Shown here: positions 1-64,000 of the stretch, piece after piece
Layout of the letters: each line of letters starts with the position of its first letter
How positions within the stretch are numbered: position 1 is the stretch's first letter
From: Sideroxydans sp.
GTDB taxonomy: Bacteria > Pseudomonadota > Gammaproteobacteria > Burkholderiales > Gallionellaceae
Reading direction: 5' to 3'
Length of the DNA stretch: 64,000 bases
Assembly: GCA_024636935.1 (NCBI GenBank)
Contig: JAGXGC010000019.1
Coordinates: 147,773-211,772, forward strand
Translations under genes and position numbers: made by a program
The notes under the pieces: model-generated
The model's input: only the letters and a program-made list of their open reading frames with translations
Told to the model about the DNA's origin: nothing
Database searches by the model: none

Positions 1-330
1 CTCATGCGAATCCCGAAACGGGAGTAGCGACAAGTCTGACAATTCATAGAACTTCCGATCCAATTCGGGATGACCGCCAGCACCATCTATCACGCCATAC
101 CAATCTGGCATGGCCTTCAGTTTTGCCAATATCCTGTTCAGCTTCATAGGGTCACGACCATCAAGCGTTGTGTAATTTCTATGCGCTTGTGCGAGCGGTT
201 CACGACTTGCGTCAGTCAGAATAGAAATAGAGCGTTTGCCGAGCAAACCAAAGCCATGACAGAGCAGGTGGGAAATACTGGTTTTCCCAGTCCCACCTTT
301 ATTCCCTATCACGCAAATCAGTTGCCTCAT
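1..330 (-). CDS. ParA/MinD-like P-loop ATPase, partial (runs off left edge)
   Basis: Reverse-strand translation from ATG at 330: MRQLICVIGNKGGTGKTSISHLLCHGFGLLGKRSISILTDASREPLAQ...; KGGTGKT deviant Walker A. Absent from the ORF track because it is open at the window edge. Confidence 0.8.
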   Translation of the reverse strand, partial: MRQLICVIGNKGGTGKTSISHLLCHGFGLLGKRSISILTDASREPLAQAHRNYTTLDGRDPMKLNRILAKLKAMPDWYGVIDGAGGHPELDRKFYELSDLSLLPFRDSHE

Positions 331-533
331 TGCTGCATGCTCCTTTGAATTACCGTCATACTAGATGCATCAACGCAATATCAGTATTGAGAAATGGGAA
401 TGCAATCACCCTCAATTCAATCTTTTAACTTGAATGAATAGTGACGCTTAGAATAGAAATAAAGAATATTAAGAAGGGAGTTTTGTGTTCGACTATCGCA
501 TGTTCCAAGTCAACACCCATCGATCCTGACGGC

Positions 534-1004
534 TCAGAGTTTCATCAACGTCTGGATCTGCACTTGATATTGCTGACATACATCCCCTGCCGTGGGTGCA
601 CTACGGTAGATATCCCCGGTGACAGTGAGAAGTCGGATATAACAGGCATTCGGCGTTCCCTTGCCAGGGCGATCGAACTGAACTTCACTGATCTGGTCGC
701 GCAACAGCACAGCAGGTGTATAGAGCGGGCCGGCAAAACTCAACTTCACCTCATGCTCATCGAACTCAGCCAGAATGAAGCTACCGTAGTTCTCACGATA
801 GAGCAGCACGGCAAAGAACAGATAGAAGCACAAACCGACCATTGCGCCAGTGGAATTGCGGATCTCGGAACGCGAGCCCTGCATCGCAGCCGTCATCAGT
901 GCCGTCGTGACGACTACGACAATCGCCCCCCAAGCCATCACCTCAAGATAATGCATCAACATGGCATCCGCGTTTGAGAATGCCAGCGTCAGTTGTCCGC
1001 TCAC
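534..1004 (-). CDS. hypothetical membrane protein (2 predicted TM segments)
   Basis: 156 aa ORF, hydrophobic N-terminal half, overlaps the next gene start by 4 nt. Confidence 0.6.
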   Translation of the reverse strand: MSGQLTLAFSNADAMLMHYLEVMAWGAIVVVVTTALMTAAMQGSRSEIRNSTGAMVGLCFYLFFAVLLYRENYGSFILAEFDEHEVKLSFAGPLYTPAVLLRDQISEVQFDRPGKGTPNACYIRLLTVTGDIYRSAPTAGDVCQQYQVQIQTLMKL

Positions 1005-1480
1005 GTACTACCCTTCGCATTGATGTGCCGCAATAAACCATATGCCGCATCTTCGACCAGATCCAGCACATGCTCGAATCCATCCGCACCACCGAAATAG
1101 GGATCGGGCACCTCGCGCGCGTTGTACCGTTCCGCGAATTCAAGAAACAGTCCCAAATGGCCTTTAGCATCGTTCGGACGCAAGTTCTCGAGGATCGATA
1201 GATTAGCTTCATCCATCGCCAAGACATAATCGAATCGAACAAAGTCACTCGCCTCCACTTGCCGTCCTCGCAAAGCACTCATGTCATAGCCGCGTTGCAT
1301 CGCCGCGCGCTGTGTGCGCGAATCGGGAGGCTCACCAATGTGGTAATCATGCGTACCTGCCGAATCAATATGAATGACATCTGCCAGTCCCTCCATCTCA
1401 ACGTAATGGCGAAACACTGCCTCGGCAGTGGGTGAACGGCAGATATTGCCCATGCACACAAACAGGACCTTAGCTTTCAT
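1001..1480 (-). CDS. low molecular weight protein-tyrosine phosphatase
   Basis: VLFVCMGNICRSPTAEAV (CX5R motif) and C-terminal VPDPYFGGADGFEHVLDLVEDA. Confidence 0.95.
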   Translation of the reverse strand: MKAKVLFVCMGNICRSPTAEAVFRHYVEMEGLADVIHIDSAGTHDYHIGEPPDSRTQRAAMQRGYDMSALRGRQVEASDFVRFDYVLAMDEANLSILENLRPNDAKGHLGLFLEFAERYNAREVPDPYFGGADGFEHVLDLVEDAAYGLLRHINAKGST

Positions 1481-1488
1481 GGCTCAGC

Positions 1489-3513
<2,025 letters not shown>

Positions 3514-3545
3514 GTATTTCGGCCGCTATGCAACGCCCTGATGAA

Positions 3546-3788
3546 TCATTTTTTCAGTCTGGTCGACAACAGAAAACCGACCACCGCCCCGCCTGCGCCG
3601 CATAGCAATATTTTGTTACGCATCTCTGCCAAACCGGATACCGAGCTCCATGCACTCTGCAATGCGTTGCCACCGAATGAGAGCAGGCTGTTCACACTGA
3701 CGTAGTGGCCAGCGATCTTGCCAAAGATGCCGTAGCCGATAGCCATACCGATCACTGTACATATCAGAATGAATACGAGCTTTCTCAT
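3546..3788 (-). CDS. small membrane protein of unknown function
   Basis: 80 aa, two hydrophobic segments, Gly-rich second TM. Confidence 0.5.
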   Translation of the reverse strand: MRKLVFILICTVIGMAIGYGIFGKIAGHYVSVNSLLSFGGNALQSAWSSVSGLAEMRNKILLCGAGGAVVGFLLSTRLKK

Positions 3789-3798
3789 ACCTCTCTCC

Positions 3799-4257
3799 TT
3801 ATCCTAATTGAATGCCGATCTTGGCAACTGCCAGCGTAATCAATCCCAGTGACAGATTGATGGCGATCAACTGGCGTATCTTTGCCAGCACGGCAGCAGC
3901 CTCTTTCCAGCGCTCTTTCTCCACATGCAAGCTGAACGGTACGAAACAACCGAAGAACACATATACATAGATGCCGACCATCAAAAGGCCAAGCAGCAGC
4001 ATCGTATGGACATAATGCCCGACGTGCGCCATGCCGCCATACAGATAGATCAAATACAGACCACTGAGCAGAATGGCGCCGATAGATAGCCATACCCAAT
4101 TGAAGAATCGGCTGAACACGCCGTTCCACAGGCGAAGACGTTCCGGCGGTTGCAATACGTCGGCCGCAGTCGGACGCAATACCATGTAGGCGAAGAACAT
4201 GCCGCCTACCCAGACCACGATACCAAATAGATGCAACAACTTCAGAAATGTCAGCAT
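3799..4257 (-). CDS. CopD-like integral membrane protein
   Basis: [25 protein letters not shown], four TM segments. Confidence 0.75.
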
Positions 4258-4847
4258 GATCTCTCCTTGGAATTTGGTGTGATCAATTCACGCACCGGTT
4301 TAAATGAACGGCGATGGATATTCAGTACGCCGTGAGTTCGCAATGCTGCCATATGTAGCGCAGTAGGATAACCCTTATGGCTGTCGAATCCGTATTGTGG
4401 ATAAAGCGCGTGCATCTGCAACATGATCTCGTCCCGTGCAGTCTTAGCCAAGATGGAAGCAGCAGAGATAGCCTCCACCTTGCTATCACCCTTGACGATG
4501 GCTTCACTCGGGATGCCGGTGTCAGGACAGTACAAACCATCGACCAACACCTGATGCGGACGAATTTGCAAACCATCCACTGCACGCTTCATCGCGAGTA
4601 AGGTGGCTTGCAGAATGTTCAACTCGTCTATCTCTTTCGGATCGGCATAGGCTACACACCAAGCCAATGCCTGCTCCCGGATGATAGGTGCAAGACGGTC
4701 ACGCTGCTTCTCGGACAGTTTCTTCGAATCAGCCAGACCGGCGATTGGACGTGCGGGATCGAGGATCACTGCCGCAGCACTCACCGGTCCGGCCAGTGGG
4801 CCGCGGCCGGCCTCATCCACCCCGCAGATGAGCAGACTAGCCTGCAT
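4251..4847 (-). CDS. rnhB: ribonuclease HII
   Basis: [41 protein letters not shown]. Confidence 0.97.
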
Positions 4848-6000
4848 CTTTCACCAGAATCGGCAGTATCGCTGCTGCCGCTTTCTGTGCCGTATTTTGG
4901 CGCAAAGTGTGATGCATCTCGGTGAAGGTCTGTTCCAGCTCTGCCACTGCCGATTTGTTGTTGACCAGATTCAACAATGCCTGAGCAAGATTCAACGGTG
5001 TCGCATCGTCCTGCAAAATCTCAGGCACGACGAATTTGCCCGCCAGGATGTTGGGCAATCCTACCCAACGCTGATACATCTTTCGTTTGTGCATCCACCA
5101 GGACAAAGCAGGCATTTTGTAAGTGATGACCATTGGACGCTTGAGCAAGGCCGCTTCCAATGTGGCAGTACCGGAAGCGACCAGCACGCCGTCAGCCGCA
5201 ATCATCGCGTCATGCGAATGTCCGAACAACAGTGTCATAGGCAAGTCCTGAGCATGCAACTTCCAGCGCACATGCTCGAAGATGTTGCGCGTCTCGCGTG
5301 TAGCCAGTGGCACCAAGAATTGTGCCTCGGGACATTGCTGCCAGATCAGCTTGGCCGTCTCGATATAGGTTTCTGCAAGCTGGCGTACCTCGCTCTGACG
5401 ACTACCCGGCAACAAAGCGAACACCTTGGCTGTCTTGGGTAGGATGCGCATCTGTTCTCGCATCGCCTCGCGCTTGGGTTGCTCGGGCATGAAGTCTGCC
5501 AATGGATGTCCGACGTAAGTGACCGGCACACCCGCCTTCTCGTACAACGGCGCTTCGAACGGAAATAGCGCCAGCATGTGCGAAACAGCTTGTTTGATCT
5601 TATTGATACGCTCGCCGCGCCAAGCCCAGATGGAGGGGCTGACGTAGTGCACGGTGGGGATACCGCGAGCTTTCAAGGCCACTTCAAGATTGAGATTGAA
5701 ATCGGGCGCATCGACGCCGATGAACAAGTCTGGCTTTTGTGCGATGAAGCGTTTGCGCAACTGGTTTCGGATGCCGACGATCTCACGATAGTGACGCAGC
5801 ACTTCAACATAGCCGCGCACGGCGAGCTTTTCCAGCGGGAACAAGACTTCCATACCGACCGCTTGCATCTTGGGGCCACCGATACCAATGAAGCGCACTG
5901 CCGGATGGGCTTGCTTAATGGTTTGCATCAGCATGCTGGCGAGCATATCGCCCGAGGCCTCGCCCGCCACGATGGCGATGGTCTTGATTGGTTCTGACAT
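4837..6000 (-). CDS. lpxB: lipid-A-disaccharide synthase
   Basis: [37 protein letters not shown]; lpx gene order. Confidence 0.97.
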
Positions 6001-6002
6001 GA

Positions 6003-6782
6003 TTAACGGACGATGCCGCGCTGCGTTCGTCCGAGGAAGTCGACCATGGCCTGCACCTCGGGGTGCTCGGCAGCTTGGGGGGCAAGCGCTGCTTTTGCTT
6101 CTTCCAGAGTCATGCCGGACTTGTATAAAGTCTTGTATGCGCGCTTGATCGCCATTACGGCCGCACTGGAGAATCCGCGACGCTTCAGACCTTCCGAGTT
6201 GGTACCGTGCGGTGCAGCGGGATTGCCGGAAACGGTGACATAAGTCGGAATATCCTGAAACAGAATGCTGCCCATGCCGGTGATGACATGTGCGCCGATC
6301 TGCACGAACTGGTGCACAACGGTGAAACCGCCGAGAATGGCAAAATCGTCCACGATCACATGCCCTGCCAGTTGCGCGTTGTTGGCAAAGATAGTGTTGT
6401 TGCCGACCTGACAGTCATGCGCCAAGTGCACGTAGGCCATGATCCAGTTGTTATTGCCGAGGCGAGTCACGCCACCATCCTGCTCCGTACCCAGATTGAA
6501 GGTACAGAACTCACGGATCATGTTGTTGTCGCCGATCTCCAGTCGCGTCGGCTCGTTCGCATATTTCTTGTCCTGCGGGATCTCCCCCAAGGAAGAGAAT
6601 TGAAAGATGCGGTTGTTCTTGCCGATGGTGGTGTGACCATTGATCACCACATGCGGACCGACCGTCGTGCCGGCACCGATCTCGACGTGCTCGCCGATGA
6701 TAGCGTAAGGACCGACGCTGACATCATCGGCCAGCTTCGCACCCGGATGGATGATGGCGGTCGGATGGCGTAATTCGCTCAT
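6003..6782 (-). CDS. lpxA: UDP-N-acetylglucosamine acyltransferase
   Basis: Hexapeptide repeats, [22 protein letters not shown]; synteny. Confidence 0.97.
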
Positions 6783-7228
6783 TCTTTGTCCCGAATAGTG
6801 CAGATCAGTTGTGCTTCGGCTGCAACCTCACCGTCCACTTTGGCGACGCCACTGAACTTCCAAATACCGCGACGGTTCTGGGTGATAGACACCTCAAATA
6901 TCAGTTGGTCGCCGGGGCTGACTGGGCGCTTGAAACGCGCGCCGTCGATACCGACAAAGTAGTACACAGATTTATCGTCCGGCTTGGTACCCATGCTCTT
7001 GAAGGACAGCAAGGCGGCGGCTTGCGCCATCGCTTCGATGATCAGCACGCCCGGCATCACCGGGTGATGCGGATAGTGGCCGGGGAAGAACGGCTCGTTG
7101 ATGGTGACGTTCTTCAGTGCGGCGATCTTCTCGTTCGGCACCACATCCAGCACGCGATCGATCAGCAGGAACGGGTAACGGTGCGGCAGGTGTTCCAATA
7201 CTTCATGTATGTCCATGGTGATGCTCAT
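6779..7228 (-). CDS. fabZ: 3-hydroxyacyl-[ACP] dehydratase
   Basis: [37 protein letters not shown]. Confidence 0.97.
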
Positions 7229-7230
7229 GC

Positions 7231-8265
7231 TTATCTCCCCTTCAATGTTTCGATGTCGTGTTCAAGTTGTTTAATGCGTTTCGTCATTTCGTCCAAGTGG
7301 CGCAATTGCGCTGCATTGCGTCGCCATGCGTGATTGTCGCTGAACGGATAGGTGCCGGTATAGCTACCCTTCACTATGCTCTTGGTGATCACTGTACCGG
7401 CGGAGACCTCCACCTCGTCTGCGACCTGCAGATGGCCAAGGATGATGGCCCCACCGCCGATACGGCAATAACGCCCGATACGTGCGCTACCCGCGATACC
7501 AACACAACCGGCGATGGCGGTATGCGCGCCGATGCGCACGTTGTGTGCAATCTGTATCTGGTTGTCCAGCTTCACGCCCTCTTCGATCACTGTGTCATCC
7601 AGCGCACCACGGTCGATGGTGGTGTTGGCACCGATCTCGACATGATCACCGATGATGACGCCGCCGATCTGAGGGATCTTCAGCCAGCGTCCTTCTTCCA
7701 TGGCGATGCCAAAACCGTCTGCGCCGATCACTGCTCCTGAGTGAACGATAACGTGATTACCCAGCGTGCAACCGTGATACACGCTGACGTTGGGATATAA
7801 GCGCACTTGTTCACCCAGTGTCACATGCTCACCGACAGTACAACCAGCCATCACCACACTACGCGCGCCGATACGTGCACCCTCCCCTACCCAGACATTG
7901 GCACCGATATGCGCATCCAGAGACACATGCGCGCCCGCATCGATCACCGCACTGGGATGGATGCTGGGCGCATACTCGCGCAGAGGATTGAGGAATGCAG
8001 ACAGTTTGGCGAAATAGGAATAGGGGTTGGCGGCGACGATGCGCGGACGCTTGGTCAGTTCGGCATCGGCCAAACCCAGTATCACTGCAGAAGCGTGACT
8101 CTCATCCAGTTGCTTGCGATATTTGGCATTGGCTAGAAAGGCAATATGTCCTAGCCCGGCTTTTTCGAGCGTGGCGATCTGCGACACCTCGGTGGCATCA
8201 TTGCCAATCACCTGCCCGCCGAAGCGGGCAACTATATCGGCCAGGCTGTAGCTTGTTCGCTCCAT
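7231..8265 (-). CDS. lpxD: UDP-3-O-(3-hydroxyacyl)glucosamine N-acyltransferase
   Basis: Hexapeptide repeats, [37 protein letters not shown]. Confidence 0.97.
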
Positions 8266-8286
8266 CCTCTTAGACTCGTCGAACGA

Positions 8287-8802
8287 TCACTTGCCCGATT
8301 CGGACAGTGGTTCGCCTTCCATATATTTGAGCACCTTGTCCGTGATATCCACGCGCGGATTGCGATAGACAGCTTCTTGCAAGATGACATCGTATTGCTC
8401 GCTCTCGGCGATGGCGCGAATCGCCTTGTCTGCTTTGGCGAGAATCTGTGCCAGCTCTTCGTTCTGGCGCAGGCTAAGGTCTTCACGGAATTCGCGCTGG
8501 CGCGTTTGCAACATCAGGTTGAGGTTGGCAAGCTCGCGCTCCTTGATGCGGCGCGATGAATCTGACAGTTTGCTACTATTTTTCTCCAAGTCGCTCTGGG
8601 TGTCCTTGATTTCTCCAGCCAATCTTTTGATCTCTTGATCTCGGACCGCGAACTCTTTGTCAATCTTCTTCTGCGCGTAAAGTGCTTGGGCAGACTCACG
8701 TAAGATGCGCTCGGTATCGACGATACCGATACGGAAATCACCCGCTTGAGCATTGGAGGCGATCAACGCCCCGAAAACGATTGCAAAGAATATGTTCTTC
8801 AT
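8287..8802 (-). CDS. skp: OmpH/Skp-family periplasmic chaperone
   Basis: Signal peptide MKNIFFAIVFGALIASNAQA then FRIGIVDTERIL and a coiled coil; between bamA and lpxD. Start trimmed from 8859 to 8802. Confidence 0.9.
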   Translation of the reverse strand: MKNIFFAIVFGALIASNAQAGDFRIGIVDTERILRESAQALYAQKKIDKEFAVRDQEIKRLAGEIKDTQSDLEKNSSKLSDSSRRIKERELANLNLMLQTRQREFREDLSLRQNEELAQILAKADKAIRAIAESEQYDVILQEAVYRNPRVDITDKVLKYMEGEPLSESGK

Positions 8803-8845
8803 GATTACTCCTTGTCGGACAATTAGCCCGCGAAGATCCCGCTCC

Positions 8846-11128
8846 TTAGAACATGCCACCCATGGTGAACTGGAAGAACTGCAGCTTGTCCTGCGGCTGC
8901 GAGTTCAAAGGCTTGGACCAGCTGATCTGTATCGGACCGGCCGGCGAGAACCATGTCAGTCCCAAGCCCGTAGCATAGCGCATCCCCTCAGAGGCGATAG
9001 TTTGAGTAGCATCACCGTAGACAGCCCCGCCGTCAAGGAACAAGTTCATACGTAGCGACTGACTCTTCTCCATACCCGGCATGGGGAACAATACTTCAGC
9101 ATTACCCACTACACGGCGGTTACCCCCCAAAGAATATCCACTGGCATCGCGTGGTCCCAAAGAATTGTAATCGTAACCGCGCACCGAACCAGATCCGCCT
9201 GCATAAAGGCTTTTGAAGAACGGCAGCGTCATGCCGCTATAGCCGTTGGCGAAGCCCAAGTCTCCATTCAGGCGCAAAGTCAGATTTTCCGAAAGCGGCT
9301 GAAACCATTGCTGGGCATAGGTGACTTTGTAAAAGCGCTGACCGGATACCGGCAATGAAGCCTCAATGTTTGCGCGTTGCGTCGCACCTACTTTGGGAAA
9401 TATCGCACTATCACGGGTATCACGCGACCAGCCGATGGTCCCCAACACGTTCTGATTGGTCTTGCCAAAGGTATCTATGTAATCAATAAATCGTTGCGGA
9501 CTATTGGCGGTCAAACCGATTGAGGTGTTCTCCATCGCCAGTCCGTAATGGAACATCTCTTCATCGCTGATCGGTACGCCATAACGTATACCTGCGCCGT
9601 AGGTCTCTGAGGTGTACTGGCTGATGGTGGTTGAAGTCACGTCCGAACGGCGCTTATATATATCAAAACCGCGACTCACGCCGTCATCGGTGTAATAGGG
9701 GTTGGTGTAGGAAATCGAATAAACTTGGTTCACCTTGCTGGTGTTGACCTGAGTGGATAGGTAATTACCGGTACCAAACAAGTTACTCTGGGTGACTCCC
9801 CCCATGAAGGTAAGTCCCTCGCCATTGCTAAAACCCATACCGATATTGAAGTTACCGGTAGCTTTCTCAGCCACCGTCAGATCCAGATCGAGTTGGTCAG
9901 TACTACCTGGCACCTGATGAGTCTCAATGTTCACACTATCAAAGAATCCCAATCGGTCAATGCGCTGCTTGGACTTCTTGATCTTGGAGGTGGCGAACCA
10001 GCCACCTTCCATCTGACGGAACTCGCGCCGTATGATCTCATCCTTGGTCTTGTCGTTGCCGGAGATATTGATGTTTCGCACATAGGCGCGCTGCATGGGA
10101 TCAACCACAAAAGTAAAGGCGGCCTGATGCTTCTCCTTGTCGATATCCGGCACGATATTTACATTGGCGAAGGCATAGCCTTCCTCGCCCAAATTTTCGC
10201 GGATCTTTTCAGAGGATGCTGTCAATGCCTCACGCGAAAATACCTGCCCCGGGTGTACGGCGACCATGGCGCGTAGCGCCTCGTTGCTGAACACGTTCTT
10301 CGCGCCAGCCACCTTGATGTCTGAGATCGTATATTGCTCACCCTCGGTCAGATTAAGGGTGATGTAGATATCCTTTTTATCGGCAGATATCGTGACATTG
10401 GTGGAATCGATAGAAAAGTCCATATAGCCAGAATTCAGGTACAGACTGCGGATGTTCTCGATGTCTGCCGACAGTTTGGGCTTGGAATATTGATCGTTGC
10501 TGCTGAGCCAAGTGAACCAGCCTGGCGTGGTCAGCTTCATCTCGTCCAACAAATCGTCGTCGCTGAATTTCTGATTGCCGATGATATTGATCTGGCGGAT
10601 CTTGGAGGGCTTGCCCTCCACCACGACCAGACTGACCGCAACACGATTGCGTTCTAATTCTGTCACTTTCGTCTTTACGGCCACCGCATATTTACCACGC
10701 GCGATGTATTGCCGCTTCAGCTCGTTCTCAGATTTTTCCATAGCAGACTTGTCAAAGATACGACCTTCCGCCAATCCGACCAGCTTCAGGTTGTCCAGCA
10801 ACTGTGGTTTGGGGAAATCCTTGATACCGTCCAACTCGACGCTGGCGATGGTTGGACGCTCCTGTACGCGCACCACTAGCACGCCCTGCTCGGCCAGCAA
10901 CTGCACATCCTTGAAGAAGCCGGTGGAGAACAAAGCATGCAGAGCGGCAGTCGCACGGTCATCGTCCAGCGTATCGCCGACTTTGACTGGTAGATAGCTG
11001 AATACGGTACCTGCTTCGGTACGCTGAATGCCCTCGATGCGGATGTCTTTCACCACGAACGGCTGTCCCGCCCAAGCGGACGCACCATATACAAGCGCGA
11101 TCACGCCCGCAAATTTTCTAAAATCCAT
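8846..11128 (-). CDS. bamA: outer membrane protein assembly factor BamA
   Basis: POTRA domains, FVVKDIRIEGIQRTEAGTVFSYLPV, GGSGSVRGYDYNSLGPRD, C-terminal FQFTMGGMF. Confidence 0.98.
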   Translation of the reverse strand: MDFRKFAGVIALVYGASAWAGQPFVVKDIRIEGIQRTEAGTVFSYLPVKVGDTLDDDRATAALHALFSTGFFKDVQLLAEQGVLVVRVQERPTIASVELDGIKDFPKPQLLDNLKLVGLAEGRIFDKSAMEKSENELKRQYIARGKYAVAVKTKVTELERNRVAVSLVVVEGKPSKIRQINIIGNQKFSDDDLLDEMKLTTPGWFTWLSSNDQYSKPKLSADIENIRSLYLNSGYMDFSIDSTNVTISADKKDIYITLNLTEGEQYTISDIKVAGAKNVFSNEALRAMVAVHPGQVFSREALTASSEKIRENLGEEGYAFANVNIVPDIDKEKHQAAFTFVVDPMQRAYVRNINISGNDKTKDEIIRREFRQMEGGWFATSKIKKSKQRIDRLGFFDSVNIETHQVPGSTDQLDLDLTVAEKATGNFNIGMGFSNGEGLTFMGGVTQSNLFGTGNYLSTQVNTSKVNQVYSISYTNPYYTDDGVSRGFDIYKRRSDVTSTTISQYTSETYGAGIRYGVPISDEEMFHYGLAMENTSIGLTANSPQRFIDYIDTFGKTNQNVLGTIGWSRDTRDSAIFPKVGATQRANIEASLPVSGQRFYKVTYAQQWFQPLSENLTLRLNGDLGFANGYSGMTLPFFKSLYAGGSGSVRGYDYNSLGPRDASGYSLGGNRRVVGNAEVLFPMPGMEKSQSLRMNLFLDGGAVYGDATQTIASEGMRYATGLGLTWFSPAGPIQISWSKPLNSQPQDKLQFFQFTMGGMF

Positions 11129-11134
11129 TATTTA

Positions 11135-12487
11135 TTAACCCAAAATCAGGCGGCTCACGTCGTTGTACAACGCAAAAGCCATCATGGTCACCAAGAGTGC
11201 GATACCGACTTTCTGTCCTACTTCCCACAGATTGTCAGAGACCGGACTGCCCTTGAAAAATTCGACCGAATAATACAGCAAATGACCGCCATCCAATAAC
11301 GGGATCGGCAGCAGATTCAATATTCCCAGACTGATGCTGATCAGCGCGAGGAATCCCACATAGGCACCTAAACCCATCTGAGCCGACTGGCCTGCATAGT
11401 CTGCGATGGTGATCGGGCCAGACAGATTCTTCAGCGACACTTCGCCCAACACCATTTTCCCCATCATCTTCAAGCTGATGAGCGCGGTCTCCCAAGTCTT
11501 GCGTACGCCTTCGGACAGTGCCTGCATGGGCGGATAATGCACATCCGTTAGCAAAGCTTCAAAAGCTCGCCTGTCGATCTGCGCCCCCGCACCGATACGT
11601 CCGATGCGCTCACCTTTATCTTCCAATGCTGCAGGTTTGACCGACAGATTGATTCGCGCACCGTCGCGCTCGATCTCCAGCTGCAGGGACTGCTCGGGAT
11701 GTGCGCGTACCACCTTCACCCAGTCTTCCCATAAAGAGACCACTTCGCCGTTCACACGCAGCACCCGGTCCCCCACCTGCATGCCAGCCTGTGCCGCTGC
11801 CCCGTCAGCAGTCAACTGACCGATGACGGGATATACCGGCGGCTGGTATGGCAACAAGCCTAGTTTGCGCATGAAATCACCATCCAGATCAGCCGCCGAC
11901 AGACCCGACATATCCAATTCGCGAACCACGACATCTCCTGCTTTTCCTCGCAGTTCAAGCTGAGCGGAACGCTGTTGCAGGATCAGGTCGAGCAAAGTCC
12001 AGCGCACCTCTTGCCAGCTAGGAGTGGTATGACCATTGATGCTAACGATGGTGCTCTGCGTCTCCAGCGCTGCCACGGATGCAGGAGTGCCTGCAACGAT
12101 CTCTCCCAGCACAGGCTTGATGCCTGGCACACCATACATAAACAATGCCCAGTACAACACGACTGCCAGCAACAGATTAGCCAAAGGGCCAGCTACCACG
12201 ATAGCCATGCGCTGCAAGACAGGTTTGCGATTGAAGGCGTTGCGCAGCTCATTCGGAGGAACGTCACCCTCTCGCTCGTCCAGCATCTTCACATAGCCCC
12301 CCAAAGGGATAGCGGACAGCGCCCATTCGGTGCCTTTTTTGTCAACACGCGACCAGATAACATTGCCAAAACCGACCGAAAAACGCAGCACTTTCACATC
12401 GCATAAGCGCGCCACCAGATAGTGTCCATATTCATGGAACACTACTAACACAACGATGGCTACGACAAAGGCAAGCAAGGTGATCAT
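11135..12487 (-). CDS. rseP: site-2 protease RseP
   Basis: VVFHEYGHYLVAR (HExxH), PDZ domains, NLLPIPLLDGGHLLYY. Confidence 0.97.
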   Translation of the reverse strand: MITLLAFVVAIVVLVVFHEYGHYLVARLCDVKVLRFSVGFGNVIWSRVDKKGTEWALSAIPLGGYVKMLDEREGDVPPNELRNAFNRKPVLQRMAIVVAGPLANLLLAVVLYWALFMYGVPGIKPVLGEIVAGTPASVAALETQSTIVSINGHTTPSWQEVRWTLLDLILQQRSAQLELRGKAGDVVVRELDMSGLSAADLDGDFMRKLGLLPYQPPVYPVIGQLTADGAAAQAGMQVGDRVLRVNGEVVSLWEDWVKVVRAHPEQSLQLEIERDGARINLSVKPAALEDKGERIGRIGAGAQIDRRAFEALLTDVHYPPMQALSEGVRKTWETALISLKMMGKMVLGEVSLKNLSGPITIADYAGQSAQMGLGAYVGFLALISISLGILNLLPIPLLDGGHLLYYSVEFFKGSPVSDNLWEVGQKVGIALLVTMMAFALYNDVSRLILG

Positions 12488-12563
12488 GGTTTACTTTCTG
12501 AAGCAGTCTGGGATAGCCACAATGACCGCATAAACATGCAGAGGTTCAGTACAGGCCAGCCTC

Positions 12564-13745
12564 TCACTTTGCTTTTTGCTCCACCCACACCAGCGCAGCC
12601 ACACGCGATGCAGTATCGGCATCCAGCACATCCTGCAACTGATAAACCTCTTGGCGAGGCACCTCATCTATGACAGCTTCAATCAAACGTGGGATATCGA
12701 GAAAAGCGATTCTGCCATCCAAAAAGGCGGCAACGGCGACTTCATTCGCGGCATTGAGCAAGGCCGGAACCGTGCCGCCTGCGCGTAGCGCGCGATAGGC
12801 GAGCGCCAGACAGGGGAAGCGCTCGAAATCGGGAGTTGTGAAATCAAGTTTGGCAATAGCGAACAGATCGAGCGGGGCGACCCCAGACTCGATGCGCTCC
12901 GGCCAAGCCAAAGCATAGGCGATCGGGGTGCGCATATCAGGATTGCCGAGTTGTGCCAGCACCGAACCATCAACATATTGCACCATGGAATGGATCACGC
13001 TCTGCGGATGCACCACGACTTGAATATCGTCCGCTGCAGCATTGAACAGCCAGTGAGCCTCGATCACTTCCAGCCCCTTGTTCATCATGCTGGCGGAATC
13101 GACCGATATCTTGCGCCCCATGCTCCAATTGGGATGGGCACAAGCCTGATCCGGTGTGACGTTCTGCAAATCGGACAAGGATGTATTGCGGAAAGGACCG
13201 CCGGAAGCAGTAAGCAAGATCTTGCAGACACCGCTCTGTTGCATATCGCCCGCATAATCGTGCGGTAGCGACTGGAAGATAGCATTGTGTTCGCTGTCGA
13301 TCGGCAATAACACCGCCCCACTGCGGCGCACCGCATCCATGAACAGATGACCAGCCAGCACCAAGGTCTCCTTGTTCGCCAGCAGCACCTTCTTGCCTGC
13401 TTCTGCAGCAGCCAGTGTGGGACGCATGCCTGCCGCCCCCACAATTGCAGCCATCACGGCATGCACTTCCGGCAAGGTGGCGACCCGTACCAGCGCTTCC
13501 TTACCGCACAACACCTCGATATCAAGCCCTACTGCCACGACTCGTTTACGCAGACGATCCGCGGCCGACTCATCCAGCAACACTGCGAAATAGGGACGGA
13601 ACTGTTTACATTGTTCGAATAGCAGCTCGTCTTGCTGATTTGCAGTGAGCGCGATGATGCGATAGCGATCCGGATGTCGTGCAATGACATCCAGCGTGCT
13701 CTTGCCTATGCTTCCAGTGGAGCCCAGAACGGTGATGTTCAGCAC
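12564..13745 (-). CDS. dxr: 1-deoxy-D-xylulose 5-phosphate reductoisomerase
   Basis: [58 protein letters not shown]. Confidence 0.98.
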
Positions 13746-14575
13746 TAGTTCAACCCTTGAAAGATCAACGCCAGCATGGCCAATGGCAAGGTCGATGTCA
13801 ACGCATCGATTCGATCCAGCAGCCCACCATGACCTGGTAGCAGTGCCCCGCTATCCTTGACTCCCGCCTGACGCTTGATAGCTGATTCAAACAGATCACC
13901 CATCACGGCCAGCACTACCCACCACCATGAGGTGAGCAACATGGCTGGCAATATCTGTAGTCGAGAAAATTCTTCGCTGAATGTCCACACCAGCGCCACG
14001 TAGATGGACACACCAAAGATCGCACCAGCCACGCCTTCCCAAGTCTTGCCGGGGCTGATACTAGGGGCCAGCTTGGTCTTGCCATACTTGCGACCGGCAA
14101 AATACGCTGCACTGTCGGCCACCCACACGATACCCATCACAAACAGCAGCATCCATGGACTTGGAGCCCAAGCACGTAAATCAATCATGGCCAATCCGGT
14201 CGGCACCAACACCAGCCAGCCGACCAACATCATCAAACCTTTGTGTTTCACCTTCACGCCGCTCATCAACCAAGCCGGCACCGCGACCAACCACAGCGTA
14301 GCCGACAACAGATAGGCGGTTAGATGTGGATAATTCATCGCCCCCGGCTCCAGATTCATATCCATCCACAACAGGCCAAGCATCAACAACAGCGTGACAC
14401 CCCAATAAAGTTTTGCAGTCGTTCCGCTCAGTTCAGACAACCGCGCCCACTCGGATGTGCCCTGCATCACCATGGCAATCACCAACAGAGACCAACCAAG
14501 CGCAGGCAAGAGGAACAACGCAGCCAGTAACAACAACAGCATGATGATGGCTGTGATCACGCGCGATTTAAGCAT
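13745..14575 (-). CDS. cdsA: phosphatidate cytidylyltransferase
   Basis: [18 protein letters not shown]..., [43 protein letters not shown]-track start at 14836 is an upstream overextension. Confidence 0.95.
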
Positions 14576-15329
14576 CGTCATTTCCCTTGAGTTGTTCACT
14601 GGTGCGGCCGAAGCGTCGTTCGCGTTTTTGGTAGGACTTGATCGCTTCCTCCAGCGCCTTGCGGTCGAAAGCGGGCCACAGCGTGTCGGTGAAAAATAAT
14701 TCGGTATATGCCAGTTGCCACAACAGGAAGTTGCTGATGCGCTGCTCCCCGCCGGTGCGGATGAATAGATCTGGCTCCGGCGCATAGTGCATGGAAAGAT
14801 AAGGAGCGAGTTCTTCTTCCTCGAACGCGCTGGCACGATCAGGATGCGCCTGACTCAATGCATGCATGGCTTGCATGATGTCCCAGCGTCCACCGTAGTT
14901 AGCAGCGATGGTAAGGGTGAGCCCGGTATTGTCGGCGGTCAGACGTTCAGCTTCTTCGATGTGACGCACTAGCGGCGCATCGAAACGGCTGCGGTCGCCA
15001 ATGATTTTTAGACAGATATTATTTTCGTGCAGCTTTGAGACTTCGCGTTCCAGCATCTTCAGGAACAGACTCATCAGAAAAGAGACTTCGTCGGCGGGAC
15101 GGCGCCAGTTTTCGCTACTGAAGGCAAACAGCGTCAGATATTCAACACCCATCTTGCGACAGGCTTTGACTACTTCCCGCACTGTTTCCACACCTCGCTG
15201 ATGACCCATCACGCGTGGCATCAAGCGTTTCTTGGCCCAACGTCCGTTGCCATCCATGATGATGGCGATGTGACGCGGGACTGCGGCAGTCTCGGGGATA
15301 GTACGTGTTGAGCTTTTGAATATGGCCAT
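14568..15329 (-). CDS. uppS: isoprenyl (undecaprenyl diphosphate) synthase
   Basis: [54 protein letters not shown]. Confidence 0.98.
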
Positions 15330-15408
15330 GTCAGGATTTTGGATTTTGGATTTCAGATTGAGCAGGACTATGAAGTTGCACAGTCCTCAATCCTCAATCC
15401 TAATCCTA

Positions 15409-15966
15409 TCAGACCGCCATCAAGTCTACTTCTTTGGCTTGCAAAGCCTTGTCGATCTCGGCGACGAATCGGTCTGTGAATTTCTGCACATCATCCTGTG
15501 CACGACGTTCTTCGTCCTCACTGACCTCTTTATCCTTAAGCAGTTTCTTCAGCTGTTCGTTGGCATCACGACGAATATTGCGCACAGCGATCTTGGCATC
15601 TTCGCCTTCGCTCTTTACCACTTTGATCAGATCGCGGCGGCGCTCTTCAGTCAGCATTGGCATCGGCACACGGATCAAATCACCGTTGGTAGCGGGATTC
15701 AGCCCCAGATCAGAATCCCGGATCGCTTTTTCTACGGGACCTATCATATTCTTTTCGTAAGGCTGCACACCGATTGTGCGCGCGTCTGTCAGCGTAACGT
15801 TCGCCACCATATTGATAGCGGTCGGACTACCGTAGTAATCCACCATCACGTGATCCAGAATGCCGGTATGCGCGCGTCCTGTGCGTATCTTACTCAAGTC
15901 GGTCTTCAATGCTTCCAGCGACTTTTGCATCTTTTGTTCAACGTTCTTCTTGATGTCAGAGATCAT
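15409..15966 (-). CDS. frr: ribosome recycling factor
   Basis: [42 protein letters not shown]. Confidence 0.98.
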
Positions 15967-15975
15967 GTAACACTC

Positions 15976-16695
15976 CTAATTCACACGTACCAAGGTACCT
16001 TCGCCCTCGCCAAACACAACGCGCTTGAGCGCACCCGGCTTGAAGATACTGAACACGATGATGGGCAGCTTCTGGTCTCGGCACAGGGTCAGCGCCGTAG
16101 CATCCATCACCTTGAGATTCTTGCTGATCGCCTCATCAAAACTGAGGCTCTGATAACGGATAGCATCTGGGTTCTTCTTCGGATCGTCGGTATAGATGCC
16201 GTCAACCTTGGTGGCTTTGATCACCACATCAGCAGACATCTCAACGCCACGTAGTGCGGCCGCAGTATCGGTAGTAAAGAATGGACTGCCGATACCCGCT
16301 GCGAAGATCACCACCTTGCCATCTTCCAGATATCGCAGTGCCTTCCCACGAATGAACGGCTCGGCCACCTGTTCTAAGCTCAATGCAGACTGAACACGAC
16401 ATTCCAAGCCCGCACGCGTCATCGCATCCTGCAAGGCCATTGAATTCATCACCGTGGCCAGCATGCCCATGTAATCGGCAGTGGCCCTATCCATCCCTGC
16501 CGCTGCCGGAGCGACGCCGCGGAAGATATTGCCTCCACCGATCACCATCGCCACTTCCACACCCAACTCCACCACCTCCTTGATCTCAGCCACGATCCGT
16601 TCGATGACGACTCGGTTGATGCCGTAGCTGTCATCGCCCATCAGGGCTTCACCGGAGAGCTTGAGTAGAATGCGTTTGTAGGCGGGTGCAGACAT
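15976..16695 (-). CDS. pyrH: uridylate kinase
   Basis: [32 protein letters not shown]. Confidence 0.98.
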
Positions 16696-16698
16696 GGT

Positions 16699-17598
16699 TT
16701 AGCCTTTCAGTGCGGCAGCAGCGGCAGCGACTTCAGCCGCGTAATCTTCGACCTTCTTCTCGATGCCTTCGCCGACCACGAACATCTGGAAAGCGGTGAC
16801 CGAAGCACCCTTGCTTTTCAACAGTTGCTCGATGGTCTGCTTGCCGTCTTCAGCCTTGACGAACACCTGCCCCATCAGCGTCACTTCCTTCAGGAATTTC
16901 TGCACGGTGCCTTCGGCGATCTTTTCCAGCATAGCTTCCGGTTTGCCGGATTCTTTTGCCTTCTCGATAGCGATACGGCGCTCAGTCTCGATATCTTCCG
17001 GATTCACACCAGAAGCATCCACCGACTTCGGCTTGGAAGCTGCGATATGCATCGCCAGATCCTTGCCCAATGCCTCGTCACCACCTTCGAAGTTGACCAT
17101 CACACCAATCTTGTTGCCGTGCAGATAGGTCGCCAGTTGGCCAGTGGAAGTCTCATAACGCTCGATACGACGCACGGTCAAATTCTCACCCAACTTCATC
17201 ACCAATGCTTTGCGATCTTCTTCCACGGTAGCCGTACCGTTCGCCAGCTTCATGCCCAGCAGTGCTTCGATATCGGCAGGATTGTTCTTAGCCACCGTTT
17301 CGGCAACGTTCTTGGCAAAAGCCATGAAGTCATCGTTCTTGCCCACAAAGTCTGTTTCGCAGTTCACTTCAGCGACAGCACCAATCTTGCCGTCAGCGGC
17401 CAGATAGGAACCGATCACACCTTCAGCCGTCACGCGAGATGCTGCCTTGCTGGCCTTGGCTCCGCTCTTGATACGCAGTAACTCTTCAGCAGCCTTGGCA
17501 TCGCCACTAGTTTCAACCAGTGCTTTCTTGCACTCCATCATGCCGAGGCCGGTGGCCTCGCGCAGTTCTTTAACCATGCTTGCGGTGATTTCCGCCAT
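16699..17598 (-). CDS. tsf: elongation factor Ts
   Basis: [41 protein letters not shown]. Confidence 0.98.
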
Positions 17599-17634
17599 GT
17601 CACACTCCTAAGATTTCAACAGAATTCAGCTTAC

Positions 17635-17658
17635 AAAAAAGGGGGCTTGCGCCCCCTT
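17635..17658 (-). terminator. rho-independent terminator/attenuator between rpsB and tsf
   Basis: Minus strand AAGGGGGCGCAAGCCCCCTTTTTT: GC stem plus T tract. Confidence 0.8.
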
Positions 17659-17674
17659 GTTACGGAGAGGCCGC

Positions 17675-18403
17675 TTATGCAGCTTCTTTATCCGCGATCT
17701 GCTCGACCAGATCGTTGGTCGCTTGCTCGCGACCTTCCAGAACCGCATCAGCAACGCCACGTGCATAGAGGCGGATTGCCTGACTTGAGTCATCGTTACC
17801 AGGGATCACGAAATCCACGCCATCGGGACTGTGGTTGGTATCAACCACACCGATAACAGGAATACCCAGCTTGATCGCTTCAGTGACGGTACCCTTCTGG
17901 TAACCGACATCGATCACAAAGATAGCGGAAGGCAGACCCGACATATCCTTGATACCGCCCAAGCTACGCTCCAGCTTTTCCAGTTCGCGACGGAACATCA
18001 AACCTTCTTTTTTGGCGAGCTTATCGATGCTGCCGTCCTCGATCATGGCTTCCAGTTCTTTCAGACGCTTGATCGATAGTTGTACAGTCTTGAAGTTGGT
18101 GAGCATACCGCCCAACCAACGGTAATCAACATAAGGAGAGCCCGCGCGCAGAGCTTCTTCGCGAATGATCTCACGCGCTTGACGCTTGGTCGCCACGAAC
18201 AGGACATTGCCCTTCTTCGACGAAATCTTGCGAACTTCTTTCAGCGCGTCGTTGAACATCACGACGGTTTTTTCCAAATTGACGATATGAATCTTATTGC
18301 GATGGCCGAAGATGAAAGGGGCCATCTTGGGATTCCAGAAACGTGTCTGATGACCGAAATGGACACCCGCTTCCAACATTTGACGCATTGTGACTGCTGC
18401 CAT
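17675..18403 (-). CDS. rpsB: 30S ribosomal protein S2
   Basis: [29 protein letters not shown]. Confidence 0.98.
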
Positions 18404-18676
18404 GATTTACTCCAACGTTAAGGGTTAAGTTCTTCCACTCGCCAGCCTGATCCAGTAAGGACACCCCAACATGAACGAGTGTGTGAATCCCGTTCACTGG
18501 CGGTTGCCTGATAAACGGGGCGCGCATTGTAACCGAAGTCCCGTAATGGCTCAAGCTGCTACAACACCTGCATGCATCACAAGTAGTCATCCTGCGAGCC
18601 GCTTGATAGGAACATGTACGAGGTAAGCCAACTTGGTGCCATAATCGGTTAAAAGCGCACAATATGGGAGAGGTTA

Positions 18677-20155
18677 ATGCAGAAACGGGCGCTGTTCCGC
18701 ACCATACGCAGCTATGTCGCCACGCTGGCCGTAATCGCCACAGCGTCAGCCCTTGTCTTCGCCATTTCCTTTACCGATTCCAGCCTGCCTTGGACTGCCT
18801 TCCTAACCGGCGTACTGGTTGCCGCCATTTTGGCCGAAGCAGTTCGCGCCTCACGCTCCGAGTGGTTGCTGATGCGCCGTACAGCGCAACTTGCAGCGAT
18901 CAAAAACAAACTTGAACGCGAGACACTGTTACGCAAACATACTGATCAAAAGAGCGTGGCTGACCGGCCTCGCCTGCAAATCATGGACAACGCACTTTCG
19001 ACCATGGTTGCTCTGTTTGATACCAATGGCCAATGCCATTACCATAATCGTGCTTTCCGTGACTGGCTTGGCCTTCGCCCAGAACAGATAGATGGTCACC
19101 ACATACGCGAGATACTCGGCCCCAAGGTCAATGCCGAGATCGCCACTGCGGTACGCCAGTCGCTGGATGGACAGGAAGTGAGATATGAACGCACTCAGGA
19201 GATGGCGAATGGTGCGCTCTATCACCTCTCGGTAACTCATATTCCTCAATACAACGAAGCCAGCAAGATCAACGGCTTCTACTTTCTGGCAGACGACATC
19301 ACTGGCCGCAGCGACCTGCAACTAACGCAAACGCCTTCCGAACATCTGCCCTCGACAGACGACCATGAAGCAGGCCAACAGCTTTACATTGATGCATTTT
19401 CGGAACAACTCACCGGACAAAAAAATGCAGGCAAACGTATCATCACCGCCATCGAACAAGGAGAGTTCAGTCTATTCTGCCAATTGATCGCCCCACTCCC
19501 GCTGGACAGCGGCGGTACAGCACACTATGAAATCCTTATCCGCCTGCGGGAGGAAGAAGAAGGTCTGCTGCCCCCTGGCGCCTTCTTCCCGCAGGCAGAA
19601 AGACACGGCCTGATGCCCTATCTGGACCGCTGGGTTGTCCAACATGTGCTGGCATGGTCCGCCAGCCACAGTCGCAAGGACTCAATCTTCTTTATCAATT
19701 TAGCCACCGCCACGCTGGGCGATCCAGAATTCCCGAAATTTCTAGAAACAGTTCTGCATGAATATGAAGCAGAGGCTGCCACCCTCTGCTTCGAAGTGAC
19801 TGATGCGGAGCTTGCCCAACGCGGAGAGAATGCGGCTGAATTCATACGTCAGGTCAGAGCCTATGGCTGCCGGGTCGCATTAAGCGGTTTCGGCCGCGAT
19901 AATGTTTCGTTCGATCGCATACGCGGTTTCCAGGTGGATTTCATCAAGATCGACGGCAGTCTTATTTTGGGATTATTGCGCGATCCGGTGAATCTGGCCA
20001 AGGTCACCTCCATCGACCACGTCGCCAAGAAGATCGGTGTCAGTACCGTGGCTGAGTTGGTAGAAAGCGATGAACTGATTGTCAAACTTAGTGAAATTGG
20101 GATCGACTACGCACAGGGCTTTGGCATCTCTCGACCACGCGGACTCGATGAGTAG
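18677..20155 (+). CDS. membrane-anchored PAS plus EAL-like (degenerate) c-di-GMP related protein
   Basis: N-terminal TMs, PAS (LFDTNGQCHYHNRAFRDWLG), EAL-like region YEILIRL...FEVTDAELA...ALSGFGRDNVSFDRI...VDFIKIDGSLI. Confidence 0.85.
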   Translation: MQKRALFRTIRSYVATLAVIATASALVFAISFTDSSLPWTAFLTGVLVAAILAEAVRASRSEWLLMRRTAQLAAIKNKLERETLLRKHTDQKSVADRPRLQIMDNALSTMVALFDTNGQCHYHNRAFRDWLGLRPEQIDGHHIREILGPKVNAEIATAVRQSLDGQEVRYERTQEMANGALYHLSVTHIPQYNEASKINGFYFLADDITGRSDLQLTQTPSEHLPSTDDHEAGQQLYIDAFSEQLTGQKNAGKRIITAIEQGEFSLFCQLIAPLPLDSGGTAHYEILIRLREEEEGLLPPGAFFPQAERHGLMPYLDRWVVQHVLAWSASHSRKDSIFFINLATATLGDPEFPKFLETVLHEYEAEAATLCFEVTDAELAQRGENAAEFIRQVRAYGCRVALSGFGRDNVSFDRIRGFQVDFIKIDGSLILGLLRDPVNLAKVTSIDHVAKKIGVSTVAELVESDELIVKLSEIGIDYAQGFGISRPRGLDE

Positions 20156-20186
20156 CTCCTGTTTGATTGAACGCCACCGCTCTTGG

Positions 20187-20222
20187 AATATATAGGCCGG
20201 TATATAGACCAATATATAGTCC
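20187..20222. repeat. three contiguous 12-bp tandem repeats (RRTATATAGNCC)
   Basis: aatatataggcc / ggtatatagacc / aatatatagtcc, back to back in the intergenic region. Confidence 0.85.
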
Positions 20223-20293
20223 TTTGAGGCTATTTGCAGAAGCGGCAGTAGCGGCTACATTTCAAGCTCAACTAGCCCCTTCGGAATGACTGC

Positions 20294-20575
20294 ATGACCC
20301 CTTTGCTTCCCCTCTTAGTCAACATAATCGTCATCGGCGTGATAGCAGCTGAACTGATTGCGACTATTTTAGGTGCAATCAATGCCAACCAGTTGCTGAT
20401 AGTCAGCGCCGTATCAGGTGCTTTAACCATTTTTTCAGTGAAACTCTCTCAGCAGGCGCTGGAACGCCTAAAGCACGATAACGAATTGGAAGATCAACAA
20501 TTGAAACAGGAGATACAGGCGTTCGCACAACGACGAACTCATCGAACAGAGAAAACTGACGAACCTCTGACCTGA
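20294..20575 (+). CDS. small membrane protein with C-terminal coiled coil
   Basis: 93 aa, two hydrophobic segments then a charged helical tail. Confidence 0.55.
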   Translation: MTPLLPLLVNIIVIGVIAAELIATILGAINANQLLIVSAVSGALTIFSVKLSQQALERLKHDNELEDQQLKQEIQAFAQRRTHRTEKTDEPLT

Positions 20576-20580
20576 ATAAT

Positions 20581-21420
20581 TCAGACTGACAACCTTACCA
20601 ACAGCCCGAGAGACCTGATACGCTCGACAAAATCTTCCATCTGTTGAGCAGGCAAGGCAGCCAAGCGCGGAGCTTCTTCTTGCAATGAAGGTCGTGCCAA
20701 ACCGTATAACAACACACCCTTCAGCTGTATACCTGCCTGCCGGCAAGACGACAGAAAATCCAGATAATCATCCTCGTCCCGCTTATCAGGCGCCACACCG
20801 TCCAGAGAGAACCAGCACGTCTGTATCCATGTGTTGGGGCAACAGCTGATGGCCGTCGCCAGATTCCTGCGCACCGTCTCAATCTGCGACTTCGTATCAT
20901 TCACACGCAACATGCCAGCCTCGCTTGCACGATCCAGCTTGAACCACACTTCGCCATTGAATTGCACCATACGTCGCAATCCCTGTTGTACATAGTCGCG
21001 CTGCATCAAACTACCGTTGGTGATCAATACCAATTTGATCTCTGCCGGTTTCAACCTACCGATAAGTTCTATGACCTCAATGAATTCCTGCGCACTGGTC
21101 GGTTCGCCATTACCGGACAGTGCGATGTCATTGATACGACGCATCTCGGGTGGCACCCGCTGCATGAAATCACCATGCTGCAATGAGTGTAGGAACCCGC
21201 TCAATTCCTGTTCCAACAATACAAGGTCAACTGTCGGGGCAGAACCTAGCTTGAGGTCCGGTACCTGACAATAGATGCAACGCCAGTTGCAGGCATTATT
21301 GGTGTTGAGATTGATACCGATGGAAACGCCGCCCGCTCGACGTGAAACGACCGGGTATACATAGCGCAGGCCGGCGCTATCGCGGTCGTGATCTTTGATG
21401 CTGAGAGAATTGCTGCTCAA
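20581..21420 (-). CDS. radical SAM protein
   Basis: NACNWRCIYCQVPDL (CX3CX2C), ALSGNGEPTSAQEF. Confidence 0.9.
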   Translation of the reverse strand: MSSNSLSIKDHDRDSAGLRYVYPVVSRRAGGVSIGINLNTNNACNWRCIYCQVPDLKLGSAPTVDLVLLEQELSGFLHSLQHGDFMQRVPPEMRRINDIALSGNGEPTSAQEFIEVIELIGRLKPAEIKLVLITNGSLMQRDYVQQGLRRMVQFNGEVWFKLDRASEAGMLRVNDTKSQIETVRRNLATAISCCPNTWIQTCWFSLDGVAPDKRDEDDYLDFLSSCRQAGIQLKGVLLYGLARPSLQEEAPRLAALPAQQMEDFVERIRSLGLLVRLSV

Positions 21421-22307
21421 GACTTGACCAGCGGCAGATATTTAGCAGGATCGACTGGCTTGCCCAGCTTGCGAATCTCGAAATGCAGCTTGACTTGGTC
21501 GGCGTCGCTGCTGCCCATTTCGGCGATCTTTTGCCCTTTGCGCACGCTCTGGCCTTCTTTCACTAGCAGGCGATCATTGTGAGCGTAGGCACTCAGGAAA
21601 GTCGCATTATGTTTGATGATGATCAGTTTGCCGTAACCACGTAGGCCGCTACCGCTATACACCACCTTGCCTGATGCACTAGCTTGGATGGGCTGGCCTT
21701 GCGTGCCAGCGATATCTACGCCCTTGCGATTCGAACTCTTCGAAAATTCGGCAATGACTTTGCCGCGTGTCGGCATTCCCCATTCCACCCCTTCTTCAAC
21801 CACAGTCGAGGCGGCAGCCACGCCTGCGACTGGCGCTGCAGAAGGTTCGTCATCTTGCATGTGCTGTGCTTTTGCCAATGCTTGCGCCGAATATAGCAGG
21901 CGCCCCACCTTGGGCTGGTTCTTGATTTCACCTGCGCGCGGGATACGTGTAGCGATTGGAGTCGATACTTCTGATACCACTTCATCGGCTGGAACGATCA
22001 AACGTAGTTTCTGCCCCACTTGAATCGCAGTAGGATCTTTGAGGCCGTTCTGCTGTGCCACTTCCATGTAGTCCAAGCCATTCAGGAAGGCGATGCTGTA
22101 CAAGGTGTCACCAGCCTGCACAACATAGATCGTGCTCGTTTCTGCAGATCTTTCTGCAACAGACGGAACAGGGCCTGCACCATACTCCACGATAGGAGCT
22201 CGTTTGCCACTGGCTGCCGGACCTGCACAGGCAGTCAGCAGTGCTGCCAGCAGCAATACGGTAAGGGTGTTTGTTGTATGCAATGCCTTCGGAAAAATAC
22301 CTGTCAT
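21417..22307 (-). CDS. nlpD: LysM / M23 peptidase-domain lipoprotein, NlpD-like
   Basis: Lipobox-like LLTACAG, LysM YVVQAGDTLYSIAFLNGL, M23-like LHFEIRKLGKPVDPAKYLP; adjacent to pcm-surE. Confidence 0.93.
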   Translation of the reverse strand: MTGIFPKALHTTNTLTVLLLAALLTACAGPAASGKRAPIVEYGAGPVPSVAERSAETSTIYVVQAGDTLYSIAFLNGLDYMEVAQQNGLKDPTAIQVGQKLRLIVPADEVVSEVSTPIATRIPRAGEIKNQPKVGRLLYSAQALAKAQHMQDDEPSAAPVAGVAAASTVVEEGVEWGMPTRGKVIAEFSKSSNRKGVDIAGTQGQPIQASASGKVVYSGSGLRGYGKLIIIKHNATFLSAYAHNDRLLVKEGQSVRKGQKIAEMGSSDADQVKLHFEIRKLGKPVDPAKYLPLVKS

Positions 22308-22957
22308 GCTATCCCTGCCAGAAGTGGTACGAACTTCACTGCTTCCAGACGCGTCTCCTTGAATCCGCTTTCGGTACGCTCGATTAAATAAAGAAACTGT
22401 TCCTGCGTGCCAACAGGCACGACCATTCTACCACCCACCGCCAGCTGCTCTTTCAGCGCCTCGGACAAGGCTGGTGCAGCACAAGCCATGATGATGCCAT
22501 TGAACGGCGCACCTTCACTCAGGCCCCTAGTGCCGTCCACATGGCGCAGAACAACATTGCGTATCTTCAATTCGCGCAGCAGTTTGCGCGCGCGCTCATG
22601 CAACGGCAGGATGCGTTCCACGCTGTACACCTGCTGCGCCACCTGCGCCAACACTGCCGCCTGATATCCGCAACCGGTACCGATCTCTAGCACCTTGCCC
22701 AACTGCTTACCATTGCACAGTACTTCTGTCATGCGCGCCACAATATAGGGCTGCGAAATAGTCTGGCCGAAATTGATCGGCAGTGACACATCGTCATAGG
22801 CACGGCCTGCCAATGCTTCGTCAACGAATAAATGGCGCGGCACATTATTCATCGCGGCCAGCACCGTCTCGTCACGAATACCCTGCACTCGCAAGCGCTC
22901 GACCATACGCGCACGTGTGCGCGGCGAAGTCATGCCGATACCCACATGCTGATTCAT
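22304..22957 (-). CDS. pcm: protein-L-isoaspartate O-methyltransferase
   Basis: [33 protein letters not shown]; start chosen at MNQHVGIG. Confidence 0.95.
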
Positions 22958-23703
22958 GTAGCCGTTCCCATCCATGCGCGCACGGCATCAATTTGGCTGT
23001 ATTGGGTCAGATCGATTTGCAATGGCGTAATGGAAATACGGCCATTGTTGATTGCGTTGAAATCAGTACCCTCACCCGCGTCCTGTGCTTTGCCAGCCGG
23101 TCCGATCCAATAGATCGGCTGGCCGTGTGGATTGCTGGCCTTAACCACTGGTTCAGCCTTGTGGCGCTTGCCCAGTCGAGTCACTTCCATGCCCTGCAAC
23201 TGTTCGTAGGGAATATCCGGCACGTTCACATTAAGCAACCAAGGGTGAGGTTGCGCCTCGCGCATGAAGCGCTGCACCAGCTCGACCGCGACCTTGCCGG
23301 CCGTATCGAAATTCTCGGGATCATGTTTTGCCATGGAGATGGCGATCGCCGGGATGCCCAGCAGGAAACCCTCTGTCGCCGCGGCCACTGTACCCGAATA
23401 GATGGTGTCGTCGCCCATGTTTGCACCAGCATTGATACCGGACACGATGATGTCGGGCTGAACATCCAGCATGCCGGTTACAGCAAGGTGCACACAGTCT
23501 GTCGGTGTGCCATCCACATAATGGAAGCCGCTGGCGGCACGACGCAGATTGAGCGGCCGGTTGAGAGTGAGCGAGTTGCTGGCACCACTGCGGTCACGCT
23601 CTGGCGCGACTACAGTCACTTCAGCAATGGCGGCAAGATGCTGAGCCAGACAAGCCAAACCCGGCGCGAAGTAGCCGTCGTCGTTACTAATCAGAATCCG
23701 CAT
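22954..23703 (-). CDS. surE: 5'/3'-nucleotidase SurE
   Basis: [56 protein letters not shown]. Confidence 0.97.
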
Positions 23704-24794
23704 CAGGTGTTCTGGACAACGATCTTGGGGAACGCTGCGCTATGATCCTGTGCCATGTCGGCGATCTTCACCGCCACGCGACGAGCGATTTGCTTGTAAA
23801 CCTTGGAGATGTTGCCATCTGGATCGGACACCACAGTCGGCTCTCCGGAATCAGCCTGTTCACGGATACGAATATCCAGCGGTAGGCTACCGAGGAATTC
23901 TGTGTTGTAGTCGGTGCACATTTTCTCGCCCCCCCCTGCTCCGAAGATATGCTCTTCGTGACCGCACTTGGAGCAGATATGGGTGCTCATATTTTCCACG
24001 ATGCCGATGATCTTTACATCGACCTTCTCGAACATCTTGAGTCCCTTGCGCGCATCCATCAGCGCGATGTCCTGCGGTGTGGTGACGATCACAGCACCGG
24101 TGACGGGCACCTTCTGTGCCAGCGTGAGCTGGATGTCGCCAGTACCTGGCGGTAGGTCGATCACCAAATAGTCTAGGTTGTCCCAACGAGTCTGGTGCAG
24201 CAACTGATCTAACGCTTGGGTCACCATCGGACCGCGCCAGATCATAGGCGTGTCGGCGTCTATGAGAAAGCCGATGGACATCACTTGCAAGCCGTGATTG
24301 ACCAGCGGCTTCATAGTCTTGCCATCTTCTGAATCTGGGTTGCCGCTAAGTCCCAGCATGGTGGGTTGAGAGGGCCCGTAGATGTCTGCATCCAGCATGC
24401 CGACACGCGCACCTTCAGCAGCTAGCGCCAGCGCCAGATTCACGGCAGTTGTACTCTAGCCCACTCCGCCTTTGCCGGAAGCCACTGCGATGATGTTCTT
24501 CACACCATCCACCAGCTTCACACCGCGCTGCACGGCATGCGGCACGACTTTGCTGCTGACATTGGCTTCGACCTTACCTGCACCCGACAAGGCAGACTTC
24601 AAGTGTGCCTCGACCTGTGCTTTGATCTCGCTCCACACGCTCTGTGCCGGATAACCCAGCAGGATGTCCAGCGTGACATCACCACCGCTTACTTTGACGT
24701 TCTTGACTGATTTCCCACTAACAAAATCTCTTTTGGTATTGGGATCGATCAAGTTCTTCAGTGCATTCTGTACATCGACTTCGGAAAAGCTCAT
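23703..24794 (-). pseudogene. mrp: Mrp/ApbC (NBP35) Fe-S carrier P-loop ATPase, interrupted by in-frame TAG at 24456-24458
   Basis: ...[43 protein letters not shown]...; both halves in one frame, only one stop, located at the Walker A Lys codon. C-terminal CSKCGHEEHIFG. Confidence 0.92.
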
Positions 24795-24922
24795 CACGCG
24801 CTCCAATTGATTGACGCCCAGATTCTACTTGAGAAGACGCTTCTACGGGACTCGGTTTTACAACCGACAAGCTGCTTTGGCCTCATACCTTTATAATCAC
24901 ACCAACACTCAGGATATCTACC

Positions 24923-25381
24923 ATGCATAAATTATCCTTACTTATTTTGTTTGCTCTATTGACCGCATGCGGTTCAGGCCCCGTGCGCAACGACAGTGCT
25001 CGCGACGAGCGCATGAACGACCTGGTGATGTACGCCATGAGTCTGGCCGAGACTCCGTATCAATATGGCGGCAACAGCTCGCGCAGCGGCTTTGATTGCA
25101 GTGGCTATGTAGGCCACGTGTATCGGGAAACACTCGACGTCAAGCTGCCCCGAACCACAAAGGAGATCAGTGGCGTCGGTGAGCCATTGGGACAAAGTGA
25201 GCTGCGCCCAGGTGATCTGGTGTTCTTCAACACACAGCGCAGACCCTATTCACATGTGGGCATCTACCTGGGTGAAAGAAAGTTCGTGCATGCACCCAAG
25301 ACTGGCGATCGAATCCGCGTCGAAAACATGGAACTGAACTACTGGAAGTCACGCTACAACGGCGCCCGCCGCGTGTATTGA
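24923..25381 (+). CDS. NlpC/P60-family lipoprotein endopeptidase
   Basis: Lipobox LLTACGS, NSSRSGFDCSGYVGHVYRE, YSHVGIYLGERKFVHAP. Confidence 0.93.
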   Translation: MHKLSLLILFALLTACGSGPVRNDSARDERMNDLVMYAMSLAETPYQYGGNSSRSGFDCSGYVGHVYRETLDVKLPRTTKEISGVGEPLGQSELRPGDLVFFNTQRRPYSHVGIYLGERKFVHAPKTGDRIRVENMELNYWKSRYNGARRVY

Positions 25382-26335
25382 TTATTGACGTGCCGCGCGC
25401 ATCGCTTGCGCCAATTGATGCACTGACATCGCGTAATAACTACTGATGTTGTAACGCATGATGACGTCAAAGTTCTCGAATGCCAGCCAGTATTCCTTGC
25501 CGTTCTCCAGCGTCAAGTCCAATAACCAAGCAGGAGGCAATAACGTTTTCTGCTCACCTTGCAGCGACACGCCCGCATCACTAGTCCACCCCATGACAGG
25601 GCGAGCCGCCATCAAGTCTCCCAGCAACTTATCATCGGAGACATTCACCTGCAGAGCGACTGGTTCGCCGCTGCGCCAGCCGTAGTGTTTAAAGTAGTTC
25701 GCTACGCTGCCGATCGCATCTGCCGGTTCATGCAGGATGTTTACATGACCATTGTCGTTGTAGTCCAACGCATATTTTCGATAGTTGCTGGGCATGAACT
25801 GCGGAATACCCAGCGCACCAGCATATGAAGAATTGATCGCAAGCAAATTAAAATCCTGCTCACTCGACAACAACAAGAACGCTTCCAGCTCAGCTCTAAA
25901 ATAAGGTGCGCGACGCGGAAAATCGAATGCCAAAGTGGTCAATGCATCCAGTGTGCGGAAGCGTCCGGTCTGCTTTCCGTACATGGTCTCCACGCCGATG
26001 ATGGCGACGATATATTCAGCAGGAACGCCAAATTGGCGTTGCGCGCGCTGCAGAAAAGCTTCGTTCTTATTCCAAAAGGAAAGGCCATCCTTGATGCGTT
26101 GCGGATTGACAAAATTGGCGCGGTACTCCGCCCATGGTTTCAAAGTCGCGGGCTTCTCTATCGCCGCGATCACCTCCGGACGTTGCTCGGCACGACGGAA
26201 CACGCGCTCCAGATCGGCACGCTTGAAATGGTGACGCTCTACCATCTCATCTATGAATTGAGGGATACCGGGCAGATTGGCTGCAAAAGCAGCGTGACTC
26301 GACAACAACAGGAAAAACAGGCTGATTAATCTCAT
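25382..26335 (-). CDS. mltB: membrane-bound lytic murein transglycosylase B
   Basis: AIIGVETMYGKQTGRFRTLDALTTLAFDFPRR, GALGIPQFMPSNYRKYALDYN. Confidence 0.95.
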   Translation of the reverse strand: MRLISLFFLLLSSHAAFAANLPGIPQFIDEMVERHHFKRADLERVFRRAEQRPEVIAAIEKPATLKPWAEYRANFVNPQRIKDGLSFWNKNEAFLQRAQRQFGVPAEYIVAIIGVETMYGKQTGRFRTLDALTTLAFDFPRRAPYFRAELEAFLLLSSEQDFNLLAINSSYAGALGIPQFMPSNYRKYALDYNDNGHVNILHEPADAIGSVANYFKHYGWRSGEPVALQVNVSDDKLLGDLMAARPVMGWTSDAGVSLQGEQKTLLPPAWLLDLTLENGKEYWLAFENFDVIMRYNISSYYAMSVHQLAQAMRAARQ

Positions 26336-26376
26336 GGCCGAGCATTTTACTCGACAGTCCTTCCCCCTACTGTTAA

Positions 26377-27374
<998 letters not shown>

Positions 27375-27375
<1 letters not shown>

Positions 27376-27929
27376 TGAAAGACCAGCCGGAACAGGATGA
27401 AGACTTGTTCCGGCAATTGCTGGACGACGTGACGCCACTCAAACCCAGCGACCGTCGCACTCCCTCCCCCGCTCCGCGCAAGCCTCACAAAAGAAACATC
27501 TCTCTAGAAGCTGAGATCGCCGATACGCTCTCCGATCATGGTGCTGGCGATATTGCGCCCACTGAATACCTCAGCAACGGTTTGAACCGCATGACGCTAC
27601 GCAAATTAAGGCGCGGCGACTGGCCTGTTCAGGATGAGCTTGATCTGCATGGATTGAACAGTGATGAAGCGAGAAAGCTTCTTACATCTTTCCTGCATCA
27701 GGCAATGCAGCAAGGCCTGCGCTGCGTGAACGTGATTCACGGCAAAGGCTGGCATAGTGAACACGGCGAGGGATTACTGAAACGACTGACCCGTCATTGG
27801 CTGATCCAGCATCCGCAGGTATTGGCGTTCTGCGATGCGCCGCTGCAAGCAGGCGGTAGCGGCGCTGCATGGATACTGCTTAAGTCAACTGTCCGTAAAA
27901 ACGATAGTGGTTCTTCCCTGCCAGTTTGA
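27375..27929 (+). CDS. Smr-domain protein
   Basis: DELDLHGLNSDEARKLLTSFL, VIHGKGWHSEHGEGLLK; start overlaps trxB stop (TGATG). Confidence 0.92.
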
Positions 27930-29580
27930 CCTCATACATCGCGGCATCGGCGAATTTCTTCAAGACATCACTTTCATCGGCATCATCTGGATAGATGCTG
28001 ATACCGATACTCGTTCCGATGTTCACTACAACCCCCTCGATCTGAAAAGGAATACAGAGAGATTCAATGATCTTCTTCGCCACATGAGCGGCATCTTCGG
28101 ACTTGTTGATAGCCGACATCACAACGACGAATTCATCTCCGCCCATGCGCGAGACCATATCTGTCTCTCTGATACAACTCTTTAATCGGTTAGCCACTTC
28201 CCGTAACAACATATCTCCCGAATGGTGACCAAGCGTATCGTTCACGACCTTGAAACCATCTAGGTCTAGAAACAGCAAAGCCATTTTGTTGTGATTGCGT
28301 TTGGCTGTAAGCAAAGACTGCTCGATGTGCTGGTTCAGCAAAGTGCGGTTCGGGAGATTGGTCAATGCATCGAAGTGTGCCAGATGCTGCATGCGTTCGA
28401 ATGAGGCTCTACGCTCGGTGATGTCTGTGAACAGTGCGATGTAGTTAGCGACAGCGCCTTGCTCGTTCTTCACCACTGCGATGGACAGCCACTTGGGATA
28501 GATTTCGCCGCTCTTGCGCCTATCCATGATCTCACCCTGCCATGCCCCGGTGGCAAGCAAGGTTGCCCACATCTCCTTGTAGAACTCCGTCCCCTGTTCG
28601 CCCGACTTCAGGATGCGCGGGTTCTGACCGATCACTTCTTCGGCCGAATATCCCGTGATCTGTGTGAATGCGCGGTTCACCTGCATGATTTCGTTATTCA
28701 CATCGGTGATCACGATGGCCTCGGAACTGCTCACAAAGACCTCCGCAGCCAACTTGAGTTGTTCCTGTCCCTGCCTCACCTGCTCAACACTCTTCTGCAA
28801 ACTGTCTCCAAGAGCATTGAAGGCGTCCGCCATCTTACCGATCTCATCTCGCGACTTGATGTCGACCCGTCGCGACAAGTCGCCATCTTGCTGCATAGCA
28901 GACATGACCTGTTGCAACCGCCTCATGGGATTAGTGAAAGAACGAATCAGTACATCGATCATAAAGAACAACACGATCTGCAACAGCAACTGACCAATCC
29001 ACAACCAAACATTGATGGAATGGATCAGGGCGAATTCCTCGCTCAGGTCCAGCACGATACTTGCTGCACCATTCGCCGTACCTTCCGGCACGTGGTGGCA
29101 GCTCAGACAATCCGTACCTTTATAGTTATGACTGGCGATGAAAGGAAAAACTGCCCGCAACGACTGTTTATCAGCATCGCGACGTTCGAAGTAAGGCTTA
29201 CCGGTCTGCAATACGCGACGGTCTACATCGTCCTGAGCACGCTCTTCAGGCAGGCCGGGACCAAACTGGCGGTCCACCAACTCTGAACGGATAATGCGCA
29301 ATTCGCGTATCCCGCGAGATTGGCTCATCTTATCGATGAACAGCGTGCGCATCGCAGGATCACTTATGTGTCCATTCAACATCAACATGTTCATACCATT
29401 GATGATGCCGTCGGCTGTCTCTTCGGCACGCACTTGAGCAGACTGCAGGATCTTTTCTTCGAAGCTGGCCATCAGCCAGCGCTGGGTGAATACGAGGACG
29501 ATGAGCAGCCCTACTTGGATAAGCAGGGAGAGCTTGAGTCGCATGCTCAAGCCATACCACCAGTTACTAATCATAAACAT
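27880..29580 (-). CDS. diguanylate cyclase with periplasmic heme-c sensor region, HAMP and PAS
   Basis: CLSCHH (CxxCH) between two TMs, HAMP, PAS (ITDVNNEIMQVNRAFTQITGYS), RETDMVSRMGGDEF (I-site RxxD plus GGDEF). Confidence 0.92.
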   Translation of the reverse strand: MFMISNWWYGLSMRLKLSLLIQVGLLIVLVFTQRWLMASFEEKILQSAQVRAEETADGIINGMNMLMLNGHISDPAMRTLFIDKMSQSRGIRELRIIRSELVDRQFGPGLPEERAQDDVDRRVLQTGKPYFERRDADKQSLRAVFPFIASHNYKGTDCLSCHHVPEGTANGAASIVLDLSEEFALIHSINVWLWIGQLLLQIVLFFMIDVLIRSFTNPMRRLQQVMSAMQQDGDLSRRVDIKSRDEIGKMADAFNALGDSLQKSVEQVRQGQEQLKLAAEVFVSSSEAIVITDVNNEIMQVNRAFTQITGYSAEEVIGQNPRILKSGEQGTEFYKEMWATLLATGAWQGEIMDRRKSGEIYPKWLSIAVVKNEQGAVANYIALFTDITERRASFERMQHLAHFDALTNLPNRTLLNQHIEQSLLTAKRNHNKMALLFLDLDGFKVVNDTLGHHSGDMLLREVANRLKSCIRETDMVSRMGGDEFVVVMSAINKSEDAAHVAKKIIESLCIPFQIEGVVVNIGTSIGISIYPDDADESDVLKKFADAAMYEVKLAGKNHYRFYGQLT

Positions 29581-29613
29581 CCGATCAAGTCCGCAAGGCC
29601 CCCGCCCGGACGA

Positions 29614-29973
<360 letters not shown>

Positions 29974-30032
29974 TCAGAGGTTATGTGATGTTTCGTCTAA
30001 GTATAGCCCAACAGCAATCCAGCGAACACGCC

Positions 30033-30458
30033 TTAACCCTTACGTGCCAGACATTCTGGGCTATTGCACTCACCATACAGTGTCAAAGCATGATCGCTCA
30101 ACACAAATCCCAACGATGCAGCAATCTCACGCTGGCGCTCCTCTATGACCTTGTCGTAGAACTCTTCCACGCGACCACACCGTATGCATACGATGTGGTC
30201 GTGATGGGGCCCGCGCTCCAGTTCATATACAGTCTGACCGCTGTCGAAGTGATGGCGAGTGATAAGCCCTGCCGCCTCGAACTGGGCCAGCGCCCGATAT
30301 ACCGTTGCCAGCCCGATCACCTCTCCACCTTCCGTCAATAAACGATAGATAGTCTCCGCCGTCATATGGCGTTCTACTGAATTCTCCAGCAAGGTCAGTA
30401 TCTTGAGGCGAGGCGTCGTTACTTTTAGTCCTGCATTGCGCAATTCTTCACTGTCCAT
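30033..30458 (-). CDS. fur: ferric uptake regulator family protein
   Basis: LKVTTPRLKILTLLE, GLATVYRALAQFEAAGLI, HHDHIVCIRCGRVEEF. Confidence 0.95.
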   Translation of the reverse strand: MDSEELRNAGLKVTTPRLKILTLLENSVERHMTAETIYRLLTEGGEVIGLATVYRALAQFEAAGLITRHHFDSGQTVYELERGPHHDHIVCIRCGRVEEFYDKVIEERQREIAASLGFVLSDHALTLYGECNSPECLARKG

Positions 30459-30527
30459 TTTCTCTCCTTGGATACCGGTTAAGCCAGATTCACCTTTAGT
30501 TTAAGTCTAGCAAATATTGCTTGCGCA

Positions 30528-30542
30528 TGATAATCATTATCA
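30528..30542. promoter_or_regulatory. Fur box, 7-1-7 inverted repeat
   Basis: TGATAATCATTATCA: perfect match to TGATAATNATTATCA. Confidence 0.9.
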
Positions 30543-30549
30543 TCTATAT

Positions 30550-30564
30550 TGATAGTCATTCTCA
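30550..30564. promoter_or_regulatory. second, degenerate Fur box
   Basis: TGATAGTCATTCTCA: 2 mismatches to TGATAATNATTATCA, 22 bp downstream of the first box. Confidence 0.7.
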
Positions 30565-30607
30565 TTTGAGAGTATTAAAACAGCCAACTAACTACACAGG
30601 AACAATC

Positions 30608-31738
30608 ATGAATTTAAATATATTTCGACATATTTCAGCCCTAGCACTGCTGATACCAATAGGCGCAACCGCAGCTGATGCCACCCTTGAACAACGAGTC
30701 GAGAGGTTGGAGGCTCAATTAGAAGCAAGCAATAACCGCACTCAAGCATCGCTGAACGACCAACTACCGCGAACTCATTTTGGAAGTTATGGCGAGTTAC
30801 ATCTGAATAAACTCAAGAATCGAAATGGTAGCGACAAGGATGAGTTGGATATCCATCGCTTCGTCATATTCATGTCTCACGACTTCGACGAACAGACCAG
30901 ATTATTTTCAGAACTGGAAGTCGAACATAGCAATACAGATAACTCGGGGGTCGTGACACTCGAACAGGCGTATATCGAGTTTGCTGCGAATGATGCGATG
31001 AGCATCAAAGCCGGCATGATGCTCATGCCAGTCGGCATCATCAGCGAAACGCACGAACCACCAACTTTCTACGGTGTGGAACGTAATCCGGTAGAGACGA
31101 ACATCATTCCCACCACATGGAGTGAGGGTGGAATCGCGATGTCTAATCGCTTGCAGAATGGGCTGAGCTTCGACCTAGCGATCACCAGCGGTCTAGCCAC
31201 CAGCGCCACCGCAAATTATGCCGTACGCGCAGGCCGTCAGAATACCTCTAAAGCCATGGCAGCTAATGCAGCGTATACCGGCCGACTTAAATGGACAGGC
31301 ATGCCCGGACTGGAGTTGGTTGCCACGCTGCATCGCCAATCTGATATCACACAAAGCACCGATGCCACAGCCGGTGCCGCAACGCTGTATGAGACGCATG
31401 CGGTGATATCACGCGGCGCATTCAGTTTGCGCGCCTTGTATGCAGCTTGGCGTTTGGACGGAAGCGGCCCCGCATCAGCAGGTGCAGACAAGCAGAACGG
31501 CTGGTATGCGGAACCTTCTTGGCGACTCACCGAACAATGGGGTGTATTCGCGCGTTACAGCAGTTGGGATAATCGGGCTGGCGATACAAGTGACAGTCAT
31601 TTTCGACAAGTCGATCTGGGTATGAACTTTTGGCCGCACCCAGACCTGGTCATCAAAATGGACTACCAAAATCAACGCTCTCCTTCGGGGCAGAATGAGT
31701 ACGACGGCATCAACCTAGGACTGGGTTACCAGTTTTGA
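30608..31738 (+). CDS. outer membrane beta-barrel (porin-like) protein
   Basis: Signal peptide ending PIGATAADA, coiled-coil LEQRVERLEAQLEA, GSYGELHLNK, C-terminal aromatic ...GINLGLGYQF. Confidence 0.85.
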   Translation: MNLNIFRHISALALLIPIGATAADATLEQRVERLEAQLEASNNRTQASLNDQLPRTHFGSYGELHLNKLKNRNGSDKDELDIHRFVIFMSHDFDEQTRLFSELEVEHSNTDNSGVVTLEQAYIEFAANDAMSIKAGMMLMPVGIISETHEPPTFYGVERNPVETNIIPTTWSEGGIAMSNRLQNGLSFDLAITSGLATSATANYAVRAGRQNTSKAMAANAAYTGRLKWTGMPGLELVATLHRQSDITQSTDATAGAATLYETHAVISRGAFSLRALYAAWRLDGSGPASAGADKQNGWYAEPSWRLTEQWGVFARYSSWDNRAGDTSDSHFRQVDLGMNFWPHPDLVIKMDYQNQRSPSGQNEYDGINLGLGYQF

Positions 31739-31739
31739 T

Positions 31740-32255
31740 ATGGCTTGGATAAGCATATTCCTACTGTTCAGCTTTTCGCTCCCGGCTTTCGCTAGCGAGT
31801 CCAGTGCTGAGGTAAATAACTTTCTAAGCGCAGCGTTCAAAGAGTCGCCCGAAATTCATGACGTCTGGCTCAGCGGAGATTTGCGTCCTATCGTGCGTGA
31901 CATCCTGCACCATGACTATCCACTTGCTCGGGTGAAATACTGGCGTATTGACCAACGCACTGCTTGGGTGCTGGATGAGATCGGCAAAGAAAGACCCATC
32001 ACAGTTGGCATCGTGATCGACCAAGGCAGAATCGAAAAGGTGCAGGTTTTAATCTACCGCGAGAGTCGAGGCTGGGAAGTGAAGAGTCCTATCTTCACCG
32101 CACAATTCGATGGCGCTCAACTGGATAAAGACTTGAGATTGGATCGCACCATCGACGGAATTTCAGGAGCCACGCTTTCCGTACGTGCGCTGCAAAAGTT
32201 GACGCGACTGGCGCTTCTGCTGAATCAGACGATCATGACAGGAGAGCATCCATGA
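31740..32255 (+). CDS. FMN-binding domain protein, exported
   Basis: Signal peptide, VLIYRESRGWEV, LDRTIDGISGATLSVRAL (FMN_bind SGAT motif). Confidence 0.85.
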   Translation: MAWISIFLLFSFSLPAFASESSAEVNNFLSAAFKESPEIHDVWLSGDLRPIVRDILHHDYPLARVKYWRIDQRTAWVLDEIGKERPITVGIVIDQGRIEKVQVLIYRESRGWEVKSPIFTAQFDGAQLDKDLRLDRTIDGISGATLSVRALQKLTRLALLLNQTIMTGEHP

Positions 32256-32716
32256 ACGCATGGGGCGTACGTTTAAGTCCTTCCGCTCGTCACACTGTAT
32301 TGATCGGCAGCCTGTTCGTAATTGCGAGCGGAATTGCATGGATGGCGCTTGGTTGGATGGTGGACGCACAGGATTATGCCGACCCGCTGCACACCTTACG
32401 TCACCGCATACTGGTACTACACGGCATCACCGCATATGTACTGGTATGGATGGCAGGCAGACTATCAAATCTGCATCAACAAGGAAATTGGCGAGCACAT
32501 CGAAATCGCGGCAACGGTTTATTGCTGAGCACGACGCTGGCGCTATTGGCGGTCAGCGGACTATGCCTGTATTACCCACCGCATGAAGACTGGCTCGCAA
32601 GCATCAGCCAGCTTCATCAGATACTAGGCATCGTGCTGGCACTGTTACTCCCCTTGCATCTGCTTGCCGCCAGCGCGCTACGCAGACTCAGAATGCATCC
32701 TGATAACGCACGGTGA
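32252..32716 (+). CDS. small polytopic membrane protein with His residues in predicted TMs (possible cytochrome b-like)
   Basis: 154 aa, 4 TM; HRILVLHGITAYVLVW and SQLHQILGIVLALLLPLHLL; start overlaps the upstream stop. Confidence 0.6.
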   Translation: MNAWGVRLSPSARHTVLIGSLFVIASGIAWMALGWMVDAQDYADPLHTLRHRILVLHGITAYVLVWMAGRLSNLHQQGNWRAHRNRGNGLLLSTTLALLAVSGLCLYYPPHEDWLASISQLHQILGIVLALLLPLHLLAASALRRLRMHPDNAR

Positions 32717-34292
32717 TGGGATAACGCCAGTCCTTACCAAAACTGCGATCCGTGATGCGGATACCAACCGGCGACTGACGCCGCTTGTATTCCGCGATAC
32801 GAATCAATTTCACCACACGTCGCACATCTTCCTCGGCATAGCCCAGCGCCACGACCCCATCAATGGACATGTTGCGCTCGACATAACAGGCCATGATGGC
32901 ATCCAGCACCTCATAAGGCGGCAAACTATCCTGATCAGTCTGGTCCGGCCTCAACTCGGCGCTGGGCGGACGTGTGATGATGCGTTCCGGTATGGTCCGT
33001 CCTTGCAAATTACGCCAGTTGGACAAGCGATAGACCCAAGTCTTGCTCACATCCTTAAGCACGGCGAAACCGCCCGCCATATCGCCATACAAGGTCGCGT
33101 AACCCACGGTCATCTCCGACTTGTTGCCAGTGGTCAGCACTATGGAGCCAGTCTTGTTGGATAGTGCCATCAATAACACGCCCCGGATGCGCGCTTGCAG
33201 ATTCTCTTCGGTCGTATCCACCGGCAGCCCTTTGAACAGCGGAGACAGCGTATTCTGCAAAGCGTCGAAAGTCGGCACGATATCCAGCTCTTCATACTGC
33301 ACTCCGAGCAGCTTCACCATCTCGCGCGAATCATCGATACTGATCTGTGCCGTATAGGGCGACGGCATCATCACCGCACGCACCTTGTCTGCACCTAGAG
33401 CATCCACCGCCACCGCCAGTGTCAGCGCGGAATCGATACCGCCGGACAATCCCAACAGCACGCCCGGGAATCGGTTCTTGGTGATGTAGTCGCGCACACC
33501 AAGGCAAAGTGCCTGGTAGATACTTGCCTCGTCGCGTAACGGTTCGACCTGCTCGCCCGGCACCGGGCATCCTTCGCGTAATTCGACGATCCCCAACCGT
33601 TCTTCGAAAGCCGGGAACTGATGAGTGATCTCACCCGTTCCATCCATCACAAAAGAAGCGCCATCGAACACCAGCTCATCCTGCCCTCCGACCAGATTGG
33701 CGTAGATCACCGGCATGCCGGTATCTGCGATGCGCTCGCGCACAGTGTCATGACGGGAATCCACCTTGTAGATGTGATAAGGCGATGCATTCAGCACCAG
33801 CAACACCTGTGCACCCGCCTCGTGGGCGCGCCGAGCGGCACGAGACTCCCATACGTCGGCGCAGATATTGATGCCGAAATGAACACCTTCCATTTCGAAC
33901 ACACAAGGCGCCGAACCCTGGGAGAAATATCGCACCTCGTCGAACACACTGTGGTTCGGCAACTCATGCTTGTGATACGTCGCGACGATGTTTCCATCAC
34001 GCAGCACCGAGGCCGCGTTGAAATACTCGCCCCCCTGCTGATGGGGATGTCCGACCACGGCCGTGATGCCATGCAGCTGTTGCGCCAGCTTGTGCAACGC
34101 CTGCTGACAAGCATGATAGAACCCGTCGCGCAGCAACAGGTCTTCGGGCGGATAACCGCACAAACTCATCTCCGGCGTGAGTAACAGGCTTGCGCCCTCC
34201 GCGCTGGCTTGTTTAGCGTACTCGACGATCTTTGCTGCGTTACCGTCAAGGTCTCCCAGCAAACAATTGATCTGTGCGATGGCGATCTTCAT
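32688..34292 (-). CDS. nadE: glutamine-dependent NAD+ synthetase
   Basis: N-terminal nitrilase domain MKIAIAQINCLLGDLDGN, LGLSGGIDSALTLAVAVDALG. Confidence 0.97.
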   Translation of the reverse strand: MKIAIAQINCLLGDLDGNAAKIVEYAKQASAEGASLLLTPEMSLCGYPPEDLLLRDGFYHACQQALHKLAQQLHGITAVVGHPHQQGGEYFNAASVLRDGNIVATYHKHELPNHSVFDEVRYFSQGSAPCVFEMEGVHFGINICADVWESRAARRAHEAGAQVLLVLNASPYHIYKVDSRHDTVRERIADTGMPVIYANLVGGQDELVFDGASFVMDGTGEITHQFPAFEERLGIVELREGCPVPGEQVEPLRDEASIYQALCLGVRDYITKNRFPGVLLGLSGGIDSALTLAVAVDALGADKVRAVMMPSPYTAQISIDDSREMVKLLGVQYEELDIVPTFDALQNTLSPLFKGLPVDTTEENLQARIRGVLLMALSNKTGSIVLTTGNKSEMTVGYATLYGDMAGGFAVLKDVSKTWVYRLSNWRNLQGRTIPERIITRPPSAELRPDQTDQDSLPPYEVLDAIMACYVERNMSIDGVVALGYAEEDVRRVVKLIRIAEYKRRQSPVGIRITDRSFGKDWRYPITVRYQDAF

Positions 34293-34309
34293 AGAACCTC
34301 TGCTTATCC

Positions 34310-35557
34310 TCAATCGATATCCGGTTCAATATCCGGCAAAGCCACGGGATGGTCCAGCTCCACCTGCTCGATGCTGATGAAACGCTTGGCAATCTTCTCG
34401 CTGGTCGTGCGCACGCTTTGTGCATCCTCATGCGCTTGACGAATATGGTCGGCCAACTTCTTCATGCGCTCGTCGAAGCGACCAAACTCCTTGCCCAGCT
34501 TGCCCAACTCATCCTTGATGATATGCACCTGCTTACGCGTCTCCACATCTTTCATCACTGCACGCGCAGTATTCAGTACCGCCATCAAAGTGGTGGGCGA
34601 AACGACCCACACGCGCTTCTGCATCGCATACTCGATGAGGTCGGGATGATGTGCATGGATCTCGGCGAACACCGCTTCGGCAGGAATGAACATCACCGCC
34701 CCATCCGAGGTAACGTCAGGAATGATGTATTTGCTGCTGATGTCATCGACATGCTTCTTCAGATCAAGCTTGAACTGTTTCTCGGCGCCGGTTTCACCAT
34801 CCAGCATGCAGCGATAGTTCTCCAGAGGAAACTTAGAATCCACTGCCACCATGCCGGTCGGTTCCGGCAGCTTTAGCACGCAGTCGGCGCGCGTGCCATT
34901 GGGCAAGGTGTACTGCATCTCGTAGGCATTGGATGGCATGATGTTGCGCACCAGCCCTTCCAATTGCACCTCGCCGAAGGCTCCGCGTGAACGCTTGTCG
35001 CCCAGCAACTCCTGCAAGCTGACGACGTTGGTGGTGAGTCCGTCGATCTTCTTCTGTGCCTCGTCTATGGTCGCCAGACGCGCCATGACACTGACGAATG
35101 TCTCGTTGGTCTTCTTGAAGCCTTCATCCAGACGCTCGTTAACCTTGCCGCCGATCTGCTCCAGACGTCCATCCACGGTCTTGCTCAAGGTTTCGATACT
35201 GGTGCGCAGATGCTGGGAGGCATTGTTGAACGAATCTTGGATCAGTTTCTGATCGGCACGCCCCTGCTCCGCCATCTTCTCCAACATCTGCCCCAGCATT
35301 TCGGTACGTAGCGCGCCGATAGCGTCGCGTGTCGCACGCAATTCTTCTGCCACAGCAGTTCGTAGACGCTCCGACTCGGCGGCTTGTGCGGCGACCATTC
35401 GATCACCCTGCTTGTTCAGTCCGTCGGCTAGGTCTGTGAGCATGGCACGGTGCTGTTGTTCCAGTACCGAGGCGGTATGCGCAGATTGTTTAAACTGCAA
35501 GATCAGCGAAACGATCAGCAGCAACAAGAGAATGATCAGGAGTAGTGTTTCCAGCAT
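34310..35557 (-). CDS. rmuC: DNA recombination protein RmuC
   Basis: N-terminal TM, coiled coil, GDKRSRGAFGEVQLEGLVRNIMPS, VDSKFPLENY. Confidence 0.95.
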   Translation of the reverse strand: MLETLLLIILLLLLIVSLILQFKQSAHTASVLEQQHRAMLTDLADGLNKQGDRMVAAQAAESERLRTAVAEELRATRDAIGALRTEMLGQMLEKMAEQGRADQKLIQDSFNNASQHLRTSIETLSKTVDGRLEQIGGKVNERLDEGFKKTNETFVSVMARLATIDEAQKKIDGLTTNVVSLQELLGDKRSRGAFGEVQLEGLVRNIMPSNAYEMQYTLPNGTRADCVLKLPEPTGMVAVDSKFPLENYRCMLDGETGAEKQFKLDLKKHVDDISSKYIIPDVTSDGAVMFIPAEAVFAEIHAHHPDLIEYAMQKRVWVVSPTTLMAVLNTARAVMKDVETRKQVHIIKDELGKLGKEFGRFDERMKKLADHIRQAHEDAQSVRTTSEKIAKRFISIEQVELDHPVALPDIEPDID

Positions 35558-35599
35558 GTTTGGCGAGAGTGGCTCAGTAGCGTAGAAGTATAAATGACA

Positions 35600-35620
35600 A
35601 AGGGCGCTTGCGCGCCCCTT
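35600..35620 (-). terminator. hairpin downstream of typA
   Basis: AAGGGCGCTTGCGCGCCCCTT stem-loop just 3' of the typA stop. Confidence 0.55.
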
Positions 35621-35641
35621 GCTGTACTACTTCAGACCGGT

Positions 35642-37471
35642 TTAGCTAGCCTTATTCGAACGCTTACGCTCGTGCTCTTTCAGGAAGCGCTTGCGGATAC
35701 GGATAGACTTTGGTGTCAGCTCGACCAGCTCGTCGTCGTCGATGAATTCAACTGCAGATTCCAGAGTCATCTTCAAAGCCGTAGTCAAACGCACTGCCTC
35801 GTCGGTACCTGAAGCGCGCACGTTGGTCAGTTGCTTGCCCTTGATCGGGTTAACGATCAGGTCGTTGTCGCGTGAGTGGATACCGATGACCATACCCTCA
35901 TACAGCTTGTCGCCGGGAACAACGAACATACGACCGCGATCCTCCAGCTTCCACAGTGCATAAGCAACAGCCTCACCATCTTCAGCCGAAATCAGCACAC
36001 CGTTGTGACGCCCCGGCAGGTCAGCCTTGACCGGACCGTAGTCATCGAACACGTGGCTCATCAGGCCGGAACCGCGCGTCATAGTCATGAAGTCGGACTG
36101 GAAGCCGATCAAGCCGCGTGCAGGAATGTGGTATTCCAGACGGGTACGGCCTTGACCGTCGGATTCCATGTTAGTCAGCTCACCACGACGGCGACCAATT
36201 TCTTCCATGATGCCGCCTTGGTGCGCATCTTCCAGGTCGATAGTCAGATTCTCGTATGGCTCGCACTTCTCGCCGTTGATCTCTTTGTAAACGACACGTG
36301 GCTTGGCCACTGCCATCTCGAAACCTTCGCGACGCATGTTCTCCAACAGGATGGTCAGGTGCAACTCGCCACGACCGGAGACGCGGAACACGTCTGCATC
36401 TTCAGTATCTTCAACGCGCAACGCCACGTTGGTCAGCAACTCTTTGGTCAAACGGTCACGGATCTGACGGGAAGTCACGAACTTGCCTTCCAGACCAGCC
36501 AATGGTGAGGTGTTCACCATAAAGTCCATGTTCAGCGTTGGCTCATCCACACCCATCACCGGCAGACCGACCGGATTTTCTCTGTCACAAACAGTGACGC
36601 CGATACCAATCTCATCCAAACCGGAGATGATGATGATGTCGCCCGCTTCTGCGCTCTCCACCGGCACGCGATCCAAACCCTGGAAGCCCAATACCTGATT
36701 GATACGACCAGAGCCGACCTGCTCTTCGTGATTCATCACCACCACTTGCTGACCTGGCTTGATACGACCATTCAACACACGACCAACACCAAGGCGGCCG
36801 GTGAATGTGGAGTAATCCAGCGCGGCGATCTGGAATTGCAAAGGCGCATCTGGATTTCCCGGCGGAGTCGGCACGTGCTTCAGCACGAGCTCGAACAAGG
36901 CTTTCATATCAGAAGCCGAACCACCCTTGGAAGGGGCATCGTTGATGTCCATACACGCCCAACCGTTCAGGCCGGAAGCGTAGATCACGGGGAAGTCGAG
37001 TTGCTCTTCACTGGCACCCAGCTTGTCGAACAGATCGAAAGTCTGGTCCAGCACCCAATCAACACGAGCACCCGGACGGTCAACCTTGTTGATCACAACG
37101 ATAGGCTTCAGACCCAGCGCCAGTGCTTTCTTGGTCACGAAGCGCGTCTGCGGCATCGGGCCTTCAACAGCATCCACCAGCAGCACCACGCCGTTCACCA
37201 TACCCAGCACGCGCTCCACCTCACCGCCGAAGTCGGCGTGTCCAGGTGTGTCTACGATGTTGATGTGGTACTCGCCGTACTTGATGGCGGTATTCTTGGC
37301 CAGAATGGTAATACCACGCTCTTTTTCAAGATCGTTGCTGTCCATCACGCGCTCATCAACCTTTTGGTTGTCGCGGAAAGTACCTGACTGTTTCAGGAGT
37401 TGGTCAACGAGTGTGGTCTTGCCGTGGTCAACGTGGGCGATGATGGCGATATTGCGGAGCGCGCGGGACAT
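35642..37471 (-). CDS. typA: ribosome-associated GTPase TypA/BipA
   Basis: [66 protein letters not shown]. Confidence 0.98.
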
Positions 37472-37539
37472 GATTTACTACCTGAATGGAATTCAAAGGG
37501 GGCGCATTCTAACACATTCAAAGCATCTCTCTGTCGCAA

Positions 37540-37567
37540 TAAAAACGGCACCCCGTGTGGGGTGCCG
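37540..37567 (-). terminator. rho-independent terminator of fadL-like gene
   Basis: Minus strand CGGCACCCCACACGGGGTGCCGTTTTTATT. Confidence 0.85.
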
Positions 37568-37593
37568 TCACTTGATGCAAAGCTGCTAAGCAG

Positions 37594-38814
37594 TTAGAAC
37601 TTGTAACGCAGAGAGACCGAGTAGGAGCTCTGCTTGTGCGTCGTAGCATTGGGAGTCGTCACCCCCATTCCTGATACATTAATCGATGTGCTGACACTAG
37701 GTGTAATAACAGCCGCAGCTTCGATATCCATCTCTTTGGACAGTGTGTAGCCGCCACCAAAGGTGTAGGAGCTCTTCACAATACCGGGGAACATCATATT
37801 GTTGAAGAAGTCCACGATTGCAGGCCGAGCCGAGGTAGCACCACCGAGCACGCCGACGGGATTATTCGCATGGTTATAACCCGCCCCGAGCCAGTAGCTG
37901 CCGGTCGAATACTTGGCACCGACGGAAACAACAGCCTGGTTCTTCCAGTTGAAATCCTTCCAACCGCCTGCACTACCATACTGGATAGACTTATAGTCTG
38001 CAGTCAGCTTAACAGCATCACTCATCGCGAAAGCTGCACCGAGCTTGATCTGTGCAGGCTGGTTCAAGTCATCGCCAAAGGCTGCCATAGCTGTTCCTGG
38101 CGCACCTGTCAGACCGAAGCCCGTCCCAGCACTAGACAACTGCGTGCCGTACTTCGCCTTGATCTCAGAACTGTAGGAGGCGGCCACCGTGACTGCGGGG
38201 CTCACATCGAAGTAGCCGCCCAGCGCATAGCCCATACTGGTCTTGGTGTCAGCCTTCTCGGAAGCATTTCGAATCGTGCCATTATTGTTATAGCTGACCA
38301 TCAGCGATCCATACTGCACCACTGGTGAGAAGCCGATACCGTAGTTCGCCTGGTTATAAGCGATCGTCGGGATGATGTGCAGAATGCTGAGGGCTGTCTT
38401 CGCCTTGATGTGGGTTCCCGCATTGGCGCCGGTGTAATCAACACCCATACCGGCGATACCCGCCATCGCCACGCCGAAGGTCAGGCTGTCGCTCATGCGA
38501 TTCGAATAGGAGACATCCGGGATGTAGCTGGTGTTGGAAGCACTGCTGGCGACTGTTGTGCCCATACCGTTGTTGGTGACATCAGGCTTGAACAGCACGA
38601 TTCCGCCGGTGACTTCCTTACCCTTGGATTTTGCCAGCATCGCTGGGTTGGCGAAGGCACTGTCAGCACCGGTGAAGTTTGCTACGCCGGTTCCGCCCAG
38701 TGCGGTGTTCTGTGAACCAACGGCCATCATGGCTGCTCCGTTGGTAGCAAATGCTTGTTGCGAAGAAAGTGCTGCAAGTACGAGGACTGCGACTGCCGAT
38801 TTACTGAATTTCAT
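37594..38814 (-). CDS. OmpP1/FadL/TodX family outer membrane transporter
   Basis: MKFSKSAVAVLVLAALSSQQAFATNGAAMMAVGSQNTALGGTGVANFTGADSAFANPA; C-terminal SYSVSLRYKF. Confidence 0.9.
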   Translation of the reverse strand: MKFSKSAVAVLVLAALSSQQAFATNGAAMMAVGSQNTALGGTGVANFTGADSAFANPAMLAKSKGKEVTGGIVLFKPDVTNNGMGTTVASSASNTSYIPDVSYSNRMSDSLTFGVAMAGIAGMGVDYTGANAGTHIKAKTALSILHIIPTIAYNQANYGIGFSPVVQYGSLMVSYNNNGTIRNASEKADTKTSMGYALGGYFDVSPAVTVAASYSSEIKAKYGTQLSSAGTGFGLTGAPGTAMAAFGDDLNQPAQIKLGAAFAMSDAVKLTADYKSIQYGSAGGWKDFNWKNQAVVSVGAKYSTGSYWLGAGYNHANNPVGVLGGATSARPAIVDFFNNMMFPGIVKSSYTFGGGYTLSKEMDIEAAAVITPSVSTSINVSGMGVTTPNATTHKQSSYSVSLRYKF

Positions 38815-38895
38815 TTGTTCTCTCCCTGATTGGTTTGGACACAAGTGCAACAAATACGACGAACAGCAACAGCTTATATTTCTAACTGCAGATTC

Positions 38896-39363
38896 TTATA
38901 CGAACAGACAGATGTCAGTATCGCCGGCGAAGCCCATAAATGTAGCTGCACCACCATATTCGACGTTATCGATGAATTCGCTCTTGTCGAATTCGAATAG
39001 ATCGACCGTCATCTGGCAGGCGATGAACTTCACATCTGCTTCCAGACAAAGATCACGCAACTCTTCAAGAGAAGCGACGCCGTGCTTGGCCAGTTTTTGT
39101 TTCATCATCATGGTTGCCATGCTTTCCATGCCTGGCAGCATCTGCACCATCACCGGCATCGGGATAGGCATCGGCATGGCTGGATTCGCCAATGGGCTGA
39201 TCTTCACGTCGGACAGATCCTTGCGCAGCAATTGCAGACCATAGAATGTGAAGAACACCTGCACGTCATAACCGAGCGCCGCAGCGGTAGATGCCAGAAT
39301 GAACGGCGGATAAGCCATATCCAGCGTGCCTTTGGTGGCGATGATCGCCATTTTTTTTGCCAT
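38896..39363 (-). CDS. DsrE/DsrF-like family protein (DsrE2-like)
   Basis: MAIIATKGTLDMAYPPFILASTAAALGYDVQVFFTFYGLQLL, Met-rich loop NPAMPMPIPMPVMVQMLPGMESMATMMM, conserved IACQMT. Confidence 0.9.
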   Translation of the reverse strand: MAKKMAIIATKGTLDMAYPPFILASTAAALGYDVQVFFTFYGLQLLRKDLSDVKISPLANPAMPMPIPMPVMVQMLPGMESMATMMMKQKLAKHGVASLEELRDLCLEADVKFIACQMTVDLFEFDKSEFIDNVEYGGAATFMGFAGDTDICLFV

Positions 39364-39397
39364 TTTCGTACTCCCTAGTATTTAATTAAAAAGAGCC

Positions 39398-39625
39398 TTA
39401 GCCCTTTTTCATGTAGAAGACGAATTCGCCGCCAACTTCTTCCTGCGCTACCAGCGCATTGCCGGTCTGCTCAGCGAAAGCAGCCATGTCTTTGACGGAA
39501 CCGGTATCAGTCGAAATGACTTTGAGAATCTGACCAGGAGTCATGTCTGCCAGTGATTTCTTGGTCTTGACGATGGGCAAAGGACAGGACAGGCCACGTG
39601 CGTTCAGCTCTTTATCGAAATTCAT
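39398..39625 (-). CDS. tusA: TusA-family sulfurtransferase
   Basis: LNARGLSCPLPIVKTKKSLADM (CPxP). Confidence 0.95.
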   Translation of the reverse strand: MNFDKELNARGLSCPLPIVKTKKSLADMTPGQILKVISTDTGSVKDMAAFAEQTGNALVAQEEVGGEFVFYMKKG

Positions 39626-39709
39626 TGTTTCACTCCTACTTATTGTTTACGAAAAAAGTGCGTCACCGCACAAAACCTGACTTGTATTATAGGGATATTC
39701 ACTGCATTG

Positions 39710-39755
39710 GCGTCCATAGCCACGACGGGTGAAAATCGTAACTCCAATGGGTTAC
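39710..39755 (-). promoter_or_regulatory. putative sulfur-operon promoter module, tusA-dsrE unit
   Basis: Minus strand GTAACCCATTGGAGTTACGATTTTCACCCGTCGTGGCTATGGACGC, with TATAAT downstream (39684-39689); shared with the soxY, soe and sat upstream regions. Confidence 0.65.
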
Positions 39756-39840
39756 GAGTCATCTAGCCCGAACAGGAATTGATTGATACAAACGGAGGCA
39801 TTTCGACTACAGGAGGCGCTACTGAACAGAGAGAATCAAC

Positions 39841-39875
39841 AATGCATCCGATGCGTCAGACGCACCGGATGCATT
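39841..39875 (-). terminator. strong stem-loop downstream of fccB-like gene
   Basis: AATGCATCCG ATGCGTCAGACGCAC CGGATGCATT: perfect 10-bp outer stem plus inner TGCGT/ACGCA stem. Confidence 0.6.
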
Positions 39876-39883
39876 TCCAGTCA

Positions 39884-41161
39884 TCAGAGCAACACGTCGT
39901 TGAGAATGTTCTTCAACCAATATCCGGCGAACGCGCCTTCCATCTCGGAACGCTTGGCCGACACGCCACCGCCCTCTGCCGACACCATCGCCATCTTCTC
40001 AGCGTTGAAGTGATACACATTGGCAACATGCATCGCCTCATCCCCACTAACCATGCTGTAGCAGGTATTGGCGATCACCGGATGCGCATCCGGCTTCTTG
40101 CCTTGCATCAATTCGATGACAGCTGCCGCGCATATCTTTGCTTGCGAAGTGGCCATGTGCCCGGACTTGGGCAAAGCAGCCGAAACCGCGTCGCCGATGA
40201 CGTGAATTCCCGGATGTACTTTGGATTCATAAGTCAGGAAATCCACACCGCACCAGCGCGAGTCAACATTGGCCAGACCGGCCATATCCGCCACCACGCC
40301 AGAACGCATCGGCGGAATGACGTTCAGCACGTCCGCTTTTACGTCTTCGAACTCAGTCTTGGCCGTCTTGCTAGCCGCATCGACCCCCATCACCATCGAG
40401 TTCGGACGGTATTCCACCATGCCCGGATACAGCTCGTTCCAAGCCGCCATGAACAATCCCTTCTTGGAGACGATGTCCGGATTAGCATCTAGTACCAGCA
40501 CCTTGGATTTTGGCTTGTTCTCTTTCAGGTAGTGCGCCACTTGGCAGGCGCGCTCATATGGGCCTGGCGGGCAGCGATAAGGCCCCTTGGGGATGCCGAT
40601 AGCGAACACGCCTCCGTCAGCCATCTGCTCCAGTTGATTACGCAGGAGGACGGTCTGTGCACCGGCCTTCCAAGCGTGTGGAATGCTCTCGTTCGCTACG
40701 TTGGCATCCAGCCCCTCGATCTTGTCGAACATGAAATCGACGCCGGGCGAAACGATCAGTCGGTCATAACGGAGATGTCCGTCTGCCAACATCACGGATT
40801 TTTTCTCGACATCGATGGCAGTCACCTCGCCTTTGATGAGCTTGATGCCATACTTCTTTTTCAAAGTATCGTAGCTCATGGTCAGATCTTCGATCTTCCT
40901 GCCGCCGCCAAGCACGGTGTTGCTCATCGGACAGGAAATGAAATTGGCGTTGCGCTCGATCAGCACCACCTCGATCTTATTTTTGCTCCACTTGCGCAGG
41001 TACTTGGCGGCAGTAGCACCACCGAAACCACCACCCACCACCACCACGCGCTGACCTTTTTTCTTGATGAGTTCGCTGGATGCAAAAGCCAAACCCGGAA
41101 ATGTTCCGATTGCAATACCTGCTGCACCGGCCTTCAGAAAATCACGACGACTGAATGACAT
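39884..41161 (-). CDS. fccB: flavocytochrome c sulfide dehydrogenase, flavoprotein subunit (FccB/SoxF-like)
   Basis: TAT signal FSRRDFLKAGAAG, VVVVGGGFGGATAAKYLRKWS, CPMSNTVLGG, HVIGDAVSAALPKSGHMA. Confidence 0.92.
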   Translation of the reverse strand: MSFSRRDFLKAGAAGIAIGTFPGLAFASSELIKKKGQRVVVVGGGFGGATAAKYLRKWSKNKIEVVLIERNANFISCPMSNTVLGGGRKIEDLTMSYDTLKKKYGIKLIKGEVTAIDVEKKSVMLADGHLRYDRLIVSPGVDFMFDKIEGLDANVANESIPHAWKAGAQTVLLRNQLEQMADGGVFAIGIPKGPYRCPPGPYERACQVAHYLKENKPKSKVLVLDANPDIVSKKGLFMAAWNELYPGMVEYRPNSMVMGVDAASKTAKTEFEDVKADVLNVIPPMRSGVVADMAGLANVDSRWCGVDFLTYESKVHPGIHVIGDAVSAALPKSGHMATSQAKICAAAVIELMQGKKPDAHPVIANTCYSMVSGDEAMHVANVYHFNAEKMAMVSAEGGGVSAKRSEMEGAFAGYWLKNILNDVLL

Positions 41162-41200
41162 ATTATTCTCCTTCTGTTCTGTTGTTCAGGTTGGCTGGCA

Positions 41201-41509
41201 TCACTTGCGCTTCTGCGCGGAGAAGAACTTCGCGAGCATCTCGATCTGCTCGTCCGAATAGCCCTTGGCATGCTGATGCATGACCGTTGCTGGGCGAGCG
41301 CCGGACTTGAAGTCCTTCATCGTTGCCACGAACAGCGCCTTGTCCATGCCTGCGATCACCGGCATGCCGCCTTCGCTGTAGCCGTCGGTACCATGACAGG
41401 CAGAACAGGATGCTGCCATGTTGCGCGCGTGTTTATCGACTCCCGCCGCCTGCGCGACTGAGCACAAACCCAGACCAATGACGATCAAAAGCATTCGAAA
41501 CGATTTCAT
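41201..41509 (-). CDS. monoheme cytochrome c (FccA-like partner)
   Basis: Signal peptide MKSFRMLLIVIGLGLCSVAQA, CSACHGTDG heme motif, adjacent to the FCSD flavoprotein; start trimmed from 41731. Confidence 0.88.
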   Translation of the reverse strand: MKSFRMLLIVIGLGLCSVAQAAGVDKHARNMAASCSACHGTDGYSEGGMPVIAGMDKALFVATMKDFKSGARPATVMHQHAKGYSDEQIEMLAKFFSAQKRK

Positions 41510-41582
41510 GATCAAACCTCCCCAGAATTGAATTGAACGATGACAGCACTGCCAGCCCGCAAGGGCGTTGCTACTACTCCAT

Positions 41583-41894
41583 TCAGGAGATAACCGCCTC
41601 ATCCACGCGACTATCGCCCCTGTTGTCCATCCATGTGACGGACAACATGTCCCCCTTGCTTCCTCCGCGAAAGCGGAATACCAGATAAGGATTCTTTGAC
41701 ACGGAGGTCCCGAACTGCCCCTCCAACACAACCTGCCCCAGATGACGCACCTTGAATTCCGTGATGAACCATGCCGGAATCAGGTTGCCAGCGGCATCCT
41801 TGCGACGACCGTTCTCCATCTCATGCTGCATCAGCAGCCTGACTTCGACCGATTCCCCAGTAAGTGACGCACGTATCTTGGTGGGCGCGGACAT
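41583..41894 (-). CDS. soxZ: thiosulfate oxidation carrier SoxZ
   Basis: TKIRASLTGESVEVRLLMQHEMENGRRKDAAGNLIPAWFI, FRFRGGSKGDMLSVTWMDNRGD. Confidence 0.93.
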   Translation of the reverse strand: MSAPTKIRASLTGESVEVRLLMQHEMENGRRKDAAGNLIPAWFITEFKVRHLGQVVLEGQFGTSVSKNPYLVFRFRGGSKGDMLSVTWMDNRGDSRVDEAVIS

Positions 41895-42370
41895 CAGCAA
41901 CCACCCAGCGAGACTTTGACTTCTTTGACAGCGCGGTAGAACTTGCCGTCCGCCTTGAGCAGTGCGATGACGCGAGAGGTCTGCGCCATCCTGATGCGCG
42001 TAGTGAGAAATCCTTCGGTGCCTTTGGGTAGTGCGAGATGGGAGACAAGCATGGTGGGATTTTTGTCCACCAAGATGGCTATCTCTTCGATGTTGATAAG
42101 GGAACTTTCAATAGTGACCGGCACGAGCGCGCCGTTCTCAGCAACATCTGGTGCAGTCAACGTGAGCAGTGGACTTTCTTTGATGATCAACGCACCGAGG
42201 GCATCGAGCGCCTCTTCCAGCGTCTTCGCCTCGAAGGCGGTCCGATCGAGTGCTGCAAGTGCAGAGACAGGCAACAAGCCGAGCAGCGAGAGAAGCCCCA
42301 ATACACCGACACTCCCTGTCGTCTTGAGTGCCTGACGCCGTCCAGTATCCACAGTCTCACCACACTTCAT
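41894..42370 (-). CDS. soxY: thiosulfate oxidation carrier SoxY
   Basis: TAT-like GRRQALKTTGS, ENGALVPVTIESSL, C-terminal VKVSLGGC; ATG overlap with soxZ. Confidence 0.92.
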   Translation of the reverse strand: MKCGETVDTGRRQALKTTGSVGVLGLLSLLGLLPVSALAALDRTAFEAKTLEEALDALGALIIKESPLLTLTAPDVAENGALVPVTIESSLINIEEIAILVDKNPTMLVSHLALPKGTEGFLTTRIRMAQTSRVIALLKADGKFYRAVKEVKVSLGGC

Positions 42371-42435
42371 CCAGCCTCCTGAACGACAAGATATAACTAC
42401 TGATCGGAAGGGTATTTGATAACACACGCCCGACA

Positions 42436-42482
42436 GCGTCCATAACTAGCATGAGTGAAAATTCATAACCCTTTCGGGCTAC
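42436..42482 (-). promoter_or_regulatory. putative sulfur-operon promoter module, soxYZ-cyt-fccB unit
   Basis: Minus strand GTAGCCCGAAAGGGTTATGAATTTTCACTCATGCTAGTTATGGACGC. Confidence 0.65.
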
Positions 42483-42516
42483 ATGGGGATCAAGTGTTAA
42501 CGTTAAGTAGGTCCGT

Positions 42517-44460
42517 TCAGTAAACCAGATTCAGCATGACCATCAGTACGGTGATGAACAATATCGTCATCACCCCACCCGCCCGCATGTAATCGGCCAC
42601 CCGATAGCCTCCCGGCCCCATCAGTAGCGCATTGACCTGATGCGTCGGCAGGAAAAAGGAATTCGAGGTTGCCAATGCGACGGTAAGTGCGAACATCGCC
42701 GGATCGGCACCGACCCCTATCGCGATGTTCACCGCCAAGGGCACCAGCAAGACAGTCGCACCCACGTTAGACATCACCAGTGTGAAGAAGGTGGCCAGGA
42801 TAACGATCGCCAACTGAAGTACCCAGATCGGCGTGCCACCCAGCACGGAAAGGGTCTGTTCGGCGATCCATTTCGCAGTGCCGCTGGTCTCAACAGCCAT
42901 CCCCAGTGGGATCAGGCTAGCCAGCAGGAACACTGATTTCCAACTCACCGCCCGATAGGCTTCGTCGATACTAAGTACGCGCAGCAACACCATGCCGATA
43001 GCCCCCGTCATCAAAGCGATCGACAACGTGATGTTTGTGAATAAGATCATCACCAGCGTCAGCAGGAAACAGCCGAGTGCCGCCTTCACCTTGTGCGGCC
43101 TCAACTCTTCGCGCGGGAACTCAGTGGTGATGACCACGAAATTCCTGTCCTTCAGCAGATGAGCCAGCATCTCCCAACTGGTGTGTACCACCAGCGCATC
43201 GCCCGACTGGAATGGCAGATCACGTACGCCATCACCTTCGCGCAGCGTCTTGCCGCCGCGATGCAGCGCCATCAGCGAGAGTCCATATTTTTTCCGCATC
43301 CAGATTGCGCGCGCACTCTTACCAATCAGCTCGGAACGGGGCGGAATGACAATCTCAGCGATACCCGATTTCGCTGCGGACAACTGCTCGGCGAACGTCT
43401 CCAACTCCTCACGCGATCGCAGCCCGTTAGCCACTGCGAACTCGCGCAGTCGCTCCGGCGCACCCAGGATGCCGAGCACGCTACCCGCCACAATCTCGAT
43501 ATCTCGCGCAGGGCCGATGCGCAGATCATCACTACCGCGCATGATGGCGATCACACGCAAACGGTTCGGATGCTCGATATCGTTGATAGATAGACCAACC
43601 AAGGGACTGCCAGCCGGCACCACCACCTCGAACGCCGCGTAATCCAAACCATACAGATCACGGAAATAATCCATCGGGTTGGCGCCGCTGGTCACGTTCG
43701 CCTTGTCCCCACCCGGCAATACGTAGCGACCTGCGATGACGAAGTACGCGATACCGGAAGCCAATAGTGCCAGTCCAACAGGCGTCACCGAGAACAGTGA
43801 CCAGGTTTGCATCTGATGATCCGGCGATAGCCCTTTGTTGGTTGCCAGAATCAGGTCATTGAGCAGAATCAAAGGACTGGAGCCCACCATGGTGATAGTG
43901 CCGCCGAGGATGGCACAAAAGCCCATCGGCATCAGCAGACGCGACATGGGTAAACCCGTACGCGCCGAAACGCGGCCAACCACCGGCAGGAAAAGTGCTG
44001 CCGCACCGACGTTCTGCATGAAGCTCGAAATAAAGCCGACCGTGCTGGAGATGGCCGGGATGACGCGCGCCTCTGTATTCCCCGCCACTCTGATGATGAA
44101 ACTCGCAACCTTTGACATCAGCCCGGTCTTATCGAGACCTGCACCGACGATCATCACGGCGATGATCGAGATCACGGCATTGCTGGAAAATCCACGAAAT
44201 AGTTCACGTCCAGCCACTAGTGGTTGCGGCATGCCGATCAGTTCGCCGAAATGGCTGATCAGCCCCAGCAACACCATGATACTGACTGCAGCCACATCGA
44301 CACCAACCACCTCGAAGGCGAACAGATAGATTGTGAGCAACAATAGGCTGAGGACGACCGCGATCTCGCGGCTAGGGGCAAACAGGTGTGAGGACACCCC
44401 GACCAGAAAAAACAAGAAGGCAGCGATAAGTGTCTTGGTTTGACTGGCCTTGCTGCGCAT
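42517..44460 (-). CDS. SLC13/DASS-family permease with two TrkA-C domains
   Basis: Polytopic; MSNVGATVLLVPLAVNIA, QNVGAAALFLPVV, RLRVIAIMRGSDDLRIGPARDIEIVAGSVLGILG. Confidence 0.9.
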   Translation of the reverse strand: MRSKASQTKTLIAAFLFFLVGVSSHLFAPSREIAVVLSLLLLTIYLFAFEVVGVDVAAVSIMVLLGLISHFGELIGMPQPLVAGRELFRGFSSNAVISIIAVMIVGAGLDKTGLMSKVASFIIRVAGNTEARVIPAISSTVGFISSFMQNVGAAALFLPVVGRVSARTGLPMSRLLMPMGFCAILGGTITMVGSSPLILLNDLILATNKGLSPDHQMQTWSLFSVTPVGLALLASGIAYFVIAGRYVLPGGDKANVTSGANPMDYFRDLYGLDYAAFEVVVPAGSPLVGLSINDIEHPNRLRVIAIMRGSDDLRIGPARDIEIVAGSVLGILGAPERLREFAVANGLRSREELETFAEQLSAAKSGIAEIVIPPRSELIGKSARAIWMRKKYGLSLMALHRGGKTLREGDGVRDLPFQSGDALVVHTSWEMLAHLLKDRNFVVITTEFPREELRPHKVKAALGCFLLTLVMILFTNITLSIALMTGAIGMVLLRVLSIDEAYRAVSWKSVFLLASLIPLGMAVETSGTAKWIAEQTLSVLGGTPIWVLQLAIVILATFFTLVMSNVGATVLLVPLAVNIAIGVGADPAMFALTVALATSNSFFLPTHQVNALLMGPGGYRVADYMRAGGVMTILFITVLMVMLNLVY

Positions 44461-44482
44461 TCCGCCTCCTTGTATTTGAACC

Positions 44483-46267
44483 TTAATTCGTTCTTGGCTC
44501 GCCGTCCGGCAACTTCTGATGACATTCCGAGAAGATGCGCGCCTTGCAGTTACGGCACACTTCAGGATCTAGCGTGGAATAGATAGGCTTAATCCAGTTC
44601 GACATTGCCGGAAAGAAACCGCCCGCACCGATGTCATCCAGTTTATCTGCCTTTCGGAGGAACTTATAGATAGCATCGTTGCAGCGGTAGAAATACAAAC
44701 CACCGCCCATCTTGCGACGTCGACGCGCCTCGTTCTCCAGCATCTCTGCCCCTGCCACATCGACAAAGTTGATTCCGCTGGCAAGGATCATCACCGTTTT
44801 CTGGCGAGGATTGTTCTCATCGATCTGCATCAAACCGTTGCGAATGTAATCCACTGCGCCAAAAAATATCGAGCCGTTCACGCGTACGATGCGGAACTGC
44901 GGACATTCCTGATTACCCTTGGCATCGATAAAATGGTAAGCACCTTCCTCAGGCGCAGGCACCGAGGGCGCCATCGTCGGACGCGACACGCGGTACAGAT
45001 AGAGCGCCAGCGAGAGCAGAATGCCAAAGAAGATACCTTTCTCCAGATCGATCAACGTACCGATCAAGGTGACAAAAAGTGTGACAGTCTCTGCCCGACT
45101 GGTACGAACGATGGAATAGATGTGATGAAAATCAATCAAGCCCCATGCCACCAGGAACAATATGCCCGCCATCGCAGCAGTAGGTAGATATGAGGCGAGC
45201 GGAGCGACCAGTAGCAAAATAAGTAACAAGAAACCCGATGCATAGACTGTCGCCAGAGGTGTCTGTGCACCTGCCGCATAGTTCACACCGCTCCGATTGA
45301 AAGAGCCGCAAGAGGCATAGCTGGAAAAGAACGAACCGACCAGATTCGAGAGCCCCTGACCGATGAATTCCTGATTGCCATCGATACCCTGCCCTGACTT
45401 GGTAGCAACCGCACGCGCTATAGACACCGCCTCGGTAAGCGCCAACATAGTCACTACCAGCGCCGGGAATAGCACCAATCGAATGGTATCGTACGAAAAA
45501 TCAGGCATGGATAGCGGTGGCAACTGCGAAGGCAAGGCACCTACTGTTTTGATGAGTGTGACATCAGCGCCGACTTCCATATTAATCAGTGCAGCCACCA
45601 CACTACCAACCACCATAGCCACGATCATGTAGGGCATCTTAGGCCAGATACGCCGCGTCAGGATTCCAGAGGCAAGAGTGATCGCTCCTACGAATGTCAC
45701 ATAGGGATTGATATTACCGATCTGCAAGAACAACTGTTCGATCACAACATGGAAGTGTGAACCGCGTGGGATATCTATACCAAAAAAGTTCTTCACCTGA
45801 CTGGCGGCGATCAACACCGCCGCTCCAGCAGTGAAACCGATGACCACGGTATGCGAGATGAAATTAACCAGCACTCCCATACGCGCCAGACCGAGGATCA
45901 GCTGGAACAATCCCACCAGAAAGGTGAGTGTCAGCACCATACTGATGAACTGGGGCGACCCCGGGTCGGCCAGCGGACTCATAGCTGCAAATACGGCGAT
46001 GGAAATAGCGGTGGTCGGGCCCGACACAAGGTGCCAACTCGATCCGAACAGTGCAGCAATGATGGCGGGAAGCATCGCTGCATACAAACCATACTCCGGC
46101 GGCATCCCTGCAATGGTGGCGAATGCAACGCCTTGCGGAAGCACAATCAATGCGCCGGTCAAGCCAGCGATCAGGTCGGCACGCGAGGACTGTTTGTCCA
46201 CCAGGTGCTTCCACTGCATAAATGGGAACAGGTGGTACAACCAGTACTTACTTGTGCGCTTCAACAT
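44483..46267 (-). CDS. SulP-family anion transporter with STAS domain
   Basis: SSRADLIAGLTGALIVLPQGVAFATIAGMPPEYGLYAAMLPAIIAALFGSS; C-terminal STAS region. Confidence 0.95.
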   Translation of the reverse strand: MLKRTSKYWLYHLFPFMQWKHLVDKQSSRADLIAGLTGALIVLPQGVAFATIAGMPPEYGLYAAMLPAIIAALFGSSWHLVSGPTTAISIAVFAAMSPLADPGSPQFISMVLTLTFLVGLFQLILGLARMGVLVNFISHTVVIGFTAGAAVLIAASQVKNFFGIDIPRGSHFHVVIEQLFLQIGNINPYVTFVGAITLASGILTRRIWPKMPYMIVAMVVGSVVAALINMEVGADVTLIKTVGALPSQLPPLSMPDFSYDTIRLVLFPALVVTMLALTEAVSIARAVATKSGQGIDGNQEFIGQGLSNLVGSFFSSYASCGSFNRSGVNYAAGAQTPLATVYASGFLLLILLLVAPLASYLPTAAMAGILFLVAWGLIDFHHIYSIVRTSRAETVTLFVTLIGTLIDLEKGIFFGILLSLALYLYRVSRPTMAPSVPAPEEGAYHFIDAKGNQECPQFRIVRVNGSIFFGAVDYIRNGLMQIDENNPRQKTVMILASGINFVDVAGAEMLENEARRRRKMGGGLYFYRCNDAIYKFLRKADKLDDIGAGGFFPAMSNWIKPIYSTLDPEVCRNCKARIFSECHQKLPDGEPRTN

Positions 46268-46277
46268 TATTTATCGC

Positions 46278-47249
46278 TCAACCCACGGTCTGATAGTAAA
46301 GATTCTGCGGATGGTTTGCCTGCGCGAAGAAGAACCAGCGCTCAGCCAGCAAACCGACGTATTGCAGTATAAATGCGAAGCCGAGCAAAGCGGGAGTAGA
46401 TAATCCCAGTGCCAACAGCACCAGCGGCAGCACGAAGCCAAACAACAGGAAAGCCGGTTTGATCGTGCGCAGGAAGGCATCGCTCTTGCCGTGGAAGAAC
46501 TCACGCGTATTGAACGTACCGCCCATCGCGCCCATGGAGCGCTGGGTGATCTTCGGGTGCTTCACACCGATAGCGGTCTGGATAGTCGAAGTCGGCTTCA
46601 GGCGCGCATTGCGGAACAACGATGCCACACGTCCGATCAATGCCAGCACCGTGATGATGATGGCCCAACCAGCGAAGAAGTCTGCCTGATCCGGGGCAGC
46701 CGAGGACGCATAGAACGACGCTAGTATGAAACCGGACGAACCGCCCATCAGGATGTAATTGATGACTGTCAGCGGCGAGTTCCATTCCTTGAGGAAACGC
46801 AAACAGGCATAGATCATCGCCGTGCAAATGAACAAAGCGAATGCCAGAAGCGTACCCGCCACGCCTAGCAACACCGACAGATCGACCACCATGCCGCCTG
46901 GCAAGGTCACGATCTCGGGACGGATACCGAACAGATGCGACACACCGAACAGGAAAGCCACACCCATGAACGCGGGCAGTACGATCACTTCACGCGACAG
47001 CCAGGAAGTGCGCCACATCGTTGCCGCGCGCCAAGCACGTTCTGGTCGACCGAGATGGAAGAACGATGCGACCAGACCGGCGGCCAGCAATACCATCACG
47101 ATGAGCGTGCCATAGCCGTAGAAATTATCGGACTGCATCGGCAACAGCCCGAACAGCGCGTAAGACTGATGCGTGAATAGGGCGAGAAACAGGCCCTGCG
47201 CGGCACCGATCAAGGTCGTCAAAAAGATCACTGAGAATGCTGGTTTCAT
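46278..47249 (-). CDS. soeC: membrane anchor subunit, DmsC/SoeC-like
   Basis: LGRPERAWRAATMWRTSWLSREV; polytopic; follows soeA-soeB. Confidence 0.88.
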   Translation of the reverse strand: MKPAFSVIFLTTLIGAAQGLFLALFTHQSYALFGLLPMQSDNFYGYGTLIVMVLLAAGLVASFFHLGRPERAWRAATMWRTSWLSREVIVLPAFMGVAFLFGVSHLFGIRPEIVTLPGGMVVDLSVLLGVAGTLLAFALFICTAMIYACLRFLKEWNSPLTVINYILMGGSSGFILASFYASSAAPDQADFFAGWAIIITVLALIGRVASLFRNARLKPTSTIQTAIGVKHPKITQRSMGAMGGTFNTREFFHGKSDAFLRTIKPAFLLFGFVLPLVLLALGLSTPALLGFAFILQYVGLLAERWFFFAQANHPQNLYYQTVG

Positions 47250-47269
47250 AATATCTCGCTAAGTTCTGT

Positions 47270-48001
47270 TTACCAGGCCGACACGTCGTCCATCGTCGAC
47301 TGATCCTTGTCCGGCTTGGGCAATTGCTGATCGAGTTTGAGCGGATTGTCGGCGCGCTCCAGCTCGTCGGCATGGATCTTCATCTTGGTCTTGCGACGCG
47401 GCAGATAGTGATTGGAAGGATGGGTACCCCACTCCGGCATCAACGCGTAGCCGCCATCCTCGCGGATCGCCACCGACACTTCGGATTCCGGATCATGGAT
47501 ATCGCCGAACAGACGCGCACTGGTCGGACACGCCTTCACACAGGATGGCTTGCGATCCGCTTCCGGCATCGTCATGTCGTAGATACGATCAACGCACAGG
47601 GTGCACTTCTTCATCACCTTCTCTTGCTCGTCGAACTCGCGCACACCGTACGGACAGGCCCAAGAGCAGTATTTGCAGCCGATGCACTTATCGTAGTCCA
47701 CCAGCACGATGCCGTCTTCCTTACGCTTGTAGGAAGCGCCCGTCGGACACACCGGCACGCAGGCTGGATCTTCGCAATGCAGGCAAGACTTGGGGAAGTG
47801 CATCGTCTCGCTGTTCGGGAAGGTGCCCATCTCATAGGTCTGCACGCGATTGAAGAAGGTGCCGGTCGGGTTCTCACCGTAGGGACGCTCATCCACCAAT
47901 GGCCCGGCAGAACCGGAAGTGTTCCATTCCTTACAGCTGGTCACGCAGGCGCTACAGCCCACGCACACGTTCAGGTCGATGACCAATGCGAGTTGTGTCA
48001 T
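47270..48001 (-). CDS. soeB: 4x[4Fe-4S] ferredoxin-type subunit, SoeB-like
   Basis: DLNVCVGCSACVTSCKEWNTSG, SCLHCEDPACVPVCPTGASYKR, CIGCKYCSWACPYG. Confidence 0.9.
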   Translation of the reverse strand: MTQLALVIDLNVCVGCSACVTSCKEWNTSGSAGPLVDERPYGENPTGTFFNRVQTYEMGTFPNSETMHFPKSCLHCEDPACVPVCPTGASYKRKEDGIVLVDYDKCIGCKYCSWACPYGVREFDEQEKVMKKCTLCVDRIYDMTMPEADRKPSCVKACPTSARLFGDIHDPESEVSVAIREDGGYALMPEWGTHPSNHYLPRRKTKMKIHADELERADNPLKLDQQLPKPDKDQSTMDDVSAW

Positions 48002-50919
48002 TTCGCACCGCCTTTCTTCTTTGCTCCCGCCAAGTAGGCCAACCAGGTCGGCGCATCTTTCATGCCGGGATATTTCTTCATGGGTGGGAATTGCGGTGAG
48101 GTCTGCTGCGGCTCGCCCTCCTCCGCTTTGTAGATGCGCACACGCACGTCATACCAAGCTGCCTGTCCCGTGATCGGGTCGGAGTTGGAGAAACGCGAAC
48201 CATCCGCCTGCTTTGGCAACTCTTCCGAAATCAGATGGTTGAGCAGGAAGCCCTGCTGCGACTCGTTCGCATCGGGTGTCAGGTTCCATGCACCGGCCGC
48301 TTTGCCGATGGCGTTCCAGGTCCACACTGTGCCCGGCTCCACCGACTCGCTGTAGCGCGCCATGCAACGCACTTTGCCCCATTGCGATTCGCACCAGATC
48401 CAGTCACCATCACCGATGCCCGCGTTCTTCGCAGTCAGTGCGTTCACGTACAGATAGTTGTGCGCGTGGATCTGACGCAGCCATGCATTCTGCGAATCCC
48501 ACGAGTGATACATCGCCATCGGGCGTTGCGTCACGGCAGACAGCGGGTACTTCAGCTTGTCGCTGGCTTGTGTCTCCAATGGCTCGTAGTAGAACGGCAA
48601 CGGATCGAAATAGGTCTCGACGCGCTTGGCCAGATGCTTGGGCGGTTGGCGCGTGATGCTCTTGCCCTGCGCCGCCAAACGGAACTTCTGCATCACCTCG
48701 GAATAGAGGTGAATGAGGATCGGCTCGGAGTAACGCGTGATACCGTTGCGCTGCGACCATTCCAGATAACCCTTGTTCCAGTTACGCATGAACTGATACG
48801 AACGCGGCAACACTTCGTGGTGCACGCAGTCGTTCTTGGCATACATCTCCCACTGGTTCGGATTCGGCTCACCCTTCATGCTCTTCTCGCCGCCCTTGCC
48901 ACGCCAGCCGGATAGGAAGCCGATGCCTGAACCCGGTGCGGTCTCCCAGTTAACGATGAAATCCGGGTAATCCTTGTATTTGCGCGCGCCGTCCTGCGTG
49001 ACGAACGCTGGCAACTTCAGACGGGTGCCAAGTTCGATCAGCACCTCCTGGAACGGCAAGCATTCGCCGGTACGCGGCATGACCGGGATACGCACCGAAT
49101 CCACCGGACCGTCGAACTCGGAGATCGGACGGTCCAGCATGGACATCACGTCGTGACGTTCCAGATAGGTCGTGTCCGGCAGAATCAGGTCGGCGAAAGC
49201 CGTGGTCTCGGAGTGGAAGGCATCGCACACCACGATGTTCGGGATCTTGTACTCGCCGTTCTCATTCTTGTCGGTGAGCATCTTGCGCACTTCACTGGTG
49301 TTCATGGTGGAGTTCCACGCCATATTGGCCATGAACAGCAGCAGCGTGTCGATAGGGTACGGATCTCCACGCCATGCGTTGGTGATCACGTTATGCATCA
49401 AGCCGTGTGCCGACAGCGGGTATTCCCATGAGAAACCCTTGTCGATACGTACCGCTTCGCCTTCCTTGTCCACGAACAGATCGTCCGGATCGGCAGGCCA
49501 GCCCAGCGGCATACCATCCAGCGGTGTGTTCGGCTGCACCGCACGCGGGTCGTTCGGCGGACGCGCGCAAGGTGGGATCGGACGCGGAAACGGTGTCTTG
49601 TGACGGAAACCGCCCGGACGGTCGATGGTGCCCAGCAGCGTCATCAGGATGGATAGCGCGCGGATGGTATGGAAACCGTTGGAGTGCGCAGCCAGTCCGC
49701 GCATGGCGTGGAACGCCACCGGATTGCCGGTGACGGTCTCGTGTTCCTTACCCCAGCTATCGGTCCAGGCGATCGGCAGTTCGATCTTCTGGTCGCGTGC
49801 GGTGATGCCCATCTCATGCGCCAGACGGCGAATGGTGTCGGCGGCGATGCCGGTCACACCTTCCGCCCACTCCGGCGTGTATTCGGCGACACGATCCTTC
49901 AGCAACTGGAACGCAGGCTTGACCGGCGTACCGTCAGGCAACTTGAACTCGCCGCGCAGGAAAGGATCGGCGCCTTCGGTATGCGTCACCACAGGCTTGT
50001 CGGTATTGCGGTCCCACCACAGTTTGTTCTGCGGGTCGTAGCAACCCTCTTCTTCTGGCACCTCGGTACGCACGAACATGCCGAACTCATCATGCTCCGC
50101 ATCGAGATTCACCAATTGACCTGAGTTTGTGTAACGCACTAGGAACTCACGGTCATACAGGCCCAGCTCAATCAACTCATGGATGATGGCGAGGAACAGC
50201 GCGCCATCGGTACCGGGACGGATAGGCACCCATTCATCGGCGATGGCCGAGTAACCGGTGCGCACCGGATTGATGGAGATGAAACGGCCGCCTTCGCGTT
50301 TGAACTTAGCCAGCGATACTTTCATCGGATTGGAGTGATGGTCTTCCGCCGTGCCGATCATGATGAACAGCTTGGAGCGTTCCAGATCGGGGCCACCGAA
50401 TTCCCAGAACGAACCACCGATGGTGTAAATCATGCCTGCGGCCATATTGACCGAGCAGAATCCGCCGTGCGCCGCATAGTTGGGCGTGCCGAACTGGCGC
50501 GCGAACATGCCGGTCAGCGCCTGCATCTGATCGCGTCCGGTGAACAGCGCGAACTTCTTCGGGTCGGTCGCACGTAACTCGCCAAGACGATCGGCGAGCA
50601 AAGTGAAAGTCTCTTCCCAGCTGATCTCTTCGAACTCACCCGCCCCGCGCTCGGTGCCCGGCTTGCGGCGCAGCGGCTTGGTCAAGCGTGCCGGCGAATA
50701 CTGTTTCATGATGCCCGAGGAACCCTTGGCGCAGATCACGCCCGCGTTCAGAGGGTGGTCGGGATTACCGTCGATGTAACGCACCTCGCCGTTGCGCAGA
50801 TGCACGCGGATGCCGCAACGGCAGGCGCACATATAACAGGTGGTCTTCTTGATCTCGGTCGTGGCGCCAGCAACCGGAGGCGCCAATGGGTCGTGCAATG
50901 GTGTCGATGACATGGGCAA
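47998..50919 (-). CDS. soeA: molybdopterin oxidoreductase catalytic subunit, SoeA-like sulfite dehydrogenase
   Basis: CYMCACRCGIRVHLRNGEVRYIDGNPDHPLNAGVICAKGSSGIMKQYSPARL; C-terminal PITGQAAWYDVRVRIYKAE; soeABC gene order. Confidence 0.9.
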   Translation of the reverse strand: MPMSSTPLHDPLAPPVAGATTEIKKTTCYMCACRCGIRVHLRNGEVRYIDGNPDHPLNAGVICAKGSSGIMKQYSPARLTKPLRRKPGTERGAGEFEEISWEETFTLLADRLGELRATDPKKFALFTGRDQMQALTGMFARQFGTPNYAAHGGFCSVNMAAGMIYTIGGSFWEFGGPDLERSKLFIMIGTAEDHHSNPMKVSLAKFKREGGRFISINPVRTGYSAIADEWVPIRPGTDGALFLAIIHELIELGLYDREFLVRYTNSGQLVNLDAEHDEFGMFVRTEVPEEEGCYDPQNKLWWDRNTDKPVVTHTEGADPFLRGEFKLPDGTPVKPAFQLLKDRVAEYTPEWAEGVTGIAADTIRRLAHEMGITARDQKIELPIAWTDSWGKEHETVTGNPVAFHAMRGLAAHSNGFHTIRALSILMTLLGTIDRPGGFRHKTPFPRPIPPCARPPNDPRAVQPNTPLDGMPLGWPADPDDLFVDKEGEAVRIDKGFSWEYPLSAHGLMHNVITNAWRGDPYPIDTLLLFMANMAWNSTMNTSEVRKMLTDKNENGEYKIPNIVVCDAFHSETTAFADLILPDTTYLERHDVMSMLDRPISEFDGPVDSVRIPVMPRTGECLPFQEVLIELGTRLKLPAFVTQDGARKYKDYPDFIVNWETAPGSGIGFLSGWRGKGGEKSMKGEPNPNQWEMYAKNDCVHHEVLPRSYQFMRNWNKGYLEWSQRNGITRYSEPILIHLYSEVMQKFRLAAQGKSITRQPPKHLAKRVETYFDPLPFYYEPLETQASDKLKYPLSAVTQRPMAMYHSWDSQNAWLRQIHAHNYLYVNALTAKNAGIGDGDWIWCESQWGKVRCMARYSESVEPGTVWTWNAIGKAAGAWNLTPDANESQQGFLLNHLISEELPKQADGSRFSNSDPITGQAAWYDVRVRIYKAEEGEPQQTSPQFPPMKKYPGMKDAPTWLAYLAGAKKKGGAK

Positions 50920-51033
50920 AATCTTGTGTGGGTTGATCGTTATCGGGGCGCACCACTTTGTTTTTTCGTGTGCTGCTGCCCTACGAAATTACTCAATCTT
51001 TCAGGGTCGCCAGTATGCGTATCCAGCGCCAGT

Positions 51034-51082
51034 GCTGCCATAACCGTGATGAGGGGGAAAGGTATAACCCCTATGGGGGGTG
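51034..51082 (-). promoter_or_regulatory. putative sulfur-operon promoter module, soeABC direction
   Basis: Minus strand CACCCCCCATAGGGGTTATACCTTTCCCCCTCATCACGGTTATGGCAGC. Confidence 0.6.
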
Positions 51083-51090
51083 CGACCCTC

Positions 51091-51130
51091 AACCCATGAG
51101 GGGTATCGCTTCACGCGTCATGTTCCTCTA
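51091..51130 (+). promoter_or_regulatory. putative sulfur-operon promoter module, sat-apr direction
   Basis: AACCCATGAGGGGTATCGCTTCACGCGTCATG...; TTCACGCGTCATG matches tusA TTCACCCGTCGTG at 11/13. Confidence 0.55.
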
Positions 51131-51191
51131 CTGTGCGCACCTGAAATTTAGACGATTCTCCATCCGTAGCTGGACCCAACAGGGAGGCTTT

Positions 51192-52367
51192 ATGGCATTG
51201 GTAAACCCGCATGGCGGGAAAGATCTGAAACCACTATTACTAGTTGGCGAAGATCTGATTGCAGAGTTGAATCGGGCACGCAGTTACCCTCAAGTAACAG
51301 TGAGTTCTCGCGAAAAAGGCGATCTCATCATGCTCGGCATCGGCGGTTTCACACCGCTCGACGGATTCATGAGCCACGCAGATTGGCAAGGCGTATGCGA
51401 TGGCATGACGCTCACCAACGGCCTGTTCTGGCCCATTCCCATTACCCTCTCCACCGATAAGTCAGCAGCTGAAGCCATCCCCACCGGCAGCGACATCGCG
51501 CTGGTCGACCCTGATGACGGCAGCATCCTCGCCACCATGAAGGTGACCGAGAAATACACCATCGACAAAGCCCACGAATGCGCCACCGTATTCGGCACCA
51601 CCGACCTTGAACACCCTGGTGTGAAGATGGTGATGGAACAAGGTGATGTAAATCTGGCTGGTACTGTGAAGGTCTTGTCGCAAGGCGGCTTCCCACAAAA
51701 ATACGGCGCGCTGTTCATGACACCGAAAGAGACACGTGCCCTGTTCACCGAGATGGGCTGGAGCAAGGTCGCCGCGTTCCAGACGCGCAACCCCATGCAC
51801 CGCTCGCATGAATATCTGGCCAAGATCGCCATCGAAGTATGCGACGGCGTAATGATCCATTCCCTGCTCGGCAATCTCAAGCCGGGTGACATCCCGGCCG
51901 AGGTGCGCACCCATGCCATCATCGCGCTGACTCAGAATTACTTCGTGGCCAAGACCGTCGTGCAAGCTGGCTACCCGTTGGACATGCGCTACGCCGGCCC
52001 GCGTGAAGCCTTGCTGCATGCGCTGTTCCGCCAGAACTACGGCTGCTCGCATCTCATCGTCGGTCGCGACCATGCCGGTGTCGGTAAATATTACGGCCCG
52101 TTCGATGCGCACCACATCTTCGACACCATCCCCAAGAACGCATTGGAGACCCAGGCACTGAAGATCGACATCTCTTTCTGGTGCTACAAGTGCGGCGGCA
52201 TGGCCTCAGGCCGGACCTGCCCCCACTCAGATGACGACCGCCTGCAAGTCTCCGGCACCCAATTGCGCAAGATGCTTTCCGATGGAGAAGATGTCCCCGC
52301 AGAATTCAGCCGTCCTGAAGTGGTGGAGATATTGCGCAAGTATTACGCAGGATTGAATAGCGGGTAA
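51192..52367 (+). CDS. sat: sulfate adenylyltransferase (ATP sulfurylase)
   Basis: [58 protein letters not shown] before the ATG; start trimmed from 50958. Confidence 0.97.
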
Positions 52368-52450
52368 CAGAAGTGGCATTCGACGCGCAAGAAGAACAAC
52401 TCTTTTTGTTCTGACAGATTTGAAAAGTAATAATTATTAAGGAGAACCTG

Positions 52451-53287
52451 ATGTTGACGAGCAACCTCTTTGCCGCACTTTCAGAAGTCATATCCCCCGC
52501 GATGATGCAGGGATATATCGTTCTTATGGTCCTGCTGGTCATGGGCGGGACGATACTGGACATGATGCACAAGAAAAGTGCGAAGTACTTTTTCGAGAAT
52601 GCAAAAAAAGCCCAGAAGAACGCCAAACGCACAGTAAGCGGTGGAGAAAAAGCAGCGATCGCCGCTTCCGTGCTGGTGAACGAAGTATTGACCTCCGGCG
52701 AGTTCAGCAATCCGCGACGCCGCATGTCCCACCTGCTGACCATGTACGGTTTCATCATCTTCGCCGCGACCACCGCGATCATGATCTTTGGCTATACCGC
52801 GCCCGGCACAGTCACCCCTGACATCCTGCCTCAACTCTGGCATCTCGGCGCACTGATGCTGGCTGTAGGCGGATACTGGTTCTGGTTCTTCATCCGCGTC
52901 GATGTGGCTGCTGAAGGTCTTTCATGCTTCCGCTTCGAGCGCTCAGACTTGTTCATTGTCTCGCTGCTTGCCACCTCGACCTTCGCTTTGATCTGGTCGT
53001 TCACCGGCGGCGGATTGGGCATCCCCTTCGCCTTGTTCATCTTGTCCAGCACCGTTCTGTTTGGCGGCGTCTACTGGTCCAAGTTCGCTCACATGTTCTT
53101 CAAGCCTGCTGCGGCTCACCAGAAGAAGATCACCGTTGCCGACGGTTCTCGCGAGAACCTGCCGCCTGACTATGACCTGACCGATCCTGAAGTACAACGC
53201 AAGTTCCCGGACATCCCGACGTATATGGGCAAGAACCCGCCCAACATGGGGCTCTGTATCAAGGCTGAAAGACCGAACCACTACTAA
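52451..53287 (+). CDS. aprM: AprM-like membrane protein
   Basis: Polytopic protein directly upstream of aprBA; MMHKKSAKYFFENAKKAQKN...SHLLTMYGFIIFAATTAIMI. Confidence 0.85.
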   Translation: MLTSNLFAALSEVISPAMMQGYIVLMVLLVMGGTILDMMHKKSAKYFFENAKKAQKNAKRTVSGGEKAAIAASVLVNEVLTSGEFSNPRRRMSHLLTMYGFIIFAATTAIMIFGYTAPGTVTPDILPQLWHLGALMLAVGGYWFWFFIRVDVAAEGLSCFRFERSDLFIVSLLATSTFALIWSFTGGGLGIPFALFILSSTVLFGGVYWSKFAHMFFKPAAAHQKKITVADGSRENLPPDYDLTDPEVQRKFPDIPTYMGKNPPNMGLCIKAERPNHY

Positions 53288-53328
53288 AGCCAACCAGACG
53301 ATTATCAATAGGAATAGAGGAATCAATT

Positions 53329-53811
53329 ATGCCAACCTTTGTATATATGACTCGCTGTGATGGTTGTGGAGAATGCGTCGACATCTGCCCATCAGACATC
53401 ATGCACATCGACAAGAAGCTGCGTCGTGCCTACAACATCGAACCAAACATGTGCTGGGAGTGCTACTCCTGCGTGAAAGCCTGCCCACACCAAGCCATTG
53501 ACGTACGCGGTTATGCCGACTTCGCCCCGCTGGGTCACTCGGTACGCGTGATCCGTGATGAAGAGAAAGGCACGATCGCCTGGCGCATCAAGTTCCGCAA
53601 CGGCAAGAAAGACATGGAGCTGCTGGCACCTATCACCACCAAGCCCTGGGGCTCGGCTACACCGGACCTAGCCAAGGTGCCTGCGCCAAGCAAGGAGATG
53701 CGCGACAGCCAACTATTGTTCAACGAGCCAAAATACATCCGCATGGATGAAGGTGGTTTGCACACACTGGAATCTAATGGCCTAGAAATCAAAGAGGGAG
53801 TGCAATACTGA
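53329..53811 (+). CDS. aprB: adenylylsulfate reductase beta subunit
   Basis: MTRCDGCGECVDICPSDIMHIDKKLRRAYNIEPNMCWECYSCVKACPHQAIDVRGYADFAPLGHSV. Confidence 0.97.
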   Translation: MPTFVYMTRCDGCGECVDICPSDIMHIDKKLRRAYNIEPNMCWECYSCVKACPHQAIDVRGYADFAPLGHSVRVIRDEEKGTIAWRIKFRNGKKDMELLAPITTKPWGSATPDLAKVPAPSKEMRDSQLLFNEPKYIRMDEGGLHTLESNGLEIKEGVQY

Positions 53812-55703
53812 TGAGCTACCAGACAATCATTGAAGACGATATCGACATTCTGGTTGCAGGTGCGGGCCTTGGTGGCACCGGTGCGGCTTTTGAAGCAAGG
53901 TATTGGGGCCAGAACAAAAAGATCGTCGTCGCCGAAAAAGCAAACATCATGCGTTCCGGTGCAGTCGCTCAGGGCCTGTATGCGATCAACTGCTACATGG
54001 GCACTCGCTTCGGCGAGAACAATCCTGAAGACCATGTGCGCTATGCGCGTATCGACCTGATGGGCATGGTGCGTGAAGACCTCGCGTTCGACATGGCGCG
54101 TCACGTCGACTCCACCGTGCACAACTTCGAGGAATGGGGCCTGCCCATCATGCGCGACGAGAAGAAGGGTTCGTTCCTGCGTGAAGGCCGTTGGCAGATC
54201 ATGATCCACGGTGAGTCATACAAGCCTATCGTTGCCGAGGCGGCCAAGAAGTCAGCCGACAAGGTATTCAACCGCATCTGCCTGACCCATCTACTGATGG
54301 ATGAAGCCAAAGAGAACCGTGTCGCCGGTGCTGTCGGCTTCAATGTGCGCACGGGCAACTACCACGTGTTCAAGTCCAAGACTGTCATCTGTGGTGCCGG
54401 TGGCGCTTCCAACATCTTCAAGCCGCGCTCTGTCGGCGAAGGTGCCGGTCGTGTCTGGTATGCACCGTGGTCTTCGGGCTCTGCCTATGGTCTGATGATC
54501 GAAGCTGGAGCGAAGATGACCCAGATGGAGAACCGTATCGTGCTGGCGCGCTTCAAGGACGGTTACGGTCCTGTCGGCGCCTACTTCTTGCACCTCAAGA
54601 CCTACACCCAGAATGCCTATGGTGAAGAGTACGAGTCCAAGTGGTTCCCGGACTTGCAGAAGATGGTCGGCAAGGAATATCTGGATCCGGAAGTCTCGCA
54701 CCGTACGCACCGCCCTATTCCGACCTGTCTGCGTAACCACGCGATCATCAACGAGGTGAATGCCGGTCGTGGCCCGATCCACATGGTGACCATGGAAGCC
54801 TTCCAAGATCCTCATCTGGAAGAGATCGGTTGGCACAACTTCCTCGGCATGACCGTGGGTCAGGCGGTACTTTGGGCAGCGACTGACGTCGATCCGAAAT
54901 ACGAGAACCCCGAGCTGACTACCTCTGAGCCTTACGTCATGGGTTCTCACGCAACGGGTTGCGGTGCATGGTGTTCGGGTCCGGAAGATCTCTCTCCGCC
55001 TGAGTACTACTGGGGATATAACCGTATGACGACTATCGAAGGTCTGTTCGGCGCAGGTGACGCGGTAGGCGGTACACCGCACGCCTTCTCATCAGGCTCG
55101 TTCACCGAAGGGCGTCTGGCTGCCAAGGCTGCTTGCAAATACATCGACGATGGCAAGGCAGAAGGCATTCGTGTCTCTCAAGCGCAGATCGATCGTCGTA
55201 AGGAACAGATCTTCAAGCCGCTGGAAACACATCGTGTTTATAGCAACGAAGTGGTTGCCGGAACCGTCAATCCGAACTTCATCAATCCAAGACAAGGTCT
55301 TGATCGTTTGCAGAAACTGATGGATGAGTATTGCGGTGGTTTTGGTGTGAACTACATGACCAACGACAAACTCCTCAACATCGGTCTGAAAAAGATGTCC
55401 ATCTTGGGTGAGGATCTGGAAAAAGTCGCCGCTTCCGATATCCACGAGCTGCTGCGTGCATGGGAACTGAAGCATCGTTTCCTCGCTTCCGAGAGTGTGT
55501 TCCAGCATACGCTGTTCCGTGATGAGACGCGTTGGCCGGGTTACTACTACCGCGGTGATAAGATGAAGCTAGATGATGAGAACTGGCACGTACTGACAGT
55601 GTCTCGTCGCGATCCAAAGACCGGTGAGTACACGATGGAAAAAGCACCGCTCTACCACTTGGTTGGCGATGTTGAGAAAGCACCGCCGGAAGGTCACCAC
55701 TAG
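53811..55703 (+). CDS. aprA: adenylylsulfate reductase alpha subunit
   Basis: AQGLYAINCYMG, GAGDAVGGTPHAFSSGSFTEGRLAAKAA, ETRWPGYYYRGD. Confidence 0.98.
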   Translation: MSYQTIIEDDIDILVAGAGLGGTGAAFEARYWGQNKKIVVAEKANIMRSGAVAQGLYAINCYMGTRFGENNPEDHVRYARIDLMGMVREDLAFDMARHVDSTVHNFEEWGLPIMRDEKKGSFLREGRWQIMIHGESYKPIVAEAAKKSADKVFNRICLTHLLMDEAKENRVAGAVGFNVRTGNYHVFKSKTVICGAGGASNIFKPRSVGEGAGRVWYAPWSSGSAYGLMIEAGAKMTQMENRIVLARFKDGYGPVGAYFLHLKTYTQNAYGEEYESKWFPDLQKMVGKEYLDPEVSHRTHRPIPTCLRNHAIINEVNAGRGPIHMVTMEAFQDPHLEEIGWHNFLGMTVGQAVLWAATDVDPKYENPELTTSEPYVMGSHATGCGAWCSGPEDLSPPEYYWGYNRMTTIEGLFGAGDAVGGTPHAFSSGSFTEGRLAAKAACKYIDDGKAEGIRVSQAQIDRRKEQIFKPLETHRVYSNEVVAGTVNPNFINPRQGLDRLQKLMDEYCGGFGVNYMTNDKLLNIGLKKMSILGEDLEKVAASDIHELLRAWELKHRFLASESVFQHTLFRDETRWPGYYYRGDKMKLDDENWHVLTVSRRDPKTGEYTMEKAPLYHLVGDVEKAPPEGHH

Positions 55704-55784
55704 GCGATTGCAGGCTTGATTTCCGGTTTTTGTAAAATCAGGCTTACGCAAATATATTTGCGATGACTTGGTAGTACATTAATA

Positions 55785-55820
55785 AGAGGACCGGCATATT
55801 CCATGTTGGTCCTCTTTTTA
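55785..55820 (+). terminator. rho-independent terminator of sat-aprMBA
   Basis: AGAGGACC-N15-GGTCCTCTTTTTATC. Confidence 0.88.
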
Positions 55821-55845
55821 TCTCTTTCGCAAAAATGGAGTTGGG

Positions 55846-56199
55846 TTGATGAATATCATTGATAAGACAGATGAAGAAATATTGGAGATCGCACATCCAA
55901 TGTGGGCGGATCTGGTGAAATACTCGAATGAAGGCAACTACGGTGCTTTCACTCGCAATTTTTCGAGTACTTTTATTGCGGGTGCAAATGAAGTTGAAAT
56001 GGGTAAGCAGTTTGCTCGAAGCGAACTGGCAAAGAACCTGACAGCTGACTATGAGTATCTTGGCATCATAAGACGCGGCGAATATGTCACCGTGCTATAC
56101 AAACAGAGAAGCTCGAAGAAATCTGGCGAATGGCTGGGAAGACTGGTGCTGGGCTATGAGAAGGACAAAGTGAAGATATTTGGTGCCACGCTGTTTTAA
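55846..56199 (+). CDS. conserved hypothetical, SnoaL-like fold suspected
   Basis: 117 aa, upstream purine-rich SD, intact ORF; family guess weak. Confidence 0.55.
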   Translation: MMNIIDKTDEEILEIAHPMWADLVKYSNEGNYGAFTRNFSSTFIAGANEVEMGKQFARSELAKNLTADYEYLGIIRRGEYVTVLYKQRSSKKSGEWLGRLVLGYEKDKVKIFGATLF

Positions 56200-56214
56200 A
56201 AAGGTCGATTAGCG

Positions 56215-56724
56215 ATGTCAGATACGATTGAAGACGGAAGGTTCGTTGAACTGAATTACAAGGTCATCGATAACAAGACCGGCGATGTACTGGTCACGGT
56301 GGAGTATCCGCTGGGTTATGTGCATGGCGTGAATGATGTGATGTCTGAAGATGTGACCAAAGACCTATATGGTAAAAAAGTCGGCGACATCATCGAAGTG
56401 GAGATCGACACGAAGCAGCTATACGGCGAGAGAGATGAGTCACTGGTATTCACCGATCGCATAGAGAACGTCCCGGAAGAATATCGGGAGATCGGCATGA
56501 CCATCACCATGGAAAATGAAAAAGGTGAGCCCAAGAACTTCATCGTCACCCGATTCGATGACAAGACATTGACTGTCGACGGCAATAACCCGCTCTGCGG
56601 CAGAGAGGTCACCTTCATGCTGGAAGTCTTATCCATACGCGAAGCCAGCGAGGAAGAGATCGAGCTTGGCGGCGCGGTCGGCGCCGATCCTGATCTGAAC
56701 GAGATACTCGAACGGGCACAATGA
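56215..56724 (+). CDS. FKBP-type peptidyl-prolyl isomerase, SlyD-like
   Basis: FVELNYKVIDNKTGDVL...GYVHGVNDVM...LYGERDESLV...NNPLCGREVTFMLEVLSIREAS. Confidence 0.88.
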   Translation: MSDTIEDGRFVELNYKVIDNKTGDVLVTVEYPLGYVHGVNDVMSEDVTKDLYGKKVGDIIEVEIDTKQLYGERDESLVFTDRIENVPEEYREIGMTITMENEKGEPKNFIVTRFDDKTLTVDGNNPLCGREVTFMLEVLSIREASEEEIELGGAVGADPDLNEILERAQ

Positions 56725-57761
56725 AGCTCTCGACCAATTACATCATCTATCCCGAGAACAAGGCACTGGAACGCGCCATTGCGAATTCACTGGGGTTGTT
56801 GAGTGAAGAAGTGGCCGCAGCGGCCATGCCGGATAGACAAGTCGCCGTCGCGGATAACTTTCGTTACACACGCGGAAATTATGAGCAGCACCGTTTCAGT
56901 TCCAGGATATTTGAAAGTTTGCGCGAGGCGCTTGAGGCATCGCTGAATGACACCCCTGCTTCCGAGGCAGGTCGAGACCGGGCTGAGACACAAAACAAAC
57001 TCGGCAACATCCTTGCCGCAATGGGACAGCAGCGCAGGGATGCTGCATTGTTTGAAAAGGCCATTCAGTGTTTTGGTAATGCCTTGGAGGAATTCAAACA
57101 GGAAGATTCGCCATTGGAATGGGCTGCCACGCAATACAACCTCGGTACAGCCAATCAGGCATTGGGCCGCTTGCTTGAGACAACCAATCCCCTAAAGATC
57201 GCGGTAGATGCCTATACCGATGCCTTGCTGGTTTGGACGCGCGCTGAGTATCCGGAAGACTGGATGAATGCCATGCATCAACTGGGAGCGACTTTACATA
57301 CCTACGGCAAACTCCTTAAAGGTAACCGTCAACTTCAAAAGTCCGTGGTCGCCTATAAGAATGCGCTGGCCGCACTCGACGCCGATGACTACGCATTAGA
57401 ACTGACTGCCACCCATAACAATCGGGCTGTCGTTTTGCATCATCTTGGTGAGTCGGAAGAGAATTCTGATCGCTTAAAAGAAGCGGTCAATTCATACGAA
57501 AAAGCTTTGACAGTCAGTATGGAGCAGCAGTTACCCATCCATGTGTCAGTCATCTGTCGCGTGAACAAAGCGACCGCACAGAACGTACTGGCTCAAATGA
57601 CCAACGATGCTGCACTCGCAGAAGAGATCGCGGATGAATTCGAAGTGATCACGGAATGCTTCCCTCACGCACTACAGCCGCTCTGTTTGAAGCATTGCCA
57701 AGAACAACTGAAACTGGCGCAGTCGCAACTCACCGCGCTTAGCAGCCAGAGCGAGGTGTGA
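56721..57761 (+). CDS. tetratricopeptide repeat protein
   Basis: Repeats such as LGNILAAMGQQRRDAALFEKAIQCFGNALEEF and YNLGTANQALGRLL...; ATGA overlap with the upstream gene. Confidence 0.82.
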   Translation: MKLSTNYIIYPENKALERAIANSLGLLSEEVAAAAMPDRQVAVADNFRYTRGNYEQHRFSSRIFESLREALEASLNDTPASEAGRDRAETQNKLGNILAAMGQQRRDAALFEKAIQCFGNALEEFKQEDSPLEWAATQYNLGTANQALGRLLETTNPLKIAVDAYTDALLVWTRAEYPEDWMNAMHQLGATLHTYGKLLKGNRQLQKSVVAYKNALAALDADDYALELTATHNNRAVVLHHLGESEENSDRLKEAVNSYEKALTVSMEQQLPIHVSVICRVNKATAQNVLAQMTNDAALAEEIADEFEVITECFPHALQPLCLKHCQEQLKLAQSQLTALSSQSEV

Positions 57762-57769
57762 AGGATGAA

Positions 57770-58186
57770 TCAAACCCGCTCGGAAAGTTTGTTTTCTACC
57801 TCAAGAAATGAACCCGTATCCGCAAGGAAACGGATCGTTCGGGCGCCGAATCCGACTTCCGGACTTGATTCACCTTTATCAACAGATAAGGTCAACGCTA
57901 CGCCCAATCTTGGAGATAGATTGTGGCTTTTACAGACTTCAACGATCTTTTCTTTAATGGGTTCCAGTTGCTTGACGAGACTGTCTGACAACGCGAATAC
58001 GTCCACCTCTCCAACAAGGGTCTCCGTGGATAACTCCCAAGAGCTGATGACGGGTTTATCCAAACCGCTGTATGCACCCGCAGCATTGACCGAGGTGGCT
58101 TCTATCCCAAGAATACGAGTGATGTCGTCGGGGTTGAAATGGTAACCAAGCAATGCAAAGTAAGCCCGTCCTTTATTCGATGCCAC
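57770..58186 (-). CDS. DUF4279-like protein (GTG start proposed)
   Basis: VASNKGRAYFALLGYHFNPDDITRILGIEATSVNAAG...LDKPVISSWELSTETLVGEVDVFALSDSLVKQL; no internal ATG. Confidence 0.72.
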   Translation of the reverse strand: MASNKGRAYFALLGYHFNPDDITRILGIEATSVNAAGAYSGLDKPVISSWELSTETLVGEVDVFALSDSLVKQLEPIKEKIVEVCKSHNLSPRLGVALTLSVDKGESSPEVGFGARTIRFLADTGSFLEVENKLSERV

Positions 58187-58247
58187 GATGTTTTCCTCGT
58201 CGATGATTTTCTTCGTCCGAGTATAACTTACAGAACGAGGTGCGCTG

Positions 58248-58664
58248 TTGCCGACTGAAGCCACACAAGAAAAGAAACGAGATCCCAACGACCCCTGCCT
58301 ATTCTGCAAGGATCCACGCGGGGTATCGATACTGCATGAACTTGCTTTCAGCGCGCGTGACTCCTACCCAACGAGTCCGGGACACACGCTGGTCATCCCG
58401 CGCCGGCATGTCGCCAGCTTCTTCGAGCTGACAGCGGAAGAAGTGGCTACCTGCATGCACCTCATTCAAGAAGAAAAGAAACTCATAGATAAGGAATTCA
58501 GTCCGGACGGCTACAACATCGGCGTCAATGTCGGATCTGCAGCCGGGCAAAGCATCTTGCATGTGCATATACACATCATCCCCCGCTACAAAGGGGACGT
58601 TGAAAACCCACAGGGCGGCGTGCGGCATGTGATACCCCAGAAAGCACATTACACGCGCAAATAG
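58248..58664 (+). CDS. HIT-family (histidine triad) hydrolase; TTG start
   Basis: CLFCKDP, SPGHTLVIPRRHVASFFEL, ILHVHIHIIPRYKGDV (HxHxH). Confidence 0.93.
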   Translation: MPTEATQEKKRDPNDPCLFCKDPRGVSILHELAFSARDSYPTSPGHTLVIPRRHVASFFELTAEEVATCMHLIQEEKKLIDKEFSPDGYNIGVNVGSAAGQSILHVHIHIIPRYKGDVENPQGGVRHVIPQKAHYTRK

Positions 58665-58751
58665 ACAGTTTAACGGCCAGTCGGGAGGGGCTTACTACGA
58701 TATACCTCCCCTTTCGAGCAACAGTTTTATACAACCAAAGGAGATAGGATC

Positions 58752-58922
58752 ATGAGTGAAGAAAAGAAGCCTTTTTGCCGCCCCAAGATTCCAGATGGCC
58801 ACGCATTCCGCGTAACGACCCGTCAGAAAGAGATCGTACCGGGGCAGTTCTTTGTAGGCTATGAAACCACCTGGGAACCACAACAGAAAGTAGTGCCTTA
58901 CACCACTCCCAAGAGGCCATAA
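58752..58922 (+). CDS. 56-aa small protein of unknown function
   Basis: MSEEKKPFCRPKIPDGHAFRVTTRQKEIVPGQFFVGYETTWEPQQKVVPYTTPKRP; SD AAGGAG upstream, terminator downstream; below ORF-track length cutoff. Confidence 0.7.
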   Translation: MSEEKKPFCRPKIPDGHAFRVTTRQKEIVPGQFFVGYETTWEPQQKVVPYTTPKRP

Positions 58923-58942
58923 ATTAATCAGAAATAAAAATT

Positions 58943-58972
58943 AGCCGCGCGAGCCAGAACGGTCGCGCGGCT
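58943..58972 (+). terminator. stem-loop downstream of the 56-aa ORF
   Basis: AGCCGCGCGA GCCAGAACGG TCGCGCGGCT: perfect 10-bp stem. Confidence 0.7.
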
Positions 58973-59156
58973 TCTAGTTGTCAGATTTATTAAGTGATGC
59001 GCACTTTTTTATTGCTACCGCCATCAGTTTCGATTCGATACTCACGACATGACCGCCAAGAACAGCAATGGCAGTCAGTACAAATTGGGCGGACTACCTC
59101 GCACTCCGTTAAGATAGTACCCGTAGCGAATCCCCGTCTCAAATTGAAAGGTTGCA

Positions 59157-59540
59157 ATGGCAGTCAGAAATGCACCTGAAGAATCGCGTGAGGTCACCCT
59201 GCGCCGCTGGAGCGTGATGGAGATCACCACCAAGAAAGGCACATCCAGCCGCCATGTACATGGACACGACGTCACCAACAACTTCGCCCGCACCTCCAGC
59301 GCCATCAGTGAATTCGACGCCCATAACATGACCGTCAGCACCCGCAGCGGCAGGCTCTATAAACTCGTCGGTCTGCCCGGCAACTACCCCGCCGGTAAAC
59401 CCGCATGGGATGCCTGGTGCAGCAGTAACAATATCGGCGCACAAGTTGACGTCACCGACGATTACCTAAACATCGATAAACTCGCCACCCTTGGCTTCGA
59501 CCGCCTTACGCGCGCAGCAATGCGTGAGGGAAATTCCTGA
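59157..59540 (+). CDS. hypothetical protein
   Basis: 127 aa ORF, MAVRNAPEESREVTLRRWSVMEITTKKGTSSRHVHGHDV... Confidence 0.65.
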   Translation: MAVRNAPEESREVTLRRWSVMEITTKKGTSSRHVHGHDVTNNFARTSSAISEFDAHNMTVSTRSGRLYKLVGLPGNYPAGKPAWDAWCSSNNIGAQVDVTDDYLNIDKLATLGFDRLTRAAMREGNS

Positions 59541-59747
59541 GGGCCGCAAACGGCCATACATTAAGATTGGTGAAGCAGCTTGAGCGGCTGCATCTCGGCC
59601 ATAGCAGACGCTGATGGATCGCTGAAAAGGGAGTCTTTTAGTTCTAGGGGGATGACCGCTACTCGCTCAACAGCGGCCGTTCAAAACTACGAGTTCGCTG
59701 GTGATCGACAGTCTCTTGCTAACCCATAGCGGTCATAAGACTTAGCC

Positions 59748-60119
59748 TTAATTACCGTTAGTGTTTAAGAAATTTTTCAATTCCCTTGTGCGTTCAAGAG
59801 TCAGATAAACTTTGTGATTTGTAGCTATGAGTCCTCCAAGAGAGCCACTTTCACCAGAGTTTTGGTATGCGAGCGCCGTATCAGCATCGCGGAATTGAAT
59901 CCACGCACGTTGAGCCTCTTTTAGCTTTGCTTTGCCATCTTGATTCATTTTTGCCAATAACGCTCTGTATGCCTCGTTAAGCGTTTTATCAGCATTGTCG
60001 AACTTTTCTACAGCGCACCCCATATCCTCATGGCGTGCATCAGGTTTCTTGCAATCACCTTCGGCCCATGCAAATGAAGGCAGAGTAATGAGGAAAACCA
60101 AGGTAATCAAAAGGCGCAT
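59748..60119 (-). CDS. lysozyme inhibitor LprI-like (DUF1311) secreted protein
   Basis: Signal peptide MRLLITLVFLITLPSFAWAEG; DKTLNEAYRALLAKMNQDGKAKLKEAQRAWIQFRDADTAL; SD AAAGGGAG. Confidence 0.88.
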   Translation of the reverse strand: MRLLITLVFLITLPSFAWAEGDCKKPDARHEDMGCAVEKFDNADKTLNEAYRALLAKMNQDGKAKLKEAQRAWIQFRDADTALAYQNSGESGSLGGLIATNHKVYLTLERTRELKNFLNTNGN

Positions 60120-60181
60120 TAGCAGGCTCCCTTTCATACATTTATAAGGCCATCTTGAATGACCGTTGTTGGCCGATCCAA

Positions 60182-60281
60182 GTCCTGAGAATATCTTACC
60201 TTCGAGCGTCCGCTCCCAAGTGAATTTCAGACATCCGTTTTTCATTTAGACACCAGACCCTGGTTAACCAAAATCGGTCAT
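60182..60281. repeat. dispersed intergenic repeat, copy 1
   Basis: gtcctgagaatatcttaccttcgagcgtccgctcccaagtgaatttcagacatccgtttttcatttagacaccagaccctggttaacc; ~90% identical to 63777-63876 by eye. Confidence 0.9.
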
Positions 60282-60727
60282 TAGCCACCTTCGCCCTCGA
60301 TACAATAGAAGACGGAACGGTTAATGTCATTCTGATCAGAAGCCAGCACGGGTGATTTGCCATCTCTTGATTTCTGAGACTCTCTAAAAGCTGTGCCAAA
60401 CTTTGATGTAATAACTTTCCTGGCCTTGGCTAATGGCACATCGAATATCACTCCGTGGAGGTCTTGGGTTCCAGGAACAACTAGTTCCACGACAGGAAGC
60501 CCAAACATCGAATCCTTTACGTGGAAAAAATACAGCCCATTTTCTTCCTTATAAGGTTTGAGTGACCTCTCAATGAAGTATGAATGAGGTCGATTTCTGG
60601 TGGGCTCATCGTAATAAAACTTATCAAACTGGCAAGTTGCCACATTTTCAAACAACTTATCCAAGCTGGCTGCTGCCCCAGCTCCTGAGTACAAAAGAAT
60701 GGAAAACAGTAGCAAGTGCAATTTCAT
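60281..60727 (-). CDS. hypothetical secreted protein
   Basis: 148 aa with signal peptide MKLHLLLFSILLYSGAGAAA. Confidence 0.7.
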   Translation of the reverse strand: MKLHLLLFSILLYSGAGAAASLDKLFENVATCQFDKFYYDEPTRNRPHSYFIERSLKPYKEENGLYFFHVKDSMFGLPVVELVVPGTQDLHGVIFDVPLAKARKVITSKFGTAFRESQKSRDGKSPVLASDQNDINRSVFYCIEGEGG

Positions 60728-60910
60728 AAATCCCCTCTGGTAGCTCATGTGCTCAATGATAGCGAGCGTCTCTTAATGGCCGCGATATGCCCGGCTGCCT
60801 TCACTAACAAGAATGTCTCATTCTCTTTCAATTGCTGCCTTCTGTATAAGTGTGCAAGTCAGACCAAGACCGAAGTTTTACACTCATGTCCCACATTCCA
60901 ACAATTATCG

Positions 60911-63676
60911 TCAACATTGAATAGCCTCTTGCTCCTTCGGCGGAGCAGGCGAAAAATAGCTAGCCGCAATAATCAGCAATGCGATACCAATCAGAGACAC
61001 CGTCCATAGCATCGTTCCTTTGTTCGACAGATCTACCATCATCAGCTTAACGCCAACAATGGCCAGCAGGCCGAAGCCATTGAACCAAAGTGTGCGTTGT
61101 TTTTGCTGAGACGCATACACCATCAAACTCATCGCAATGGCTGTCCACAACAAAGAGAGGCTTGCTTGCAACATCGAGGAAGCGATCAGCGTTGGTGCAT
61201 CGAATGCTATGCCGCCCCAATGATGAGTAAGGCGCGCGGCTTCCGTGCTGACCCATAGGAAAGCGATACCGTACAAGGCTGGTAGCAACTGAGTCTGCGC
61301 AATGCGCAACCATTTCCAAACAGCATACATCGCCAGCAGTTGCATCAAGTCGAACGGATTTAGCACGGGCACATAGGGCAGTACACTGCCACCACCGGAA
61401 AAATTTAAGTTGCCATAAGCCAGCCACAACGACAACAGCAATACGACAGGGGCTTGCAAGGTATCAAGATAGAGTGCGCTATGTTTCGCAAACGGCCATC
61501 GCTCCATGCGCAAGCCACGCAACGAGATCAGGATACCCATCACAGCCGATGCGCCCCACGCTAACCATGTCCACAACGTATTGCCCGGCACGAGTTGATC
61601 CGCTATCCAAGCAAGTTCGCTTCCTGCCAGCATGAGCAAGAACCAGTACCCCAAAGCATGGCGTAGCTCGTAGAAGGCTGGGACTGCATCACGCTCATGC
61701 CTATAAAGCAGACCGTATTCCACCAACAAAGCTAACGGTATTAGTAGCGACATGATTCCCGACAAAGCATGACCATACTTTCCATGAGTGTCGAATGCTG
61801 CGAAAAAGATAACGAACAAGAGCAAGGCGGAAGGTTGGCGCATGGAATTCCACTTCTGCCGCGTGCCCAGCCATTCCAAGAACACAAAACTGAGCACAAA
61901 TAAGCCTAGCTCTTCAGGAATTTTGTACGCATAGGGAGCGAAGTGCTCGATCTCGACGAAGCCACTAATAAACCACCAAAGCATTCCCCAATACAGGAAT
62001 GGTCGTGCGAATGCAGCAGTGTTGAGCTGCGCCGCAAAAGCCACTGTACTCTCAGTGCTGGCAGGTGCGGTCGCTGTGCGATGCAACAGCAAGGCACTGG
62101 CAAAAGCCGAAGTCACCACGATCAAGCAGCCTACATACAAATCGTTAAAGACTGGCATGGCGCGATTTAGTTCATGGATATGTGCGAAGAAATAGACCCC
62201 AGCCAAAACCTGTAACGCCGAGCCGGAAAGCCGCGCCAGAAAACGATCTTGCTTCACCCCCAGATACAACACGCCAAATCCTTCCAGTGTCCAGAACGCA
62301 GCGGTGAGTTGCGCATTGAATGCCAACGGAATCGCCAAGGTAAAGAAACCGATGGCAATTCCCATCAGACTCTTTTCTAACCACACAGTTTCTGCGTTCG
62401 GCTTGCGATTGATGAGCCACCACAGCAGCAGATAATAGAACCCGACGGCACAGGCATTCCACGCCAACGTCATGCTCTGCCCCAGCAGTAAATGATTTTG
62501 CAAAGCGGCAGCAGCAAGCGGCGTTCCATACAACAACATACCCTCGCTCCAACTGAGGCGGCCAGGCGCATTAAACAGATTGAACAATACGGGCGTGGCG
62601 GAATAGAGCAGGAAGAACAGAATCAGGAACGTTTCCGACACTGGAAAGTCACTCGACTGGTAGGAACGGAAGGCCCATCCCATGCCGATCACCAACGTAA
62701 AAATGAAGCCAGACATATTGAGTTCACGCCAGCCTTTGAACCAATTCACGCTGATGATGAACAGATTGAGCAGCAGGAAATAACTGAACAGTGTGATTTG
62801 ACTGCCGCCCGAATTGGCTGCCAACACTGGCGACAGGAATGCGCCGGAGATACCCAGCATCGCGAGAGAACGTGCATCCTGACGCGCCGCCAGCAATACG
62901 CACGTAACACCTATCACCGTAAAGAGAATGAATGCCAGCGTCTCGCCAATGATCTGGTATCGCGCCAACATGAAATACACCAGCAGGTACAGGATAGCGA
63001 TACCACCACCCTGCATCGCCTGACCGAACATGCGATGTTCAGATCGTTGCGCACGTTGATACCCGAAAATGCTCATGGCAATTGCCGCAAGCGCCCCCAG
63101 CATCAAGCGCACAGAAATGGGGAATAGCCCCATTTCCACCACCAACTTCAATCCCGATGCGATACCGAAGAACAAAATGATCACGCCAATTTTGGCGAGG
63201 ATATTGCCCTTGAATAATTTCGACAGCCACTCGTTCTCTGCAAGCGCATTGCTCACCCACTCCAGTTCAGACTGCCCCCTAGACATGGATCGTGTTGCAT
63301 TCGGTCTAACGGGACGACTGAAGTCAGAATCGGCAGGTAACTTGGAGAGTTCAGGATTGATAACCTTGGGAACTGGATGAATTTCTGCCACCTTATCCGA
63401 CACAACAGGTGCTAACGGCTCGACCACGGGCGCAGGTTTCCCTTCAACTATCGACTGTTGCGCAGCTTTTTGAAGCGCCACAAGTTGTGCGCTGAGTTTG
63501 CGCACTTGTTTTTCTAGCGCGTCCACGCGCCCTTCAAGCGGATTGCTACGATTTCGCCGCAGTTCACCATACATAATCCCTGATGCCAGCCCTAAGAGAC
63601 CACCAACAAGCGCTCCACTTCCAGAGCCGCTAATACCGCCAATGAACAAACCAGCGATTAGTCCGATGAACCACAT
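60911..63676 (-). CDS. DUF2339-like large polytopic membrane protein
   Basis: ~920 aa, >20 hydrophobic segments, N-terminal coiled coil VDALEKQVRKLSAQL; AAAGGAGG SD. Confidence 0.85.
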   Translation of the reverse strand: MWFIGLIAGLFIGGISGSGSGALVGGLLGLASGIMYGELRRNRSNPLEGRVDALEKQVRKLSAQLVALQKAAQQSIVEGKPAPVVEPLAPVVSDKVAEIHPVPKVINPELSKLPADSDFSRPVRPNATRSMSRGQSELEWVSNALAENEWLSKLFKGNILAKIGVIILFFGIASGLKLVVEMGLFPISVRLMLGALAAIAMSIFGYQRAQRSEHRMFGQAMQGGGIAILYLLVYFMLARYQIIGETLAFILFTVIGVTCVLLAARQDARSLAMLGISGAFLSPVLAANSGGSQITLFSYFLLLNLFIISVNWFKGWRELNMSGFIFTLVIGMGWAFRSYQSSDFPVSETFLILFFLLYSATPVLFNLFNAPGRLSWSEGMLLYGTPLAAAALQNHLLLGQSMTLAWNACAVGFYYLLLWWLINRKPNAETVWLEKSLMGIAIGFFTLAIPLAFNAQLTAAFWTLEGFGVLYLGVKQDRFLARLSGSALQVLAGVYFFAHIHELNRAMPVFNDLYVGCLIVVTSAFASALLLHRTATAPASTESTVAFAAQLNTAAFARPFLYWGMLWWFISGFVEIEHFAPYAYKIPEELGLFVLSFVFLEWLGTRQKWNSMRQPSALLLFVIFFAAFDTHGKYGHALSGIMSLLIPLALLVEYGLLYRHERDAVPAFYELRHALGYWFLLMLAGSELAWIADQLVPGNTLWTWLAWGASAVMGILISLRGLRMERWPFAKHSALYLDTLQAPVVLLLSLWLAYGNLNFSGGGSVLPYVPVLNPFDLMQLLAMYAVWKWLRIAQTQLLPALYGIAFLWVSTEAARLTHHWGGIAFDAPTLIASSMLQASLSLLWTAIAMSLMVYASQQKQRTLWFNGFGLLAIVGVKLMMVDLSNKGTMLWTVSLIGIALLIIAASYFSPAPPKEQEAIQC

Positions 63677-63776
63677 GACGCCTCCTTTGTTGCTTCTCAA
63701 TTACCCAACGATGTATTCATCAAGACAAATAAAACTTGAACTCTGACATTGCTTGGTCACAACTTCACCAATCTAC

Positions 63777-63876
63777 GTCCTGGGAATATCTTACCTTCGA
63801 GCGTCCGCTCCCGAGTGAATTTCAGACATCCGATTTTCATTTAGACATCAGTCCTTGGTTAACCCATAGCAGTCAT
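63777..63876. repeat. dispersed intergenic repeat, copy 2
   Basis: gtcctgggaatatcttaccttcgagcgtccgctcccgagtgaatttcagacatccgattttcatttagacatcagtccttggttaacccatagcagtcat. Confidence 0.9.
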
Positions 63877-63897
63877 AGAAGATTTACTATATCGGAC

Positions 63898-63964
63898 ACT
63901 CAACGTTTGAATTCACCGGCCAGCGCGGCTTTTCATGCAGGTCCGGTGGAATGATGGGTTGGGC
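63898..63964 (-). other. integron attC-like recombination site
   Basis: Minus strand GCCCAAC-CCATC-ATTCCACCGG...CCGGTGAAT-TCAAAC-GTTGAGT: matches RYYYAAC...GTTRRRY with imperfect inner inverted repeat and one extrahelical base. Confidence 0.65.
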
Positions 63965-64000
63965 AGCGGCATGTCATCTCAGTGGCCTAAACAATTCCGA

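Follow-up and report, generated by a model that had tools for sequence, protein, structure and literature searches.

A copy of a widespread attC type joined to an intergenic repeat at a contig end of a Sideroxydans-type Gallionellaceae genome

Related systems and the site at the contig end

The closest described systems are the sedentary chromosomal integrons of soil and freshwater Proteobacteria and the attC clusters lacking an integrase (CALIN), which are reported from two sites upward (IntegronFinder 2.0, PMC9024848). Ghaly et al. report families of attC sites specific to taxon and environment, and none of their 11 attC models was built from Betaproteobacteria (PMC8352920). Insertion of cassettes at secondary sites (attG) is attributed to Loot et al. 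2024 where that work is cited (PMC12901181, PMC11023631).

We identified a 67-nt attC site on the minus strand at the right edge of the 64,000-nucleotide stretch of DNA analyzed here (the window), which corresponds to positions 147773-211772 of contig C36 in a Sideroxydans-type Gallionellaceae MAG (94.9% complete). The contig has a length of 211772 bases and physically ends at base 64000 of the window, with 36 nt left between the attC and this end. The site resembles those of sedentary chromosomal integrons in its R''/R' and L''/L' boxes, extrahelical bases, length of 67 nt and orientation, and in the ORFs that end just upstream, as seen in sister copies. However, its upper stem is weakened and the cassette body lies outside the assembly. 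As in a CALIN, there is no neighbouring intI, and contig C1 of the same genome carries four attC sites within ~1.7 kb. In contrast to a CALIN, which is counted from two sites, a single attC next to the contig end is visible at this locus.

The site is very probably the attC of a minus-strand integron cassette and the last on its side; in a genome where no complete intI was detected, the locus most likely represents a stretch of a CALIN or a lone cassette. The bottom strand of the site (the + strand of the window) would fold into the two-bulge hairpin recognised by integron integrases, and IntI would recombine this hairpin at G|TT of the R box, which would allow excision or insertion of the cassette next to it. 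The gene of this cassette would lie beyond the contig end on the minus strand, and past the last attC would follow a repeat element and then the chromosomal DUF2339 gene. Mobility of the cassette would need an integrase acting in trans or one encoded on an unassembled stretch.

Table 1. Features at the right end of the window, numbered from its first base
Feature	Position	Strand	Basis
DUF2339 membrane-protein gene, adjoining attC	60911..63676	-	PF10101, E 1.5e-123
Interspersed repeat X, between attC/Z and the DUF2339 gene	63760..63858 (also given as 63768-63876)	-	75-88% copies elsewhere
Element Z (TTGAGTGTCCGATATAG...CTGCTATGGGTTA)	63859..63903	-	starts at G|TT of the attC, the crossover point of IntI
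attC, 67 nt, two-bulge hairpin between R boxes	63898..63964	-	R1 and R2 covariance-model matches
Probable 3' end of cassette gene (...SELFRPLR-stop)	63974..64000	-	translation; ORF-end position in 62/74 sister sites

Structure of the site and integron status of the genome

The 67-mer given in a preliminary description of this DNA is present exactly as written there. The ends, said to fit RYYYAAC and GTTRRRY, read GCCCAAC (R'', 63964-63958) and GTTGAGT (R', 63904-63898), and the inner arms CACCGG and CCGGTG pair, with C16 and A23 extrahelical in the cassette (top) strand. The attC identity, strand and orientation proposed there are correct. Two covariance models were built, from which sequences of this genome were excluded. 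Model R1 was built from 30 close relatives of the site. For the broader R2 we used 35 diverse attC sites, some from the intI loci of relatives and others from public contigs that match a 26-mer pattern (cassette arrays, some of them adjacent to intI). In the window search that had been suggested as a check, both matched the site strongly, with 78.8 bits for R1 (E 1.3e-23) and 62.4 bits for R2 (E 9e-16). The kilobases past 64000 that this check was also to cover are absent from the assembly.

Neither model finds a second attC within the 64-kb window, and an independent scanner that combines motifs and stem gives one match in the window, whereas 147 kb of shuffled sequence gave none. In nine intI loci of relatives, which served as the positive control, R2 identified 49 attC sites (E up to 0.01), some of them R2 training sites. 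The top scores in these loci, 57-71 bits, are comparable to that of the site studied. The two helices of R2 covary in the reference attC sites (0.244 vs 0.102 when shuffled). A scan of the last 4 kb of the window against Rfam returned chance matches below the gathering scores and nothing at the attC.

Folding of the isolated DNA is modest (z = -1.28) because changes in the upper stem break two pairs. Six of the 67 positions deviate from a consensus of 92 foreign sites; the upper-stem changes are at positions 29, 30 and 43, where pairs 26-43 and 29-40 are broken and a G-T wobble is left at 30-39. The MFE is ~-10 kcal/mol, compared with ~-19 to -21 in sister and consensus sites. As the three stem changes lower the folding energy (~-21 to ~-10), this copy may be partly decayed, and with its upper stem weakened its recombination competence, judged from sequence, is uncertain. 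We consider it possible, but rather unlikely, that this attC came from a cassette, has since decayed into a relic that no longer recombines, and was kept by chance after loss of the integrase. The broken pairs, an MFE about half that of the consensus and the lack of a complete intI in the genome would agree with this. However, the two R boxes and the two L-box arms are all intact, and the score is on a par with those of sites adjacent to intI. The same altered attC is moreover shared by two contig ends, and its duplication or movement must therefore postdate the changes.

These two ends, of contigs C36 and C32 (loci L009 and L010), share the same attC-bearing terminal 141 nt, and the ends of contigs C22 and C6 (L014 and L210) likewise share a terminal 141 nt that carries a different attC. 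Since the shared length is exactly 141 nt in both pairs, we infer an assembler run at k=141 in which two paths enter one repeat. Both pairs diverge at GGGTTA into repeat X or repeat Y after the shared 141 nt, a two-by-two arrangement. The copy identical to the site studied is at C32:64981-65047, and close copies are at C1:1932-1998 and C22:106985-107051. On the contig-end side of the site a TGA is found at 63976-63974, 9 nt before the attC in the orientation of the cassette. For this copy we infer that a cassette gene probably adjoins the attC and continues past the contig end.

Across the whole genome R2 identifies 12 attC sites (E < 1e-4) on seven contigs (C1, C3, C6, C18, C22, C32 and C36) and a doubtful one on contig C26. 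Small ORFs lie between the four sites in series on C1, and C22 carries two to four sites. The C1 cluster (C1:1400-3200; L013 1400-3200) is without intI and adjoins a fragment of an IS3-like transposase at the contig start; for three of its cassette proteins Pfam gave no match. A complete intI is absent from the assembled genome, where the best match to TIGR02249 scores 86 bits (cut-off 265). An intI is present in about half of 33 congeners. Cassette material is thus dispersed over this genome without a detected integrase.

A 217-aa tyrosine recombinase on C3 and C26 was considered as IntI and rejected, as it scores at most 29 bits to TIGR02249 (cut-off 265). This orphan recombinase is present in two copies (L011 9081-9734 and L012 12036-12689), which sit among toxin-antitoxin-like small genes and are flanked by X repeats in opposite orientation.

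A complete integron would have an intI above the TIGR02249 cut-off linked to the attC, which is not found in this assembly, and the contig ends here. No full-length intI was found, and the most that the locus can be is a CALIN, a solitary cassette or an integron with its intI in unassembled sequence; the site is most likely the distal attC of a CALIN or of a lone cassette. The earlier view of it as a terminal site agrees with this, because the inner side is without a further attC. A cassette array that begins just outside the window is plausible.

The junction with element Z

The IntI crossover point is G|TT in the R box of the attC. At this point on both C36 and C32 the R' box continues as GTTGAGTGTCCGATATAG...CTGCTATGGGTTA (element Z), followed by repeat X on C36 or repeat Y on C32. 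C22 and C6 are arranged in the same way around another attC and another copy of Z. Because the join with Z coincides with the crossover point, the sequence suggests that Z contributed the TTGAGT half of R' and the cassette the G.

Repeat X has copies of 75-88% identity on contigs C3, C26 and C22 and at 60173-60281 of the window. It is a ~109-bp intergenic repeat at loci L011, L012 and L014 that also occurs in congeners G006 and G031; it has a paralogous family, Y, and its orientation is constant relative to the neighbouring genes. The DUF2339 gene beyond it has an 88% ortholog in congener G019. No attC is identified by R2 after this gene.

It is possible, if doubtful, that a cassette integrated outside an integron at a secondary (attG-like) site in repeat Z, which would be why the last attC sites of several loci join Z at G|TT. 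Consistent with this, the sites on C36, C32, C22 and C6 read GTTGAGTGTCCG, and diverged versions are found on C3, C26 and C18. Most of 60 further congeneric attC sites precede the next cassette ORF, and six of the 60 read GTTGANNGTCYG, compared with ~0.007 expected; the attC sequences to the left differ, and two of the six reads are near-identical. A copy of Z without attC also occurs in the complete genome G028. However, free copies of Z are rare, and attC and Z are both absent from the orthologous flanks of the DUF2339 gene (G019 and G009) and of the arsC-like gene on C6 (three genomes). The comparison with these empty flanks does not discriminate between Z as a target and Z moving together with the attC. 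Additionally, C36/C32 and C22/C6 diverge at the end of Z and not at G|TT, and Z might travel as the tail of an array.

As attG insertion is described in the citing papers, the likeness is that the ends of cassettes meet non-integron DNA at G|TT. The difference is that the DNA joined here is a recurrent intergenic repeat and that the insertion is putative. A somewhat more speculative proposal is that Z, with its X or Y tails, is a recurrent landing pad with which IntI would disperse single cassettes over the chromosome of Sideroxydans-type Gallionellaceae, beyond attI alone. Were this repeat junction a genuine target, cassettes would gain a second, repeat-borne route into chromosomes.

Distribution of the attC type

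Returning to the site as the attC of a minus-strand cassette, its sequence marks it as an ordinary further copy of a nearly invariant and very widespread attC type. We identified the core 26-mer, a pattern from the right half of the attC, in at least 115 public genome stretches, compared with ~0.007 expected by chance, an estimate for 23 fixed bases in 257 Gb. Judged by record titles, most hosts are Betaproteobacteria; some Gammaproteobacteria, Acidithiobacillus, Desulfobulbaceae and MAGs labelled as other phyla also occur. Among 92 complete copies the identity averages 95% inside the attC and 26% immediately outside RYYYAAC and GTTRRRY; conservation within the search pattern is ascertained, and positions 8-30, which lie outside it, are still nearly invariant. 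A search with the 67-nt consensus recovered no phage sequence, and a literature search with the exact sequence gave unrelated papers alone among the matches listed.

The genomic context of this type is that of a cassette attC. In 62 of 74 cases a same-strand ORF of 50 aa or more ends at the attC, compared with 18% at random positions, and intI-like genes, some partial, are present in 18 of the 115 stretches. A complete integron in a genome of the same family (G035, locus L049) has this type as the fourth of its five attC sites. That the site is instead no integron feature, but a palindrome arisen by chance or a repetitive hairpin of another kind (for instance a REP element or a terminator), is extremely improbable despite the weak z-score of its isolated folding, given the covariance-model scores, the linkage to intI and to ORF ends, and homology that stops abruptly at both R boxes in 92 copies. 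One attC type, attached to unrelated genes, is thus nearly letter-identical in many orders of Proteobacteria. Like the dispersal of cassette material over the present genome, this bears on how cassettes are made and spread.

An 84% relative of the type lies between cassettes of an intI1 array on the Citrobacter freundii plasmid NZ_LC589514.1 (L318 3001-3063). This class 1 integron carries blaGES-5 and aac(6')-Ib4, and its array is partly repeated in tandem. At locus L056 Rfam identifies a group II intron just downstream of this attC type, the position expected of group IIC-attC introns.
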